A stretch of 64,000 nucleotides of DNA, from NCBI GenBank assembly GCA_016219965.1, contig JACRJM010000015.1, forward strand, positions 467,857-531,856. The letters are read 5' to 3'. Positions 1-64,000 of the stretch are shown here, in pieces. The notes beneath the pieces were generated by a model. It did not search any database, had not been told where the DNA came from, and saw nothing but the letters and a program-made list of their open reading frames with translations. Position numbers and translations under genes: made by a program. The stretch comes from Candidatus Schekmanbacteria bacterium. GTDB lineage: Bacteria > Schekmanbacteria > GWA2-38-11 > J061. Every line of letters starts with the position of its first letter. Position 1 is the stretch's first letter.

Positions 1-1
1 A

Positions 2-499
2 GGTGCATGGATTGGTATGACTCCAGTTTTTGACAGGTATTTTCAAATTAACCCTAATGAAGAATTTGAAGAAGGGCGTCCTTCTATCTGGGTAAGTACT
101 TTTAATATATTCCGAGATTTCCCAATATTTGGTTCAGGATTGGGGACTTTTGTTCATATGTACCCGTCATATACTACGAGAAATAATCAGGGATGGGTTA
201 ACCATGCACACAATGACTGGCTTGAAATTCTTTCAGATACAGGAATTGCAGGATTCGGTATAGTCATAGCCGGATTTTTTTATCTTACGTTCAAGGGATT
301 TTTTAAAATATTTATTACAAAAGAAAAACAGCTGATATGGGTTTTTATCGGAAACTATATGGCTATTTTTTCAATTGCTATCCATTGCATTACAGACTTT
401 AATCTTAAGACAACTGCAGATAGCTTCCTTTTGGTTGTTATTATTGCCATTTTCATACTGTTAAGCAGAAGTTCGGTTTTTTTGATGGACAGAAAATAA
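2..499 (+). CDS. O-antigen ligase/polymerase-like membrane protein, C-terminal part
   Basis: This is the 3' end of a gene cut by the window edge; the frame is open to base 2, so the ATG at 17 is probably internal. It resembles the Wzy_C/O-antigen ligase family (PF04932): a periplasmic-loop motif NHAHNDWLEILSDTG near residues 62-76 and at least three following hydrophobic segments. Family members join or polymerise lipid-linked glycan units at the outer face of the inner membrane. The stop overlaps the next start (TAATG), indicating one transcript. Ligase and polymerase cannot be told apart from this fragment. Confidence 0.8.
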   Translation, partial: GAWIGMTPVFDRYFQINPNEEFEEGRPSIWVSTFNIFRDFPIFGSGLGTFVHMYPSYTTRNNQGWVNHAHNDWLEILSDTGIAGFGIVIAGFFYLTFKGFFKIFITKEKQLIWVFIGNYMAIFSIAIHCITDFNLKTTADSFLLVVIIAIFILLSRSSVFLMDRK

Positions 500-1872
500 T
501 GAAAATAGGGATTGAAGAAAGTAAAATTGAAAATTTTTTTATTGTCTCAGTATTTGTTGTTTTTGTTATCTGCTATTGCATGCTCTATTTCCAGTTTATA
601 CTATCTAATAATCTGAGGGAAAGGATATCAGATGTCTTGACTGAAGATTTAAGTAACTATGATATAGAAAGTTATATAAGTGCTACGAGAATGGCATCTT
701 TCAGAAATTACCAACTAGCACTTATTATAGCAGACACTTATGTTGAGAAGATTAATGCCAGGGAAATGTCAAATTCAGAAAATAGTGAAAAAAATGTAGA
801 TATAGGCAGGAATACTACTGATAAAAATAAAGCAATAAACTTTTACGAGATGGCTATCAATGGAAATCCAGTGTCTGCAGAATCGCATATTAAACTCGGA
901 GAACTTTATTTCAGAGAAAATAATTATCAGAAAGCGATAAGTTCATTTAAAATAGCTGCAGAGCTTGATGGGAAAAATGCTTATACACTTTTTACAATAG
1001 CAGATTACTTTTTCAAGATGGGACTTATAAATGATGGGAAATCTATATTGAGGATTGCATGCAATATAGTTGACGGACTTCTCCCTGAAGGGTTAAGGAT
1101 TATGTATGAAGTTACAGGTAAAGTGGAAGATCTATATGTAATAACACCAAGAAACAAGGTTTCACTCATGAGTATGGGTTCATTCCTGCGTATGAACAAG
1201 ATGTACGATGAAGCAATAAAAGTATATAAGGATGTTCTTAATATTGATTCCCATGATCAGTTTGTCTATGCAGCTCTTGTAAATGTATATACAGATATGG
1301 GAGACATTGATAAAACTTTAAGTGTATGGGAAGAATCGGTAAAAGCTAATCCGGAAAACCCCGATGCTCTATATGGTCTTGGATTAGCATACCAGAAGAT
1401 TGGCAATGTCAGCCTTGCAGTTGAAAATATTAATAAAGCTGTTAAATTAGCTGATAAAAATACTCCCAAAATAAATATTGTAAATTATCACCTTGTTTTA
1501 ATGAATATCTATTTTAGAATGGGGGAGTATGAAAAATGTATTAAAGAAACTGAGGAAATTATCAGCATTGATTATAAATCTGCGAAAGCCTACTATTTTA
1601 AGGGTCTTTGCGAACAAAAGATTAAAAATGATTTGCGTGCAGTTGTACTTTCCTTCAAAAAGGCTGAGGAACTGGAACCCGAAGAAATTCAGTACAAAAT
1701 AACGCTTGCAAATTGCTATAAGGATTACGGTCTTTATAAAAGTGCGGTTTTGGAATGGAAGAAAATAGCTTTAGTCAAGGGCTATGAGAGAAAGGCGGCA
1801 ACAGAGATAAGCGAACTGATGCAGTCATTGCAAAATTCAAACGTAACAGCAGAAGATAAAGGACTATTTTAA
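499..1872 (+). CDS. Membrane-anchored TPR-repeat protein
   Basis: The 457-residue protein has one N-terminal membrane segment (about residues 12-36) and then a series of tetratricopeptide-like helical repeats from about residue 115 to 440, with typical pairs such as AESHIKLGELYFRENNYQKA and DALYGLGLAYQKIGNVSLA. TPR arrays bind partner proteins. Proteins of this shape often follow Wzy/ligase genes and may help organise the assembly complex. It overlaps the preceding gene by one base. No catalytic motif is visible; the role in glycan assembly is inferred from position. Confidence 0.8.
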   Translation: MKIGIEESKIENFFIVSVFVVFVICYCMLYFQFILSNNLRERISDVLTEDLSNYDIESYISATRMASFRNYQLALIIADTYVEKINAREMSNSENSEKNVDIGRNTTDKNKAINFYEMAINGNPVSAESHIKLGELYFRENNYQKAISSFKIAAELDGKNAYTLFTIADYFFKMGLINDGKSILRIACNIVDGLLPEGLRIMYEVTGKVEDLYVITPRNKVSLMSMGSFLRMNKMYDEAIKVYKDVLNIDSHDQFVYAALVNVYTDMGDIDKTLSVWEESVKANPENPDALYGLGLAYQKIGNVSLAVENINKAVKLADKNTPKINIVNYHLVLMNIYFRMGEYEKCIKETEEIISIDYKSAKAYYFKGLCEQKIKNDLRAVVLSFKKAEELEPEEIQYKITLANCYKDYGLYKSAVLEWKKIALVKGYERKAATEISELMQSLQNSNVTAEDKGLF

Positions 1873-1884
1873 AAAGGTATCTAA

Positions 1885-2865
1885 ATGGACAAAGTTATTT
1901 GTAGAAAAATTCTCTATGGCGATGAGGGAATAAAAAGGTTTCTTGATGAAATATTTGCTAATGGCTGGTTCACTCCTGGTAGTAAGCAGATTGTTATTAA
2001 ACCAAATCTCTGTACACTTGCAACAGTTGAATCAGGAATAATAACAGATATATCATTTGTAAAGACCCTTGTAAGTTTTATTAAATCAAAATCACCATCA
2101 TCTCAGATAAAAATAATAGAAAGTGACAGTTTTGACCGGACAGCTGAAGAGGTCTTTGAAAAACTTGGATACTGTGATCTTGCGAGGGAAGAGGGGGTTG
2201 ACCTTATAAATCTTACAAAAATGAGGAGTATCCCTCTTGCGTTTTCAGAAATCCCTTATGAGATTAATCTCCCATTTATTTTTCTGGAAGATATTTTTTA
2301 CATATCCATTGCTAATCTTAAGACTCATGATTACCAGAAAGTTACATGCGGCTTCAAGAACCAGTTTGGATGCATTCCAGATGTTTTAAAAGAACGCTAT
2401 CACCCATACCTCGATGAAGTCCTTTACTATCTTGATGGTTTGATTAATCCTGATTTATCTATAGTTGATGGCAGAATTGCTTTAGAAGGTAATGGGCCGG
2501 TTGATGGTGAACCTATAAAGTGTGATTCGATGATTGCAGGCAATAGTTCTCTGTCAGTTGATACAGTGTGTGCCAGAGTTGCAGGATTTGATCCGGTGAA
2601 AGTACCTTATCTAAGATATGCTTACAAAAAGACCGGATATAATCCTTCCAATATAGAAGTTGTTGGAGATAAATTGGATTTCAATTTTAAATTTATTCCT
2701 GATAAGCTTTTCAATGGAATAAGGTTGAAGATATTTGTTATAAGGACATCTAATATTATAACTAATTTTTCCAAAAAAGTGCTCTTTCATCTTTATTATT
2801 ATGGTTTTATCGCTACAGCCCGTATAGCACCTAAATCAATTATGAAAAAAATAAGGAAGACATGA
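1885..2865 (+). CDS. DUF362 domain-containing protein
   Basis: The 326-residue protein matches the DUF362 family (PF04015) in pattern: an early IKPNLC motif, a VIESDS segment, NLKTHDYQKVTCGFKNQFG around residues 145-165, an IVDGRIALEGNGP segment, and SVDTVCARVAGFDP near 230. DUF362 is often fused to ferredoxin domains; no CxxCxxC cluster is present here. The biochemical function of stand-alone members is not established. It begins 12 bp after the TPR gene and its stop overlaps the next gene, so it is part of the glycan operon, possibly modifying a sugar or lipid carrier (inference). Confidence 0.82.
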   Translation: MDKVICRKILYGDEGIKRFLDEIFANGWFTPGSKQIVIKPNLCTLATVESGIITDISFVKTLVSFIKSKSPSSQIKIIESDSFDRTAEEVFEKLGYCDLAREEGVDLINLTKMRSIPLAFSEIPYEINLPFIFLEDIFYISIANLKTHDYQKVTCGFKNQFGCIPDVLKERYHPYLDEVLYYLDGLINPDLSIVDGRIALEGNGPVDGEPIKCDSMIAGNSSLSVDTVCARVAGFDPVKVPYLRYAYKKTGYNPSNIEVVGDKLDFNFKFIPDKLFNGIRLKIFVIRTSNIITNFSKKVLFHLYYYGFIATARIAPKSIMKKIRKT

Positions 2866-3851
2866 TGAAAAGACTTAGAGCGGGAATTATAGGGTGCGGG
2901 ATGATATCGAAAATGTTTCATGTGCCCGCAATGACCCATATTCCTGAAATAAAGTTAGAAGCTTTTTCTGATGTCAATAGAGAGTGGGCTAACGAGCTCG
3001 CAAGCCGTTATTCAGCGCCATATTCATTTACTGACTACAATGAAATGTTAGGAAAAATTGATATGGTGGTTGTAGCAACTCCAAATGCACTTCATGCAAA
3101 TATAAGCAAGGTATTTCTTGATGCGGGTATCCATGTTCTGTGTGAGAAGCCTATGGGGATAAATGTTGAGGAGTGTGAAGATGTCTTAAAAAAGGAAACT
3201 GAATCAAACGCTATTTTTATGGTCGGACATAGCAGACGTTTTGCTTCAAATGCGATGCTTCTTAAGGAATTTCATGAAAAAGGAATGTTTGGAGAAATAA
3301 AATCAATGGAACTTGTGATGGGGCATAGCCATACTCAGTGGATTACTCGTTCAGGATTTTCATTCAAAAAAGAACTTTCCGGAGGAGGAGTTCTTATTGA
3401 CCAGGGGATTCACCTTATTGATCTTCTTATATGGTTTTCCCCGGGACAAATAACTGTAACTTCATCTGTCGGAAAGGATATTCTTGGGCATGGTATGGAA
3501 GATCATGCAGAAATAGAGTTTTCCCTTTTAAATGGCGGGAAAGCCACAATAAAAACCTCAAGGACAGAAGAATGGGATAATTTGTGTACTTTGGAAGGAA
3601 CAAAAGGATGGGCAAAGTTCCATATTGACGACAAGAGCTTTCTTAAGATTTGCAGTGAAAATCTAAGGGGATGCAGGAAACTAAGGTATCTTCAGATAAA
3701 AACAGGACTAAATAATATTTATCTTGACCAAATAAAATATTTTGTAAACTGCATAAACAACAAGGTTTCTCCAATGACATCTGCAGACTCTTCTGTAAAA
3801 GGAATTCGCCTTTTAAAAGAATGTTATGCTAAAATGAGCATTATTAAGTAA
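2862..3851 (+). CDS. Gfo/Idh/MocA family NAD(P)-dependent sugar oxidoreductase
   Basis: The N-terminus carries a Rossmann dinucleotide-binding motif (GIIGCGMISKMFHVPAM) and residues near 92-96 give the family signature CEKPMG, with the catalytic-type lysine. The C-terminal half matches the alpha/beta substrate domain, with a GGGVLIDQGIHLID segment around residue 175. Members oxidise or reduce sugars, often nucleotide sugars, using NAD(P). Two adjacent ATGs exist (2862 and 2865), overlapping the DUF362 stop. Within this cluster it probably makes or modifies a nucleotide sugar; the substrate cannot be read from sequence. Confidence 0.88.
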   Translation: MMKRLRAGIIGCGMISKMFHVPAMTHIPEIKLEAFSDVNREWANELASRYSAPYSFTDYNEMLGKIDMVVVATPNALHANISKVFLDAGIHVLCEKPMGINVEECEDVLKKETESNAIFMVGHSRRFASNAMLLKEFHEKGMFGEIKSMELVMGHSHTQWITRSGFSFKKELSGGGVLIDQGIHLIDLLIWFSPGQITVTSSVGKDILGHGMEDHAEIEFSLLNGGKATIKTSRTEEWDNLCTLEGTKGWAKFHIDDKSFLKICSENLRGCRKLRYLQIKTGLNNIYLDQIKYFVNCINNKVSPMTSADSSVKGIRLLKECYAKMSIIK

Positions 3852-3935
3852 TATAAAAAACAATATGCTCATGTCATTCTTTAGTCTTTCAATCTTGATA
3901 TATTTTGATTTAAAATTTAGTTCCTCTTTAGAGCG

Positions 3936-5120
3936 ATGGAAATAATTCTCGCACTTACCTATTTTGATGTTAATGGAGTATTTACTGGAGGAACACAGTC
4001 CTTGGTAAAGCTTCTTTCTACTGAGCTCTCTGGCAGGGGGCATGATGTAAAAATACTTACTGTAAATCATGATAAAATATCAGAAAAAAAGGATCAAATC
4101 ACAAAAACTGTAATAAAAGAAAGAGTGACCCTTCTTTCCATTAGCGCTTATGAAATTTGCAGGATTAAATTCTTAGGGAGACATCTTCTTAAGCATCTTA
4201 ATGCAAGATTTTATTTCAGAACAAAGAAAATTAAAAAAGAAATTGATGAGTCGTGTGCCTTAATATTCTTTGATGTTAATGAAATGTCTTTCCCTCTATG
4301 TCTTCTGAGAGAAAAAAAATTGAAGCTTTTTTACTGCTGTACCATGATTGAGAGAGAAAAATACTTTACCCAGAATTATCTTCCCAGAAAGCTATTAAAG
4401 ATTTGTGCAGATTACTATCTTGTTTCCAACAGTGAAACAGAGAATGCGCTTAACAGACTCGATTTAGACAGCCCCAAAACTATGTTGCTGCCATACGGGA
4501 TTGAGACTGGAAGATTTATGCCGTTGCATGATATTCATTCTGATAAAGAAGGCTTGAATGTTATCGGTTATATTGGTGGTATTGAGGAAAGGAAGGGGCT
4601 TCATGTACTCCTTAAAGCATGTAGAATTCTTAAAACAAAATTTACACTTTTAATAGCAGGGCCGCCGCGTGAAGAAAAATATTATAAGGATGCGCTTAGG
4701 GAGATTAGCTTAATAAACGATACAGGCTTAGGAAAGGTAGAGTATCTGGGAAGAATTTCTGATGACGAATTGACAAAATTTTATAACAGACTCGATATCT
4801 TTGTTTGTCCTTCGCTTATCGAAGAATTTGGTATAGTTATACTCGAGGCAATGGCATGTGAAGTTCCTGTAGTTGCTTCCGCTGTTGGAGGTATCACCAC
4901 AATTATATCTGATGGTGTTGACGGAGTATTATCTTTGCCGGGTGATGCAGATGACATGGCTGGTAGAATTGAAAAACTGTTAAACGATAAAACTCTGGTG
5001 AAGAATATGGGAATACGTGCAAGAGAAAAGATACTGAAGAATTACTCCATAACCAGAACAGCTGATGGCATTGAAGAACTCATAAACTCTAAAATAACGG
5101 GTAACAAACTCACTGCATGA
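3936..5120 (+). CDS. Glycosyltransferase family 4 protein
   Basis: A 394-residue GT-B fold enzyme. The N-terminal half starts with a sugar-acceptor domain containing GGTQSLVKLLSTEL. The C-terminal donor domain shows IGGIEERKGLHVLLKA near residue 213 and the GT4 E-x7-E motif in EEFGIVILEAMACEVPV around residues 298-314. GT4 enzymes are retaining transferases using nucleotide-sugar donors. A gap of 84 bp precedes it, the largest inside the cluster before 12875, and could hold an internal promoter. It overlaps the flippase gene by 4 bp (ATGA). Confidence 0.88.
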   Translation: MEIILALTYFDVNGVFTGGTQSLVKLLSTELSGRGHDVKILTVNHDKISEKKDQITKTVIKERVTLLSISAYEICRIKFLGRHLLKHLNARFYFRTKKIKKEIDESCALIFFDVNEMSFPLCLLREKKLKLFYCCTMIEREKYFTQNYLPRKLLKICADYYLVSNSETENALNRLDLDSPKTMLLPYGIETGRFMPLHDIHSDKEGLNVIGYIGGIEERKGLHVLLKACRILKTKFTLLIAGPPREEKYYKDALREISLINDTGLGKVEYLGRISDDELTKFYNRLDIFVCPSLIEEFGIVILEAMACEVPVVASAVGGITTIISDGVDGVLSLPGDADDMAGRIEKLLNDKTLVKNMGIRAREKILKNYSITRTADGIEELINSKITGNKLTA

Positions 5121-6541
5121 AACCGGTAGCAAGGATAATAAAAAATACTGGCGTTGAAGTAGTGTCAAACGTTTTCAATATGCTCCTCAGTGCTGTATTT
5201 ACATTTTTCATAGCAAGAGCTTTTGGCCCTGGTCTATATGGAACATTTTCCATCGTTACCACTTTCCCTCTTTTTTTTACTTCTTTCATGCTTTTTGGAC
5301 TGGATTGCATACTCATAAGAGATATTGCAAGGGATAGAAATGTCGCAGGGAAGATACTCTGCAATGCAATACTTTTTCAGCTTTTGCTGGCCGCGATTAC
5401 CTTTCTATTAATATCTGTTACTATAGCTATTCTTGGCTATGACACCAATATGAAAGAATTGATAAACCTCTTCTTTTTCTTTTGTATAATTACATCAATA
5501 ACAACCGTAAATACCACGTCTTTCAGGGCGTTTGAAAGGATGGAATTCAATTCAATCCTGAATACTGGCGAGAAAATATTAGTTCTGTTGTTGGGTATTG
5601 CAGCTATTATGAATTCTTACAGGGTCAGAGGGATTATAATAGTATTCATTATCGCAGGGTTGATTAAGCTCGCTGCTTCCATTCTGATTACGTTCAGGAA
5701 ATTTACAAAATGGGATATGACTGTCGACACAAGTATATGGAAGTATTTTCTTAAAGAGGGTTATCCTGTAGCTGTATCATCATTTTTTACTTCATTCAGA
5801 TGGAATATTGTAATTCTTGTGATATCAAGGACTTTGACTGAAAGCGATGCGGGTTTTTATAACGCAGCATTCAAACTTACGTACCCGATATTACTTATAA
5901 CATTTGCCTATTCTACTGCAATATTGCCTATGATGTCGGTATTTCATGATTCTTCAAGAGAAAAGCTAGTAAGAATCTACAAAATATCCTGTAAGCTTGC
6001 TATGGCTATAACTATTCCCGTGTCAATATTTATAACATTTTATGCGGATGATATAGTCAGAATAATCCTCGGTGATAAATATACATCTTCAGTTGATGTC
6101 CTTAGGATAGTAATCTGGATTCTCCCATTTTCCTTCCTTGTCTATCCATTGGGGAATGTACTTGTTTCTGTAAACCATCAGAAGGATGCTATGGTTGCAA
6201 ATGGAGTTAATGCAGCTCTGCTCTTTGTATGTGAAATAGTACTTACTGAAAAATACGGCCTTTTAGGCGCATGCGCTGGGATTGTTGCTGCAGAGGCACT
6301 ATTAGCTGTAATGTATTTTTACTGTGTAACTTTAAGATTCCGGTATATAAGCATTGCTGAATTCCTTCTTAAGCCGTCAGTATCAGGGCTTGGGATGTCG
6401 GCTGTGATAATTATGTCATCAGGAGCAGGAAAGATAATAAGCGGGATCGCCGGGTTGGTAGTATACGTTGCTGTTGCTTATTTTTCCAAGGTGTTTAGTT
6501 CAAATGAGGTCCAGAAGGTAAGAGAGGCGCTTAGTATTTAA
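5117..6541 (+). CDS. Wzx-type polysaccharide flippase (MOP superfamily)
   Basis: The 474-residue protein is almost entirely hydrophobic, with about 12-14 predicted transmembrane helices, and starts with the family-typical stretch VVSNVFNMLLSAVFTFFIARAFGPGLYG. This is the polysaccharide-biosynthesis/MATE-like (MOP) exporter pattern. Such proteins flip undecaprenyl-linked oligosaccharides across the inner membrane. The start ATG overlaps the preceding glycosyltransferase stop. Together with the Wzy-like genes at both ends of the cluster it points to a Wzx/Wzy-dependent route rather than ABC export. Confidence 0.85.
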   Translation: MKPVARIIKNTGVEVVSNVFNMLLSAVFTFFIARAFGPGLYGTFSIVTTFPLFFTSFMLFGLDCILIRDIARDRNVAGKILCNAILFQLLLAAITFLLISVTIAILGYDTNMKELINLFFFFCIITSITTVNTTSFRAFERMEFNSILNTGEKILVLLLGIAAIMNSYRVRGIIIVFIIAGLIKLAASILITFRKFTKWDMTVDTSIWKYFLKEGYPVAVSSFFTSFRWNIVILVISRTLTESDAGFYNAAFKLTYPILLITFAYSTAILPMMSVFHDSSREKLVRIYKISCKLAMAITIPVSIFITFYADDIVRIILGDKYTSSVDVLRIVIWILPFSFLVYPLGNVLVSVNHQKDAMVANGVNAALLFVCEIVLTEKYGLLGACAGIVAAEALLAVMYFYCVTLRFRYISIAEFLLKPSVSGLGMSAVIIMSSGAGKIISGIAGLVVYVAVAYFSKVFSSNEVQKVREALSI

Positions 6542-6568
6542 AGGATACGTACCAACAGGAGCATGGTT

Positions 6569-7777
6569 ATGAAAAAAATAGCTTTTGTCTGTCTCACTTT
6601 TCACTGGCCACCTCTTGGCGGAGCATGGATTGATGAGAAAGAGGTAATGTCCCGGCTTTGTCAAAAATATGATGTGACGCTCATTGTACCTGAATTTCAC
6701 CGCTTTTTCCCACGGGGAAAGATAGAGGGTGAAATGCCGTTCAAAGTGGTGAAGATACCGTCGAATGTTTTTTCGTTTAACAGAGTGACATTGCCGTCAG
6801 CAATCAGGGAAAAGCTTAAAGAGATAAAACCAGATTGTGTAGTTGTCGGTGAATCCGGTGTAATGAGACCATACATAACATTTGCCGCAAAAGATTATCC
6901 GGTAGTACAGAGGTTTTATTCAGCTTCAATTTGGTGTTTCAACCAGAATTACTTTCCCTTCGGCAGAGAGTGCGGGAAAACGCTGCTAAATGATTATTTT
7001 GAATGTGTGTGCTGTGCTTTTAAAATGAATAGAAACAGGCTTCATGAGTTTCTGACTTCAACGGCTTTTCTTCCATCCTATCTTGATAAATTAAAGGAAT
7101 GCTACAGAATATCGCGGGCAATAATAGTATATAATGAAACTATTAAGGAATCTCTCAATGGTTGGTGTGATGATGTAAGAGTCATTCCCGGCGGAGTGGA
7201 TTGCATAAAATTTACTCCATTAAACGATAGAAAGAATGATAATGAGAAGACTCCATTAAGAATAATACTTCCTGGTCGGGCTGATGATCCTGCAAAAGGA
7301 CTGGGAACCTTGATGAAAGCAGTATCTCTACTTGGCCGCTTGCGTGATAAAATAGAGGTAAGGGCGACATGGTGTTTTTCTGACCCGCCTGATCTCGGTG
7401 ATAATGTAAAGATATTTAGCTGGATGAATTATGAGGATCTTCCGGGATTCTATCAGGACAGTGATATATGTGTTGTCCCGTCACTTTGGCCGGAACCATT
7501 CGGGATTGCTGCCGTTGAAGCAATGGCTTGCAGCAAACCAGTGATTGCCTCCGATATCGGAGGCCTTAAAGGAATAGTTGAAGACGGAAAGACAGGGTTT
7601 CTTGTAGAATCAGGTAATGCTGAAAAACTCGCAGAAAAGCTGGTAACATTTATAGAGGATGCAGAGCTCAGGAGGAAAATGGGGAATGAAGGATTTAAGC
7701 GCGTTCATGAAAAGTTCTGCTGGGAATCAGTCATGAAAGAACATTACTTTAAACTATTCAGCGATATTCTTGATTGA
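6569..7777 (+). CDS. Glycosyltransferase family 4 protein
   Basis: A 402-residue GT4 enzyme. AGGAG at 6557-6561 lies 7 bases before the ATG at 6569 but only one base before the ATG at 6563, so 6569 is the better start. The N-terminus has the acceptor-domain pattern FHWPPLGGAWIDEKEV. The C-terminal domain contains GRADDPAKGLGTLMKA and the E-x7-E motif in PEPFGIAAVEAMACSKPV. A cysteine-rich stretch around residues 118-150 (ECGKTLL, CVCC) is unusual for GT4 and may bind metal or be structural. The sugar specificity is unknown. Confidence 0.88.
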   Translation: MKKIAFVCLTFHWPPLGGAWIDEKEVMSRLCQKYDVTLIVPEFHRFFPRGKIEGEMPFKVVKIPSNVFSFNRVTLPSAIREKLKEIKPDCVVVGESGVMRPYITFAAKDYPVVQRFYSASIWCFNQNYFPFGRECGKTLLNDYFECVCCAFKMNRNRLHEFLTSTAFLPSYLDKLKECYRISRAIIVYNETIKESLNGWCDDVRVIPGGVDCIKFTPLNDRKNDNEKTPLRIILPGRADDPAKGLGTLMKAVSLLGRLRDKIEVRATWCFSDPPDLGDNVKIFSWMNYEDLPGFYQDSDICVVPSLWPEPFGIAAVEAMACSKPVIASDIGGLKGIVEDGKTGFLVESGNAEKLAEKLVTFIEDAELRRKMGNEGFKRVHEKFCWESVMKEHYFKLFSDILD

Positions 7778-8979
7778 TGAAGAAAATATTGATAATTAAA
7801 ATGCGTTTTCCATATCCCATTTTTTCCGGGACTGATCATGTAAGCTTCAATCTTATAAAAGCCCTTTCCGAGGAGCATGAAGTATCTCTTATCTGTCATG
7901 TACGGTCTGATGAGAATATAAAGGATATTGCTGTACTGAAGCAATACTGTAAAGAGGTTATAGTGGCCAGATATCCGGTTATAAAGACTGTTTGGCAGCG
8001 TATTTGGAAGAAAATCAAACGGGAATTCTTATTTTTGTTTTGTCTTATCCCCAGAGACGTAATTGACAACACTTCAACTGAAATTGAGAAAAAAATAAAA
8101 GACCACCTTTCATCCAATAAATATGACATCGTTCAGATAGAATATTTCTATGCTGCAAAATACAGGAAATACATCAAGAACAGCATATCAATAATATTAT
8201 CCAACGATGCCTATTATGAAACTGTAAAGCAGTTTTATCTTTATGAAAAGAACATAATAAAGAAAGCGGTCAGGTTCTTTGAATATATTGTGACAAAGCG
8301 GTATGAACTCAGAGCATATAAGCTATTTGACTGGGTTTTTTTTATAAGCCGGGATGATCTGAAGATAATTGAAAGAGATAATATACTAAAACAGACAAGA
8401 GTTATTCCTGTGGCGATGGAAGCCTGTCAAACCAGTAAAGAGTACGAAATCGTTCCCTATTCGATGGTGTTTGTAGGAGGGATGCAGGCACTTTTTAACA
8501 GGGATGCAGTAATCTTTTTTTGCAGAGATATATATCCACTTATCCGTTCTGAAATACCTGAGGTCACATTTACGATAGTCGGCAGCTCGCCTGGAGAAGA
8601 TATTTTGGAATTTACGAAGGAACCTGGAATTACGGTTACAGGCTCAGTTCAGGATGTGTCCCCTTATGTTTCAAAAGCCGCAATTTATGTTGCTCCTTTA
8701 AGGATAGGTACCGGAATAAAAACAAAGATTCTTGAGGCAATGAGTATGAAAAAGGCCATTGTCACAACTTCTATGGGAGTTCAGGGTCTTAGTGTTGAAA
8801 ATGGGAAGGAGTTATTTATTGAAGATGACAGTATTTCTTTTGCAAAACGGGTAATAGATCTGCTTAGAGATCCAGAGAAATGCAAAGTTATTGGATTAAA
8901 AGCAGCAGAATATTTCGAGAAAAAACATTATGTTGAATCTATAAAGGCAAGTATATTGGATGCTTACAGGGGGCTCTGA
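7777..8979 (+). CDS. Glycosyltransferase family 4-like protein
   Basis: A 400-residue GT-B enzyme of the glycosyltransferase 4/Glyco_trans_1_4 type. The N-terminus has GTDHVSFNLIKALSEEHEV. The C-terminal half shows VGSSPGEDI, VTGSVQDVSPYVSKAAIYVAP and IGTGIKTKILEAMSMKKAIV, the pattern seen in sugar transferases with PEP-CTERM/Stp1-like organisation. Two starts are possible, TTG at 7774 and ATG at 7777, the latter overlapping the previous stop in TGATG. Charged residues 60-110 are atypical and lysine-rich. Donor and acceptor are not recognisable. Confidence 0.85.
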   Translation: MKKILIIKMRFPYPIFSGTDHVSFNLIKALSEEHEVSLICHVRSDENIKDIAVLKQYCKEVIVARYPVIKTVWQRIWKKIKREFLFLFCLIPRDVIDNTSTEIEKKIKDHLSSNKYDIVQIEYFYAAKYRKYIKNSISIILSNDAYYETVKQFYLYEKNIIKKAVRFFEYIVTKRYELRAYKLFDWVFFISRDDLKIIERDNILKQTRVIPVAMEACQTSKEYEIVPYSMVFVGGMQALFNRDAVIFFCRDIYPLIRSEIPEVTFTIVGSSPGEDILEFTKEPGITVTGSVQDVSPYVSKAAIYVAPLRIGTGIKTKILEAMSMKKAIVTTSMGVQGLSVENGKELFIEDDSISFAKRVIDLLRDPEKCKVIGLKAAEYFEKKHYVESIKASILDAYRGL

Positions 8980-8990
8980 GAACTTTAAAA

Positions 8991-10148
8991 ATGAGAATTT
9001 ATTTTATAACGCAGACAGATTTTGATATCAATCTTGATATTGCGACATGGAAAGAGATGTCGGAAGCGCTTGTAAAAAAAGGATGCACTGTAAATCTCAT
9101 ACTTCCCAGATTTAAATCTGCAGCAAATATTTATAAAGGAAAGACTCAAATAACACTTCTTCCATGTCCACGTATCAGGTTCTTTTCTTTTCCGTGTTTT
9201 CAGTTGTCGGTATTCTTTTATTGTCTGGTGTCGGCCATTTTCGGCAAGTATGATTTAATAATTGCTGACAGTTTTACTGCAATAACACTTGTTCCGCTTG
9301 CGCTGCTGAAAAAAATTGGATTATTAAGATTAAAAATTGTATTGGACATAAGAAGCGTTCCAGTTGATATCTACGGGTTAAATGGGAAAATACAGGAGAA
9401 ACGTTTCAATGCGGCTGTGTGGGTTGCCAAATGGTTATTTGACGGGATAACGGTTATCACTAACTTTTACAGTAAGAAGATATCAAAGGATTTTGACATA
9501 AATGAAAAAAGAATTGGTATCTGGACATCAGGAGTTGCAGAAGAAAAGTTTTCTCCATCAATTGATTCAGATATAAAAAAAAGGTTTGGAATAAGTGACA
9601 AATTTATTGTTATGTACCACGGAGGTATCGCTTTTTCTCGCGGGATAGATTCATTAATATATGCAATAAAAGCTTTGGAGAATGAAATACCTGATCTCAT
9701 TCTGATGCTCATTGGCAAGGGGAACGACGACGAGATAAAAAGTATAATTAAAAATGAAGGAATAGAAGAAAGGGTGATATTCCCAGGGTCAGTTCCTTAT
9801 GAAGAAATACCAGCCTATATAAAGGCATGCGATGTCGGGATACTCCCTTTTCCTGACAGCTTGTGGTGGCGTATGAGCAGTCCTTTAAAGCTATTTGAAT
9901 ATCAGGCAATGGAGAAACCTGTCATTTTGACCAATATTGAATCTCACAGAGAAGCCGCAAAGGACGGGAAATTCCTTTTTTTAATTCCATCTAATTCGGT
10001 TAAGGATATCTCTGATGGAATAAAAAAGGCGTACACTATGAAAGACATGCTTCAAGCTCTCGGCCAGGACGGGAGAAAGAGCATTTTGCGGAATGGAACA
10101 TGGGAAGTTCAGGCACAAAGACTTATTAATTACCTGGAAACCATATAG
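8991..10148 (+). CDS. Glycosyltransferase family 4 protein
   Basis: A 385-residue GT-B enzyme. A hydrophobic segment near residues 65-85 and another near 95-110 suggest membrane association of the acceptor domain. The donor domain contains YHGGIAFSRGIDSLIYAI, LIGKGNDDEIKSII, and an E-type motif in SSPLKLFEYQAMEKPVI around residues 305-320. It starts 11 bp after the preceding gene. The pattern fits transferases acting on lipid-linked sugars at the cytoplasmic membrane face; specificity is not readable. Confidence 0.86.
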   Translation: MRIYFITQTDFDINLDIATWKEMSEALVKKGCTVNLILPRFKSAANIYKGKTQITLLPCPRIRFFSFPCFQLSVFFYCLVSAIFGKYDLIIADSFTAITLVPLALLKKIGLLRLKIVLDIRSVPVDIYGLNGKIQEKRFNAAVWVAKWLFDGITVITNFYSKKISKDFDINEKRIGIWTSGVAEEKFSPSIDSDIKKRFGISDKFIVMYHGGIAFSRGIDSLIYAIKALENEIPDLILMLIGKGNDDEIKSIIKNEGIEERVIFPGSVPYEEIPAYIKACDVGILPFPDSLWWRMSSPLKLFEYQAMEKPVILTNIESHREAAKDGKFLFLIPSNSVKDISDGIKKAYTMKDMLQALGQDGRKSILRNGTWEVQAQRLINYLETI

Positions 10149-10158
10149 AATAAATAAA

Positions 10159-11661
10159 ATGGGAATATTAAAGCGTGAGATAAAAAGAATTTTCTTTTAC
10201 AGGAATGGATTGCTTCTCCTTCTTGCAATATTTATGGTCTATATCTATCGAAACACGGTAATGTTTCCGAGAGGAGTCTATGATATTTTTGTAGTAATCC
10301 CGGTAATAGTTCTCATGGTCTTTCTTTATTACAACCCAAGGCTTTGTATTTATATGCTCACTTTATGGATACCTTTAAGAAATCTTATAACAGGAGGAGT
10401 TCAGTGGGGAGGTAAAAGGTTTTATATTTTAACCGGTAATTTTCGCTATCTTGACAGCGCTCTTCTCGCGTTGCTTACAATTAAGTGGATGGTTACAATA
10501 ATTTCGCAGAAAAAACCTTTCATCAGAACACCCATGGATGGTCCCCTGCTGCTTCTCGGTGTAGCAACATTAGCTTCTGCTGTCGCAAACTTCACTTCGC
10601 CTGAGATTGCAGTGGTGAACATCCGGACATTTGCGCAGTTTGCTCTTCTATATTATGCAATTGTACAGCTTGAACCGGATAAGGTTTTTTTGAATAATTT
10701 AATGAAGTTCTTTCTGTTCATTTCAATGGGGCAGACGGTATCTTCGTTAATGCTTTTTATGTCACCTGATATAGATACATCGTATGGTGATTATGCGATT
10801 GGGACATTTGAAGGCGGTACAAATCTCCTTGCTTTGTACGAAGCAATGCTTATGTGCATTACAGTTGGAATTATGAAAAAAATGCCGGAGAAGCTTAAAA
10901 CATATCTTCCTCTTTTTTTCTGGTATATGATTTCTTTTTTCACTGCATCAGGAAGGTCTGCAATCTATTTTTTCCCGGTAGGGCTTTTTTTTATAGTTCA
11001 TCAGGATATTAAGGGAGTTTTCGAATTGCTGAAGTCCTACGTTGTCGCATCCATGGTCATAGCTATTGCGATAGGTTTCTTTTTCTTCAGCGGCATAAGT
11101 AGTATGTACTATTCAGAAGACCTGAGTGTATTATCACCTAAGGAACTCTATCATCAAACCTTCGAGATGAAAAAAAGCTATGGACGTATGGAGAACTATA
11201 AGCTCGGGCTTGATATATTGATGAAAGAATCTCCTTCGGTACTTGTTGGTGTAGGTCCCGGAATGTATCTAAGCAATACGGGGATGTATTTTGACGTACC
11301 GCTCTCCAATAAAGCAAATATCGTTGATAGAACAGCGATACAGAAAACTAAGAAGAAAAGATTTCCTCCTGACATCAGTGTTATTTCAACAGAAATGGGA
11401 ATTATAGGACTTTTCGTTTTTATTTTTATATATTTCAAGGGATTCATGATTTTAAGAACAGGAGTCAAGGTTATTAAAGATCCTTTCTTTGGAGGAGTAG
11501 CCATAGGTGGAATAGGAATGTCTGTTGTCCTTTGTTTATCTTCTTTTGCGGAACGGCCTGTTGAAGTAATTTATATGCAGCACATTTTCTGGTTTATGTG
11601 TGCTTTGATCCAGAGAATGATCATGATAGAGAGTGAGGAAGAGAAAGACATAAGTCCATGA
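10159..11661 (+). CDS. O-antigen polymerase/ligase-like membrane protein (Wzy_C family)
   Basis: A 500-residue polytopic protein with about 10-12 membrane helices. The open frame extends to 10093 inside the upstream gene, but ATG 10159, 10 bp after that gene's stop, is the likely start. Family signatures are the TASGRSAIYFFPVG segment near residue 264, a large periplasmic loop containing VGVGPGMYLSN, and STEMGIIGLFVFI in the C-terminal part. It probably polymerises the repeat unit exported by the flippase at 5117-6541. A second related protein lies at the left window edge, so one may be the ligase. Confidence 0.82.
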   Translation: MGILKREIKRIFFYRNGLLLLLAIFMVYIYRNTVMFPRGVYDIFVVIPVIVLMVFLYYNPRLCIYMLTLWIPLRNLITGGVQWGGKRFYILTGNFRYLDSALLALLTIKWMVTIISQKKPFIRTPMDGPLLLLGVATLASAVANFTSPEIAVVNIRTFAQFALLYYAIVQLEPDKVFLNNLMKFFLFISMGQTVSSLMLFMSPDIDTSYGDYAIGTFEGGTNLLALYEAMLMCITVGIMKKMPEKLKTYLPLFFWYMISFFTASGRSAIYFFPVGLFFIVHQDIKGVFELLKSYVVASMVIAIAIGFFFFSGISSMYYSEDLSVLSPKELYHQTFEMKKSYGRMENYKLGLDILMKESPSVLVGVGPGMYLSNTGMYFDVPLSNKANIVDRTAIQKTKKKRFPPDISVISTEMGIIGLFVFIFIYFKGFMILRTGVKVIKDPFFGGVAIGGIGMSVVLCLSSFAERPVEVIYMQHIFWFMCALIQRMIMIESEEEKDISP

Positions 11662-12875
11662 AGGTAATTGCTGTAAATAAGTTTTATTACATGCAGGGAG
11701 GGAGTGAGCGATATTATTTTGAGCTTAACAGACTCCTTAGAGAAAAGGGGATAGAAGTAATCCCATTTTCCATGAAAGATGAAAGAAATGTTAGCTCAGA
11801 TTATTCTGAATTTTTTGTATCTAATCTGAACCTTCAGGGTAAGCTTTCCTTCAAACAGAAGCTCAGCCTTCCGGTAAGGGTAGTATATTCAAGGGAAGCA
11901 AAAAAAAACTTTACCGCGCTTATTGAAAAAGTTAAACCGGACATTATTCATCTCCATAATATAGCTCATCATATATCTCCATCAATAATACCGGTTGCAA
12001 AAAAAAAGGGGATTCCTGTTGTTCAGACTCTTCATGATTTCAAGCTTCTTTGCCCGTCATACCTTTTTATAAATAATGGTGAGTCATGCGAACTATGTGC
12101 AAATGGAAATTTTCTGCATGCAGTTTCATCAAAGTGCGTGAAAGGCTCATATTTTGGGAGTCTTATATTAGCAGCAGAAATGTTTGTGCATCGTAATAGC
12201 GGAATATACAATCTTGCCGACAGGTTTATCTGCCCAAGCCGGTTTATGATAGATAAGTTCAAATCTTATGGAATTATAAGAGATGATAAGCTTGCTTATA
12301 TCCCAAATTTCGTAAGTGTTGAAGATTTCAAACCATCGAAAGAATATTCTGATTATTATCTATACTTTGGTAGGCTATCCGCTGAAAAAGGAGTTGATGT
12401 TTTGATAAATTCTGTTGATCCAACATGGAAGGAAAGACTTTTGATAGCAGGCGATGGTTTAGAGAGGAAAAAGCTTGAAGAAATTAAAAAAGAAAAAAAT
12501 CTTTCAAATGTAGAATTCCTTGGCAATAAAAGCGGTGATGAACTTAAAGGGATCATAAGGAATTCTATTTTTACAATTATCCCCTCGAGATGTTATGACA
12601 ACAGCCCACTTGCCCTTTTCGAATCATTTGCCTGCGGGAAAGCCGTTATTGGCAGCAGGATTGGAGGAATACCTGAGCTTATAGATGAGGGAAAAGACGG
12701 TCTGCTGTTTGAATCGCAAAACTCAAATGTGCTTAGAGAGAAGATTAAATATCTGCTTGACCATAAAGAATTGGCTGTATCCTACGGTATGGCTGGAAGA
12801 AATAAAGTTGAAAAGAGATTTAATTCTGACCTGCATATTGAGCGGATAATTAGTCTGTATAATAGCTTGATGTAA
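11658..12875 (+). CDS. Glycosyltransferase family 4 protein
   Basis: A 405-residue GT4 enzyme whose start overlaps the Wzy-like gene by 4 bp. The acceptor domain shows YYMQGGSERYYFELNRLL, and HLHNIAHHISPSII near residue 95 followed by a cysteine-containing insert (CELCANG, SSKCVKG) around residues 140-160, common in one GT4 subgroup. The donor domain has FGRLSAEKGVDVLI and the E-x7-E-like motif in SPLALFESFACGKAVIGS. It closes the polysaccharide cluster; the next gene runs in the opposite direction after 35 bp. Confidence 0.88.
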   Translation: MKVIAVNKFYYMQGGSERYYFELNRLLREKGIEVIPFSMKDERNVSSDYSEFFVSNLNLQGKLSFKQKLSLPVRVVYSREAKKNFTALIEKVKPDIIHLHNIAHHISPSIIPVAKKKGIPVVQTLHDFKLLCPSYLFINNGESCELCANGNFLHAVSSKCVKGSYFGSLILAAEMFVHRNSGIYNLADRFICPSRFMIDKFKSYGIIRDDKLAYIPNFVSVEDFKPSKEYSDYYLYFGRLSAEKGVDVLINSVDPTWKERLLIAGDGLERKKLEEIKKEKNLSNVEFLGNKSGDELKGIIRNSIFTIIPSRCYDNSPLALFESFACGKAVIGSRIGGIPELIDEGKDGLLFESQNSNVLREKIKYLLDHKELAVSYGMAGRNKVEKRFNSDLHIERIISLYNSLM

Positions 12876-12910
12876 ATCAGATATACAAAAAAACAACTAC
12901 TTGCGGTATC

Positions 12911-13906
12911 TCATCTGTTCTCGAAATACTCAAAAGCATCAATGATGTCGAGATAAACTCCATCGAAGCCTGCATTGAGTATCTTCGTTAAATAAGAGTT
13001 TTCATTACCGTATATTACTCCCTGCCAGTCCTTATTCCAATAGCGAACCTTGTAGTTGCCTGGCCAGTCAGGGTTTTCTTTTGAAAGCCATTTTGGAGGG
13101 TCTTTCTTCCATGATTTTTTCCAGTAATACCTGTAGTCTTCTGCTTCACCTATACTCATGTAACATATTACAAGACGCTTCCCGCCGCTTGATTTCATCT
13201 TTAACGATTCAACATCAGAAGAAGTCAGTTCTGCGTCATTGAAGAAAAGGTCAATTACAATAAGGTCGTAGTCAGTCTGTTTTAACTTATTGAGAAAATC
13301 ACCTTTGTCTGAAAATTTCCCCGGGTTTATAATGTAGAGGAAGTTTCTTGCGTCAGCCAATGATTCCACATTCAGAGAATTGGCATTGTACGGTTTTTCA
13401 GGATATATGGGTATATTATCAAGTTCTCTGTGATCTGCTGCAAACGATATGTAGCCTTTGCCGAAATTATTTGAGTAGGATTTATCAACGAAAGACTTTT
13501 TCCGGCAGTAATCGATTGCAAGCACTTGTATGCTTTGATCTTCTGCAAGCTCTGTAAAGGAGAGCATATAATTCCGTTCGCGCTTAGGTGTAGCAGCATT
13601 GTCCCTTTTATATCCGTAGAAGAGATCTTCCCGTCCCGTGCCGTCAATGGCAGAAATATATTCCGAGACGACTTCGCCATCAGCTTCGCCGTTTAGTGTC
13701 AGCAGTTCCTGGCCATTTTGGGGAATTACAATGAATGAAGAATCTATTCCTTTAGCGTGACTACTTATCGTTTCTACGAATTTACGCATTTCCTCCCTGT
13801 AGTCGCGTTTGGCGGAATATGAAGCACCACCGCACAATTGCTTGTCAGAAAGAATCGCAATGGCTGATAAAAAAACTACAATAAATATTAAATGTTTTTT
13901 AATCAA
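12911..13906 (-). CDS. Secreted TM1410/MJ1477-type putative glycoside hydrolase (GH114-like)
   Basis: A 331-residue protein with an N-terminal signal peptide-like stretch. The body matches the MJ1477/TM1410 putative glycoside hydrolase group, related to GH114 endo-alpha-1,4-polygalactosaminidase: IVIDLFF, VICYMSIGEAEDYRYYW, WPGNYKVRYW and GFDGVYLDIIDAFEYF at the C-terminal end, with acidic residues at TIM-barrel strand ends. The only in-frame start is TTG at 13906, without a clear Shine-Dalgarno site, so the start is uncertain. It faces the polysaccharide cluster and could trim a galactosamine-containing exopolymer; that link is inference. Confidence 0.75.
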   Translation of the reverse strand: MIKKHLIFIVVFLSAIAILSDKQLCGGASYSAKRDYREEMRKFVETISSHAKGIDSSFIVIPQNGQELLTLNGEADGEVVSEYISAIDGTGREDLFYGYKRDNAATPKRERNYMLSFTELAEDQSIQVLAIDYCRKKSFVDKSYSNNFGKGYISFAADHRELDNIPIYPEKPYNANSLNVESLADARNFLYIINPGKFSDKGDFLNKLKQTDYDLIVIDLFFNDAELTSSDVESLKMKSSGGKRLVICYMSIGEAEDYRYYWKKSWKKDPPKWLSKENPDWPGNYKVRYWNKDWQGVIYGNENSYLTKILNAGFDGVYLDIIDAFEYFENR

Positions 13907-13918
13907 AATATCATTCTA

Positions 13919-16900
13919 TTATCTGGTAACTGAAACTCCTCTTGACACACCAATATTGTTATTCTCATTAGACTCTGTCACTACATTGTTTCCATCGCAC
14001 TTGACTTTAATGAAATATTTTCCAGACTTGGTGTTAATCTTTGCTTTAATGCTGACAGGAGTACTTTTATTTTTGCCAAGTAATTTAACAGATTTTTTCC
14101 CTAGCAAAATATCTCCATCAACAGATTCGGTATTATTATTTGATGAAAGATAGAAAAAAACAGTAGAAGCAGCGGCGCTCTTTTTTCCGATGTTTTTAAT
14201 TGTTGCCTTTATAGTGGCTTTTTTCCCGGATTTAATCTTGTTGGGAGAAGCAACGACTGTGTTTACTTTAAGATCAGGTGAATTTTCAGGAGGAGTTGCT
14301 CCCTGCTGTGAAATATTCTGTGTCTGCCCGCCTGCTGTTATGTTTCCATCACGCTGTTCTGTCCCGCTGTTTGCTGATACTGTAAATGAAATGACTCCTG
14401 ATCCGCTTCCGCTGTCTCCTGAAGTAATAGTTATCCAGTCAAAATCGGACAGGGCAGTCCAATCACATCCTTCGGATGTAGTTAAAGTTGCACTCCCATT
14501 ACCTCCGGAAGAGGAAAATGAAGATGTTTCAGATGAGATTGTATAGGTACATACATTTGTTACAGTGACAACAACGTTGTCAGAGCTCTGAAGCCCGTCA
14601 TTATCAGTTACTGTAAGAGTGAATGTGAAGACCTCTTCAGCATTGCTTATTGCCGGAGCAGTGAATGTCGGTTGTGACGCAGAGTCGTCAGAAAGTGTAA
14701 CCGATATTCCTCCTGTCTGAGACCATAAGTAAGATGATATTGTACCGTCGCTGTCGCTTGAAGCTGTTCCGTCAAGCTCAACAAGAGTCTCTTCATTAAC
14801 TGTCTGGTCAGTTCCGGCATTCGCAACAGGTAATATGGCAAGGTTTGTAACTGTTATAACAACACTGTCAGAGCTCTGAAGCGCGTCATTATCAGTTACT
14901 GTAAGTGTAAAGGTAAGGACTTCCTCGGTGTTGGTTATTGCCGGAGAAGTGAATGTCGGTTGTGACGCAGAGTCGTCAGAAAGTGTAACCAATATTCCTC
15001 CTGTCTGAGACCATAAGTAAGATGATATTGTACCGTCGCTGTCGCTTGAAGCTGTTCCGTCAAGCTGAACAAGAGCCTCTTCATTGACCGTCTGGTCAGG
15101 ACCGGCATTTGCAACAGGAGGAACAGGAACTGAGTCAGTGACTGTTATAACAACGCTGTCTGTATTCTGAAGGCCATCATTATCAGTTACTGTGAGGGTA
15201 AATGTCAGAACTTCTTCAGGAGTATCTATCGAAGGAGCAGTAAATGTCGGCTGTGATGCAGTATCATCTGAGAGGCTGACTGACACTCCACCAGCCTGAG
15301 ACCATGAATAGGAGGCTATTGTGCCGTCAGTATCGCTCGATGCTGTTCCATCAAGAGTGACCAATAATTCTTCTTGAATTGTCTGGTCAGGGCCTGCATT
15401 TGCAACAGGAGGTGTTTTTGAAAGGTTATTGTCGAGCTTTGCAATAAAACCGTCAACACTTTCATTTTGAGTCGTGTCATAAGCGCTGGTGGATGTAGGA
15501 AAGTCTGATGATGATGTGTATCCAATAGAGTAAATATTCCTGAAAGAGTCTATAGCTAATTTTTTGGGAAAATCCCAGCTTGAACCGCCCAGATATGTAG
15601 AAGCCAATAGTGATGTCAAATCGCTGTTCATCTTTGAGATAAAAATATCAGAGCTTCCTCCGAATGTCCCGCTAAACGCTCCTGCTGTGGTAGGGAAGTT
15701 GTCGTCATTAGCGTAACCTGATATGAAAAGATTTCCGTCTGAATCGAACTTTAAAAATTGCCCGTCTGCATTGCTTCCAAGATAAGTTGAAGCCGTGAGT
15801 GTTGTAAGATCGTTGCTCAGCTTTGAGACAAAAGGTCCATAGGAGTTGCTTGTTTCATCATAAGCCCCAGTGGTTGTCGGATAGTTGGAAGAGCCGGTAA
15901 CTCCGGTGACATAAACATTGTCGGATGTATCTATGGCAATAGCTGTTGAAGGCGAAACGTTCCCGTCTTCTCCGCTGGTTCCTCCGATAAGTGTTGAAGC
16001 GACTAATGAGGAAAGAGTGCTGTTGAGCTTTGATATAAATATGTCAGTGCTCCCGTGCAATGTCTGGTTGTATACTCCGGTTGTGGTCGGATAATTGGAA
16101 GAGTATGTATATCCTACCACGAAGATGTTGCCTGAAGAGTCGGTAGCATGCCCTTCCAAGTAATCTGCGGAACTACCTCCAATGAAGGTAGATGCAAGAA
16201 GTGAAGTGAGATCGTTGTTGAATTTTGCAATGTAACCGTCGGTTACGCCATGCAGTGATTTTGAATATGCCGTGGCAGTTGTTTGAAAATCAGAAGATGC
16301 TGTCTGTCCGCATATTATTATGTTGTCGGATGAATCCAATGACATTGTATAAGGCTGGTCGTTTCCGCTTCCACCAAGGAAAGTTGATGCTAGCAAAGAA
16401 GACAAATCAACGTCAAACATTGATACAAAAAGATCTCCTGCGCTTCCACCTTTGTAAGTTCTATTATAAGCTCCTACGGTCGTAGGAAAATCAGATGAAG
16501 TTGAATATCCGTATACAATCACATTTCCGTTTGAGTCTATTTTAATATCAGAAGGTGCGTCTCCGACTGAACCGCCAAGAAAAGTCGATGCTGAAAGAGT
16601 GGTAAGTCCGCTGTCAAATTTTGATATAAAGACATTAGAACCGCCATTAATTGTGGTATCGTAAGCACCTTCTGTTGTTGGAAAATCTTCAGGATTGTAA
16701 TAGGACTTGCTGCTGCCTGTCACATAAACTTCGCCATTCTGCCCGAAAGCTATGCCGAATATAACATCCTCATTTGTTCCGCCCAAGAAGGTTGATGCAA
16801 GAAGCGGGTCGATTATTACCGGATAATCATGGTTATATGATGCGACTTTGAATCCATAAGTTAAATTATCATCACTGACGTTATAACTGGCTTGAATATA

Positions 16901-17551
16901 ATTCTTTTCCCCGCGAATATCCTGATAGGCAACAGGCTTAGTGAATTTTGCCGTTCCAAGCTCTGTTTTAACCTCGAGCTCGCCGGATTCATTTACAGTC
17001 AGTCCATCAGCGCCTTCAACCATGACACGTATATCTGAGATTTTCCCGCACGGGTCAACTACAAAAAGTTTTTCAACATTTTTTCCGTAAGCTTTAAGAT
17101 TAAGATGTATGCCGTCATAAACCTCACCAAGAGCCACAGTGTTGTAACTTGAAATGTTGTTCTTCCAGTTGCTGCTGTTTCCCACAAAATAGTTTACCAT
17201 TGAAGATGATTTCTCTTCTCCGTGAATATCAACGCTATTTCTTCCAATGAGGCTTTCTTTTAAATTTGCATGTTCTACGCTATTTAAGGAATCTCTCTTC
17301 GTAAGAGAATAGACTATGTCAGCCTTATCTGTAATAAACACATTTCCAGCAAAGGTGTTGGCATAAAACTTCACCTTCTTATCCATCTGTCCCTGATTTT
17401 CTATGAATGGTATTGATATCTTGCCGGCACTGGATATTATATTTTGCTTAGAATCTTCATTTGTTTTTGCGGAAGCAAATGAATAGAACGGAAGCAATAA
17501 GATGATTGCAAATAAAACCTTCAAATATTTAATTTTCATTAAGTTGCTCAT
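13919..17551 (-). CDS. Giant secreted SBBP beta-propeller/PKD/BACON/CARDB protein
   Basis: A 1210-residue protein. AAAGGA lies six bases upstream of the ATG at 17551, favouring it over the ATG at 17566. Domain order by eye: signal peptide (about 1-28); an N-terminal domain common in SBBP proteins to about 250; seven SBBP repeats with ASTFLGG-type signatures (about 250-710); three PKD-type domains starting PVANAGPDQT (about 715-995); a BACON domain starting CTYTISSETSSF (about 1000-1085); and a CARDB domain to the end. All are extracellular adhesion or carbohydrate-binding folds, and no enzyme domain is seen. PKD units 2 and 3 are nearly identical at DNA level. Confidence 0.85.
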   Translation of the reverse strand: MSNLMKIKYLKVLFAIILLLPFYSFASAKTNEDSKQNIISSAGKISIPFIENQGQMDKKVKFYANTFAGNVFITDKADIVYSLTKRDSLNSVEHANLKESLIGRNSVDIHGEEKSSSMVNYFVGNSSNWKNNISSYNTVALGEVYDGIHLNLKAYGKNVEKLFVVDPCGKISDIRVMVEGADGLTVNESGELEVKTELGTAKFTKPVAYQDIRGEKNYIQASYNVSDDNLTYGFKVASYNHDYPVIIDPLLASTFLGGTNEDVIFGIAFGQNGEVYVTGSSKSYYNPEDFPTTEGAYDTTINGGSNVFISKFDSGLTTLSASTFLGGSVGDAPSDIKIDSNGNVIVYGYSTSSDFPTTVGAYNRTYKGGSAGDLFVSMFDVDLSSLLASTFLGGSGNDQPYTMSLDSSDNIIICGQTASSDFQTTATAYSKSLHGVTDGYIAKFNNDLTSLLASTFIGGSSADYLEGHATDSSGNIFVVGYTYSSNYPTTTGVYNQTLHGSTDIFISKLNSTLSSLVASTLIGGTSGEDGNVSPSTAIAIDTSDNVYVTGVTGSSNYPTTTGAYDETSNSYGPFVSKLSNDLTTLTASTYLGSNADGQFLKFDSDGNLFISGYANDDNFPTTAGAFSGTFGGSSDIFISKMNSDLTSLLASTYLGGSSWDFPKKLAIDSFRNIYSIGYTSSSDFPTSTSAYDTTQNESVDGFIAKLDNNLSKTPPVANAGPDQTIQEELLVTLDGTASSDTDGTIASYSWSQAGGVSVSLSDDTASQPTFTAPSIDTPEEVLTFTLTVTDNDGLQNTDSVVITVTDSVPVPPVANAGPDQTVNEEALVQLDGTASSDSDGTISSYLWSQTGGILVTLSDDSASQPTFTSPAITNTEEVLTFTLTVTDNDALQSSDSVVITVTNLAILPVANAGTDQTVNEETLVELDGTASSDSDGTISSYLWSQTGGISVTLSDDSASQPTFTAPAISNAEEVFTFTLTVTDNDGLQSSDNVVVTVTNVCTYTISSETSSFSSSGGNGSATLTTSEGCDWTALSDFDWITITSGDSGSGSGVISFTVSANSGTEQRDGNITAGGQTQNISQQGATPPENSPDLKVNTVVASPNKIKSGKKATIKATIKNIGKKSAAASTVFFYLSSNNNTESVDGDILLGKKSVKLLGKNKSTPVSIKAKINTKSGKYFIKVKCDGNNVVTESNENNNIGVSRGVSVTR
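14581..15120 (-). repeat. Tandem near-identical PKD-domain coding repeats (288-bp period)
   Basis: Bases 14581-14830 and 14869-15118 align with an offset of 288 bp (96 codons). From 14661 to about 14778 versus 14949 to about 15066 the two copies differ at only one or two bases. The third unit (about 15160-15420) is clearly more diverged. The pattern indicates recent duplication or gene conversion inside the gene. Confidence 0.85.
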
Positions 17552-17634
17552 AAAAAATCCTTTCATTTATTATATGGCTTTTTTTGTTTACTTAACATGT
17601 CTGTCAAAAATAGCTCTGTATCAAAAGTTACCGG

Positions 17635-18375
17635 TTACGTAACTATGGCTGATGCGTTCTGATCAAAGGGATTTGTTCTCATGGCAAGGGAAAAAAGATA
17701 GGGATAGTTGTCCTTCATGTGCTGCATATACGCAAGCCATTCGTGTACAAGCAGTGCATATGCCCGTTTTATATCTCCGGCTATGTGTTCAAGATCTGAT
17801 TCAGGAAGGTTTGAAAAATCGGTTCTATTTTCAAGCTCTTCGGTAAGATGGAATACAGCCCACAACTGGTCAGTAAATGATTCATGTTCAAGAAGAGATG
17901 AATTTTCAAGAAGACCGAGAAGAAAGTTCCTCTTTGCCACAAGAAATGTCCTCAGCTCAGGCAAATGAACCTTTCTGATATCGATAGTATAATTATAACT
18001 TTTAAGGCGCATAGTTACGTTCGTGAATGCCCCGGCATCCCAGTTGTTATTGACCATGAGCTCTTTTCTGATTTTATCAAGACTTGGATCATAATCTGAA
18101 AAGGAGGTGAGAAGCCTTGTCCCAACTTCGCTGAAGAAAGCTCCAATAACCATATTAAGCTTTTCGAGTCTTGCCTGTTTTTCCCTTGTTTCCAGAAGGC
18201 GTTGGATAATGAGGGTGATTAACAGAACCTGTATGGGAACAAATCCTATATCCAGTATAAGATAAAAGAAAATATCATGGGCATTCCCGAATATGGCATA
18301 ATCTATAAGATAAGTGATTATCGATAGCAACAGCAGAGAGATGCCTGCTATTACCTGCCAGCTCAGTTTTTTCAT
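17635..18375 (-). CDS. Unknown two-helix membrane protein with cytoplasmic helical domain
   Basis: I do not recognise this 246-residue protein. It has two membrane helices (about residues 8-28 and 34-58), a charged coiled-coil-like segment RLLETREKQARLEKLNMV right after them, and a soluble mostly helical C-terminal domain with conserved-looking FFSEVGTRLLTSFSDYD and YALLVHEWLAYMQHMKDNYPYLFSLA segments. No catalytic motif is visible. It is transcribed towards the giant secreted protein, and its promoter must lie in the AT-rich divergent gap 18376-18621. Confidence 0.7.
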   Translation of the reverse strand: MKKLSWQVIAGISLLLLSIITYLIDYAIFGNAHDIFFYLILDIGFVPIQVLLITLIIQRLLETREKQARLEKLNMVIGAFFSEVGTRLLTSFSDYDPSLDKIRKELMVNNNWDAGAFTNVTMRLKSYNYTIDIRKVHLPELRTFLVAKRNFLLGLLENSSLLEHESFTDQLWAVFHLTEELENRTDFSNLPESDLEHIAGDIKRAYALLVHEWLAYMQHMKDNYPYLFSLAMRTNPFDQNASAIVT

Positions 18376-18621
18376 ATTAGTTATTTGCGAACAATAAGGT
18401 TAATTCAGCATTATTAATTTCACCAAACAGTATACTTTTTAATGGAATTATCAATAGATGAAATTTTCTTTATGAATTCATTCCACATCTGAAATATTTT
18501 CTGCCAATCAATTTGTTTCATTGAATTTTTTTCATTATCAATTATAAAGTAGAACAATAAAAAATATTATTCATTCTTTTAGTCTTTTATTGCTTTTAAT
18601 CTTATATCGATGGAGGAAATC

Positions 18622-19059
18622 ATGAAGCACCAGGAATACATAACAACTAAAGAAGTGAAACGGGTTTGCGATGAGCTGAAAATCAGAGACTGGACCGAGT
18701 TGACTGCCCCGAAAGTTTTAAAGGAAGAAGCAAGGCTTATATTATCAGAAGTCAATGTTGAAGGGATGAAGATAAATGCTGATGATTTTGCAGAAGGGCT
18801 CGAAGTAGAGCTTGAACATGGGATAAGGTATTCGGATGCCAATGTTACCAATAACCATCCCATTCTTACCGGAAAGATAGTCATTGCCCACCTCAAGGAA
18901 TCACTTGATTACTATAAAAGGCTCGAAGTAATGGAAATAGAGGGTGACCTTTTAAAGGCTATTCAGTCAAAAGATATTTCAAAGATTGAGCGCTATTACA
19001 AAAAACTTGTAAAAGCAAAGCTTGAACTCTCAAAGTCAGAGTTGCAGGAAGTTTCCTGA
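18622..19059 (+). CDS. DUF5661 family protein
   Basis: A 145-residue protein. GGAGG at 18612-18616 sits five bases before the ATG at 18622, which is preferred over the ATG at 18610 that precedes the Shine-Dalgarno site. The middle region (GLEVELEHGIRYSDANVTNN, then HPILTGKIVIAHLKE and DYYKRLEVME) matches the DUF5661 pattern. The family has no assigned function and is seen in many bacteria and some phage-like contexts. The N-terminal ITTKEVKRVCDELKI resembles the family's short helical lead. The C-terminal 35 residues are lysine-rich and helical. Confidence 0.72.
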   Translation: MKHQEYITTKEVKRVCDELKIRDWTELTAPKVLKEEARLILSEVNVEGMKINADDFAEGLEVELEHGIRYSDANVTNNHPILTGKIVIAHLKESLDYYKRLEVMEIEGDLLKAIQSKDISKIERYYKKLVKAKLELSKSELQEVS

Positions 19060-19176
19060 GACAATCTAAAGAAAATAATTACCATTTATTCCTATTTGGT
19101 TGATAAAATACAAAATGAAATTTATAGTCAAGTTTCAATTTCCTTTTCTTTTTTTTAGGGATTCATAAAAAATATT

Positions 19177-19887
19177 ATGGATGAGCTATCAAGAAACATT
19201 TCCTATATTTATAAATTTGAATTTGCTGACAGGTCTAAAAAAGAATTCGTAGTAAAGCTTGATGCGAAAACGCTGAATCTGATTCGTATTGAAAAGAGAG
19301 ATAACCCTGAATGGACTGAACTTACTTATCAAAGATGTCCCAACTGCTCCCTTGATGAAAAAAAACATAAATACTGTCCGGTATCTGCAAGCCTTATTGA
19401 CATAGTGGAGTTTTTCAGGGAATCCATGTCGTATGATGAAACTGATATTATAATTGAGTGCGCTGAAAGAGGATACCTTAAGCATACGACTCTTCAGCAG
19501 GCAATAAGCTCTCTTATAGGAATATATATGGTGACCTGCGGGTGCCCTATTATGGAAAAACTTAAACCAATGGTACGTTTTCATCTTCCCTTTGCAAGCA
19601 TAGAGGAAACAAAATACCGCGCAATATCGATGTATCTTACTGCACAATATTTCGTGCAAAAGAATGGGAAGGAACCTGACTGGGAACTTAAAAATCTTGC
19701 AAAGATCTATGATGATGTACACATAGTGAATGACAGCATATGCCGGAGGCTTACAGGAATCAAGGTCCGCGACGCATCACTCAACGCTCTTGTAAGGCTC
19801 GATTTCTTTACAAGCAATATCAATATGGCAGTGACAAAGGAAAAGACAAAAGAGATTGAATCATTTTTTGAAGCGTATTTTAAGTAA
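19177..19887 (+). CDS. Conserved hypothetical protein with Cys-x2-Cys motifs
   Basis: I cannot name this 236-residue protein. An N-terminal beta-rich segment (YIYKFEFADRSKKEF, then RIEKRDNPEWTEL) is followed by RCPNCSLDEKKHKYCP near residues 52-68 and later TCGCPIMEK near 125. The cysteines and histidine could bind zinc or an Fe-S centre. The rest is predominantly helical (ETKYRAISMYLTAQYF). No signal peptide is seen, so it is probably cytoplasmic. It lies 117 bp downstream of the DUF5661 gene on the same strand, with no shared motif. Confidence 0.65.
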   Translation: MDELSRNISYIYKFEFADRSKKEFVVKLDAKTLNLIRIEKRDNPEWTELTYQRCPNCSLDEKKHKYCPVSASLIDIVEFFRESMSYDETDIIIECAERGYLKHTTLQQAISSLIGIYMVTCGCPIMEKLKPMVRFHLPFASIEETKYRAISMYLTAQYFVQKNGKEPDWELKNLAKIYDDVHIVNDSICRRLTGIKVRDASLNALVRLDFFTSNINMAVTKEKTKEIESFFEAYFK

Positions 19888-19912
19888 AAGAGAAATGGTA
19901 TACAGAGAAACC

Positions 19913-20494
19913 TTATATATTCTGCCGCAAAGAAAACCATTGGGGCTTTTTGTTAGAAGCCCATTGTAATAACCATTCTATCTGTGTATCTGAGATTTTA
20001 TGATGTCGTCGTGTCAGGTTTATTGATTTTCGAATAGGGCTTCCATCAACGGAATAACGATATATTACTTCCATTAACCCCGCTCTTCCTTTTCCGGAGC
20101 GGCAGTGCACATGAACGGGTTGGTTTTCAGGGTTTGTCACAAAATTTAAAAATGCGATTATTTGGTCATCTGTAGGGACAGAATAGTCTTTAATTTTTAT
20201 ATTTAAATAATTGTTAAACCCAAGAAAATTTATACCATGTTCGCTGTCATCTTCCTCTTCCCGGAGATTAATGATTGATTTTACCCCATTAACCCTGAGA
20301 AACATGAATCCAAGAAAGCTGGGCTGGGCGGAACGGCTAAGGATCTTATCCTTGATTATGAAATAATTGCCCGGTTTCGAAAAAGATAATTTCTCATTGC
20401 CTAATAAACTTAACAGGACAAAAATAATGAACATGACTGGCACGGTTACGGAGATGTAAAAAGCTATTCTTTTACTGAAAAAAACTTTTCTCAT
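19913..20494 (-). CDS. Membrane-anchored dual-specificity/tyrosine phosphatase-like protein
   Basis: A 193-residue protein (ATG 20494; an in-frame TTG lies at 20500). One N-terminal hydrophobic segment (about residues 10-32) would anchor it with the catalytic domain outside the cytoplasm. The domain contains SRSAQP near residue 57, GVKSIINLR near 75 and the P-loop HVHCRSGKGRAGL (about 130-142), an intact C-x5-R active site. Bacterial relatives occur near exopolysaccharide or signalling genes. It is divergent from the AOR gene. Substrate, protein or small phosphate, is not determinable. Confidence 0.82.
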   Translation of the reverse strand: MRKVFFSKRIAFYISVTVPVMFIIFVLLSLLGNEKLSFSKPGNYFIIKDKILSRSAQPSFLGFMFLRVNGVKSIINLREEEDDSEHGINFLGFNNYLNIKIKDYSVPTDDQIIAFLNFVTNPENQPVHVHCRSGKGRAGLMEVIYRYSVDGSPIRKSINLTRRHHKISDTQIEWLLQWASNKKPQWFSLRQNI

Positions 20495-20685
20495 AGTCAA
20501 GTTAACACCTTATTATAAATGAGTTTTCGATGGCGACTTCCATATTTTTTCATCATAGCTTATTTGAAACTTTAATAATAGATATAAAATATCCTTTGAA
20601 AAATGAAGAAATTGCAGTATGCAATTTAATTACATGTTATCTCTCTGAATCAGAAAATAACTATTACCTTGCGGGAAAGCCAGTC

Positions 20686-22653
20686 ATGGGTAAAGCGTAT
20701 GGGACTTCAAAGGGTTCTTTATTCGGATGGACCGGAAAGATTCTCAGTGTTGACCTTAGCAGCAGAAAAACTTGTACGCTTTCAACTGAAGAATACAATG
20801 GGAGATTTCTTGGTGGAATAGGAATAGGTGAAAAGATATACTGGGATGAAAGCGCTTCCGGATTCAGCGCATTCGACCCCGCCAATCCTCTTATCTTGAT
20901 GACAGGTCCATTAACTGCCACACAAGCCCCATCTGCCCCGCGTCTTTCTGTTTGCGGTAAATCACCATGCATATATCCTGAAGGGTTTTCACATGCCAGC
21001 CTTGGAGGTATTTTCCCGGCTGAGTTAAAAAAAGCAGGATTTGATGGAATAGTAATCAAAGGAAAAGCTGACAGCCCTGTATATCTCAACATTGAAAACG
21101 AAAAAGTTGAAATCAGAGATGCCGGTCATCTATGGGGACTTACCAACAGCATTACCCGTGAGCTGATAAGAAAAGAGACTGGCGAAAAAACAAGTATTCT
21201 TTCCATCGGGCCAGGCGGCGAAAACCTCAGCCGTATCAGCATAATTTTCACTGATCTGGCAGGAGCAGCTTCAATGGGTTTCGGCTCTGTAATGGGCTCA
21301 AAGAACCTGAAAGCAATATCTGTAAACGGCACAAACAGTGTTCCTGTAGCGGATGAAGAGAGAGTTGCGATGATTCGGAAAAGATTAAGAATAATGAGAG
21401 GGGAAGGTTACTATGATATAAGAGAGGTGCCAATAACCATGCCCGGCACTGAAGTTGTAAAGAAAGTCCACTGTCATGGCTGCCCACAGGGATGTTCAAG
21501 GTCTTTGCAAAAAAGGGCTTCAGGGGTAGAAGGGATACGCAAATGTCAGACAGGAATGTTTTATTCCCTCTGGGACAAGAGACTCCACGATTCTCCTACA
21601 GATGCAAGCTTCATGGCTGCAACCATCGGCAATGATTATTCTTTATGCGTAATGGAAACAGTCTTTCTCCTCCTCTGGCTTGATAAATGCCTTGAAAGGG
21701 GAATCCTGACTGAAAAAGATATTGAGCTTCCGGTTTCTCAGATGGGAAGCATAGAGTTCTATGAAGCTTTGGTAAAGAAGATTTCCTACAGAGAAGGTTT
21801 TGGCAATGTGCTTGCAGAGGGTGTTCTCAGGGCTTCAGAGATAGTTGGAAAAGAATCGCGTGAAATTACCCGCGGATTTTTAACGCAGACAGGGCGTGCC
21901 GTAGCATACAGCCCCAAACTTTTTATTCAATCTGCGCTTATTTATGCTACAGAACCAAGGCCTTTCATAACTGAACTTCATGAGATAATGGAACCATTGG
22001 TTAAGTGGGCTCACTGGCATACTCAAAAAGAAGAAAAATCCTATGTTTCAACTGAGGTATTGAGAAAGATAGGAAAAAGATTCTGGGGAAGTGAGAAGTC
22101 TGTTGATTTCTCAACATATGAGGGGAAGGCTTTGGCATCAATGATGATACAAAACCGTCAGTATGCAAAGGAATCCCTTATACTATGCGATTTTGCATGG
22201 CCGGTCTATGATGATGCGAGCACAGATGACCATGTTGGAGATCCGTCGCTTGAGAGCCAGCTTCTCACAGCAGTAACCGGTAAAGAAATAAATGAAGAGG
22301 AGCTTAACCGAACAGGTGAACGGATTTTTAATCTTGGCCGCGCTATTCACCTGAAAGAAGGTAGAAAGGGGAGGGAAGACGATTTCCTTCCGGAGTTTTT
22401 CTTTGTTGAGCGGGAAGAACGTGTTGCTGATGGATTTGGTCTGCGCAATCCCGGACTTTTCCTCCCTGCATCAGGGAACGAGGTGATTTCGCGGAAAGGT
22501 AAAGCAGTGAATAAAGATGAGTTTGAAAAAATAAAAAATGAATACTATGAGCTTCGAGGCTGGGATTTGGAGACCGGACTCCTTAAAAAAGACTCATTAA
22601 AGAGACTAAATCTAATTGAGATTATTGAACCACTGAAAGATAAGGCTCTATAA
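20686..22653 (+). CDS. Aldehyde:ferredoxin oxidoreductase family tungsten/molybdenum enzyme
   Basis: A 655-residue AOR homologue. It would oxidise an aldehyde to a carboxylate with ferredoxin, using a bis-pterin W/Mo centre and one Fe4S4 cluster. The N-terminal domain opens with GWTGKILSVDLS and FLGGIGIGEK. Cluster ligands are the CHGCPQGC motif and a downstream Cys in LILCDFAW. The frame is open to an ATG at 20530, but those 52 residues are not AOR-like and would leave only about 35 bp to the divergent gene. The ATG at 20686, preceded by GGGAAAG, is preferred. No ferredoxin or pterin-cofactor gene is adjacent. The aldehyde is unknown. Confidence 0.9.
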   Translation: MGKAYGTSKGSLFGWTGKILSVDLSSRKTCTLSTEEYNGRFLGGIGIGEKIYWDESASGFSAFDPANPLILMTGPLTATQAPSAPRLSVCGKSPCIYPEGFSHASLGGIFPAELKKAGFDGIVIKGKADSPVYLNIENEKVEIRDAGHLWGLTNSITRELIRKETGEKTSILSIGPGGENLSRISIIFTDLAGAASMGFGSVMGSKNLKAISVNGTNSVPVADEERVAMIRKRLRIMRGEGYYDIREVPITMPGTEVVKKVHCHGCPQGCSRSLQKRASGVEGIRKCQTGMFYSLWDKRLHDSPTDASFMAATIGNDYSLCVMETVFLLLWLDKCLERGILTEKDIELPVSQMGSIEFYEALVKKISYREGFGNVLAEGVLRASEIVGKESREITRGFLTQTGRAVAYSPKLFIQSALIYATEPRPFITELHEIMEPLVKWAHWHTQKEEKSYVSTEVLRKIGKRFWGSEKSVDFSTYEGKALASMMIQNRQYAKESLILCDFAWPVYDDASTDDHVGDPSLESQLLTAVTGKEINEEELNRTGERIFNLGRAIHLKEGRKGREDDFLPEFFFVEREERVADGFGLRNPGLFLPASGNEVISRKGKAVNKDEFEKIKNEYYELRGWDLETGLLKKDSLKRLNLIEIIEPLKDKAL

Positions 22654-22687
22654 AAAATAATTTGTTGAGTTTCTTGCAAAAGTTTTT

Positions 22688-22772
22688 ACCACTGAGTTCA
22701 CAGAGTAAGTGATAATGAAGATGCAGAATATTTTTCTGTGTTTTTTTTTCAGAACTCTAAGGTCTCTGTGGT
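22688..22772. repeat. Intergenic imperfect inverted repeat, ends ACCACtGAG / CTCTGTGGT
   Basis: The left end ACCACTGAGTTCACAGAG (22688-22705) and the right end GAACTCTAAGGTCTCTGTGGT (22752-22772) are imperfect inverted copies. A small inner hairpin CAGAA/TTCTG lies between them. Similar ACCACAGAG-type sequences are, from memory, scattered intergenically in many environmental bacterial genomes. No ORF lies inside, so it is probably a short non-coding repeat between the AOR gene and the flavin protein gene. Confidence 0.5.
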
Positions 22773-22798
22773 TTAAATATTTTTAATGGAGGGAAATT

Positions 22799-23269
22799 AT
22801 GGCAGTTACCAGCGGAGTAGGTTCAATGGAGGAATCTGAAGTTAAAGAGATGTTCAATACCAACAAGGTCGGCATCCTCTGTCTTGAAGATGGCGAAAAA
22901 CCCTACGGTGTTGCACTGGAGCATTATTATAACGGCAGAAGCCTTTTGTTTGCGTCAAGCCTGAAACTCGGGCAGAGAAAGATAGATTGTATAAAGGATA
23001 ACGGCAGAGCCTGTTATGTCATATACGATTCAAGGCGCGAACAGCCTGAATTGATTCAAAAGGATATACGCTGCCGTTCATTGATAATAGAAGGGCTCGT
23101 GAGCCTTGCTGCAGTGAGGGAAGTGGATGACAAGGAAAACGGGAAGGTTAAGCTGCAAATAATAAAATTAGAAATTGAAAAAATTGACAATTGGAAATGC
23201 CCGCGAAAGAAATGTCATTGGCATGATCAATGGTTCGTCAGGCACCCGGAATTGGTAGAGGGTTTGTAA
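22799..23269 (+). CDS. Pyridoxamine 5'-phosphate oxidase-like FMN split-barrel protein
   Basis: A 156-residue protein preceded by GGAGGG at good distance. The pattern fits the PNPOx-like split-barrel family: a short N-terminal helix, NKVGILCLEDGEKPYGVALEH, GRSLLFASSLKLGQRKIDCI and RACYVIYDS, then RSLIIEGLVSLAA. Such proteins bind FMN or F420 or act as nitroreductase-like or heme-related proteins. Many small single-domain members have unknown substrates. The C-terminal tail has CPRKKCHWHDQW with Cys and His residues that could bind metal. It may be transcribed separately from the AOR gene because of the 145-bp gap. Confidence 0.75.
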   Translation: MAVTSGVGSMEESEVKEMFNTNKVGILCLEDGEKPYGVALEHYYNGRSLLFASSLKLGQRKIDCIKDNGRACYVIYDSRREQPELIQKDIRCRSLIIEGLVSLAAVREVDDKENGKVKLQIIKLEIEKIDNWKCPRKKCHWHDQWFVRHPELVEGL

Positions 23270-23275
23270 TTACAT

Positions 23276-23306
23276 TTGACAATCTGTTGCAAAAAGAACA
23301 TACAGT
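23276..23306 (+). promoter_or_regulatory. Candidate sigma-70-type promoter for the cold-shock gene
   Basis: TTGACA at 23276-23281 is a consensus -35 element. A weak -10 candidate TACAGT lies at 23301-23306 (19-bp spacing). It would leave a leader of about 150 nt before the cold-shock ATG, a feature seen in cold-shock mRNAs. Assigned by eye only. Confidence 0.35.
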
Positions 23307-23464
23307 ATATTTATATTAAACTATATGTATCATAAATCAATCGGTTGTAAGAAAACGGGAATATCAGCAGTAGTGTTGAGCTCTTCCTCATTTTGCCAGC
23401 GGTGATTAGTGATAAAGGCAAGTCTGAAACTTGTCTTGAATAGTTGAGGAAAGGAGGAAAGCTC

Positions 23465-23665
23465 ATGATTCAAGGAACAGTTAAGTGGTTCAATGAAAGC
23501 AAAGGCTACGGGTTCATCTCTCATGAAGGTGGCACTGATGTTTTTGTGCACTTTAAAGCCATCGTGAAAGACGGTTTTAAGTCTTTATCTGAGGGAGATA
23601 GAGTAGAGTTTGAGATTCAGGAAGGACAAAAAGGACCGAATGCAGTTAATGTAAAGGTTCTGTAG
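23465..23665 (+). CDS. cspA: Cold-shock domain protein (CspA family)
   Basis: A 66-residue cold-shock protein. AAAGGAGG just upstream fixes the ATG at 23465 rather than the earlier in-frame start at 23444. It carries RNP1 (KGYGFI) and RNP2 (DVFVHF) nucleic-acid-binding motifs, beginning [15 protein letters not shown]. It binds single-stranded RNA/DNA as a five-stranded beta-barrel and works as an RNA chaperone. It is monocistronic, with a candidate promoter at 23276 and a strong terminator at 23691-23725. Confidence 0.95.
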
Positions 23666-23690
23666 AAGATTCAAATTCTGGAGTATCTAA

Positions 23691-23725
23691 AAGGCGGTTG
23701 TATTCAAATACAGCCGCTTTTTTTT
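23691..23725 (+). terminator. Rho-independent terminator of the cold-shock gene
   Basis: GCGGTTGTATT pairs with AATACAGCCGC (one G-U pair), followed immediately by eight or more T residues. It lies 25 bp after the cold-shock stop codon. Confidence 0.9.
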
Positions 23726-23745
23726 GTAATACCATTTCAGGTTTT

Positions 23746-24825
23746 TTAGTCGTTCTCTCTTTTTACTTTAAATGAACCTTCGATTGTGTGCTGCTCATTA
23801 GGATTTTCACTTGATACAAGGACTCCTTCGAACTTCCCTTTAATATAGGCGCCTACACGGCCATAATGTGTTATTTTTATTTCCCCGCGCGGATAGGTTG
23901 TGTAATATAATATTTTATCAGTATCCTTAGATAAAATGGTTATACGATTGTCGGGATAACTTACACTTATTGGGTAGTTTCTTTCAGATTCCCCTTCAAA
24001 GGTGATCAATATTTTCTTTTTGCCCGAAGCAAAAAGCTCTGTATAACCTTTGGATGAAATAAATCTGCCTCCTGTATTTTTTGTAAAAGTATAGGGCTTG
24101 CCATCAAGTTTAAAAGAAATATATGTTCTTGGAACAGAAGGGAAAGGCACCTTAACCTCAACAGGTCCGTGCTCTGAAACAACTTTGTCGGTGTCTATAT
24201 CCTTAAGCTTATACCAGTAGGTTTTGCCTGGTTCAACTGTATTGTCTTTGAATTTGTAAGATGCACCTTCAGACGAACTTCCCTTTGAAGCAATGCGCTT
24301 CTTATTTATTTTTTTATATGGCCCGCACTCAAAGTTGTTTTCACTGCGGAAGATATTGAAGCCGAGATTTTTATCTTCTGATGCAGTATCCCATTCTAAA
24401 AGAATTTCTTTACCTTGTAGGTCCGAGGCAGCAGTAAATGATTTAAGGATAACCAAGGTAGGAGGCGGCGGAGTTATCTGTACCATTACTTCATACCATT
24501 TAGATCCTCCCTCAGCATTATCATCAAAATCAATAATCAGCTTATAATCGTTAGTAATGTTCGGTAATCGGTGAATACTTGCAGAAGATCGGCTTGAAAT
24601 TGGTTTTAAAGTGTATGACATATTATAATTTGGCAATGATGGAGTAAAACCTGAAAACACTGAAGAGTATGCTTCGTAACGAATTTCTGCAGGCGGCTCT
24701 TCCGGCCAGTCAGGGGTCCACTTTACAGAGTCCATTTGTTTTTCACCATTTAGCGAAGTGGAAATAATAGTAGGCTTATTGTTGCCCAAATGCCTGCCTA
24801 CGCGGCGAACTTCAGGTGATGCCAC
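23746..24825 (-). CDS. 3' fragment of a frameshifted secreted repeat/FnIII-like protein
   Basis: This 359-codon frame is the downstream part of a gene whose 5' part is 24798-25424. Its N-terminus (VGRHLGNNKPTIISTSLNG...) continues the second copy of a roughly 110-residue domain seen complete in the 5' fragment. It is followed by a fibronectin-III-like domain (ILLEWDTASEDKNLGFNIFRSE near residues 145-165, and TYWYKLKDID) and a C-terminal beta-rich region resembling surface-protein tails. The listed ATG start is probably not a real start. The product would be extracellular; its function is unknown. Confidence 0.6.
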   Translation of the reverse strand: MASPEVRRVGRHLGNNKPTIISTSLNGEKQMDSVKWTPDWPEEPPAEIRYEAYSSVFSGFTPSLPNYNMSYTLKPISSRSSASIHRLPNITNDYKLIIDFDDNAEGGSKWYEVMVQITPPPPTLVILKSFTAASDLQGKEILLEWDTASEDKNLGFNIFRSENNFECGPYKKINKKRIASKGSSSEGASYKFKDNTVEPGKTYWYKLKDIDTDKVVSEHGPVEVKVPFPSVPRTYISFKLDGKPYTFTKNTGGRFISSKGYTELFASGKKKILITFEGESERNYPISVSYPDNRITILSKDTDKILYYTTYPRGEIKITHYGRVGAYIKGKFEGVLVSSENPNEQHTIEGSFKVKREND

Positions 24826-25424
24826 TGCAATGTCCCATCCTGTATTATCAGTTGGTCACGCCCGTCAATATATGCTTTAATATTGATTATATAATCAGGA
24901 GGTGGTGATTCCATCTGTATCATTACATGATACAATGCAGAACCTGATTCAGCAATATCATCAAAATCAATAATCAATGTGTAGTCATTAGAAATGCTTG
25001 GCTCCTGAGAAATAACTGTAGTGCCGCGGCTTGAAATATCTGTCAGAGTTACATAGGAATTGCTGTCCGGCAACAATGGAGTTAATTCAGAAAACACTGA
25101 AGAATATGCTTCATAGCGAATTTCTGCTGGCGGTTCTTCAGGCCATGTCGGAGTCCATTTCACAGAATCCATTTGGGTTTCACAATTGAGCGAAGTAGAA
25201 ATGATGGTAGGTTTGTTAGCGCCCAAATGCCTGCCTACTGCCGCTGCCTGAAGATGATGCCATTGCAAAGTGCCATCATGTATTATTAATTGATCTTCTC
25301 CGTCAATATAAGCTTTTATATCTATGGTATATGTGTCAGCAAACGCACGTCCGGCGTTTGACATCAGCAGCAAAATCGCCAGCAATATTAAAAAATAAAT
25401 TTGTTTAATTAATCTGTTGCCCAT
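24798..25424 (-). CDS. 5' fragment of the same secreted repeat protein, ending at a frameshift
   Basis: A 208-codon frame with a signal peptide (about residues 1-29, ending GRAFADT). It then has a domain starting YTIDIKAYIDGEDQLIIHDG and containing LQWHHLQAAAVGRHLGANK and WTPTWPEEPPAEIRYEAYSS. The same domain begins again at INIKAYIDGRDQLII but stops after LQWHHLKFAA. Aligning the two copies shows 17 bases in copy 1 against 16 in copy 2 between GCCTGCCTAC and GATGCCA (forward strand), so one base is missing near 24800. Its start overlaps the large lipoprotein stop by 16 bp, indicating coupling. Confidence 0.65.
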   Translation of the reverse strand: MGNRLIKQIYFLILLAILLLMSNAGRAFADTYTIDIKAYIDGEDQLIIHDGTLQWHHLQAAAVGRHLGANKPTIISTSLNCETQMDSVKWTPTWPEEPPAEIRYEAYSSVFSELTPLLPDSNSYVTLTDISSRGTTVISQEPSISNDYTLIIDFDDIAESGSALYHVMIQMESPPPDYIINIKAYIDGRDQLIIQDGTLQWHHLKFAA

Positions 25425-28400
25425 AGTTCGCTTGGCGGAACTGATATGAGCAGAGCATCTTCCCCTGCACCCCAGTTAGTTGCAGTGGTTCCGAGCGCGC
25501 CTCTTGTCAGGCCGGCAAAACCTGGTTTGTATATTACCGTTCCCGGAGAATGAGCAGACCATTTTGTGCTGTTGCATCCTCTTATTAGTGTTCTTAGCTG
25601 TGTGCCTGTTGAATCATCTTTGACTGTGCCGGACGCATCTGTCCTCTGAGTGTATTTTATCTCTTCATTATCAACCAGAATCAGAGTCTCAGCATCATTT
25701 TTCCTGCTTGAAATCTGCGTCGGGTTTCCTCCTATCGCGATGCTATATACAGTCCCGTTCCCATCCAGTCGATCTGTCTCTGTCAAACCAAGCCTGGTTG
25801 ATCTGAATGCAGGTGACCCTTTATAGTGATTTAAAACACCGGTAAAATCAGGAGAATATATACCACGTGTAAGATTTATAAGAGTGCTTCCTGAGACACT
25901 GTTGTAGTTAATTATTTCTCCTTCTATGCATACCGCGCCTCTAGATGGATCAAGTCCCAGGTTGCCTGGTATATCATTTAGCACTACTTCTGTATCTGTG
26001 GCCCATAATGGTTTGCCCAGGTAACCATTGTTTGATGGAAGAGTCATATTCAAAGTTGCTGAAGTAGCAATCCTGTTCGATGTGTACTGGATTTTTTCAT
26101 AATAAATATAAGAAGGTAGTACAGGTTCAGAAGTAGGACGCCTTGCTTCAAGCAAAAGAGTTCCTGATTCAGGATATGATATTGTAGGACTTGGATAAAG
26201 GTATGACCCCTCATAGAAATTAGCAGTTGATGCGGTTATTGATCCAAGTGACCTGCTGGTTGGATGTGAAGACACGCTGTCATCAAATATCTGTCTGCTT
26301 CCACCGGCATATAGCTTTCCGGCAGATGATTTGAATGTTCTAAAAATAAGCTGATCGTCCCCAAAGCTGTCAGTCGTGACCGTAATCCAGTTTATCCCAT
26401 CCGCTGTTTTATAGATTCGGCATCCTGTAGCGACTCTTAGGAAAGGCTGGACTGCTACATATATCCAACCTTCATGGCTTCCCGGATAAAACGTAAAATC
26501 ATCTCTTCCAAAAATATCAAGTGGATCGGTCGGATCAATACCGGTATCAAAACCAGCAAAGGCAGAATTAGGTGAGATGACCGTACCACCCTTGTTTGCT
26601 CCTCCGGATGTTGATGGAGTCGGATAACCAATATCAGTATTAGCTGTAAAACTGTCTACACGGCGAATTATATCATTATCAGCGGCTGTATTATTGTATT
26701 GTAAATTAGTAAGAGTAAATATCTCGCCGCCGGCATTAATATACGGAGCTACACCCATTGGAAGATTAGAGGTAAATACCCATAGCTGATTTGTTGTCCC
26801 TGGAGAGCCTTCAGATGATGGTGAAAAATTCACAAAATGGGACGCTGTCATATTTCCTGTTTCCCCCCAGCCGCGTTCATTAGCGCCGGAACCCAGCCGT
26901 ATAACGTCCCCTGCAACAGGCGTGAACACAGAGTTACTTACTCCGATTATAACGTCTGTCGCATTATTATCCATAACAATTACGCCCGTATATTCAATGC
27001 CTCCATGCTTTACATATGCAAGGTGGTGTGCATAAACATGCGGTATAAGACCTCCGCCGGAAATTACACATCTGTATTCACTGCTTCCTGATGCGCCTGC
27101 CGTAACAGAGCTGATAGTTTTTGTTATGTCATCTGATGTAAAATCTATTGCCTTGGTCCAGTCGCTTTTGAGGCGTCCGCCACCGCCTCCATTTTTGGTA
27201 TCAGCAATATAAAGAACTACTCCGGGCTTGCTAGAGATAGACCCTTTCCCAACATATCCATGTATTGAACCGCCAATAGTACCGGAACCCCCCTGAAGCA
27301 ATGCAGTTCCGGTAGGATTACCATATTGATCAACATCACCGAAACCGTCAGTCATAACAAAAACCCAGCTACCAGAATTACCTGTAGAAGACCATGCAAG
27401 GTCTGCATCAAGCTTGCTTCCTTTATAAGAACGGCCGTACCCGGTTTGACATGTACCGGCAAAAATGCTGCCGTCAAATGAAAAGATTGAGTATATGCCA
27501 TCTGCATCGGTGTCCTGCCAAACCATAGTCCATTTAGGATTTGCTGATGGATCAAATCTCCATACTTCACCGCCGTTGTTTATAGGAGTTTCCTGACCTC
27601 CAAGAAAATTACTTTTACCGGTACCATTATAAAGTTTTCCATTGTAAACGGTTTGAACTCCCCCCCAGTCGTAGTATATTTTATTGTAAGATGCCTCGCT
27701 TCCTCCCCAACCATCACTATTTACCTGTGTAAATGATCCTGACGTAGGATCATATTCCCATACCTCGGCACCGCTTCTGGGATTGCCAGCCTCATTTCTG
27801 TTTGAATGATCCTGTTTTCCTACTATTGTGTAAATCTTGCCGTTAAGAGCTTCCAGGCTTGGTATAAAACTGTTATCTATTGTATCAGTTGCGTCTTCAG
27901 CTGTCGCATTGTCCCATCCGAATGATACTCCCGGACCGGCAATCTGATGCCAGTTATCTGCATAGATTTTTCCACTGAAATTAAAGCTCACTGCCATTGG
28001 GTCTGCAAACTTCCACTCAACTGATGACCCCGACATAGAAGGTAATATTTTCTCTCCTCCAGGTGCATGGTCAAAGTAAGGCTTTCCGTCAGGGTCGTAA
28101 CCGTTTTCATTGTAAACAGAGGCACCGCCTGTAACAGAAGTTATGACAACATGCGTGGCATAGAAGGTTTCTAATGACTTATTTGTAATACGGACTTTTC
28201 CGCTAACAATTTTTTTTATGGGATCCCAGTCTAGTAATTCGCTAACCAAAGCAGCATCAGACTCTACATTTTTTCTTGCTGCACGACGTTTTGTTTTCCC
28301 ATCATTATATACAAATGTGACTGTGCCTGACTCTATATCAACGGTTGCATTAAATGAGGCATGATATTTTTGTTTTGTGGTTTTCTCCGGGCTCTTAGTT

Positions 28401-28513
28401 GAGGAAGATTTTTCAGAACTGCTGTTTCCGCCGCCACCTGTTCCACAAGCTGCTATAGTTACGAAAAATAAAATGACTGATGATAGTTTTAAAAATCCCC
28501 CCCCTTTTTTCAT
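25409..28513 (-). CDS. Large lipoprotein with kelch-like beta-propeller segments
   Basis: A 1034-residue protein. AGGAGG (complement of 28521-28526) lies seven bases before the ATG at 28513, preferred over the ATG at 28588. The signal ends in the lipobox TIAACG, so Cys is lipidated. A Ser/Lys/Glu-rich linker follows. Segments such as LNGKIYTIVGK, GAEVWEYDPTSGSFTQV, GGEVWRFDPSANPKWTMVW and FDGSIFAGTCQTGYG resemble kelch-type blades. The C-terminal half has repeated turns with IICINGE-like strands (AVCIEGEIINY, LILVDNEEIKYTQR), reminiscent of phage-tail or surface proteins. It is probably outer-surface exposed; I recognise no enzyme motif. It is operonic with the frameshifted repeat gene. Confidence 0.72.
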   Translation of the reverse strand: MKKGGGFLKLSSVILFFVTIAACGTGGGGNSSSEKSSSTKSPEKTTKQKYHASFNATVDIESGTVTFVYNDGKTKRRAARKNVESDAALVSELLDWDPIKKIVSGKVRITNKSLETFYATHVVITSVTGGASVYNENGYDPDGKPYFDHAPGGEKILPSMSGSSVEWKFADPMAVSFNFSGKIYADNWHQIAGPGVSFGWDNATAEDATDTIDNSFIPSLEALNGKIYTIVGKQDHSNRNEAGNPRSGAEVWEYDPTSGSFTQVNSDGWGGSEASYNKIYYDWGGVQTVYNGKLYNGTGKSNFLGGQETPINNGGEVWRFDPSANPKWTMVWQDTDADGIYSIFSFDGSIFAGTCQTGYGRSYKGSKLDADLAWSSTGNSGSWVFVMTDGFGDVDQYGNPTGTALLQGGSGTIGGSIHGYVGKGSISSKPGVVLYIADTKNGGGGGRLKSDWTKAIDFTSDDITKTISSVTAGASGSSEYRCVISGGGLIPHVYAHHLAYVKHGGIEYTGVIVMDNNATDVIIGVSNSVFTPVAGDVIRLGSGANERGWGETGNMTASHFVNFSPSSEGSPGTTNQLWVFTSNLPMGVAPYINAGGEIFTLTNLQYNNTAADNDIIRRVDSFTANTDIGYPTPSTSGGANKGGTVISPNSAFAGFDTGIDPTDPLDIFGRDDFTFYPGSHEGWIYVAVQPFLRVATGCRIYKTADGINWITVTTDSFGDDQLIFRTFKSSAGKLYAGGSRQIFDDSVSSHPTSRSLGSITASTANFYEGSYLYPSPTISYPESGTLLLEARRPTSEPVLPSYIYYEKIQYTSNRIATSATLNMTLPSNNGYLGKPLWATDTEVVLNDIPGNLGLDPSRGAVCIEGEIINYNSVSGSTLINLTRGIYSPDFTGVLNHYKGSPAFRSTRLGLTETDRLDGNGTVYSIAIGGNPTQISSRKNDAETLILVDNEEIKYTQRTDASGTVKDDSTGTQLRTLIRGCNSTKWSAHSPGTVIYKPGFAGLTRGALGTTATNWGAGEDALLISVPPSELWATD

Positions 28514-29180
28514 TCCCCTTCCTCCTGTCAATCCAATAATAGATAGAAAACAATTCATTATAGTTTTTTTAAAAAAACAATATGGCAATGTTTGCTACAA
28601 AGGCGATTCAAAAGCTAAAAGAATAATATTCCTAAGTTGATCATGAGAATTTGGAATGGGTTCTTGGAATAGTTGTTCAGCTTCAGGACGTTTTTTACTT
28701 TAATTAGTTTATATTCTTTTTTCAACATATAATCTTATCAAGTTGTTATAAAAAAATGCTCCAATAGTATTTTTATCTATTTTAAGATTGCAATTTAAAT
28801 GCCATGGTTTGAACAAGATGTAAAGTATTTTTATAACTATTTGTTTTTTATCAATATTATTTAATTTAATCTCTATCATGTAATATTGTGCGCAAAATAG
28901 ATTATTAATAAAACTGTTCAGATTACCTTACACTTTTTAGGTGTTCTTATAACTATCTGATATCTTTAAAAAAAATATGTTCAGAAATCCGACATTTGTT
29001 TGTTTGACTACAATCATCCTGCACAATTTGGCTTTAACAATGGATAGGATATCAATAAGCGATAATTTAAAAAACTTACTACCACTTTTTCTTTAAAAAA
29101 TGTTAGAAGCAAAATAAAATTATGGGCAGGAATAACAGGAATAATATGTCCGGGAAATTTATTAATTGGGGGAATGTTTA
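28514..29180. other. Gene-free AT-rich interval between divergent genes
   Basis: No convincing ORF, tRNA or terminator is seen here. The stretch is very AT-rich with many T runs. It must hold the promoters of the lipoprotein gene (minus) and the NmrA-like gene (plus). The segment around 29065-29120 resembles 32118-32180 (see the repeat entries). Confidence 0.6.
29065..29120. repeat. Possible dispersed repeat, copy 1
   Basis: This stretch shares the block 'CTTTaAAAAATGTTAGAA', the preceding 'CTtaCTaCCACTT' and the following AAAATAAAA with 32118-32180. Identity is roughly 70 percent by eye, in AT-rich DNA, so it may be chance. Confidence 0.3.
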
Positions 29181-30149
29181 ATGGCTAATAATGAATTGAA
29201 ACAAAAAATTGCAGAGCAAACAGCAGGAAAAAAGATAGCGCTTATCGGATCATCTGGAAATGTAGGACACAAGGGACTTGCACTGCTTATTGAGAGCGGA
29301 AAGGCGGCATCTATCACTGCTTTTGATAAAAAGATACCGCGGATTCAAAACCTCCCTGAGCAGGTAAAAGTTCTAAGTGATGAGAGCGGCGATATTACAA
29401 ATTCTGATGCAGTTTACAATGCAGTTGCAGGGAATGACACGGTTGTCTGTGCTGTCGGTGTACCGCGCGTTACACCCAAGGGAGAGAAGCCTCTTACTCC
29501 TTATGATATTGAAGAAAACGGGATGAAAAACATAGTACAGGCCGCTCTCAAAACCGGAGTTAAACATATTATTTATATCAGCGTTCTTGCTGTAAGACTT
29601 GGGGACAAACTGCCGCCATTTCATCATGGTGCTGTTGCAAAATACAGGGCAGAGCAAGCTCTTATCAAGTCCGGCATTTCCTATACAATATTGAGACCCA
29701 CAGGATATTTTCAGGATTATAGGGAGATGTTTCAATATGCCATATCTGCGAAGTATGATGTCGTTGACAAGGGAACAACGCTGGCTCAGCCGATTGATGA
29801 ACAGAATATAGCTGAGATGGTCATAGCATCGATCGGGAATGAACAGGCCCGCAACAAGATAATTGCAGCAGGCGGTTCTGAGATTTTTGACAGGATTGAG
29901 CTTGCAAAAGTTTTTTCGAAGATAATCAAAAAGGAAATTACTCCCATTTCCCTCACACCTGAAGAATATAAGAAAACATATTTTAACAGCGATCTCATGC
30001 TTTTCAGGGCTGTAACTGACAGTGTTCTCTCTAAGACAGAGATGGAAACTCTGAAAGGTGTATATCCATATTTAAAACTGACAAGGCTTGAGGATTATCT
30101 TAACAATCCTGATGATCCGGTCCTGAAAGAGTATTTTCAGAAAAAGTAA
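29181..30149 (+). CDS. NmrA-like NAD(P)-binding atypical short-chain dehydrogenase
   Basis: A 322-residue protein. ATG 29181, with GGGGG eight bases upstream, is preferred to the in-frame TTG at 29166. The Rossmann motif GSSGNVGHKGL (about residues 20-30) binds NAD(P), followed by CAVGVPRVTPKG, a VKHIIYISVLAVRLG strand and SYTILRPTGYFQDY, the NmrA/atypical-SDR signature where the usual catalytic Tyr-x3-Lys is relaxed (KYRAEQAL). Relatives act as NAD(P) sensors or sugar/quinone reductases. It is 24 bp from the next gene, so probably co-transcribed with the flavoprotein. Confidence 0.82.
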   Translation: MANNELKQKIAEQTAGKKIALIGSSGNVGHKGLALLIESGKAASITAFDKKIPRIQNLPEQVKVLSDESGDITNSDAVYNAVAGNDTVVCAVGVPRVTPKGEKPLTPYDIEENGMKNIVQAALKTGVKHIIYISVLAVRLGDKLPPFHHGAVAKYRAEQALIKSGISYTILRPTGYFQDYREMFQYAISAKYDVVDKGTTLAQPIDEQNIAEMVIASIGNEQARNKIIAAGGSEIFDRIELAKVFSKIIKKEITPISLTPEEYKKTYFNSDLMLFRAVTDSVLSKTEMETLKGVYPYLKLTRLEDYLNNPDDPVLKEYFQKK

Positions 30150-30173
30150 AACTGACCATATGGAGAAAAAAAT

Positions 30174-31475
30174 ATGATTAACTATGATCTTATTGTAATC
30201 GGAGCAGGACCCGGCGGTTTAATGGCTGCACGGACTGCTGCGAGAGAGGGGTTGAAAGTCCTGCTTCTCGAACAGCGCAAAGAAATAAGCGACGTTAAGC
30301 GTTACTGCAGTCAGTTGATACGCATAGGACCCGGCGGCTTCAGCTCTGCCAAGGCCCCTGCTGATATTGAGATAAAGAAGGTCAATCTTACATTAGAAGT
30401 AGATTACAGCAGGCATTTGATCCGTTTAATGAATGTTGATGATGAAGTAAGGATTAACTACAACGGAACCGTAGGCTTTTACCATAATGAGACATGGGTA
30501 TCGCCGGGTGGATTCTCATTTAACAGCGAAGAATCAAGCGAACTCATTTACGGATTCCAGATAGACAAGAGGGTTTTGATTGGAGGACTCCTTGATGAGT
30601 GTATTAAAGACGGCTGCACAGTGAGGAGTGAAACTAGGTGCGTTGACGTAGAGGACACAAGTCAGGGTGTAAGCGTCAGGGTACGTGCCGGCAAAAATGA
30701 AGAAACAATAAGGGGAGGGCGCCTGATAATTGCAGATGGTGCTTTTTCACCATTGGTTGAAAAACTTGGATTTAACAAAGAGCGTCCGGAAGGTCCGCCT
30801 AATCTCAAATTTCTCGCCTATATCCTTGACAGGATGGACAGCAACTTCCCGGAGTCCCGGCATTTAAAACTCTTGCTCCCATCTCTGCATAAGGGACAGA
30901 TAAGCATCGGGCGCTGGGCTCACAATACTGTTCAGATTAGTTCATCAACTCCTCTTGTAAGCAAAGTTAAACTCTCAGATGTATTTGACCGGTTAATGAA
31001 GAATTCTCCATTTGCATCCTGGTTTTCCAAGTCAAAGATAATTGAGAAGCTTGGTTGTAATATGCCGCTGCGGCCTGCGATATGGGAGCCTGCAAAAGGG
31101 AATATCATCTGCTGCGGTGACAATTCTGCCTATGCTGAAACTGCTATCAAAGGAGCATTGGGATGCGGTCACATGGCAGCCAAAGCAAGCAAGACCGGAC
31201 TTCAGGGAGGAGATGGCGCCAGTGAATACAATGATTACTGGCAGCATGCCTTTAGTTTTCATAGCGCACAGTACCGCAGTTTTGGAAAGCAGATTCTTCC
31301 GCCGGCAAGGGTTTTAAACGACAGCGAGACAGATATCCTCTACAAGTGGCTTCAGGATAATAACCTCTGCGGGATGCCGGGCGATGTGCTCACTGATAAT
31401 ATGGCGCGGTTTAAAAGTGATCTTCCCCAAATTGCTGAAAAGGTGATATCCAAGGGTGGACGACCCGGTACCTGA
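30174..31475 (+). CDS. Geranylgeranyl-reductase-type FAD-dependent oxidoreductase
   Basis: A 433-residue flavoprotein. The N-terminal GAGPGGLMAARTAAREGL dinucleotide-binding fold is followed by LLLEQRKEISDVKRYCSQL, where family members have the conserved Cys region. GRLIIADGAFSPLVEKLG near residue 184 is the second FAD-contact motif. GNIICCGDNSAYAETAIKGALGCGHMAA near 310-335 is the third. Relatives reduce isoprenoid double bonds in chlorophyll, quinone or archaeal-type lipid synthesis; bacterial members often have unknown substrates. It is preceded closely by the NmrA-like gene. Confidence 0.82.
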   Translation: MINYDLIVIGAGPGGLMAARTAAREGLKVLLLEQRKEISDVKRYCSQLIRIGPGGFSSAKAPADIEIKKVNLTLEVDYSRHLIRLMNVDDEVRINYNGTVGFYHNETWVSPGGFSFNSEESSELIYGFQIDKRVLIGGLLDECIKDGCTVRSETRCVDVEDTSQGVSVRVRAGKNEETIRGGRLIIADGAFSPLVEKLGFNKERPEGPPNLKFLAYILDRMDSNFPESRHLKLLLPSLHKGQISIGRWAHNTVQISSSTPLVSKVKLSDVFDRLMKNSPFASWFSKSKIIEKLGCNMPLRPAIWEPAKGNIICCGDNSAYAETAIKGALGCGHMAAKASKTGLQGGDGASEYNDYWQHAFSFHSAQYRSFGKQILPPARVLNDSETDILYKWLQDNNLCGMPGDVLTDNMARFKSDLPQIAEKVISKGGRPGT

Positions 31476-31544
31476 TTTTCAAACAAACCAAATGTCTGTT
31501 TATGCATTGAAGCTTGCCCGGCAGGTATTTATAGCAAATACGAT

Positions 31545-31644
31545 GGCACGTTCGGGGAACGTGCCCTACAGAAAATAATGTAGGATCAGTGAAAACTGTA
31601 GGGTCTGTTAAAATACTTTGTAGGGTCTGCTCCCCGAGCAGGCC
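31545..31644. repeat. REP-like element: two palindromes with complementary loops and TGTAGG repeats
   Basis: GGCACGTTC-GGG-GAACGTGCC (31545-31565) is a perfect palindromic hairpin. GGTCTGCTC-CCC-GAGCAGGCC (31624-31644) is a second one with a single G-U pair. The apical sequences TCGGGGA and TCCCCGA are reverse complements. Between them TGTAGG occurs at 31579, 31597 and 31619, the last two in TGTAGGGTCTG. No ORF is present. The layout resembles REP/BIME-type intergenic repeats. Confidence 0.7.
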
Positions 31645-31650
31645 GAATAA

Positions 31651-32040
31651 CTATTTTGATGTTTCGAAATGGTCTCCTGCAAGAGATGGCCAGCGGATGG
31701 TCAATACAATAGTATTATCTGTCTGAGCCGTACCTCTGTGCTCTATTTCAGGAAACCATACTACATAATCCCCGGGTTTTTCGAGCATTATTCGTTCGAT
31801 GCTCTCTCCGTGGCGAAACTCGATATGAAAAGACCCTTGAATCAGAATAGACATTGAATGCGCGCTGTAATTGCCTTCAAATATATTATCATTTATATTG
31901 TAATTGGCTTCTTTCTGATGAATTCCCCATTTGACCTCTACTAAATTAGAATTCAGACAGGGATCATTTACAAAGTGCCCAAGAACCCAGCCATTTCTCT
32001 CAGCCGCACTTTTTACATTTCCTTTTGATACGCCATCCAT
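31651..32040 (-). CDS. Small cupin-like protein
   Basis: A 129-residue protein with a single cupin barrel: the N-terminal LVEVKWGIHQKEANYN strand, then AHSMSILIQGSFHIEF (about residues 67-82), KPGDYVVWFPEIEHRG (about 93-108) and a final IVLTIRWPS strand. The second-motif His (EIEH) is present, while the first-motif HxH is not obvious, so metal binding is doubtful. Small cupins bind sugars, signals or metals; the specific role is unknown. It stands alone between the REP-like element and tRNA-Met. Confidence 0.72.
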   Translation of the reverse strand: MDGVSKGNVKSAAERNGWVLGHFVNDPCLNSNLVEVKWGIHQKEANYNINDNIFEGNYSAHSMSILIQGSFHIEFRHGESIERIMLEKPGDYVVWFPEIEHRGTAQTDNTIVLTIRWPSLAGDHFETSK

Positions 32041-32117
32041 AACTATACTCCAGATGCAATGACTTAATTTAAAAGCGTAGTGATATCGTTATAAATAATC
32101 CAATATCCAGTAAAAAA

Positions 32118-32180
32118 ATAATTCGCCCAAAAGAACTGCTTCCACTTCTTCTTTGAAAAATGTTAGAAAGAAAAATAAAA
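32118..32180. repeat. Possible dispersed repeat, copy 2
   Basis: Partner of 29065-29120: AATAATT, CCACTTcTTCTTT, GAAAAATGTTAGAA and AAAAATAAAA occur in the same order in both places. The similarity is suggestive only. Confidence 0.3.
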
Positions 32181-32207
32181 AAAGGGGACAGAAAATATCC
32201 GTCCCCT
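32177..32207 (-). terminator. Rho-independent terminator downstream of initiator tRNA-Met
   Basis: On the minus strand GGGGAC ... GTCCCC forms a six-pair stem with an 11-base loop, followed by seven T residues. It lies just downstream of the tRNA and ends its transcript. Confidence 0.88.
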
Positions 32208-32217
32208 TGAGATTGAA

Positions 32218-32291
32218 TAGCGGGGGCAAGATTTGAACTTGCGGCCTTCGGGTTATGAGCCCGACGAGCTACCTGACTGCTCCACCCCGCA
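32218..32291 (-). tRNA. Initiator tRNA-fMet (CAT)
   Basis: The 74-base cloverleaf is read on the minus strand. Acceptor stem GCGGGG/CCCCGC, D arm GGAGCAGTCAGGTAGCTC, anticodon loop CTCATAA with the three G-C pairs GGG/CCC typical of initiators, and T arm GCAAGTTCAAATCTTGC. Position 1 is T and 72 is T, so 1:72 is unpaired, an initiator hallmark needed for formylation. CCA is not encoded. A terminator follows. Confidence 0.95.
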
Positions 32292-32376
32292 TCGAGTGGA
32301 CGAGTTTATAAGCGCCATTTGATGATTTGTCAAGGGAAGTTTTGATATATCTGATATTGGTGATGAGGAAAGTAAT

Positions 32377-33381
32377 ATGAAAGCTATGGTTTTGGCGGCT
32401 GGGCGCGGTGAAAGGCTTAAGCCTCTTACATTGACAAGGGCAAAGCCGGCTGTGCCGGTTTTCAACAAGCCTATGATAGTGCGTGCGCTGGATTTTCTTT
32501 TCAGAAATGGAATAGATGAAGCAGTTGTGAATCTTTATCACCTTCCATCTTCTATAGAAGACGCTGTAAGAAATGAAGAGAGCAGGATGCATAATGTGGT
32601 GTTTTCCGTGGAGGAAAAACTCCTCGGAACAGCAGGGGGACTTAAAAAAGCTGAAAGTCATTTTCTTAATGAAACGTTTATTATGATTAACAGCGATACC
32701 CTGCTTGAATTCGACATAGATAGAATGCTTGATTTTCACAGGAAATCCGGTGCAATAGCTACAATGTTGTTGGCAAAACCTGAGAACAATGACCCCTTCG
32801 GGAAGGTAAGTATTGATGAGGCTAACCGTATCATTGATATTCTGGGGATGGTTTCTCCGGGTTGTTCCGCAAAGCAGATGAATTTTATTGGTGTGCATAT
32901 CTTTGAACCTGAGATTTTGTCCTATATACCAGACGGGATGCCCTCAGAGATAAATGCCTCCATATATCCGAAGATGATCAGGAAGGGGGAAACTGTCATG
33001 GCTTATGAACATCGGGGGCCATGGTATGATATAGGTACACTTGAAAGATATGTCGGGGTCCAGACCGGAATACTGAAGGAAGGCAGGAGAGATTTTCAGG
33101 AGAAAGGCTTTTCCGGCAATAACTGCCTTTCACCCCATAATGAACAGATTGATAGCTCTGCGAATGTGATATATTCTGTTATAGGAAAAAATTGTTTTAT
33201 AGGGAAGAACAGTAAAATAACCGGCAGTATACTTCTCGATAATGTTGAAGTTAATGAAGGTGCTGTTGTCGAAAATTCAATAATTGAAAAGAATGTAAAG
33301 GTAGCTGCGGGAGAAGTACTTCATAATTGTGTAAAATACTTTGACCCTGAGAGCGGCGGGGAAACTGTTTCGAAAATATAA
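32377..33381 (+). CDS. Sugar-phosphate nucleotidyltransferase with left-handed beta-helix tail
   Basis: A 334-residue enzyme of the NTP_transferase family (mannose-1-phosphate guanylyltransferase/glucose-1-phosphate thymidylyl- or uridylyltransferase type). The signature VLAAGRGERLKPLTLTRAKP (residues 5-24) binds the nucleotide. MINSDTLLEFD near 106 supplies the metal-binding Asp. YDIGTLERYVGVQTGIL near 216 is the family C-terminal motif. Hexapeptide-repeat turns (NVIYSVIGKNCFIGKNSKI) close the protein. It makes an NDP-sugar, probably feeding surface-glycan or LPS core synthesis. The base and sugar cannot be assigned. Confidence 0.85.
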   Translation: MKAMVLAAGRGERLKPLTLTRAKPAVPVFNKPMIVRALDFLFRNGIDEAVVNLYHLPSSIEDAVRNEESRMHNVVFSVEEKLLGTAGGLKKAESHFLNETFIMINSDTLLEFDIDRMLDFHRKSGAIATMLLAKPENNDPFGKVSIDEANRIIDILGMVSPGCSAKQMNFIGVHIFEPEILSYIPDGMPSEINASIYPKMIRKGETVMAYEHRGPWYDIGTLERYVGVQTGILKEGRRDFQEKGFSGNNCLSPHNEQIDSSANVIYSVIGKNCFIGKNSKITGSILLDNVEVNEGAVVENSIIEKNVKVAAGEVLHNCVKYFDPESGGETVSKI

Positions 33382-33391
33382 GGAAAATTTT

Positions 33392-34174
33392 ATGCTTCTT
33401 GCCATAGACGTAGGGAATACCAACACTGTGATTGGCGTATTTGACGGTGATAATTTTATCACTGACTGGAGAATTGCCACTGTCAGCACATGGACTGCTG
33501 ATGATTTCTTTGTCACATTCAAAAACCTATTTGAGTTCGAGAAAAGTGTCTTTCTTGAAGAGATAAAAGATGTGATTATTTCAAGCGTTGTTCCTGCAAC
33601 GATTGCGCCTTTGAAAGAGATGGCTGAGAAATATTTCAAAGCTAAGCCGGTAGTTGTTGACAACAAGGTAAATACAGGTCTCAAAAATCTCTATGAGAAT
33701 CCAGCGGAAGTAGGAGCCGACAGGATAGTGAATGCCGCCGCTGCTTATAAACGGTATGGAGGTCCGACTATTGTCGTTGACTTCGGAACTGCGACAACAT
33801 TCTGCTACATCACGTCTAAAGGAGAATATTGCGGAGGAATAATAGTCCCCGGGATAAAAATATCAATGGACGCCCTTTTCCAGAAAGCGGCAAAACTCCC
33901 AAAGATTGAGCTGATAAAACCGCCGACTGTCATTGGCAAAAACACGGTTAACAGTATGCAATCGGGAATATTGTACGGATACGCTGCTCTTGTTGACGGA
34001 TTGATAACAAGGATGGAAAAGGAGGTCGGGAAAAAATGTTTTGTTGTTGCAACAGGCGGACTTGCTATGCTCGTTGCAGGAGAAAGCAAAAAAATAAAAG
34101 AAATAAACCAGATGCTCACCATCGAAGGCCTTAAGATAGTCTATGAATTGAACAAGAAGAAAAAGAAAACATAA
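33392..34174 (+). CDS. coaX: Type III pantothenate kinase
   Basis: A 260-residue CoaX. ATG 33392, with an AAGGAAAA site upstream, is preferred to the overlapping frame start at 33341. The motifs DVGNTNTVIGVF (residue 5), GADRIVNAAAA (about 105-116) and VDFGTATTFCYI (about 127-138) are the three ASKHA phosphate/pantothenate-binding signatures. It phosphorylates pantothenate with ATP as the first step of CoA synthesis, and unlike CoaA is not feedback-inhibited by CoA. It ends at a terminator (34203-34238). Confidence 0.95.
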   Translation: MLLAIDVGNTNTVIGVFDGDNFITDWRIATVSTWTADDFFVTFKNLFEFEKSVFLEEIKDVIISSVVPATIAPLKEMAEKYFKAKPVVVDNKVNTGLKNLYENPAEVGADRIVNAAAAYKRYGGPTIVVDFGTATTFCYITSKGEYCGGIIVPGIKISMDALFQKAAKLPKIELIKPPTVIGKNTVNSMQSGILYGYAALVDGLITRMEKEVGKKCFVVATGGLAMLVAGESKKIKEINQMLTIEGLKIVYELNKKKKKT

Positions 34175-34202
34175 GAACAACCCATAGCTTACATCCCGTC
34201 CT

Positions 34203-34238
34203 CCCCTGTTGCGCAAAATGCAATCAGGGGATTTTTTT
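34203..34238 (+). terminator. Rho-independent terminator after coaX
   Basis: CCCCTG TTGC pairs with GCAA CAGGGG (one bulged T), followed by ATTTTTTT. It lies about 30 bp after the coaX stop and separates coaX from the arsM region. Confidence 0.88.
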
Positions 34239-34257
34239 GTCATTGACTTAAGAAGAC

Positions 34258-34307
34258 TTGACAAAATGAATAAACGGTATATTCTGAATAATCAGAATAA
34301 TCAGAAT
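34258..34307 (+). promoter_or_regulatory. Promoter with palindromic/9-bp repeat operator for the hgcC-like/arsM operon
   Basis: TTGACA at 34258-34263 is a consensus -35. A -10 candidate overlaps the operator, either TATATT at 34278-34283 (5/6, short spacing) or TATTCT at 34280-34285 (16-bp spacing). Inverted arms ATTCTGA (34281-34287) and TCAGAAT (34292-34298) have a 4-bp spacer. A third half-site TCAGAAT is at 34301-34307, giving a 9-bp direct repeat AATAATCAG. An operator over the -10 suggests repression, for example by an ArsR-type regulator; no such gene is in the window. Confidence 0.6.
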
Positions 34308-34326
34308 ATACAAAATGGAGGTTGTC

Positions 34327-34623
34327 ATGCAGAAAAGAAAAAAAGGAAAAAAAGAGAGCAAGGCATGCTGTGGTTCCGGAATGGTATCCGCCATGAAAGG
34401 GTGCTGTAAGGTGGACGCGGTTGTCCCGGTTGATTCAAGGGGACAGATAGTGCTGCCAAAGGAACTTCGAAAAAGAGCAGGGATCAAGGAAGGAGAAAAG
34501 ATTGCGTTAATAAGCTGTGAGACCGGAGGGGATGTAATGTGCATTGCCCTGGTAAAGGCAGATCATTTTGCGGAAATGGTAAAAGGCGCTCTTGGACCGA
34601 TGCTTAAAGACATAATGGAATAA
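34327..34623 (+). CDS. HgcC-like (HgcAB-associated) AbrB/SpoVT-family protein
   Basis: A 98-residue protein. GGAGG at 34317-34321 is five bases before the ATG at 34327. The N-terminus is Lys-rich and then Cys-rich: ACCGSGMVSAMKGCC. It leads into an AbrB/MazE swapped-hairpin domain with VDSRGQIVLPKELRKRAGI, the DNA-binding signature. The C-terminus (LVKADHFAEMVKGALGPML) matches what I know of HgcAB-associated proteins, first noted beside the mercury-methylation genes hgcAB. No hgcA or hgcB is in this window; the partner here is arsM, 28 bp downstream. A thiol metal(loid)-sensing regulator is the likely role (inference). Confidence 0.78.
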   Translation: MQKRKKGKKESKACCGSGMVSAMKGCCKVDAVVPVDSRGQIVLPKELRKRAGIKEGEKIALISCETGGDVMCIALVKADHFAEMVKGALGPMLKDIME

Positions 34624-34651
34624 GGGATAATTCTTATATGAGGGATATACT

Positions 34652-35479
34652 ATGGAAAAAGAAGAAATAAAAAAGGCTGTAAGGGAAGGTTATGGGAAGA
34701 TTGCCAGAGGTGGAGGCTCATGCTGCGGTCCTTCAAAATCATGCGGTGATGCTTCTGATCTTAGAAAGAACATAAGCAAAATGATTGGCTACAATGATGA
34801 AGAACTTAAAACAGTGCCAGGAGATGCCAATCTCGGTCTTGGATGCGGGAACCCAATCGCTATTGCACTTTTAAAAGAAGGAGAAACTGTTCTTGACCTC
34901 GGCTCAGGTGCAGGACTTGACTGTTTCATTTCAGCAAAAGCAGTTGGTGAAAAGGGGAAGGTAATAGGGGTTGACATGACTCCGGACATGCTTGACAAAG
35001 CTAGAAAGAATGCCGCGGATGGAAACTATAAAAATGTCGAATTCAGGCTTGGGGAAATTGAAAATCTTCCGGTTGCAAACGACTATGTGGATGTAGTAAT
35101 CTCAAATTGCGTCATAAACCTAGCTCCCGACAAAAAAAGGGTATTCGACGAAGCTTTCAGGGTGTTAAAACCGGGTGGAAGGATAGTTGTTTCGGATGTT
35201 GTATATGTAAAAAAACTGCCTCAGGAAATCCTTGAAAAGATTTCAGCATATGTGGGATGTATTGCAGGAGCCTTAAAAAAAGAGGAATATATTGAAGCAA
35301 TAAGCAATGCGGGTTTTACGGCAGTCAGCATAATGAACGAAAAATCTTTTCCGCCGGAAGGAACTCACGAATTCCGTGGGTCAGGAGAGTTTATGAAACA
35401 GTTTAATATTCCGGTGGAAAAAATAAAAGAAATTGCCGGCTCAGTATTAAGTATTACTGTGACGGGAAGTAAACCGTAA
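34652..35479 (+). CDS. arsM: Arsenite methyltransferase
   Basis: A 275-residue class I SAM-dependent methyltransferase. The N-terminal CCGPSKSC cysteines and an LGLGCGNP motif precede LDLGSGAGLDCFI (SAM motif I, about residues 87-99). VDMTPDMLDKARKNA, VVISNCVINLAPDK and the AYVGCIAGAL segment carry the conserved ArsM cysteines that bind As(III). It methylates arsenite stepwise to mono-, di- and trimethyl species using SAM and thiols. It follows the HgcC-like gene by 28 bp and shares its operator. No arsB, arsC or arsR gene is visible. Confidence 0.92.
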   Translation: MEKEEIKKAVREGYGKIARGGGSCCGPSKSCGDASDLRKNISKMIGYNDEELKTVPGDANLGLGCGNPIAIALLKEGETVLDLGSGAGLDCFISAKAVGEKGKVIGVDMTPDMLDKARKNAADGNYKNVEFRLGEIENLPVANDYVDVVISNCVINLAPDKKRVFDEAFRVLKPGGRIVVSDVVYVKKLPQEILEKISAYVGCIAGALKKEEYIEAISNAGFTAVSIMNEKSFPPEGTHEFRGSGEFMKQFNIPVEKIKEIAGSVLSITVTGSKP

Positions 35480-35505
35480 AAGGTATAATTTTTGGAGGAC
35501 AGGAC

Positions 35506-36222
35506 ATTAGCATTCGTTTAATCTCACTGCAAATAGGAAGCGTCAGGACGTATGGAGCTGAAGGTTCAGATGATCCGGCGGACCGTCCCCAGAATATATG
35601 GACAAGCGGATTTATCAAAGAGCCTGTTGATGATAAACTATGGGCAGGCAAGGAAGGTATAGAGGGAGATGGACAGGCAGACCGTAAGAATCATGGAGGC
35701 GCTGACAAGGCTATACTTGCATACTCCGCAGGGCATTACCCTGTGTGGAGAAAAGAACTTAATCTTCCTCAGCTTGCTTATGGGGCATTCGGTGAAAATT
35801 TCACAATCGAAGGACAGGATGAAGATTCGGTTTGTATAGGTGATATTTATTTAATAGGAGAAATACGGGTACAGGTTTCACAGCCCCGCCAGCCATGCTG
35901 GAAACTTGCAAAGTTCCTGAATGTAAGCGATCTAGTTGCCCGTGTGCAGGATACAGGACGCACAGGTTGGTATCTCAGAGTTCTTACTGAAGGTTTCATT
36001 GAAAGCAACCTGCCTGTAACCCTTGCCGAGCGTCCATATCCTGAATGGACTACAAACCTTGCCAGCCGCATAATGCTTAAGTGTACAGAAAACCCTATGG
36101 AGGATGCAGCAAGACTGGCATCATGTCCGGCGCTTTCAATTAGCTGGAAAGAATCTCTGACTGCCATTGCATTTGACGGAAAAGGGAAGGACACTAAGGA
36201 CAGAATATCCGGGCCGCGGTAA
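35506..36222 (+). CDS. MOSC domain protein with apparent ATT start
   Basis: A 238-residue MOSC-domain protein (YiiM-like). The frame runs from the stop at 35470-35472 with no ATG, GTG or TTG before ATG 35743, yet the coding region upstream of 35743 is family-like: ISLQIGSVRTYG, WTSGFIKEPV and NHGGADKAILAYSAGHYPVW. The only well-placed initiator is ATT at 35506, seven bases after GGAGG at 35494-35498. MOSC domains carry sulfur on a conserved Cys (here QPRQPCWKL) for molybdenum-cofactor-type sulfur transfer. Either a rare ATT start or a sequence error explains it. It follows arsM by 26 bp. Confidence 0.82.
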   Translation: MSIRLISLQIGSVRTYGAEGSDDPADRPQNIWTSGFIKEPVDDKLWAGKEGIEGDGQADRKNHGGADKAILAYSAGHYPVWRKELNLPQLAYGAFGENFTIEGQDEDSVCIGDIYLIGEIRVQVSQPRQPCWKLAKFLNVSDLVARVQDTGRTGWYLRVLTEGFIESNLPVTLAERPYPEWTTNLASRIMLKCTENPMEDAARLASCPALSISWKESLTAIAFDGKGKDTKDRISGPR

Positions 36223-36404
36223 TTACTGTTTAACCTGACATTTATCTTATCCCCCTCTTTTTTATTGAAAAAAAAATATCCGGTGTTACAGTCAACAACT
36301 AATTTTTTTTAGAAAAGATGAATACTTGGCAACCTTTTCTATTGGCAATACTCTTTTTGTTTAATGTTTCTTAATCTTTTCATTGAAATTAACTGCATAT
36401 TATT

Positions 36405-38822
36405 ATGGGAATAGGACTATTAAAAAGTAACAGCCTGGTGAGGCAGGCTATATTTATAGCGCTTATATTTTTTATTACTTTTCAGGGTTTGTCCAGAGGA
36501 GAACTAAACGAGAGGATAATAAGCATTAATGTCTCAGGAAACCAGAGGATAGAAGATTCCACGATTTTGGCAAAAGTAAAAAGCAAGGTAGACGACTACA
36601 TGGTCTCTTCATTCATAAGCAATGACGTTAAAAGTATATTTTCTCTCGGCTTTTTCACTGATGTTAAGGTTGAGGCTGACTATACGGCGGAAGGTGTAAA
36701 AATAACCTTTGTAGTCGAGGAAAAACCGACTGTGAGGGGCGTTTCATTTGAAGGAAACAAAGTGCTGGACAATGATAAGCTGAAGGAAGAATCAACTATC
36801 ATTGCTGATAGCATCCTTAACAGAAGCGAGATTGAGAACACCATAAAAAAAATAAGAGTCAAATACCAGGGCGAAGGTTATTATCTTGCGGAAATTGATT
36901 ACAGACTCAGACCGCTTCCAAGGAATTCTGTAGAAGTGGTCTTTAGGATTAAAGAAGGGAACAAGGTTGTTCTTAAGAAGCTCTATTTTCAGGGAAATAA
37001 ATCTTTTTCTGATGATGAGTTAAAAAAGATTTTAAAAACCAGAGAAGACTGGCTATTTGGCTGGGCTACGGAAGCCGGGGATTTCAATGATACAGAATTC
37101 AAGACAGATATGCAGCGAATCGACTCGTTTTATCAGGATAATGGTTTCATAGAAGTTGATATAAGTGAGCCGGATATAGAGATGTCTGCAGACCGAGCTT
37201 TTATGTATATAACAGTCCAGATTAATGAAGGAAGGCAGTTTACGGTAGGAAAACTGGAGATTGAAGGGAACACACTTCTTTCAGATGAGGATGTAGCCAA
37301 TGTGCTGGGGTTCAGGAAAGGCTCTGTTTTCAGCAGAGGAAAGCTTGAAAAAGGAATTGCAGACCTCAGCGATTTTTATTCCCAGAAAGGATACCTCTTT
37401 TCTGACATCGTACCAGTAAGGAATTATCACAAAGATCTCCCTATAGTTAATCTTAATGTATCGATAGAAAAGGGAGAGAAGTTCTACATAGGAAAAATAG
37501 ATATCAAGGGGAATACAAAAACCCGTGACAATGTAGTAAGACGGGAACTAAGCATAAGAGAAGGGGATCAGGCAGACAGCCTGAAATTGCGGCAAAGTAG
37601 GGAAGATGCATTTCAGCTTGGTTATTTCGAGGATGTGAAAATCAAGACTAAAAGAGGGAGCCAAAGGAACCTGCTTGATGTTCAACTTGATGTGGAAGAA
37701 AAGCCTACCGGAACATTGACTTTTGGCGGCGGTTACAGCTCTGCAGAGCAGATTGTAGGAATGGTAAGCGTATCTGAAGAAAACCTTTTTGGAAAAGGAT
37801 GGAAAGCTTCACTTTCAGGGCAATTCAGTACAAGGACAACAGAGTTCGATTTGAGCTTTGCAGACCCTTATTTCCTGGACAGAAACCTTCTTGCAGGAAT
37901 TGACCTTTACAATACAAAGACTGAAGATTTCTCCAACAATGACTACGTATTAAAAAGGACCGGAGGAAGGCTTAAGTTCGGATGGATGTTATATGAAAGA
38001 TTCCGGGCCAATATATTCCCTTCCATATCAATGACAAATACGACAAGGATAACATCGAGGAAAGATATTATACAGAGTGCCAGAAGAACATTCTTAAGTG
38101 ATTTCATATCTGGAAAAGTATCGAAAGCCGATTTGAGAGATGATTTGGACACATGGAGGAAGTATAAAAACTCAATTTATCTCAAAGAGCTTCAGAAATC
38201 TTCCGGTTCATTAAGCGAAAACAGTATTTATATGAGCGTTTCAAGAACCACCTATAACAACCCCATTTTCCCGACTGCTGGTTCAAACATAGAGTTATCC
38301 TATGAGCCTGTTGGAGGGCCTCTTGGAGGTGACGTAGGGTTTTACAGGATGGAGCTTGATGCAAGCTATTATTATCCCTGGAAATGGGGGACTTCATGGC
38401 ATATACGCGGACTTTTAGGTTATGTTGACGGTTATTTTGGAAAAGAAGAACCTATTTATGAGAGATTCAAGCTCGGAGGTTCAAAGGACCTAAGAGGTTA
38501 CAAAGAACAGACTATTGGTCCAAAAGACAAGGCAAACTCTGACTGGAATTTAGGCGGGAATAAAGAGATTGTAATGAACCTGGAATATATCGTTCCAATT
38601 TTACCAAATCAGTTCCAATTGGTCCTTTTTTATGATATGGGAGATGCTGTGGGAAACGGACAAACATTTCCACCGAGCACAATGAAGAAAAGTGTGGGTA
38701 TAGGCGCCCGTCTGGCGCTTCCAATCGGACCTGTTCGTTTGGATCTTGGGTATGCGCTTGATCAGGAAAAGGGGGAATCTCCAGTGCAGTTCCATTTCGG
38801 GGTTGGGGGATCATTCTTTTAA
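36405..38822 (+). CDS. bamA: Outer membrane protein assembly factor BamA
   Basis: An 805-residue Omp85-family protein: signal peptide-like helix (about residues 12-32), five POTRA domains (starting ISINVSGNQRIEDS near 39, VRGVSFEGNKVLD near 111, KKLYFQGNKSFSD near 191, GKLEIEGNTLLSD near 282, GKIDIKGNTKTRD near 365) and a C-terminal 16-strand surface-antigen barrel. LGGSKDLRGYKEQ is the VRGF/Y-type lid motif, and the protein ends with the aromatic signature FHFGVGGSFF. It inserts beta-barrel proteins into the outer membrane. It heads the envelope operon with skp, lpxD, fabZ, lpxA and lpxB. Confidence 0.96.
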   Translation: MGIGLLKSNSLVRQAIFIALIFFITFQGLSRGELNERIISINVSGNQRIEDSTILAKVKSKVDDYMVSSFISNDVKSIFSLGFFTDVKVEADYTAEGVKITFVVEEKPTVRGVSFEGNKVLDNDKLKEESTIIADSILNRSEIENTIKKIRVKYQGEGYYLAEIDYRLRPLPRNSVEVVFRIKEGNKVVLKKLYFQGNKSFSDDELKKILKTREDWLFGWATEAGDFNDTEFKTDMQRIDSFYQDNGFIEVDISEPDIEMSADRAFMYITVQINEGRQFTVGKLEIEGNTLLSDEDVANVLGFRKGSVFSRGKLEKGIADLSDFYSQKGYLFSDIVPVRNYHKDLPIVNLNVSIEKGEKFYIGKIDIKGNTKTRDNVVRRELSIREGDQADSLKLRQSREDAFQLGYFEDVKIKTKRGSQRNLLDVQLDVEEKPTGTLTFGGGYSSAEQIVGMVSVSEENLFGKGWKASLSGQFSTRTTEFDLSFADPYFLDRNLLAGIDLYNTKTEDFSNNDYVLKRTGGRLKFGWMLYERFRANIFPSISMTNTTRITSRKDIIQSARRTFLSDFISGKVSKADLRDDLDTWRKYKNSIYLKELQKSSGSLSENSIYMSVSRTTYNNPIFPTAGSNIELSYEPVGGPLGGDVGFYRMELDASYYYPWKWGTSWHIRGLLGYVDGYFGKEEPIYERFKLGGSKDLRGYKEQTIGPKDKANSDWNLGGNKEIVMNLEYIVPILPNQFQLVLFYDMGDAVGNGQTFPPSTMKKSVGIGARLALPIGPVRLDLGYALDQEKGESPVQFHFGVGGSFF

Positions 38823-38854
38823 TCAGGCTTTTAATCAAAAGGGAGAGGGAAAAA

Positions 38855-39427
38855 ATGAAAAAAGTTTCATTAATGTTGACAGTAGTTTTTTTGATGTTTA
38901 TCCCCTACATGGCATTCCCAATAGAGGGGAAAATAGGAATAGTGGATCTGCAGCAGGTGCTTAATGATTCCAAGAAGGGCAAAGAGGCAATAAAAATGCT
39001 TGAAAGTGAATTTGACCTTAAGAAGAAAGATATGGATGAAAAAGAAAAAGAGCTTCAGTCATTACAGGATGAAATGGTAAAACGCGCAGCCTTCTGGAGC
39101 GACAAAGTAAAGGCTGAAAAGGAAGATGAGTTCAACAAAAAGCTGAAGAACTGGAAGAGGCTGCAGGTTGATATCAAGGATGAGTTTGAAAGAAAAAATA
39201 AATCCTATACTGATAAGATTCTTGCTGATATTATAGATCTTGTAAAGCAGGTTGGAAAAAGAGACGGTTACAACATTATACTTGAGAAACAAAATGCCAT
39301 TTATTCGTCAGATGTGGTAGATTTGACACCGCGTGTTATTGAGCTTTATGACAGTGTGAATTCATCAACATCAACTTCGGCCGGTTCGGCTTCTGCAGGA
39401 ACAGGCAACTCTGCACCTGCAAAATAA
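38855..39427 (+). CDS. skp: Skp/OmpH family periplasmic chaperone
   Basis: A 190-residue protein with a signal peptide (about residues 1-22). It starts its mature part with EGKIGIVDLQQVLNDSKKGKEA and then has two long charged coiled-coil helices (about 45-125). IIDLVKQVGKRDGYNIILEKQNAIYSSD is the typical Skp C-terminal body. The Ser/Ala-rich tail is low-complexity. Skp trimers hold unfolded outer-membrane proteins for BamA, encoded 32 bp upstream. Confidence 0.92.
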   Translation: MKKVSLMLTVVFLMFIPYMAFPIEGKIGIVDLQQVLNDSKKGKEAIKMLESEFDLKKKDMDEKEKELQSLQDEMVKRAAFWSDKVKAEKEDEFNKKLKNWKRLQVDIKDEFERKNKSYTDKILADIIDLVKQVGKRDGYNIILEKQNAIYSSDVVDLTPRVIELYDSVNSSTSTSAGSASAGTGNSAPAK

Positions 39428-39445
39428 AAATTGGAGGTCTTGATT

Positions 39446-40477
39446 GTGAAAACCCTCAGGGAGCTTGCTGATTTTTTAGGCGGAAAGATAATAGGAAATC
39501 CTGATACCCAGATAAAAGGGGTGTCCGGTATAGAAAATGCAAAGGAGGGTGACATTACTTTCATTGCAAGCCCGAAATATATTGATGCAGCGAAAACTAC
39601 CAATGCGTCCGCAATTATCGCACCTGAAGATATTCCCGGATGTAATGCTGCCAAGCTGGTTGTGAAAAATCCATATCTTGGTTTTGCAAGGACTGTCGAA
39701 CTTTTTCTTGTCAGAAAAAGAGAGCCGCACGGTGTTGATGATAAGGCAAACATCGGGAACAACGTGACGCTGGGGAAAGACATATCAATATTTGCTTACG
39801 CCGTGATTGACAATGATGTGAAAGTGGGGGACAGGGTTACAATATATCCCGGAGTTTTTGTCGGAAGGGGCTCGGTCATAGGTAACGATACAATTATTTA
39901 CGCGAATAATGCAATACGGGAAGAAACGTCAATAGGGCAGAGAGTAATAATACATTCCAACTGTTCCATCGGAGGCGATGGCTTCGGGTTTGTTCAGGAA
40001 AAAGGAAAACATTTAAAAATACCGCAGGTTGGAAATGTAGTTATAGAAGATGATGTTGAGGTAGGGGCAAACGTTTGTATAGACAGGGCAACTCTCGGTA
40101 CGACTATCATAAGAAAAGGGACCAAGATAGATAACCATGTCCAGATTGCCCACAATGTTGATATAGGCGAGAACTGCATTCTTGTTTCGCAGGTCGGTAT
40201 CTCCGGAAGCTGCAAGATAGGGAACAATGTTGTCCTTGCTGGACAAGTAGGAATTGCAGACCACATAAGGATTGGAGACAATGTTATCGTCGGTGCAAAA
40301 TCAGGCGTAGGACGCAATGTGCCTGCAAATTCTCTGATAAGCGGCGCTCCGGCCTATGAACACAGCAAGTGGAGGAGGACGCAGGCTTGTCTCCCAAAAC
40401 TTTCTGATGCGTTTAAAACAATCAGGAGTCTGGAGAAGAGGATAAAACATCTGGAGAAGAAGTTAGATTCAAAATAA
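39446..40477 (+). CDS. lpxD: UDP-3-O-acylglucosamine N-acyltransferase
   Basis: A 343-residue LpxD. GGAGG at 39433-39437 is eight bases before the GTG at 39446, which gives the usual MKTLRELADFLGG start; the TTG at 39431 precedes the Shine-Dalgarno site. Domains: N-terminal uridine-binding domain (to about 100) and a left-handed beta-helix of hexapeptide repeats, with the catalytic His in QIAHNVDIG. It adds the second (N-linked) hydroxyacyl chain to UDP-3-O-acylglucosamine in lipid A synthesis. It lies in the order bamA-skp-lpxD-fabZ-lpxA. Confidence 0.95.
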   Translation: MKTLRELADFLGGKIIGNPDTQIKGVSGIENAKEGDITFIASPKYIDAAKTTNASAIIAPEDIPGCNAAKLVVKNPYLGFARTVELFLVRKREPHGVDDKANIGNNVTLGKDISIFAYAVIDNDVKVGDRVTIYPGVFVGRGSVIGNDTIIYANNAIREETSIGQRVIIHSNCSIGGDGFGFVQEKGKHLKIPQVGNVVIEDDVEVGANVCIDRATLGTTIIRKGTKIDNHVQIAHNVDIGENCILVSQVGISGSCKIGNNVVLAGQVGIADHIRIGDNVIVGAKSGVGRNVPANSLISGAPAYEHSKWRRTQACLPKLSDAFKTIRSLEKRIKHLEKKLDSK

Positions 40478-40505
40478 CTTAAAAGTTTTAATGGTGGAGA
40501 ATGAT

Positions 40506-40967
40506 ATGCTTTTCGGAATAGACAGAATCCTTCAGCTTTTGCCGCATAGATACCCGTTTCTGATGGTTGACAAGGTGCTTGAGTTCGAGAAGGAAAAAAG
40601 GATTGTGGGTATCAAGAACGTCACTGCGAATGAGCCCTATTTCATGGGGCATTTCGGAGAGTATCCGGTGATGCCCGGAGTTATGATAGTAGAGGCGCTT
40701 GCACAGCTTGGATGTATACTCCTCCTTGAAAGCACTGGAGAGCTTCAGAAACTTGTGTATTTCAGGAGTATTGAAAATGTGAAGTTCAGAAAAAAGGTAC
40801 GTCCCGGTGATGTTATGAAAATGGAAGTCATAGTCACAAAAAGGAAAGGCCCTCTCTGGAAGGTTGATGCCAAGGCTTTTGTCGATGATGAAATAGTAAC
40901 CGAGGGGGTACTTCACGCATTCGCCTCAGATGAGACAGTCGCCGAACTAAAGGGAAAAAACAAGTAA
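40506..40967 (+). CDS. fabZ: 3-hydroxyacyl-ACP dehydratase FabZ
   Basis: A 153-residue hot-dog-fold dehydratase. TGGAGA (40494-40499) six bases upstream supports ATG 40506 over ATG 40491. Motifs: LPHRYPFLMVDKV near the start, GHFGEYPVMPG with the active-site His (the usual GHFP Pro is Gly here) and EALAQLG with the catalytic Glu. It dehydrates 3-hydroxyacyl-ACP in fatty-acid synthesis and competes with LpxA and LpxD for hydroxyacyl-ACP. It sits between them as in many Gram-negatives. Confidence 0.95.
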   Translation: MLFGIDRILQLLPHRYPFLMVDKVLEFEKEKRIVGIKNVTANEPYFMGHFGEYPVMPGVMIVEALAQLGCILLLESTGELQKLVYFRSIENVKFRKKVRPGDVMKMEVIVTKRKGPLWKVDAKAFVDDEIVTEGVLHAFASDETVAELKGKNK

Positions 40968-40968
40968 A

Positions 40969-41763
40969 ATGATCCATAAAACAGCTATAATCGAAGAAGG
41001 TGCAGTAATAGGAAACAATGTAACTATTGGTCCCTTTTCTATAGTAGGAAAGGATGCAGTTATCGGAGACGGGACAGTCCTGTCGTCAAATGTATTGATT
41101 GAAGGGTGGACAACTTTAGGCAAAGACTGCCAGATAGGCTCTGGCGCGAAAGTCGGCGGTCCGCCTCAGGATTTCAAATACAAGGGAGAGAAGTCGTTCG
41201 TCGTTATAGGTGATGGCACAATAATAAGGGAATATGTGACAGTCCACAGGTCATCCAAGGAAGGCGGAACTACAAGGGTGGGCAGCGGCTCTATGCTCAT
41301 GGCATATTCCCACATAGCCCATGACTGTTCGATTGGGAACAATGTTGTAATAACAAATTATGCAGGGCTCTCAGGACATGTCACAGTAGAGGACAGGGCT
41401 ATAATATCAGGTTTTGTAGGAATACATCAGTTTTGCCGCATCGGTAAGCTTGCACTTGTAAGGGGATTTTCCGGCATTTCAAAGGATATAGCGCCTTTCA
41501 CTATTGTGTGGGGAATAACCACAGTGCCTTACGGTCTCAATCTCGTGGGGCTGAAGAGGAGCGGTGTATCAACAGCAGGGATAAAGGAACTCAAAAATGT
41601 TTACCGTATCTTTTTCCAGAGCGGCCTTACCAATGAGGAAGCATTATCAAAGATAGAAACCGAAGTTGAACAGACGGAAGAAGTGAAACACTTTGTGGAA
41701 TTCGTAAAGAGTTCCAAACGCGGTGTATGTAAAAAAGAAAAAGAAGAAGGAGACGTATTTTGA
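40969..41763 (+). CDS. lpxA: UDP-N-acetylglucosamine O-acyltransferase LpxA
   Basis: A 264-residue LpxA, beginning with IHKTAIIEEGAVIGNNVTIGPF and built from a left-handed beta-helix of hexapeptide repeats. The catalytic His lies in HIAHDC (about residue 117), and HQFCRIG and SGISKDIAPF follow. It transfers a 3-hydroxyacyl chain to UDP-GlcNAc (or to its 3-amino analogue in some bacteria). Its stop overlaps the Gfo/Idh gene by 4 bp, unlike the usual direct lpxA-lpxB arrangement. Confidence 0.95.
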   Translation: MIHKTAIIEEGAVIGNNVTIGPFSIVGKDAVIGDGTVLSSNVLIEGWTTLGKDCQIGSGAKVGGPPQDFKYKGEKSFVVIGDGTIIREYVTVHRSSKEGGTTRVGSGSMLMAYSHIAHDCSIGNNVVITNYAGLSGHVTVEDRAIISGFVGIHQFCRIGKLALVRGFSGISKDIAPFTIVWGITTVPYGLNLVGLKRSGVSTAGIKELKNVYRIFFQSGLTNEEALSKIETEVEQTEEVKHFVEFVKSSKRGVCKKEKEEGDVF

Positions 41764-42713
41764 ACAAGCTAAGGGCAGGTGTAATAGGTACAGGGCACAT
41801 GGGGCATTACCATGTTAATGTTTATGCTGAACAGCTTACCAACGTGGAACTCGTTGGGATCGCAGATTCCGACCAGAAGAAAGTGTCGGAACTTGCGGAG
41901 AAGTACGGTATTGCAGGCCACACGGATTACCGGGAGCTTCTGAAAAATATCGATGTTGTAAGCATCGCAGTGCCTACAGCGGCACATTATCAGGTCGCCA
42001 GGGACTGCCTTGAGGCAGGGGTTCATGTACTCCTTGAAAAACCGTTTACAACGACTCTTGATCAGGCAAAAGAGCTTCTTGATATTGCCGGCAGAAAAAA
42101 TCTGATTCTTCAGGTTGGTCATGTTGAACGTTTTAACGGTGCTGTGCAGGAGCTTAAAAAGATAGTGAAAGATCCCTATCTTATTGAAAGCCGCAGAATC
42201 GGCCCGTTTATCTCCCGCGTTAAGAATGACAATGTTATTATGGATCTCATGATCCATGATATTGATATAATCCTTAATATCATCGGTGACATGCCTTCCA
42301 GTTTCAGCGCTTACGGGAAAGCCATATGTTCCGGGAAAACTGACGTTGCCTGCGTCCAGCTTCAATTTGACAACGGTTGCATAGCATCTGCCATTTCAAG
42401 CCGTGTATCTGAAAACAAGATGAGGACACTTGCCATAACACAGAAAGACGCATATATATTCCTCGATTATACAGATCAGGATATACACATTCACAGACGG
42501 GCTGAATCAGGCTATCTTGTAAGCAGGCAGGAAATAAGATACAAACAGGAATCCTTTATAGAGCGTATATTTGTTTATAAAGACAACCCGTTGAAGCTTC
42601 AGATAAAGCATCTTATAGACTGTATAACCGACAGGGAAAAGCGTCTTGTTTCCGAGGATGACGAACTGAGATCTCTTGAGCTTGCTCTAAAGATAATAGA
42701 TGCACTCAGATAA
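41760..42713 (+). CDS. Gfo/Idh/MocA oxidoreductase, GnnA-like by position
   Basis: A 317-residue NAD(P)-dependent oxidoreductase: Rossmann motif GVIGTGHMGHYHVNVY, LLEKPFTTTLDQAKELL around residues 94-110 with the family Lys, and MIHDIDIILNIIG near 162-175. In Acidithiobacillus ferrooxidans the UDP-GlcNAc 3-dehydrogenase GnnA is encoded between lpxA and lpxB with the aminotransferase GnnB. Here only the dehydrogenase-like gene is present at that place, overlapping lpxA by 4 bp. Its role in forming a 3-keto or 3-amino lipid A precursor is inference; the family alone does not prove it. Confidence 0.82.
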   Translation: MNKLRAGVIGTGHMGHYHVNVYAEQLTNVELVGIADSDQKKVSELAEKYGIAGHTDYRELLKNIDVVSIAVPTAAHYQVARDCLEAGVHVLLEKPFTTTLDQAKELLDIAGRKNLILQVGHVERFNGAVQELKKIVKDPYLIESRRIGPFISRVKNDNVIMDLMIHDIDIILNIIGDMPSSFSAYGKAICSGKTDVACVQLQFDNGCIASAISSRVSENKMRTLAITQKDAYIFLDYTDQDIHIHRRAESGYLVSRQEIRYKQESFIERIFVYKDNPLKLQIKHLIDCITDREKRLVSEDDELRSLELALKIIDALR

Positions 42714-42748
42714 ATCCGGTTTTTTCCCTATATAGCAAAGTGCCGAGC

Positions 42749-43885
42749 ATGTCTGTCTCCAAAAAAAAATCTGTGCTCATGATTGTTGGAGATCCCTCCG
42801 CTGACATGTATGGTGCCGGTGTAATACGCGAACTTAAGGCCCTGCACCCTGAAATCAACATCATAGGAACAGGCGGCGACCTGATGAAGGAAGCAGGACT
42901 TGACCTCATGTATAACGTGAGGGATATGTCGGTAATAGGCTTGTTTGAGGCTTTTTCCAAAGGAGCATTGCTGCGGCGCATCCGGAAAAACATTCTAAGA
43001 GTAATTGAAGAAAATAATATCAGTGCCGCCCTTCTTGTGGATTATCCCGGTTTTAATCTTTATCTTGCTTCAATCTTAAAGAGCAAGAATATACCTGTCG
43101 TCTATTATATCAGCCCGCAGGTCTGGGCATGGAGAAGCGGACGGATAAAAAAAATAAAAGAACGCGTAGACAGGATGCTGGTTATTCTCCCCTTCGAAGA
43201 AGAACTTTACCGCAATTCCGGAGTGAATGCGAGTTTCGTCGGGCATCCGCTCCTTGAGATCATAGACGAAGATTTAAAAAAATCAGAGAACATCATTCCA
43301 TGGAAAAAATCAGACGGCCCTGTTGTTGCACTTATGCCGGGTAGCCGCAAAAAAGAGATACATTTTCTTCTTGCTGACATGCTGAAGGCGGCGGAAATAA
43401 TTTCCGCACAGATTCCAGATGTATCTTTTGTCCTGCCTGTGGCGCAGGGGCTTGATATAAAGAGCATCGAGGCATTGCTTCCGCGGAGTATTGATATAAA
43501 GCTTACAGATGGAAGAGCAAGAGAGGTTCTTCGAAACAGCGATTTTGCAGTTATATGTTCAGGCACTGCGACCTTAGAGGCTGCGATTATAGGAACTCCT
43601 TTTATAATAATTTACCGTCTTTCAAAATTAACTGAATTTATAGGCAGGAGATTTTTAAAAATTCATAACTGGGGGCTGGTTAATATAGTTGCAGGAAAGG
43701 AAATAATTCCTGAGTTAGAGCAGGAGGAGGTAAATCCTGTCAACATAGCTTCCTTTGTTGTCGAGGCGCTCAAATCTCCTGATAAACTTTCTGAAATGCG
43801 AAATGACCTTTCGAAGATAAGAAGCATGCTTGGCGAAAGAGTCGCGTCGGCAAGGGTTGCCGCTGTGATTTCTGAATATATATGA
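42749..43885 (+). CDS. lpxB: Lipid-A-disaccharide synthase
   Basis: A 378-residue GT-B glycosyltransferase (GT19). ATG 42749 is chosen; an in-frame GTG lies at 42740. Motifs: VGDPSADMYGAGVI near the start, IGTGGDLMKEAGLD, LVDYPGFNLYLASIL near 95, YYISPQVWAWRSGRI near 120-134 and LMPGSRKKEI near 194. It condenses UDP-2,3-diacylglucosamine and lipid X into the tetraacyl disaccharide. No LpxH/LpxI-like hydrolase gene lies beside it, so that step must be encoded elsewhere. Confidence 0.95.
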   Translation: MSVSKKKSVLMIVGDPSADMYGAGVIRELKALHPEINIIGTGGDLMKEAGLDLMYNVRDMSVIGLFEAFSKGALLRRIRKNILRVIEENNISAALLVDYPGFNLYLASILKSKNIPVVYYISPQVWAWRSGRIKKIKERVDRMLVILPFEEELYRNSGVNASFVGHPLLEIIDEDLKKSENIIPWKKSDGPVVALMPGSRKKEIHFLLADMLKAAEIISAQIPDVSFVLPVAQGLDIKSIEALLPRSIDIKLTDGRAREVLRNSDFAVICSGTATLEAAIIGTPFIIIYRLSKLTEFIGRRFLKIHNWGLVNIVAGKEIIPELEQEEVNPVNIASFVVEALKSPDKLSEMRNDLSKIRSMLGERVASARVAAVISEYI

Positions 43886-43907
43886 AAGAGATGTTTGTAC
43901 ATTATAA

Positions 43908-43971
43908 TTGGCTTGGTAGTCCAGCTCTGGCACTGAAAAGCAGGTGCCTGCCGCTGGATCTGCCAAGCCAA
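43908..43971. other. Long nested intergenic hairpin
   Basis: The outer arms TTGGCTTGG (43908-43916) and CCAAGCCAA (43963-43971) pair perfectly. Inside, AG/CT, CCAG/CTGG and GGCAC/GTGCC pair in order, around a loop of about 10 bases. The whole 64-base stretch can fold as one extended hairpin between lpxB and the acyltransferase gene. No T run follows, so it is not a simple terminator. It could be a processing site, a REP-type repeat or an RNA element. Confidence 0.6.
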
Positions 43972-43985
43972 ACAGTTTTATCCAA

Positions 43986-44690
43986 ATGAGTATACAGAAA
44001 AAAATCAGTTTAAAAGATAGTATTCTCCTTTTCCTTCTCCGTACTCTTGGGGTGGGTGCTGTAAGGTTTATCTGCTGGTCATGCAGGATGGAAGTGGAAG
44101 GAATGGAATATGTAAAAGAGATGATGTCCCGCAGGGAATCATATCTTTGCGCATTCTGGCATCAGAGGATATTTTTCAGCATGGCTTTGTTCAGGGATAC
44201 AGGGGGACGCCCTATGGTAAGCTTAAGCCGTGACGGAGAATATATAACGACAGTTCTCAAAGGTCTTGGCTATGACCCTGTTAGAGGCTCTACATCAAAG
44301 CGCAGTTACGAGGCATTCAAGGAACTTCTTGATGAAACGAACGAAGGAACTCAGCTTGGTATCACACCTGACGGACCAAAAGGCCCGCCGCGGGAAGTTA
44401 AAGACGGCATTCTCTATCTTGCAAAATATTCAGGAAGACCCATAGTTCCTGTTTCAGGAAGTGCATCAAGCTTCTGGATCTTTAATAGCTGGGACAGATT
44501 TATAGTCCCAAAACCCTTTAGCAGGATATCAATAAAATTCAGCCCGCCGGTTTATGTGAACAGGGAAGCAGATGAAAAAGAGATTGAAATCAAGAGAGCT
44601 GAAATTCAAAACTCCCTTAACAACCTTTCCGACGAAGTTGACCGGGAAACAGGCCACACCCCACTGCCAATATCACGTATAAAAAATTGA
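43986..44690 (+). CDS. Lysophospholipid acyltransferase family protein (DUF374)
   Basis: A 234-residue protein. ATG 43986 is preferred over an open-frame start at 43944 that lies in the hairpin. DUF374 signatures: AFWHQRIFFSMALF (about residue 58, His-x-x-x-x pattern), SLSRDGEYITTVLKGLGY, RGSTSKRSYEAFKEL and ITPDGPKGPPREVK (about 130). The family resembles LPLAT acyltransferases and is often in lpx/kdt gene clusters, where it may add an acyl chain to the lipid A precursor; this is not proven for this protein. It follows lpxB by 100 bp. Confidence 0.85.
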   Translation: MSIQKKISLKDSILLFLLRTLGVGAVRFICWSCRMEVEGMEYVKEMMSRRESYLCAFWHQRIFFSMALFRDTGGRPMVSLSRDGEYITTVLKGLGYDPVRGSTSKRSYEAFKELLDETNEGTQLGITPDGPKGPPREVKDGILYLAKYSGRPIVPVSGSASSFWIFNSWDRFIVPKPFSRISIKFSPPVYVNREADEKEIEIKRAEIQNSLNNLSDEVDRETGHTPLPISRIKN

Positions 44691-44801
44691 ATCGTCATAT
44701 AAGCTAAAAATCGATTCATATGAATCCCGCCACTCCCACTTGCCCTTTCCCTATTTTCTGATAAGGTACTCAGAAAGAAAACTTTCTTGAGGGGTTATTA
44801 G

Positions 44802-45344
44802 TTGGGGGAAATCAAGCAGCCTGAGCGGGCGAAACTTTTCTGCGCCATTATGTATGCTGAAAGTGCTGATTATGCATCTGTAATTAGCGACCTTGAAAAG
44901 ACTTTCGGAAAAGTTGAGACACGCGGGGAAAAGTATCCATTTACCTACACTGATTATTACACTCCGGAATTCGGCGGGAATCTGTATAAGGAAATGGTGG
45001 TGTTCGGAGGTACTGTGGAGCAGGTGAAGCTCGCTGAAATAAAGCGTTTTACAAACTCTATTGAAGAAAAATATCTTGCAGAAAATGGCAAAAGGAGTAT
45101 CAATATTGATCCTGGATTTATTCTGCCATCCAAGCTGATTCTGGCTTCTACAAAAGATTTTAGCCACAGGATTTATATCGGTGAAGGGATATATGCGGAA
45201 ATTACGTTCATGTTCAGCAGGAAAGGTGTTAGATTCCTTGATTGGACTTATCCTGATTACCGGAGCAGTGAAGTCTCAGGTTTTTTTATTAAAGTGAGAG
45301 AGAAATACATGAGTGAGATGAAGTCCGGGGGTAAACCGGAATGA
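44802..45344 (+). CDS. DUF4416 family protein
   Basis: A 180-residue protein with a TTG start at 44802, preceded by GAGGGG (44789-44794). The sequence KLFCAIMYAE near the start, GEKYPFTYTDYYTPEFGGNLYKE and NIDPGFILPSKLILASTKDF match DUF4416 (PF14385). Members are found mostly in anaerobic Gram-negative and deep-branching bacteria; no biochemical function is known. It overlaps recJ by 4 bp (ATGA), so both belong to one transcript. Confidence 0.85.
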   Translation: MGEIKQPERAKLFCAIMYAESADYASVISDLEKTFGKVETRGEKYPFTYTDYYTPEFGGNLYKEMVVFGGTVEQVKLAEIKRFTNSIEEKYLAENGKRSINIDPGFILPSKLILASTKDFSHRIYIGEGIYAEITFMFSRKGVRFLDWTYPDYRSSEVSGFFIKVREKYMSEMKSGGKPE

Positions 45345-47053
45345 AAGACATTGAATGGATTTTCGCCGAAGAGAATCATGAGCTTGCCGGGGAAATAAGC
45401 AGGAAGTTTGGTATTTCTCTAATAACTGCCCAATTGCTTATCAATCGCGGTTGTGATGATTTTGACAAGGCTATGAAGTTTATGAATGAAGACGAGAGTT
45501 CTTTCTTTGCGCCTACTCTGATGTGCGATATGAAAAAAGCAGTAAAACGCACAATAGAGGCGTGCAGGAACGGTGAAAAAATTCTCATCTTCGGTGATTA
45601 TGATGTTGACGGCACAAGCTCGGTCGTTATGTTAATCAAGACGTTGAGGGCGATTGGCTGCAAGTGCAATTATTATATACCCAGAAGGCTGAAGGAAGGT
45701 TACGGGCTTAATTGCGATGTCGTGAAAACTGCCGCAAGTGAGGGATATACGCTTCTTATCACTGCTGACTGCGGGACAAGCAATTTAGAAGAAATAAGTC
45801 TTGCCGGAGAATGTGGGATCGAAGTCATAGTCCTTGACCACCACCTTCCTTCGGAGCAGATGCCTGATGCTTTTGCGATAGTAAATCCCAAGCGCCCTGA
45901 CTGTACTTATCCATTCAAGGACCTTTCAGCTTCAGGAATAGTCTATAAGTTCTGTTCGGAGATTCTCGCAGGAGACCATTTCCCTGAGTTGATGGAAGAG
46001 CTGCTTGGCCTTGCCGCAATGGGTACTGTTGCAGATATTGCACCTCTCTGCGGGGAGAACCGTGCGATAGTAAAAAAAGGACTCCAGATTCTCAACAGGA
46101 CATCAAACCCGGGTCTTAATGCGCTTCTTGAAAGAAGGGAGCTTCTTCATAAAAAGATAATGCCCTGGCATATTTCATTTGTCCTGGCGCCTGTAATAAA
46201 CGCAGAGGGAAGGGTTCACAAATATTCAGAGAACGAACCTGACGGAATTTCAGAAGTCGTCGAGCTTTTCGTCTCAAATGATAAAAAATCTCTGGACAGA
46301 TATGTGGCGATGCTTTGTGAGGATAATGACAAGAGGCAGGAGATTGAAAAAAGTATAGTTGCTGAAGCAAAAAATATGATCGAAAGAAGGGCAGTTTCTA
46401 AAGACATGCCGGGTTACGTTTTTTATAATGCTCAATGGCATCCCGGAGTGATTGGGGTTGTTGCATCAAAGCTTTCCGAGGAATTAAGAAAACCTGTTTT
46501 CATCATAGGTGAAGGGGGACGGGGTTCTGCAAGGTCTTCTATCAGTTTTGATATTTACTCAGCAGTCAAAAACTGCAGCGAGATGATGCTTTCATTCGGC
46601 GGGCACAGACATGCGGCCGGATTCAGGATGGAGCCTTCATTGGTTGAAGACTTTACAGATGAGATAAACAAATACTGCGCTTCAGTCTTGAAGGAAGATG
46701 ATTTTATCAAAAAAGAATATGTGGACATCAATGTTGAGCTCTCACAGTTGGGACCGGACATTGTCAATGAAATAGACATGCTCGAACCATTCGGCTATGG
46801 GAATCCGCAGCCTGTTTTCTGCTCTTCGCCGGTTTATTCAGGCAATTCTCCCCGTATCGTAGGAACAGACCACCTTAAAGCGGTTTTCAACCAGGGGAAT
46901 ACCGAGATACAGGCTATTGCCTTTAAAATGGCGAACAAGAAAAGCCTTCTCGACAGGAATCTTCCTCTTTCAATAATATATACTCCTCAATTCAATGAAT
47001 GGGACGGAGAGAAAAGAATACAGCTTAAAATAAAGGATATTAAAGCTTTGTAA
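45341..47053 (+). CDS. recJ: Single-stranded-DNA 5'-3' exonuclease RecJ
   Basis: A 570-residue DHH-family nuclease. Motifs: FGDYDVDGTSS (about residue 84, metal-binding Asp), ITADCGTSNLEE (about 145), LDHHLP (DHH, about 165) and SFGGHRHAAGF (DHHA1, about 415). The C-terminal domain has the OB-fold typical of RecJ. It degrades ssDNA 5' to 3' in recombination and mismatch repair. Its start overlaps DUF4416 by 4 bp. A 267-bp gap follows before rimP. Confidence 0.93.
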   Translation: MKDIEWIFAEENHELAGEISRKFGISLITAQLLINRGCDDFDKAMKFMNEDESSFFAPTLMCDMKKAVKRTIEACRNGEKILIFGDYDVDGTSSVVMLIKTLRAIGCKCNYYIPRRLKEGYGLNCDVVKTAASEGYTLLITADCGTSNLEEISLAGECGIEVIVLDHHLPSEQMPDAFAIVNPKRPDCTYPFKDLSASGIVYKFCSEILAGDHFPELMEELLGLAAMGTVADIAPLCGENRAIVKKGLQILNRTSNPGLNALLERRELLHKKIMPWHISFVLAPVINAEGRVHKYSENEPDGISEVVELFVSNDKKSLDRYVAMLCEDNDKRQEIEKSIVAEAKNMIERRAVSKDMPGYVFYNAQWHPGVIGVVASKLSEELRKPVFIIGEGGRGSARSSISFDIYSAVKNCSEMMLSFGGHRHAAGFRMEPSLVEDFTDEINKYCASVLKEDDFIKKEYVDINVELSQLGPDIVNEIDMLEPFGYGNPQPVFCSSPVYSGNSPRIVGTDHLKAVFNQGNTEIQAIAFKMANKKSLLDRNLPLSIIYTPQFNEWDGEKRIQLKIKDIKAL

Positions 47054-47061
47054 AAAGTAAT

Positions 47062-47081
47062 AATTGCGCTTGCAATTAAGG
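47062..47081. other. Short hairpin downstream of recJ without a T run
   Basis: TAATTGC-GCTT-GCAATTA forms a perfect 7-bp stem with a 4-base loop shortly after the recJ stop. No T tract follows, so termination is doubtful. Confidence 0.3.
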
Positions 47082-47261
47082 ATGCTCTATAGTATTAAAA
47101 AAAGACATTAATTAAAAAAACTGCTGGGAGCTCCATAATATAGAGAAAAACAGTTATTTTTTGACTTTAACAAGAAGTTATATTTAATGATTCAGCTGCT
47201 ACCGGGCTGAAAATATTGACCGAAGCAAAAAGCCTGGTGAAGTATGAAGTTTACAAATGAT

Positions 47262-47295
47262 AAGAGTGGGCAATACCCGCTCTTTTCTTTTTTAG
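47262..47295 (+). promoter_or_regulatory. rimP leader hairpin/attenuator
   Basis: AAGAGTGGG-CAATA-CCCGCTCTT is a strong hairpin followed by TTCTTTTTT, only 25 bp before the rimP ATG. A similar GAGTGGGC...GCCCACTC element precedes rimP-nusA-infB in many proteobacteria. It could terminate leader transcription or be a rimP leader motif. Confidence 0.6.
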
Positions 47296-47320
47296 CTATA
47301 TAGAAGAGGCGTTGTAAATA

Positions 47321-47791
47321 ATGCTGGCTAAAAAGCTGGAAGAAATTCTTTTGCCTGTTTTAAACAGCGAGAATCTGGAATTAGTTGAGATTAAAGTAGG
47401 CGGGGCTGAAAGACGCCCTGTGATAAAGGTGTTCATAGATAAAATGGGCGGCGTGGCAATCAAAGACTGTGAGAACGTAAGCCGGCAGTTTTCGACTCTC
47501 CTTGATGTTGAAGGATTTGAGATAGATGGAGAGGAGATCAAAGATTATGTGCTTGAGGTTTCATCGCCTGGTCTTGACAGGCCTCTAAAGAGTGAGAAAG
47601 ATTTTTTAAAAGCACTGGGGAAGAATGTGACTGTTACTGCTAAAAATGCGGATGGAAAAACAAAAACATTTTCTGGCAAGATTATGAGTGCTTCAGAAAA
47701 CTCTTTTGTAATTGAGAAAAGAGGCTCTAAGGAATTGGAAGAAATCCAATACAGCAGTCTTGTTAAGGCTGTGTTTGAGGTAAGGTTCTAA
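47321..47791 (+). CDS. rimP: Ribosome maturation factor RimP
   Basis: A 156-residue protein: the N-terminal domain has ENLELVEIKVGGAERRPVIKVFIDK and CENVSRQFSTLLD (conserved ribosome-binding face), with VLEVSSPGLDRPLKSEKDFLK (about residues 83-102, family signature) leading to the SH3-like C-terminal domain. It assists 30S maturation. It sits 2 bp upstream of nusA, the usual head of the operon. Confidence 0.95.
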   Translation: MLAKKLEEILLPVLNSENLELVEIKVGGAERRPVIKVFIDKMGGVAIKDCENVSRQFSTLLDVEGFEIDGEEIKDYVLEVSSPGLDRPLKSEKDFLKALGKNVTVTAKNADGKTKTFSGKIMSASENSFVIEKRGSKELEEIQYSSLVKAVFEVRF

Positions 47792-47793
47792 AT

Positions 47794-49056
47794 ATGAGAA
47801 GCCAGATATTTCAGATAATTGACCAGATAGCGAGGGAAAAGGGAGTTGAAAGGGAGGCTATGTTCTCTGCCATTGAATCAGCGGTAGAATATGTGGCAAG
47901 GAAAAAATACCCTGAAAACACCATTATCAAAGTAAGGTTCAATTCAAAGGATGAGCATTTCGAGCTTTTTGCCCTTAAAAAAGTCGTCGCAGAAGTCACT
48001 GATAAGGAAACAGAGATTTTGCTTGATGATGCACATTCTATATCCCCTGAATGCAATGAGGGAGATACCATTGAAATCAAGCTCGAGACGATAGATCTGG
48101 GAAGAATAGGCGTCCAGACAGTAAAACAGGTGATAAGCCAGAAGCTTAAAGATGTTGAGCGTGACCAGGCTTACAGTGAGTTCCTTAAATTAAAAGGGGA
48201 CATCATAACAGGAACAGTTGACAGGATTGAAAAGGGGAATTTAATAGTTGACCTTATCAAAGCTGACGGAATTATTTTTTATCGCGACCAGATACCCAAA
48301 GAGAAATTCCGTAAAGGCGACAGGATAACTGCATATGTTGCAGAAGTTAACAAGTCTCCTAAAGGCTTGCAGATAATTCTCTCAAGGACTAGTTCTGAAC
48401 TGCTTATAAAACTTTTTAAGAGCCAGGTACCTGAAATAGAGGATGATATAGTAATAATCGAAGGTGCATCAAGAGACCCAGGCTGGCGTGGAAAGATCGC
48501 TGTAAGAAGCTTGGAAAAAGATGTTGATCCGGTCGGTGCATGCGTGGGAGTTAGAGGAAGCCGTGTTCAGGCAGTGGTAAGAGAACTTAGCGGTGAGAGA
48601 GTTGATATTGTACGATGGTCTGCGGAGCCAAAGGAATTTGTCAAGAATGCCATCATGCCTGCCCAGATAATATCTGTGAAGGTTGACAAGCCTTCGAAAA
48701 AAGCGACTGTAATAGTCGAAGATGATCAGCTCTATCTTGCCATAGGGAAAAAGGGACAAAACGTCAAGCTTGCATCTATGCTTACCGGATATCATATAGA
48801 TATCTTTTCAAGGACTGAGGCTGAAAGCGGGAAGGATGCATCAATATCGAAACATATGGCTGTGGAACAGTTGTCGTCAATACCCGGGATAAATACAGAA
48901 CTTGTTGAAGCTCTTGTTGAAAAGGGTTATAAGAATGTTCGGGCTGTAAGCGATGCCGATGCGGCTGAGCTTGCCCTTATACATAACATTGGAATTGAAA
49001 AAGCAACACATCTGATTGAGTCAGCTATGCGTATGCTTAAAAACGGGGAGTCTTGA
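47794..49056 (+). CDS. nusA: Transcription termination/antitermination factor NusA
   Basis: A 420-residue NusA: an N-terminal RNA-polymerase-binding domain, an S1 domain ([17 protein letters not shown], about 135-200), KH domains ([19 protein letters not shown] near 246-264, and [17 protein letters not shown] near 310-326) and a short C-terminal helix-hairpin-helix region. The two acidic repeats of E. coli NusA are absent, as in many non-gammaproteobacteria. The stop overlaps infB by one base. Confidence 0.95.
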
Positions 49057-51293
49057 TGTCAAATGGAGAAAGAGTGCATGTCCTGGCTAAAAAGCTTGGC
49101 ATGTCGAGCACTGACCTTGTTAACAAGCTGAACAAAGAAGGAATAACGGTTAAAAGCCATATGAATCTCCTCGACGAGGAGACGAGCCAGCTTGTGCTTG
49201 CCATGTTTGGTGGTGCAGAGGCTGATGGTGCAAAGGTTTCCTCAAAAACTGCAAAACTTCCTAAAACTCAAAAGACTGAAAAGGCGCCATCTCCAAAAAA
49301 AGAAACTGCGAAAAAAGCTGAACCCAAAAAGGCTGAAGCAAAATCTGAAAAAGAGGGAGTGAAACCTGCTAAAGCCCAGGCAAAGCCTGAGAAAACTGCA
49401 AAGAAACCTGAGACTTTGCTGGAAAAAGAATCTATAGAGCCAAAACCTGCTAAAGCACCGGAACCGGTCAAGACTGCAAAGGTTGAAAAGGAACGTGAAG
49501 TTGCTGTTGTCCCCGAACCGGCAATAAAGCATGTTGAAGCTCCGTCAGAGACGGAAATAGAGATTACAGAGGGAATAACGGTTAAAGAGCTCGCAGTAAA
49601 GTTTTCTAAAGAACCAAATGAGATAATTAAAAAGCTGATAAGCCTCGGGGTTATGGCTACCATAAACCAGCTCGTTGATTTTGAAATTGTAAAAAAACTG
49701 GCTGATCTGTTCAACCTCAAAGTAAAGCTTGCAGAACTAGAAGTATCTGTTGAAACGATAGAAGCTGAAGATCCTGCTAAGCTGAAAAAAAGACCTCCTG
49801 TAGTAACAATAATGGGGCATGTAGATCACGGGAAGACTTCACTTCTTGATGCTATCAGGGAAACAAATATAATCGCCAAGGAAGCAGGCGGGATAACGCA
49901 GCATATAGGCGCTTACCATGTAGAGCTTGACAAGGGGACAGTGGTTTTCCTTGATACTCCGGGCCATCATGCTTTCACTGCAATGCGCGCGCGCGGTGCA
50001 AGTGTTACAGATATAGTTGTTCTCGTCGTTGCGGCGGATGATGGAGCTATGCCTCAGACAATAGAGGCTATTGACCATGCAAAGGTTGCAAAGGTTCCTA
50101 TAATAGTTGCTGTGAACAAGATAGACAAACCAAATGCTGATCCCCAGAGAGTCCGTCAGGCTCTTGCAGACCATGCTCTGATACCGGAAGAATGGGGCGG
50201 CAATACGGTTTACGTTGACATTTCTGCAAAAAGGAAAACAGGGATAAATGATCTTCTTGAGCTTATACTCCTTCAGGCAGAACTGCTCGAATTAAAAGCA
50301 AATCCTGACAAGAAAGCTTTGGGGGCAGTCGTTGAAGCAAAGCTTGACAAGAACAAGGGACCTCTGGCTACCGTACTGATCCAGAGCGGGACTCTGAAGG
50401 TTGGAGATGCTTTTGTCGCAGGAGTGCATAGCGGGAAGGTGAGGGCGCTTTTCAGTGATCAGGGGAAAAAGGTGATTGCGGCGACACCATCAATGCCTGT
50501 TATGGTACTGGGTTTTTCAGGAGTACCGGAAGCAGGGGATTCCTTTGTTGTCGTGGAAGATGAAAGAAAAGCCAAACAGACTGCCCTGATAAGGATGCAG
50601 AAACGCAGAGATGAATCAATGGCAGGTCCCAAGAAGATTTCTCTTGAAGAACTTTCAGAGCAGATAAAAAGAGGAATAGTAAAGGAACTTAATATAATCT
50701 TAAAAACAGATGTGCAGGGTTCTGCTCAGGCTCTTGAAGATTCAATAACGAAACTCGCTACAAGCGATGTAAAAGTAAAGATAATCCATACAGCTACCGG
50801 AGGGGTTACTGAAAGCGATGTTATTCTCGCTTCAGCGGCAAATTCAATAATAATAGGATTTAATGTAAGACCTGAACCTAAAGCCACTGCTCTTGCAGAA
50901 CGTGAACGCGTTGATATGCGCTTCTATACCATAATTTACGACGTGATTAATGATATAAAGGCTGCAATGGAAGGGCTGCTTGAGCCTACAATACGCGAAA
51001 AACAGATTGGAAGGGCTGAGATCCGTGAGGTATTCAATATAACCAAAGTCGGCGCAGTAGCAGGTTGTTATGTCCTTGAAGGAAAGCTAACAAGAACTGC
51101 CAGCGTCCGACTTGTAAGAGACAATGTGATAGTCTATAAGGGTAAATTGGCCTCACTTAAGAGATTTAAAGATGATGTTAGAGAGGTTCTTGCTGGTTAT
51201 GAATGCGGAACAGGGATTGAGAATTTCAATGATATAAAGGCATCAGATATAATAGAAGCATTCATAGAAGAAAAGGTTGAGAGAAAACTTTAA
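49056..51293 (+). CDS. infB: Translation initiation factor IF-2
   Basis: A 745-residue IF-2. ATG 49056 overlaps the nusA stop, with GGGGAG (49045-49050) upstream; a TTG at 49053 is the alternative. Domains: an IF2_N module (1-55), a Lys/Ala/Pro/Glu-rich linker (about 70-165), a second IF2_N (about 170-230), a G domain with [10 protein letters not shown] (about 253), DTPGHHAF (about 299) and NKID (about 353), then domains II-IV. It positions fMet-tRNA on the 30S subunit and promotes subunit joining. Confidence 0.96.
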
Positions 51294-51312
51294 AATTACA
51301 ATTAGATTATAA

Positions 51313-51594
51313 ATGACAGTCGGTGTCTTAAAGATTGTTTTAGTAATACCAGGCAGCCGCTCATTAAAAGATAAGAGACAGGTTGTAAAAAGTATCAAGG
51401 ACAGAGTAAGGAATAAATTCAATGTTTCGGTAGCAGAGGTTGGAGGCCAGGATTTATGGCAGAGATGCGAACTTGGATTTGCCGCAGTGAGCAGTGATAA
51501 ACAGCTTATAGAGAGCATGCTTCAGCAGATCATAAACCTTATTGAATTATCTGGATCAGCCCTCATATCAGACAGCTCGATTGAGTTTTTTTAA
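51313..51594 (+). CDS. DUF503 family protein (YlxP-like)
   Basis: A 93-residue protein with PGSRSLKDKRQVVKSIKDRVRN, FNVSVAEVGGQDLWQRCELGFAAVSSD and a hydrophobic tail, matching DUF503/YlxP. In Bacillus the gene lies between infB and rbfA, as it does here. A ribosome- or RNA-associated function has been suggested; it is not established. It follows infB by 19 bp. Confidence 0.9.
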   Translation: MTVGVLKIVLVIPGSRSLKDKRQVVKSIKDRVRNKFNVSVAEVGGQDLWQRCELGFAAVSSDKQLIESMLQQIINLIELSGSALISDSSIEFF

Positions 51595-51663
51595 ATATTT
51601 ATTTTAACACGGCATTCAAATTATTCCATCTCAAGCGGTAGAAAGGGCTGGGTTTCACTAAAA

Positions 51664-52020
51664 ATGAGCTCAAGAAGAACAGGCAGATTAAACGTTCTAT
51701 TCCGGGAAGAAATCTCAACCATTATCCTGAGAGAGGTAAAGGATCCCAGGATAGGTTTCGTGACTATCACTTCAGTAGATGTAAGCGCTGATCTTTCTCT
51801 GGCAAAAATATATTTTAGCGCGATCACAGAGGAATCCAACCGTGAGAAAATTGTCAAAGGGCTGCAAAGTGCGGCTCCATTCATTAGATCAAGCCTTAAG
51901 AAGAAGCTAAGCCTCAAGAGGATTCCTATGCTTGAGTTCATATATGATATGTCCCTTGAATATGGCGACAGGATTGATAAAATTTTAAAAAACCTGAAAG
52001 ATGAAGACAGTGAAGGATAA
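51664..52020 (+). CDS. rbfA: 30S ribosome-binding factor RbfA
   Basis: A 118-residue KH-like protein: RTGRLNVLFREEISTIILREVKDPR, then IGFVTITSVDVSADLSLAKIYF and KRIPMLEFIYDMSLEYGDRID. It binds the 30S subunit, helps 16S 5'-end processing and is needed at low temperature. Its last 20 bases overlap the nrnA start. Confidence 0.95.
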   Translation: MSSRRTGRLNVLFREEISTIILREVKDPRIGFVTITSVDVSADLSLAKIYFSAITEESNREKIVKGLQSAAPFIRSSLKKKLSLKRIPMLEFIYDMSLEYGDRIDKILKNLKDEDSEG

Positions 52021-52963
52021 CATTTCTGCAGCTGCAGCTCTCATTAAAAAGAACAGTACATTCATATTCAGCACCCACAGGAACCCTGATGCCGATGCCC
52101 TTGGTTCGGAGCTTGCGCTTGGCATAGCGCTTAGAAGGATCGGGAAAGAAGTGACAATCTTCAACATGTCAGAGACACCGGAGAACCTGAGGTTCCTGCC
52201 TGATTCTGAAAGGATAAAAACCGGGAAAAGGATTAACAGCCGGTTTAATATAGCTGTGTTGCTTGACTGTGAGAGTTTTGAAAGATGCGGTTACATTATA
52301 AAAGAGAAGAATTATTCAAACGGCCTTCTTTTTGTAGACCATCATAAGTCGAACACCAATTTAAATGACAACAACATCATTGTCCACTCTGCCTCTTCTA
52401 CATCTGAACTTGTATACTATCTGATAAAAAAGCTCGGGGTTCCAATTGACCATGATATTGCTACATGCATTTACACGGGAATTTTTTATGATACCGGAGG
52501 GCTCAGGTATTCGAACGTGACTCCTGAAGTATTTAAGATTTGCGCTGAGCTAGTTGCCGCAGGAGTCGAGGCAAGGGAAATATCAAGACAGCTTTATGAA
52601 ACCAAGTCATACAATTCCCAGCGGCTTTTGGGACTTGCTCTTTCAAGACTCAACAGAAGTGATGACGGCAAGGTTTGCTGGACATATCTGAAAAAAGACG
52701 ATTTTATTAAAACTGCTACACAGCAGAATGATACCGAGGGATTTGTAAATCAGTTAAGCGAGATTGCAGGCGTATCGGTAGGAATTTTTTTCAGGGAAAT
52801 TGACAGGAACTGCACAAAAATCAGCTTCCGTTCAAAAGATGGAATTGATGTTGCAAAAGTTGCTTCATCTTTTGGCGGAGGAGGACATGTAAGCGCCTCC
52901 GGATGCATGATAAAAAAGCGCCTTGATAAGACAATAGACATGGTATTAAAGGAATTTGCATGA
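52001..52963 (+). CDS. nrnA: NrnA-like DHH-family oligoribonuclease/pAp phosphatase
   Basis: A 320-residue DHH/DHHA1 phosphoesterase. HRNPDADALGS (about residue 26) supplies the first metal ligands, FVDHHKSN (about 110) the DHH motif, and FGGGGHVSASG near the C-terminus the DHHA1 motif. Members degrade short RNAs (nanoRNA) and dephosphorylate 3'-phosphoadenosine 5'-phosphate. It overlaps rbfA by 20 bp and is 7 bp before uvrB. The pairing rbfA-nrnA is common. Confidence 0.9.
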   Translation: MKTVKDNISAAAALIKKNSTFIFSTHRNPDADALGSELALGIALRRIGKEVTIFNMSETPENLRFLPDSERIKTGKRINSRFNIAVLLDCESFERCGYIIKEKNYSNGLLFVDHHKSNTNLNDNNIIVHSASSTSELVYYLIKKLGVPIDHDIATCIYTGIFYDTGGLRYSNVTPEVFKICAELVAAGVEAREISRQLYETKSYNSQRLLGLALSRLNRSDDGKVCWTYLKKDDFIKTATQQNDTEGFVNQLSEIAGVSVGIFFREIDRNCTKISFRSKDGIDVAKVASSFGGGGHVSASGCMIKKRLDKTIDMVLKEFA

Positions 52964-52970
52964 CCTTTAG

Positions 52971-54953
52971 ATGAATACATTTGTCATAAAATCCCCTTTC
53001 TCTCCAACAGGAGATCAGCCTCAAGCTATAAAAAAACTTGCGGAAGGGATAAAGGGAGGAGATAAATACCAGGTTCTGCTCGGTGTCACCGGCTCGGGGA
53101 AAACATACACAATCGCCAAAGTTATCGAAGAAGTACAGAAACCTACTCTTGTAATCGCTCACAACAAAACCCTTGCAGCACAGCTTTACAGCGAGTTTAA
53201 ATCATTCTTTCCTGATAATTCAGTTGAGTATTTCGTAAGCTATTATGATTTTTACCAGCCCGAGGCTTACATACCGCAGACCGATACTTACATCGAAAAA
53301 GAAACCTCGATCAACGATGATATTGACAGAATGCGCCACAGGGCAACAAAGGCACTTCTTGAGAGGCGTGATGTAATTGTTGTTGCGAGCGTGTCGTGCA
53401 TTTACGGCCTGGGCTCTCCTGAAACGTACGATGCAATGCACCTTAACTTGTCTTCCGGTCAAAAGATAAAGCGCGATGATATCATACGCAAGCTTGTAGA
53501 TATCCAGTATTCCAGGAATGATATTGATCTCAAGCGAGGCACGTTCAGGGTCAGGGGAGATGTGATTGATATATATCCTGCCTATGAAGACAATGCAGTA
53601 AGAATTGAAATGTTCGGAGATGAGGTTGAGAGAATATCAATTATTGACCTGGTTCGCGGAAAGCGGATTTCTCAAACTGATTCTATTGCCATTCATCCCA
53701 ATAGCCATTATGTGACATTTCCTGACAAACTTGAACTGGCATTAAAGCTTATTTCCGACGAACTTGAAGAACGTCTGGAATGGCTGGAGGGAAACGGCAA
53801 ACTTCTTGAAGCCCAGAGACTGAAGCAGCGAACGCTTTACGATATGGAGATGATAAGAGAGATTGGCTTTTGTCAAGGGATAGAAAACTATTCAAGGCAT
53901 CTTGACGGCAGGAATAAAGGTGAGCCCCCAAGTACTCTGCTCGAATATTTCCCTGAGGATTATCTCCTTGTCATTGATGAAAGCCATGTGACAATTCCGC
54001 AGATCGGAGGGATGTATAAGGGGGATTTTTCAAGAAAAACAACACTTGTTGATTTCGGATTCAGGCTTCCATCTGCCCTTGATAACAGACCTTTGAAATT
54101 TGAAGAGTTCAAAGAAAGGATAAAACAGCTGATATTTGTTTCTGCTACGCCTGCTGCCTATGAAATGGATATTGCGGACGGGAATATTGCAGAGCAGATT
54201 GTAAGGCCGACCGGATTGATGGATCCGGAGATTTATATAAGACCGGTCAAAGGCCAGATAGACGATCTTCTTAACGAAATAAGAATGCACGTTGATAGAA
54301 AAGAGAGTGTTCTAGTCACCACACTTACAAAGAGAATGGCGGAGGATTTAACCGAGTATTACAAAGAGGTTGGCGTTAGGGTTGAATATCTTCACTCTGA
54401 TATAGAGACGCTGGAACGCATCAGGATAATAAGGGATTTGAGGCTCGGGAAATTCAATGTGCTTATAGGCATAAACCTGCTTAGAGAGGGTCTTGATATA
54501 CCTGAAGTATCGCTTGTTGCAATCCTTGATGCAGACAAGGAAGGATTCCTCCGCTCAGAGACTTCTTTAATCCAGACTTCAGGAAGGGCGGCGCGTAACG
54601 TAAATGGAAAAGTAATTATGTATGCTGATTCCATTACCGGCTCGATGACAAGGGCAATAGAAGAAATGAGCAGAAGGCGAAATATACAGAAGGCATATAA
54701 CGAACTGCATGGTATAACACCGAAGTCAATCAACAAGGATATTTCGGATGATATAAAAAAGATGTGTGATTTGGATTATTCCGAAGTAGAGCTGGAAGAT
54801 ATGAGCGAACACAAAGAACTTATGGAAACAGACATAGCCTATCTTGAAGAAATGATGAAGTCCGCAGCGGTAAGGCTTGATTTCGAAAAAGCCGCATTTT
54901 ATCGTGATATAATAAGGGAAAGAACTAAAAGCCTTAAAAATAAGTCAGGATAA
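52971..54953 (+). CDS. uvrB: Excinuclease ABC subunit UvrB
   Basis: A 660-residue UvrB. Walker A GVTGSGKT is near residue 39, the beta-hairpin region carries [12 protein letters not shown] (about 93-104), the DEAD-like DESHVT is near 337, the helicase motifs are present ([30 protein letters not shown]), and a C-terminal UVR motif ([18 protein letters not shown]) that binds UvrC. It loads damaged DNA for nucleotide excision repair. uvrC lies about 2 kb downstream, separate from it. Confidence 0.96.
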
Positions 54954-55045
54954 GCTTGACTGCAATTTCATTATACCATAAATTTTTAATAGATATTTAA
55001 TATGCCATTTAGCAAAGACTTTGCCGGCAGAAAGGTAATACAGAA

Positions 55046-56359
55046 TTGGAAGAATTTTTAAGTGTTATACCAATTGAATTAATCGGGGTTTTGATCTGCT
55101 TGCTTTTGTCAGCTTTTTTTTCAGCATCTGAAACCGCACTTACCTCGTTGAGCCGTCTTAAAACCAACCAGATAATTGATTCAGAAAGGACCGGAGCAAA
55201 TTATTTGAAAATGTGGAGGGATAAACCTAATCATGTTCTTGCAACAATACTTTTTGGTAATACCGTTGCTGAGTTGCTTGCGTCTTTTCTAACTGCTCTT
55301 TATGCCACTCAGAATTTCGGGAAAAGCGGAAATATTGGAGAAATGATTGCTTTCATATTGGTAACAACAACAATACTGATATTTGGCGAGTTAGCTCCAA
55401 AGGTTTTTGCAAGGCATAATGCTGAGAAATCAGCAATACCTGTAATAATAGGACTTCGGATATTTTATTATCTATTTTATCCGGTCACAGAGCTTTTAAT
55501 GTTCATTTCGAAGACATTTATTGTGGGTTTGGGAGGAACGCATAGTGCAACCGGTCCATTTGTCACTGAAGAGGACATTGAATACATTATAAATGTAAGC
55601 GATTCAGAAGGAACTATAGAACCATCCAAGAAGGAAATGCTCGAAAAGGTAATGGACCTCGAGGACAAAGTTGTAAGAGAGATAATGGTTCCAAGGATGG
55701 ATATGATTACTATTGAGCTTAATTCATCATATGATCAAGTTCGTGATATAGTTATTAATTCACGTCTTACAAGACTTCCTGTGTATGATATCAACGCTGA
55801 TAATATAGTGGGAATATTACACTCAAAGGATCTTATCAGGTCTGAAAAATCAGATGATATAAAGACTGACATCGCTGATATAATGAGGGAGCCCTATTTT
55901 GTCCCTGAGACCAAGCGCATAGATGAACTCCTGAAAGAGTTTCAAAAAACAAAAAACCACATGGCAATTGTCGTTGATGAATACGGGGGAACATCCGGTC
56001 TTGTAACTATTGAGGATATCCTTGAGGAGATTGTAGGAGAAATAAGGGATGAGCATGACGAAGATGAAGAATTGATTATTTCTAACCAGGAAGGAGTTCT
56101 TGTAATAAATGCTAAGATAGACCTTAACTCATTGGAAAAGATTCTTGAAACTGAGTTTCCTGAAGACAACTATGACACTCTTGGAGGATTTGTCGTAGAT
56201 CTTATGGGAAAAATTCCGAAAACAGGAGACAGAGTACGCTACAAGAATTTCAATATAACCGTACTGGAGGCAAGCAAGAGAAAGATCATTAAGCTTAAGA
56301 TTGAAAAAGATAAAATTCACAAAGAAACTGAGACACTACCAAAAAAGGAAGTAACTTGA
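55046..56359 (+). CDS. CNNM/CorC-type membrane protein (DUF21, CBS pair, CorC domain)
   Basis: A 437-residue protein with a TTG start at 55046. It has an N-terminal DUF21 membrane domain with four helices (to about 190, including SAFFSASETALTSLSRLK), a CBS pair (MVPRMDMITIELNSSYDQV and MAIVVDEYGGTSGLVTIEDILEEIVGEI) and a C-terminal CorC/HlyC domain (LGGFVVDLMGKIPKTGDRV). Relatives are divalent-cation (Mg/Co) exporters or regulators. Substrate is not defined here. It lies 92 bp after uvrB. Confidence 0.88.
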   Translation: MEEFLSVIPIELIGVLICLLLSAFFSASETALTSLSRLKTNQIIDSERTGANYLKMWRDKPNHVLATILFGNTVAELLASFLTALYATQNFGKSGNIGEMIAFILVTTTILIFGELAPKVFARHNAEKSAIPVIIGLRIFYYLFYPVTELLMFISKTFIVGLGGTHSATGPFVTEEDIEYIINVSDSEGTIEPSKKEMLEKVMDLEDKVVREIMVPRMDMITIELNSSYDQVRDIVINSRLTRLPVYDINADNIVGILHSKDLIRSEKSDDIKTDIADIMREPYFVPETKRIDELLKEFQKTKNHMAIVVDEYGGTSGLVTIEDILEEIVGEIRDEHDEDEELIISNQEGVLVINAKIDLNSLEKILETEFPEDNYDTLGGFVVDLMGKIPKTGDRVRYKNFNITVLEASKRKIIKLKIEKDKIHKETETLPKKEVT

Positions 56360-56435
56360 TTTAAATTAAAAGATTACTATAATGTACCGAAAGGCCTGGA
56401 TGCAATAAAATGCCTTTAAAAGGTGAGGAGAAGTT

Positions 56436-56915
56436 ATGAAGGAAATGAAAGTAAACAATTTAATGCTTGATCCTGTATCCAAGACACCAATTGTGATACT
56501 GAAAGACTTGGATAAGAAATCAATGCTTCCAATATGGGTTGGTTATTTCGAGGCAACCGCTATAGCTCTTGAGCTTGAAAAAACTGTTCCGCCAAGACCG
56601 ATGACACATGACCTGATTAGAAATATCATCGAAAACATGGGGGCAGTAGTAAAAAGTATAACTATAAACGATCTTCGCAATAATACATTCTATGCAATCA
56701 TAGGAATTGAAAAGAACGGAGAGCTTACAGAAGTCGATTCACGTCCAAGTGATGCAATTGCCCTGGCTTTACGTACGGGAGCTCCAATATTTGTCGAAGA
56801 TGTTGTTCTGGAAAAGGCAAAATCAATAGAAATCCAGGAAGAGGGTAAAGATGATAAATGGAAAGAGCTTCTTGAAAGCCTGAAGCCAGAAGACTTTGGC
56901 AAATATAAGATGTAG
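56436..56915 (+). CDS. Bifunctional nuclease family protein (DUF151)
   Basis: A 159-residue protein with the DUF151 body: MLDPVSKTPIVILKD, LPIWVGYFEATAIALELE, PRPMTHDLI (about 52-60) and RPSDAIALALRTGAPIFVEDVVLEKA (about 102-127). The family includes plant bifunctional nucleases; most bacterial members are uncharacterised. It stands 76 bp after the CorC gene, with an AAGGTGAGGAG site ahead of it. Confidence 0.88.
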   Translation: MKEMKVNNLMLDPVSKTPIVILKDLDKKSMLPIWVGYFEATAIALELEKTVPPRPMTHDLIRNIIENMGAVVKSITINDLRNNTFYAIIGIEKNGELTEVDSRPSDAIALALRTGAPIFVEDVVLEKAKSIEIQEEGKDDKWKELLESLKPEDFGKYKM

Positions 56916-57001
56916 ATTGGACACAAGTACCGCTTCACTTTCCTTCCTTATTTTTAAACTATATAATCATTTGCAAATATATTTTTTTAAAGGCTAATTC
57001 T

Positions 57002-58849
57002 GTGGAAAAACCTCATTTGGATGACATCCCTGAAGGTCCGGGAGTATATATTTTCAGGGATGCATCTGGAAATTATCTCTACGTCGGGAAAGCAAAATCC
57101 CTGAGAAGCAGGGTGGTAAGCTATTTCAGGGAAGGAAGCTCTGCTAATCCCCGCATTCCCATGATGATGTCTCGGGCAAATAGTGTTGATTATATTTTAA
57201 CTGCAAATGAAATTGAGGCGCTTCTCCTTGAGAACAACCTGATAAAGCAGTTCAAACCAAAATACAATATAAGTTTACGCGATGACAAACAATATCCTTT
57301 TATCAAATTAACGGTCAACGAAGAGATACCCAGGATTCTTATGGCAAGAAGAATCTCAGAAGACAATGCTCTATATTACGGGCCATATACCTCGTCAGCA
57401 TCTGTAAGAGAAATAATCAGAGTAGTAATGAAGGCATTCCGGTTGTGTACGTGCAGAAGCAGTGTGGCTGTAAGATCCAAAAAACCCTGCCTGAATTACC
57501 AGATGAAACTCTGCAGCGCTCCCTGTGCAGAATTAATACGCAGGGAAGACTATTTGTCGTCTGTAAGTGATGCAGTGATGTTTCTTGAAGGTAAAAATGA
57601 GGAACTTTTAAAAATCCTCAGAAAAAAAATGGAGGAGGCAGCAGAGAGATATGAATATGAAAGAGCTGCTTCATTTCGCGATTCTATAAATGCAATTAAT
57701 GTAATAGCTCAAAGGCAGAAAATAAACATGATATCTGGAAAGGATCAGGATATCGTTGCGTTTAGGGCGACTGATTCCGGAGCAGTTTTCTGTGTATTAA
57801 TAGGAAGAAGCGGGAAGCTCATATGCCAGAAGGAATTCTTTGTTGATAACCTTTTTTATAACGACCCATCAGAGGTATTAGAATCATTTATTAAACAATA
57901 CTACCAGGGAAACAATTTTATTCCCTTCGAGATAATAACTGAGACTGAAGTCAACGACCGCCGGAATATTGAAAAATGGCTTTCGCAAATAAAGGGAAGG
58001 AGAGTCAATATAATCTCACCAACAAAGGGAAGAAAATACTCCCTTGTTAGGATGGCGTCAGAAAATGCAGAACTGCTTTTAAAATCATATCTTAAAAAAG
58101 AAGAAAAACTCACTGATACTCTCAAGGCTTTAAAGAACAGGCTTTCACTTGCTTCTGAACCAAAACGCATAGAAGCAGTTGACATATCAAATACTATGGG
58201 GACAAACAATGTTGGAGCTATTATTGTATGGGAGAAGGGTCTTTTTAAAAAGAATCAATACAGAAAGTTTCTTATAAAGAAAAAACAGGGTATAGATGAT
58301 TTTGCTATGATTAAAGAAGTGGTTGCAAGACGTATAAACAGGTTGTTGAAAGAAAAGAAAACTCTTCCTGATCTTTTTCTCATTGATGGTGGGATAGGGC
58401 AGGTTAACAAGGCTATGGATGCATTAAAGGAAGCCGGAGCTGAAAGGATGGTTGATGTAGTGGGCCTGGCAAAAGGAAGAAAATATGAGAGAAACTGGGA
58501 TCTTCTGGTCAATGATGATTATTCACGTGAAGAAATAATTTTACCGGGGAGACCAAATCCAGTAAGGATGAAAAAAGATTCTTCGGCACTTATTCTTCTT
58601 CAGTCAGTTCGTGACGAAGTTCACAGATTTGCAATCAGTTACCACAAGAAGCTCAGAAATAATTCATTTAAGTCTTCAGTTCTTGATTCTATTAAAGGCA
58701 TCGGAGAGAGAAAAAAAAGCCAGATGCTCAAAATCTTTGGAAGTGTCAGTGGAATATCTAAATATACGCCTGAAGAAATATCAGAAAAAACAGGAATTAA
58801 TTTATCGCTTGCCAAGATGGTAATCGAAAAAATAAAAGCAGATAAGTGA
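57002..58849 (+). CDS. uvrC: Excinuclease ABC subunit UvrC
   Basis: A 615-residue UvrC with a GTG start. The GIY-YIG nuclease domain (GPGVYIFRDASGNYLYVGKA, about residues 12-31) makes the 3' cut, a Cys cluster (CTCRS, CLNYQMKLCSAPC) may hold Fe-S, the UVR motif (RKKMEEAAERYEYERAASF, about 205-223) binds UvrB, the RNase-H-like domain (VDISNTMGTNNVGAIIVWE, about 395) makes the 5' cut, and a HhH motif (IKGIGERKKSQML) ends the protein. Ends at a terminator. Confidence 0.96.
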   Translation: MEKPHLDDIPEGPGVYIFRDASGNYLYVGKAKSLRSRVVSYFREGSSANPRIPMMMSRANSVDYILTANEIEALLLENNLIKQFKPKYNISLRDDKQYPFIKLTVNEEIPRILMARRISEDNALYYGPYTSSASVREIIRVVMKAFRLCTCRSSVAVRSKKPCLNYQMKLCSAPCAELIRREDYLSSVSDAVMFLEGKNEELLKILRKKMEEAAERYEYERAASFRDSINAINVIAQRQKINMISGKDQDIVAFRATDSGAVFCVLIGRSGKLICQKEFFVDNLFYNDPSEVLESFIKQYYQGNNFIPFEIITETEVNDRRNIEKWLSQIKGRRVNIISPTKGRKYSLVRMASENAELLLKSYLKKEEKLTDTLKALKNRLSLASEPKRIEAVDISNTMGTNNVGAIIVWEKGLFKKNQYRKFLIKKKQGIDDFAMIKEVVARRINRLLKEKKTLPDLFLIDGGIGQVNKAMDALKEAGAERMVDVVGLAKGRKYERNWDLLVNDDYSREEIILPGRPNPVRMKKDSSALILLQSVRDEVHRFAISYHKKLRNNSFKSSVLDSIKGIGERKKSQMLKIFGSVSGISKYTPEEISEKTGINLSLAKMVIEKIKADK

Positions 58850-58860
58850 TAAAAATAATG

Positions 58861-58888
58861 AGGTTTTCACTCGTTAAACCTTTTTTTT
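58861..58888 (+). terminator. Rho-independent terminator of uvrC
   Basis: AGGTTT (58861-58866) pairs with AAACCT (58876-58881) and is followed by eight T residues, just after the uvrC stop. Confidence 0.75.
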
Positions 58889-58964
58889 AAAGCTCTTGAG
58901 GCATGTGTTTGATTTTTTTATCAATCTTTATTCTTTTAATGTTCCCATTTACTCTTGAAATTTC

Positions 58965-58995
58965 TTGACACCGCAATTCCCTTGTGTCATTTAAT
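58965..58995 (+). promoter_or_regulatory. Candidate promoter for the EF-G2-like gene
   Basis: TTGACA (58965-58970) is a perfect -35; TTTAAT (58990-58995) is a five-of-six -10 at 19-bp spacing. It lies in the 210-bp gap after the uvrC terminator. Confidence 0.4.
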
Positions 58996-59059
58996 TTTTC
59001 GATACTTGAAGAAGAATTTATAACTGGCATGATAACCCAAAATTCTTATGGAGGTATGA

Positions 59060-61150
59060 ATGGCTCAATATAGCTTATCAAACCTGAGGAATATCTGCGT
59101 TATTGGACATGGCGGTGACGGTAAGACGACTTTAAGTGATGCGATGTTGTTTTGCGCAGGTGCTTCTGACAGGCTTGGAAAAATAATCAACGGTACTTCT
59201 AAGTTTGACTATGACCCCGACGAAATCAAAAAGAAAGGGTCTATAAGCGCTACATTGGGATTCTGCGAATGGAAAAAAAACAAGGTAAATATAATAGATA
59301 CTCCGGGAGATGCCAATTTCATTGGTGATATCAAATCCTCCCTCAGGGTTGCTGATGGAGCAGTCCTTCTCGTTGATGCGCATTCAGGTGTTAAGGTCCA
59401 AACCGAAAGGACATGGAATTTCTGCGATGAATTGGAACTGCCGCGCATTGTATTTGTGAATATGATGGATAAGGAACGCGCGAATTATGAAAAAACTGTT
59501 GAAGCATTAAAGGAGGTATTCAAAGTATCCTTTGTACCTCTTCAGTATCCTATCGGTTCAGAGCAGAACTTTAAGGGTGTTGTTGACCTGCTTGATAACA
59601 AAGCTCATATTTATAAAAACGATGAAAGCGGCAAATATGATGTCGTCGATGTGCCTCAAGACATTGCAGCAGATACAGCATCTTTAAAAGATAGAATGGT
59701 TGAATCTCTTGTAGAGATAGATGAAGCTACCATGGAAAAGTATCTTGAAGGAACAGAGATATCAACTGACGAACTTAGAGACCTATTGAAAAGGGGAGTA
59801 ACAGAAGGGAAGGTTGTTCCTATTTTGTGCGGCTCTGCGGAAAAAAATATCGGTGTCCATGATTTACTTGACGCTGTTGTAAATTATACTCCGTCTCCTG
59901 ATTCAAAAACTACAGTAAAGGGAAAGACTAAGGATGGAACCGAAAAAGAGATAAAGATCGGAGATGATAGTCCATTCAATGCTCTCGTTTTCAAAACAAT
60001 AGCAGATCCTTTTGCGGGAAAACTCTCATGTTTCCGTGTTTATTCAGGGAAGTTAGAGTCAGATTCGCAGTTTTATAATGCATCAAAGAAAATAATAGAA
60101 AAGGTTGGTCAGATATTTTTCCTTCATGGGAAAGAACATGTGCCTGCAAAGATAGTAAAGACAGGCGACATTGCGGCTTTTGCGAAGCTTAAGGAAACTA
60201 CAACCGGAAATACTATTTGTGCCAGTGAGGATAATTCTGTTACATTCGATTTCATCTCATTCCCATCTCCGATGATAGCCTATGCGGTTTTGCCAAAGAC
60301 CAAGGGAGACGAAGAGAAGGTCTCTACATGTCTTGCAAGGCTTTGCGAAGAGGATCCAACTTTGCGTGTTAATCGAAATACTGAAACCAGAGAGACGCTT
60401 CTCGCAGGTATGGGAGATTCACATGTTGAGCTTGCAGTTGAAAGGCTTAAGAGAAAATTCAATGTCGAAGTTGAATTGCATAAGCCGACAATCCCATACA
60501 GGGAAACTATAAAAGCAAAAATAAAAACTCAGGGAAAATACAAAAGACAATCCGGCGGAAGAGGGCAGTATGGTGATGCATGGATTGAGATTGAACCTCT
60601 TCCGAGGAGCAAAGGTTTCGAGTTTGTAGATAAAATAGTCGGGGGTGCAATACCGAGGAATTACATTCCCTCGGTAGAGAAAGGGATAGTTGAGGCTATG
60701 GTTCACGGAGAGCTTGCAGGATTTCCTGTTGTAGATCTCCGTGTAACCCTTTATGACGGATCCTACCATGAAGTCGATTCTTCGGATATGGCTTTCAAGA
60801 TCGCGGCGTCAATGGGATTCAAAAAAGCATTTATGGATGCAAGACCTATTCTTCTTGAACCAGTAATGGACGTTGAAATTACAGTTCCTGAAGACTGCAT
60901 GGGTGATATTATTGGTGATGTCAATGCTCGGAGAGGGAGGATGAAAGGTGTTGATGCCAAGGGAAAGATACAGGTAATAAAGGCACAGGTACCTATGGCT
61001 GAGATGCTTGAATATGTGCCAAGTCTTAAATCAATCTCAGGTGGAAGGGGATTTTTCACAATGGGATTTTCTCATTACGAGGAAGTCCCGGCCCATCTAA
61101 GCGAGAAGATAATTGCAGAGCACAAAAAAGAAAAAGAAGAAAAAGAGTGA
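59060..61150 (+). CDS. EF-G-like translational GTPase (EF-G2 type)
   Basis: A 696-residue EF-G family protein with GGAGGT ahead of the start. The G1 motif [10 protein letters not shown] (about residues 16-25) and the second loop [15 protein letters not shown] differ from housekeeping EF-G (GHIDHGKTT; DxxxxERGITI), and the G3 motif is DTPGDAN with Asp in place of the catalytic His. NMMDKE replaces NKMD at G4. Domains II-V follow ([31 protein letters not shown]). This fits the EF-G2 (elongation factor G-like) subgroup, whose role in translocation or recycling is unclear. Housekeeping fusA is presumably elsewhere. Confidence 0.88.
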
Positions 61151-61586
61151 TTCCTCCTCAGAGTCAAGTGCAGCGCAACTGACGCTTCCGGATCTTATAG
61201 AGCCGGAGCAAGCTGATACTTACGAGAATTCTGAGATACCAAACAAGCTGTTCTTCAAGATTGGTGAAGCGAGTAAACTGGCCGGAATCGATGCACATGT
61301 ACTACGTTTCTGGGAATCTGAATTTAAACAGTTAAAACCTGTGAAGAACAGAAATGGCCAGAGAGTATATACAAAAAAAGATGTAGCAATGGTGCTTAAA
61401 GTAAAAAAACTCCTATATGATGAGAAATTCACTATTGCCGGAGCAAAGAAAAAACTTTCAGAGGAGTTTGGCAGACAGAAGAAAAAAGGAAACGGCAAAA
61501 TAAGTCTTAAGTCTGATAGTCATACAGCCTTACTTCGGATTCGGAGTAATTTGAAAAGTCTTCTTACAAGACTTAACAAGCATTAA
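61113..61586 (+). CDS. MerR-family transcriptional regulator
   Basis: A 157-residue MerR-type protein starting at TTG 61113, directly after an in-frame stop, and overlapping the EF-G2-like gene by 38 bp. After a Lys/Ser-rich lead (to about 40) the winged-helix motif [25 protein letters not shown] (about 48-72) is followed by [19 protein letters not shown] (about 79-97), typical of MerR/HTH_MerR-SF regulators found beside rRNA/tRNA or infB-like genes. The tail is Lys-rich with no metal-binding Cys. Its target is not known; the start rests on the lack of any alternative. Confidence 0.75.
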
Positions 61587-61661
<75 letters not shown>

Positions 61662-61723
61662 TTTTTTTATTTTAAACAGATGATTACCTTCTACCTTTTA
61701 ATAAAGGATCTGAATTATTAGGA

Positions 61724-62473
61724 ATGAATGTTCTTGTTACTAATGATGATGGAATTGATGCAACCGGGTTGCACACACTTGCTTCAACCATCGCTAAATA
61801 TTACGATGTGACAGTAGTGGCTCCTGACAGGGAGCAGAGTGCCACTTCGCATTCTCTTACCATGCACAGGCCTCTGAGAATAAAAAAAATCAAAAAAAAT
61901 TATCATAGCATTGATGGTACGCCTACTGACTGTGTAAACCTCGCTGTAAACAGCATAATGGATGATATGCCAGAGTTGATCATATCCGGGATAAACCATG
62001 GTTCAAATCTCGGTGAAGATATAATGTATTCAGGGACTGTTTCCGCTGCAATGGAGGGAGCACTTCTTTCAATACCTTCCATCGCAATTTCATTAACAGA
62101 AAGAAAAGGTACATATTTTCAGGTTGCAGCGGATTTTGCACTTTTACTTATGGAAGAAGTAATAAAAAGAAAATTGCCATCTAATACTTTACTTAATGTC
62201 AATGTGCCGAATCTGCCTAAAGAGTTAATAACAGGTGTTGCAATAACAAAGCAGGGGAAAAGGACTTATACAGATATAGTACATGAGAAGGTTGATCCAA
62301 GAGGCGAAAATTATTACTGGATAGGAGGTGGAAGCCATACATGGCATGAAAAGCCTGGATCAGATTTTGAAGCTGTTTCGCAGAACATGATTTCAATTAC
62401 GCCGCTCCATCTTGATCTTACTAATTATAATGCAATTGATAATATAAGAGGGTGGGAACTAAAATTTACTTAG
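61724..62473 (+). CDS. surE: 5'/3'-nucleotidase SurE
   Basis: A 249-residue SurE: VTNDDGIDATGLHTLA at the start (metal-binding Asp pair), VVAPDREQSATSHSLTMHRPL (about 34-54), GTPTDCVNLAV (about 67-77) and SGINHGSNLGEDIMYSGTVSAA (about 88-109). It is a metal-dependent phosphatase of nucleoside monophosphates, linked with stationary-phase survival. It ends 3-4 bp inside the convergent pseudopilin gene. Confidence 0.95.
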   Translation: MNVLVTNDDGIDATGLHTLASTIAKYYDVTVVAPDREQSATSHSLTMHRPLRIKKIKKNYHSIDGTPTDCVNLAVNSIMDDMPELIISGINHGSNLGEDIMYSGTVSAAMEGALLSIPSIAISLTERKGTYFQVAADFALLLMEEVIKRKLPSNTLLNVNVPNLPKELITGVAITKQGKRTYTDIVHEKVDPRGENYYWIGGGSHTWHEKPGSDFEAVSQNMISITPLHLDLTNYNAIDNIRGWELKFT

Positions 62474-63699
62474 ATATCCTTCCAGCTGTTTATTACAAAT
62501 TTCTGCACCGATCCGTTTCCGCTTGACATCTTTGTGTCGAAATGCAATTTTCCCTGACCTGCAAAGTCTATTGTACTTCCCACAATTGAACCAAATATAT
62601 CTCCATTCCCGGTTACTGTTGCCGGAACATCAGGGGCATAGACTCCGCCATAGAAACCACCATTGCCAGCTAATTTAACTATATTATCCGCAATACCATC
62701 ACCATTTTCATCATGTTTCTGAACATATATTGTAAGCTTTGAAGTATCTGCTGTTGAATTTACAATTCCGTTTCCTTCAGCCTTAAGGTCCTCAAGGACA
62801 TAAATTTCCACATTCCCGGTTGTAGTTATTTGAGAGCTTCCTGTTAATTCAATTGACTTAAAATAAAACTTTCCGGGATTGCTTGAACCAGCATTGAGCG
62901 TCACAGTCTTAGTTCCTGAAAGGTCAAGTTCTCCAAAGTTGCCAGGACTTAGCGTGGTACTTGAACTTATATTTGACCCGGAGAAAGCTGGTATTGTAAC
63001 AGTAGGAAGACTGACAGGAGAAGGAAGTACTCCTTTTATACCTGTAAGAACAGCTCCAGCCTGAGTCTTGATTACTGTTGACACATTTCCGGTTGGTCCG
63101 ATAAATGCATCACCGTAAACATCCCCGTTGCCTATATCCAGAGCTTCTGCTGCTATTGAATTGATCCCGATATCCCCATCTGTTCCAATATTTGCGCCTC
63201 CATATGCTCCTTTTGACGAGTCATAGCTGTCAACGGCAGTGAAATTTCCTGAAAATGAAATTTTATTTTTTGCAAATGCTGCAAATTTAAATTTTGAGTC
63301 ATATTGAGGTTTAACAAGCATCAATACAGTTTTGTTTGTACTTGATACTGTCCCTATTGATTTTAAAAGAAGATATGGTTTTCCAAAACTATCTGTCCCA
63401 GTTGCTTGTATTCCAGCAGTGCATTGCCCCGTACCTACGTTGTCGTTAGTAAAAATTGTAGATGTGGCACCTGCAGTAAGTGCTCCATAAGTGCTGGTCG
63501 ATGCATTTATAACAGTAAGTGCCTTGTAAGCACCTGCTTCTGCTATATATGAACAAGTGGATATGTCTTTGACATTCTTTCCCATTAATATGTCTGTATT
63601 TGTGAGAATCATAAGACCAGCTATAAGCAACCCCATTATTATTGAGATTATCAGGGTGAAAAACAATGCAAAACCTCTGAGATCTCTTTTTATTTTCAT
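62470..63699 (-). CDS. PilX-like type IV pilus minor pseudopilin/assembly protein
   Basis: A 409-residue protein. The N-terminus (KRDLRGFALFFTLIISIIMG, then LLIAGLMILTNTDI) is a class-III-like prepilin signal with the hydrophobic helix of PilX_N proteins, though the usual Glu5 is absent. The body is Gly/Ser/Thr-rich beta structure with NIGTDGDIGINSIAAE and GNGDVYGDAFIGPTGNVST, resembling the DUF7305-type tail of pilus-tip-associated proteins. The right neighbour is a second pseudopilin. It converges on surE and overlaps its stop. Confidence 0.72.
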   Translation of the reverse strand: MKIKRDLRGFALFFTLIISIIMGLLIAGLMILTNTDILMGKNVKDISTCSYIAEAGAYKALTVINASTSTYGALTAGATSTIFTNDNVGTGQCTAGIQATGTDSFGKPYLLLKSIGTVSSTNKTVLMLVKPQYDSKFKFAAFAKNKISFSGNFTAVDSYDSSKGAYGGANIGTDGDIGINSIAAEALDIGNGDVYGDAFIGPTGNVSTVIKTQAGAVLTGIKGVLPSPVSLPTVTIPAFSGSNISSSTTLSPGNFGELDLSGTKTVTLNAGSSNPGKFYFKSIELTGSSQITTTGNVEIYVLEDLKAEGNGIVNSTADTSKLTIYVQKHDENGDGIADNIVKLAGNGGFYGGVYAPDVPATVTGNGDIFGSIVGSTIDFAGQGKLHFDTKMSSGNGSVQKFVINSWKDI

Positions 63700-63729
63700 A
63701 AAAATTTTACACTTTATTTTAAGTTATAA

Positions 63730-64000
63730 TTATTTAAACAAGTTATTTCTAACCAGCACAGAATTGTTTTGAGATATTCTCAAGTATCCGTCATTATAAA
63801 CCCCATCATTGTAGCCTTTTTCAGGATATTTGGATTTTAGTCTTGCCGAAAAAGAAACCATATTTCCAGAAATGGAAAACTGCAAGTCCTCTACGTTTTC
63901 AGTTATAATTTCTTCTGTCCCGTCATCATCAATAGATGTAAGGTTTCCATTATTAATATGGTATGTAACAGTCTTAACTATTTCTATAGGTGCTCCGGAA
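63730..64000 (-). CDS. Pseudopilin-like protein (PilW type), C-terminal fragment
   Basis: The frame is open to the right window edge and ends with TAA at 63730-63732, 31 bp before the PilX-like start. The roughly 90 visible residues read ...PIEIVKTVTYHINNGN..., then a short DDDGTEEI segment, and end in VLVRNNLFK. This fits the C-terminal region of PilW/minor pseudopilin proteins (VTYxIxNGxL, ITENVEDLQFS). The start lies outside the window. It is a likely first gene of a pseudopilin operon on the minus strand. Confidence 0.6.
   Translation of the reverse strand, partial: SGAPIEIVKTVTYHINNGNLTSIDDDGTEEIITENVEDLQFSISGNMVSFSARLKSKYPEKGYNDGVYNDGYLRISQNNSVLVRNNLFK

Follow-up and report, generated by a model that had tools for sequence, protein, structure and literature searches.

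An AbrB-fold HgcC-like regulator gene paired with arsM under a 9-bp-period operator: a probable arsenic-linked regulatory unit

Introduction

Several described systems bear on the small AbrB-like genes found beside methylation genes for mercury and arsenic. NCBI names the whole of family NF040962 after hgcAB ("HgcAB-associated protein HgcC"). An AbrB/PrlF-like gene lying upstream of hgcA, mostly in archaea, is read as toxin-antitoxin related in PMC10349881, which also cites the control of hgcAB by an ArsR protein, with a response to arsenic, in Pseudodesulfovibrio mercurii ND132. For AbrB itself, the sites bound in Bacillus are pairs of TGGNA pentamers separated by a 5-nt gap (PMC11135676, PMC11497800).

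Here we describe a locus in which an HgcC-like gene is followed by arsM, and compare it with homologous loci from bacteria and archaea. All positions refer to the window, i.e., the whole stretch of 64 kb of DNA that was analysed. To our knowledge, AbrB-fold proteins have not been recognized as arsenic sensors. A literature search, with subscription papers mostly outside its scope, returned no description of AbrB/SpoVT-type control of arsM, of a link between HgcC and arsM or of a TCWGA operator; the absence of an arsM-HgcC link from this literature is not proof of novelty.

Organization of the hgcC-arsM locus

Between coaX, encoding type III pantothenate kinase and ending at 34174, and a gene for a MOSC-domain protein lies a compact unit made of a promoter, a palindrome, an AbrB-fold gene and arsM, all on the + strand. 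The promoter is of sigma-70 type (34258-34285), with TTGACA at 34258-34263, a spacer of 16 bp and TATTCT at 34280-34285. The predicted operator is an imperfect palindrome of 35 bp (34277-34311) whose 17-bp arms are 88% complementary, and it contains the 9-bp repeat TCTGA-N4-TCAGA-N4-TCAGA, i.e., three TCWGA units at 34283-34287, 34292-34296 and 34301-34305, the first of which is overlapped by the -10 element. A GGAGG ribosome-binding site, read from the sequence (34317-34321), precedes the regulator gene (34327-34623, 98 aa), which starts at ATG 34327 and has a further in-frame ATG upstream at 34315. After a gap of 28 bp comes arsM (34652-35479, 275 aa), the gene of an arsenite S-adenosylmethyltransferase. 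The first-pass annotation had already proposed an HgcC-like AbrB protein with arsM 28 bp behind it and a palindromic operator with a 9-bp repeat at 34281-34307; the family scores given below confirm the two genes, and the operator as first drawn falls within the palindrome.

The MOSC-domain gene (35506-36222, + strand) begins 26 bp past arsM, with GGAGG at 35494-35498 and an apparent ATT start that lies earlier than GTG 35743, the only start listed by the ORF finder. It is possibly co-transcribed with arsM, and it was not kept at the one same-order locus inspected. No ArsR gene is present at the hgcC-arsM locus.

The ArsM protein scores 353.6 bits against NF008823 (cut-off 263). Its cysteines stand at positions 24, 25, 31, 65, 91, 153 and 203, of which Cys 65 (in GLGCGNP), Cys 153 (in SNCVINL) and Cys 203 (in YVGCIAGA) are presumably the catalytic set.

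The HgcC-like protein and its cysteines

Against NF040962 the regulator protein scores 105.9 bits (cut-off 70), and its AbrB domain is recognized by PF04014 (33.1 bits, cut-off 24.7) and TIGR01439 (37.3 bits, cut-off 28.3), while neither Pfam nor NCBIfam gave an HTH_5 or ArsR match. In the AlphaFold (AF2) model, an AbrB-like core with pLDDT above 90 is followed by a C-terminal helix, and the nearest PDB folds are those of SpoVT and AbrB, with weak E-values of 0.02-0.5; these matches and the model place the protein in the AbrB/SpoVT swapped-hairpin DNA-binding fold. It matches AbrB/MazE families, including Pfam MazE_antitoxin, as expected if HgcC were the antitoxin of a toxin-antitoxin pair (MazE/PrlF-like), which PMC10349881 proposes for the hgcA-linked gene. 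However, the gene that follows HgcC is in most cases arsM, hgcA, acr3 or arsF, and a toxin-like gene is neither present at this locus nor recurrent across the homologous loci read; we reject this reading, to which we leave hardly any probability.

Counted from the GQxVLP motif, a cysteine at -12 is found in 95% of arsM-linked and 95% of hgcA-linked homologues, and a CC pair at +32/+33, common to both groups, in 93-99%. The first (position 27 here) precedes the first strand and the pair (71/72) sits in the last hairpin. Of these, C27 and C72 are retained in the window protein, which has additional cysteines at 14, 15, 26 and 64, but position 71, which is Cys in nearly all relatives, is Met. Since M71 replaces the first cysteine of the pair, this protein may bind a ligand differently, and we consider this substitution to be the main weakness in applying a sensor model to the window copy. 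The missing cysteine of the three would suit a repressor with no metal ligand, either constitutive or dependent on growth phase like the transition-state regulator AbrB, in which the cysteines would hold structural zinc or form disulfides; the AbrB fold also agrees with this possibility, as does the binding of bipartite pentamers, the TGGNA pairs, by AbrB itself (PMC11135676, PMC11497800). We nevertheless regard it as improbable, because none of the conserved cysteines falls within the GQxVLP DNA-binding motif and the partners of the family are for the most part arsenic or mercury genes.

Genomic partners of HgcC homologues

Searches with NF040962 covered 822 genomes (232 from the methanogen class, 345 Desulfobacterota and 245 Dehalococcoidia) and were complemented by a protein-query scan of a wider genome-contig collection, giving in all about 210 homologues with flanks, for which the gene directly 3' on the same strand was scored as the partner. 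In Dehalococcoidia, arsM followed 30 of the 32 HgcC genes and other genes the remaining 2. The 43 Desulfobacterota cases were divided between arsM (28), hgcA (13) and other genes or flanks too short to score (2), and the methanogen class presented 60 hgcA, 41 arsM (one of them followed by acr3) and 13 other or too short. As their model is named for hgcAB, these searches should not favour arsM. The wider set of query-like proteins, from Chloroflexota, Nitrospirota, Spirochaetota, Bathyarchaeota, Thermoplasmatota, Latescibacterota and others, had arsM in 20 of 28 cases, acr3 in 2 and other or too short in 6, proportions that are biased to arsM because the set was collected with an arsM-linked protein as the similarity query. 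Among the sampled sets, hgcA is thus the commonest partner only in the methanogen class and arsM is elsewhere.

After removal of redundancy, 118 homologues were linked to arsM and 73 to hgcA, and no hgcC gene was followed by both. The share of arsM among surveyed homologues with a named partner is about 60%, and the overall arsM:hgcA ratio is not a population estimate because the three lineages were picked from genomes holding homologues. In some genomes (G511, G237 and G238) two HgcC genes are present, of which one precedes arsM and the other hgcA.

Other arsenic genes also occur as partners. In two Archaeoglobales, acr3 follows HgcC directly (one was checked against its family), and in three methanogens (L205, L209 and L211) the HgcC gene is followed by those of ArsF and ArsG, with ArsF family-checked in one and ArsG in two. 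At L205 and L211 an ArsR gene lies directly upstream, giving organoarsenical-type clusters in which two candidate regulators are adjacent. The earlier suggestion that the family may serve arsenic, or thiol-metal sensing in general, beyond mercury methylation is supported on the arsenic side by arsM, acr3 and arsF-arsG partners in many lineages, and the concern raised with it, that a link to arsM might be found only here, is answered by the 118 arsM-linked homologues.

A few loci depart from these arrangements. The HgcC gene stands alone in four Bathyarchaeota (L008, L010, L013 and L016), in two of which it adjoins RNA polymerase and ribosomal protein genes, and a clear TCWGA array was seen at one of the four, L010. 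At L086 the HgcC gene (1674-1973) is followed by only the C-terminal part of arsM, apparently a remnant. Finally, the HgcC homologues of two methanogen loci (L194 and L206) are near genes for a DGC-domain protein (Pfam-confirmed in L194) and ArsR-like or YeeE-like proteins, possibly a further metalloid context.

A shared operator that follows the regulator

The TCWGA triple described above is the sole one with a 9-bp period within the window, and the operator is the sole match to TTCTGAWTNATCAGAAT with 0 or 1 mismatch in the 3.58-Mb genome; sites with 2 mismatches lay, where their regions were read, in or beside unrelated genes, and this genome-wide search did not reveal a wider regulon. Upstream of HgcC genes in general, the spacing of TCAG/CTGA cores (10, 8 or 9) varies with the orientation of the cores, which means that TCWGA units are centred exactly 9 bp apart. 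At 116 arsM loci this spacing was observed 165 times versus 2.2 expected from dinucleotide shuffles, and at 73 hgcA loci 83 times versus 0.7, i.e., 75 to 119 times above the shuffles; orphan HgcC loci gave 10 versus 0.2. Further peaks appeared at distances of 18, 27 and 36, distances of 8 and 10 were not enriched to a similar degree, and runs of at least three units were present at 54 of 116 arsM loci and 22 of 73 hgcA loci, with 0 expected.

The dependence of the array on HgcC was controlled using 62 loci from Desulfobacterota and the window's own order, which were found through arsM or hgcA and split by the presence of HgcC. Chains of three TCWGA units occurred in 15 of the 23 HgcC-adjacent loci and in none of the 39 HgcC-free arsM or hgcA loci (p = 5e-9), and therefore the array tracks the regulator and not the target gene.

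Among the 52 bacterial homologues with a TTGACA element, the array started most often 27-31 bp past it, covering the -10 element and the region of the start site, which is where a repressor would be expected to bind. At the methanogen loci inspected, it adjoins an A/T-rich TATA-like stretch, a layout compatible with either direction of regulation.

The source genome

The source genome measures 3.58 Mb and is 98% complete. Its single HgcC and its single full ArsM are both encoded in the window, where the HgcC-like gene is next to arsM and not adjacent to hgcA or hgcB. It does possess hgcA (C4:635687-636712) with hgcB behind it, the pair spanning C4:635.7-637.0 kb on another contig than the window's; HgcA (398 bits) and HgcB (112 bits) both exceed their NCBIfam cut-offs. 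In this hgcAB-positive genome, the sole HgcC thus belongs to arsM. The hgcA-hgcB pair (also L264:4119-5518) has neither HgcC nor ArsR alongside and no TCWGA array, and we rejected control of this hgcAB in trans by the window HgcC because the array is absent there. In the cap-helix motif of its HgcA, NVWCAAGE, a Glu occupies the position that is Lys in the other HgcA proteins compared. An arsR-acr3-(radical SAM)-arsC cluster, of which arsC and the radical SAM gene were named by eye, lies near C3:592 kb, and the four ArsR-type matches of the genome are all on contigs other than the window's. The first-pass statement that hgcA, hgcB and ars transport genes are lacking holds for the locus but not for the genome, given the pair on C4 and the arsR-acr3-arsC cluster on C3.

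Evolution of the partners

The HgcC-linked ArsM proteins are clustered in the ArsM tree, with 3 changes, which is consistent with a co-inherited unit. Clustering by partner, arsM or hgcA, is also seen in the HgcC tree, yet at least 8 partner changes are needed, in a tree that is poorly resolved because it has 75 columns only. As to a single origin of the hgcA linkage, the AU test rejected a single hgcA clade only modestly (p = 0.025, 77-row subset). The HgcC tree is unrooted, and the number of switches and their direction (arsM first or not) are uncertain.

Discussion

A regulatory unit composed of hgcC, arsM and their operator is strongly supported. Computation established that the two genes are paired and that this pairing recurs, that the operator is shared and depends on HgcC, and that the cysteines are common to the arsM and hgcA contexts, and from here we infer DNA binding, repression and the identity of the ligand. 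The reading that we prefer, with a probability of roughly two in three, is that hgcC-arsM is an autoregulated arsenic-methylation unit whose AbrB-type repressor responds to a thiophilic metalloid, with As(III) as the probable ligand. The HgcC-like protein, as a swapped-hairpin DNA binder of AbrB type, would bind the TCWGA array with its 9-bp period, thereby covering the -10 element and the start site, and hold the operon off, its own gene included. A thiophilic metalloid, likeliest As(III) or its trivalent methylated products, would then be captured by the thiols of positions 27 and 71/72 and free the protein from the operator, after which arsM would be expressed and arsenic methylated. Elsewhere, the same pair of HgcC and operator would be coupled to acr3 and arsF-arsG, and to hgcAB in methanogens and some Desulfobacterota.

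The strongest rival takes HgcC for a general thiol-reactive metal or redox sensor, responding to Hg(II), other soft metals or oxidation and fitted to any detoxifying gene for methylation or efflux, because the same parts precede hgcAB: the cysteine framework is identical before arsM and hgcA, and the hgcA context is common (73 loci). That AbrB proteins are not classical metalloid sensors also speaks for it. On the other hand, the other named partners are all arsenic genes (arsM, acr3, arsF-arsG), and inspection of the loci read, rather than a search by name, revealed no mer or czc context; on balance we find a general sensor unlikely, if clearly more credible than a ligand-free repressor.

Returning to the arsenic-sensing repressor, the HgcC family appears to be associated with arsenic, and through it the methylation of mercury may be connected to the control of arsenic genes. 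A more ambitious proposal, which we put forward tentatively and at somewhat less than even odds, is that HgcC, as a cysteine-bearing AbrB protein acting on a 9-bp TCWGA array, forms a distinct class of arsenic-responsive repressors which served arsM first and was recruited several times to hgcAB, so that mercury methylation in many methanogens would be switched by arsenic and not by mercury. HgcC would be a second regulator, unrelated to ArsR, to point to arsenic control of hgcAB. Why cells keep hgcAB is a standing question; arsenic-switched mercury methylation in many methanogens, if true, would hint at what HgcAB natively does, and the defined DNA site makes the idea directly testable. The operator and cysteines held in common connect the control of arsenic methylation with that of mercury methylation in bacteria and archaea. 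For annotation, since arsM is a more frequent neighbour of HgcC than hgcA in our survey, the name of the family is misdirecting and could suggest mercury methylators where there are none.

Comparison with known systems

The window protein resembles HgcC of NF040962 in family score, AbrB fold and 9-bp TCWGA operator, and in its cysteine layout except at position 71, but its partner is arsM and not hgcAB, and the family name fits only part of the family. It shares with the archaeal prlF/abrB gene the small AbrB-like product and the position directly upstream of its partner, whereas the excerpted text of PMC10349881 reports linkage to hgcAB and neither a link to arsM nor an operator. With the ArsR/SmtB repressors of ars operons and, as cited in PMC10349881, of hgcAB in ND132, HgcC would have in common an arsenic-responsive control and the same logical role; in contrast, these repressors have an unrelated winged-helix fold, and the ArsR genes of the source genome are located elsewhere. 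Finally, Bacillus AbrB and SpoVT present the same fold and the same beta-alpha-beta DNA-binding core, AbrB sites are likewise pentamer-based, and HgcC differs from them by its TCWGA pentamer, the fixed 9-bp period, a local rather than global regulation and its conserved cysteines.
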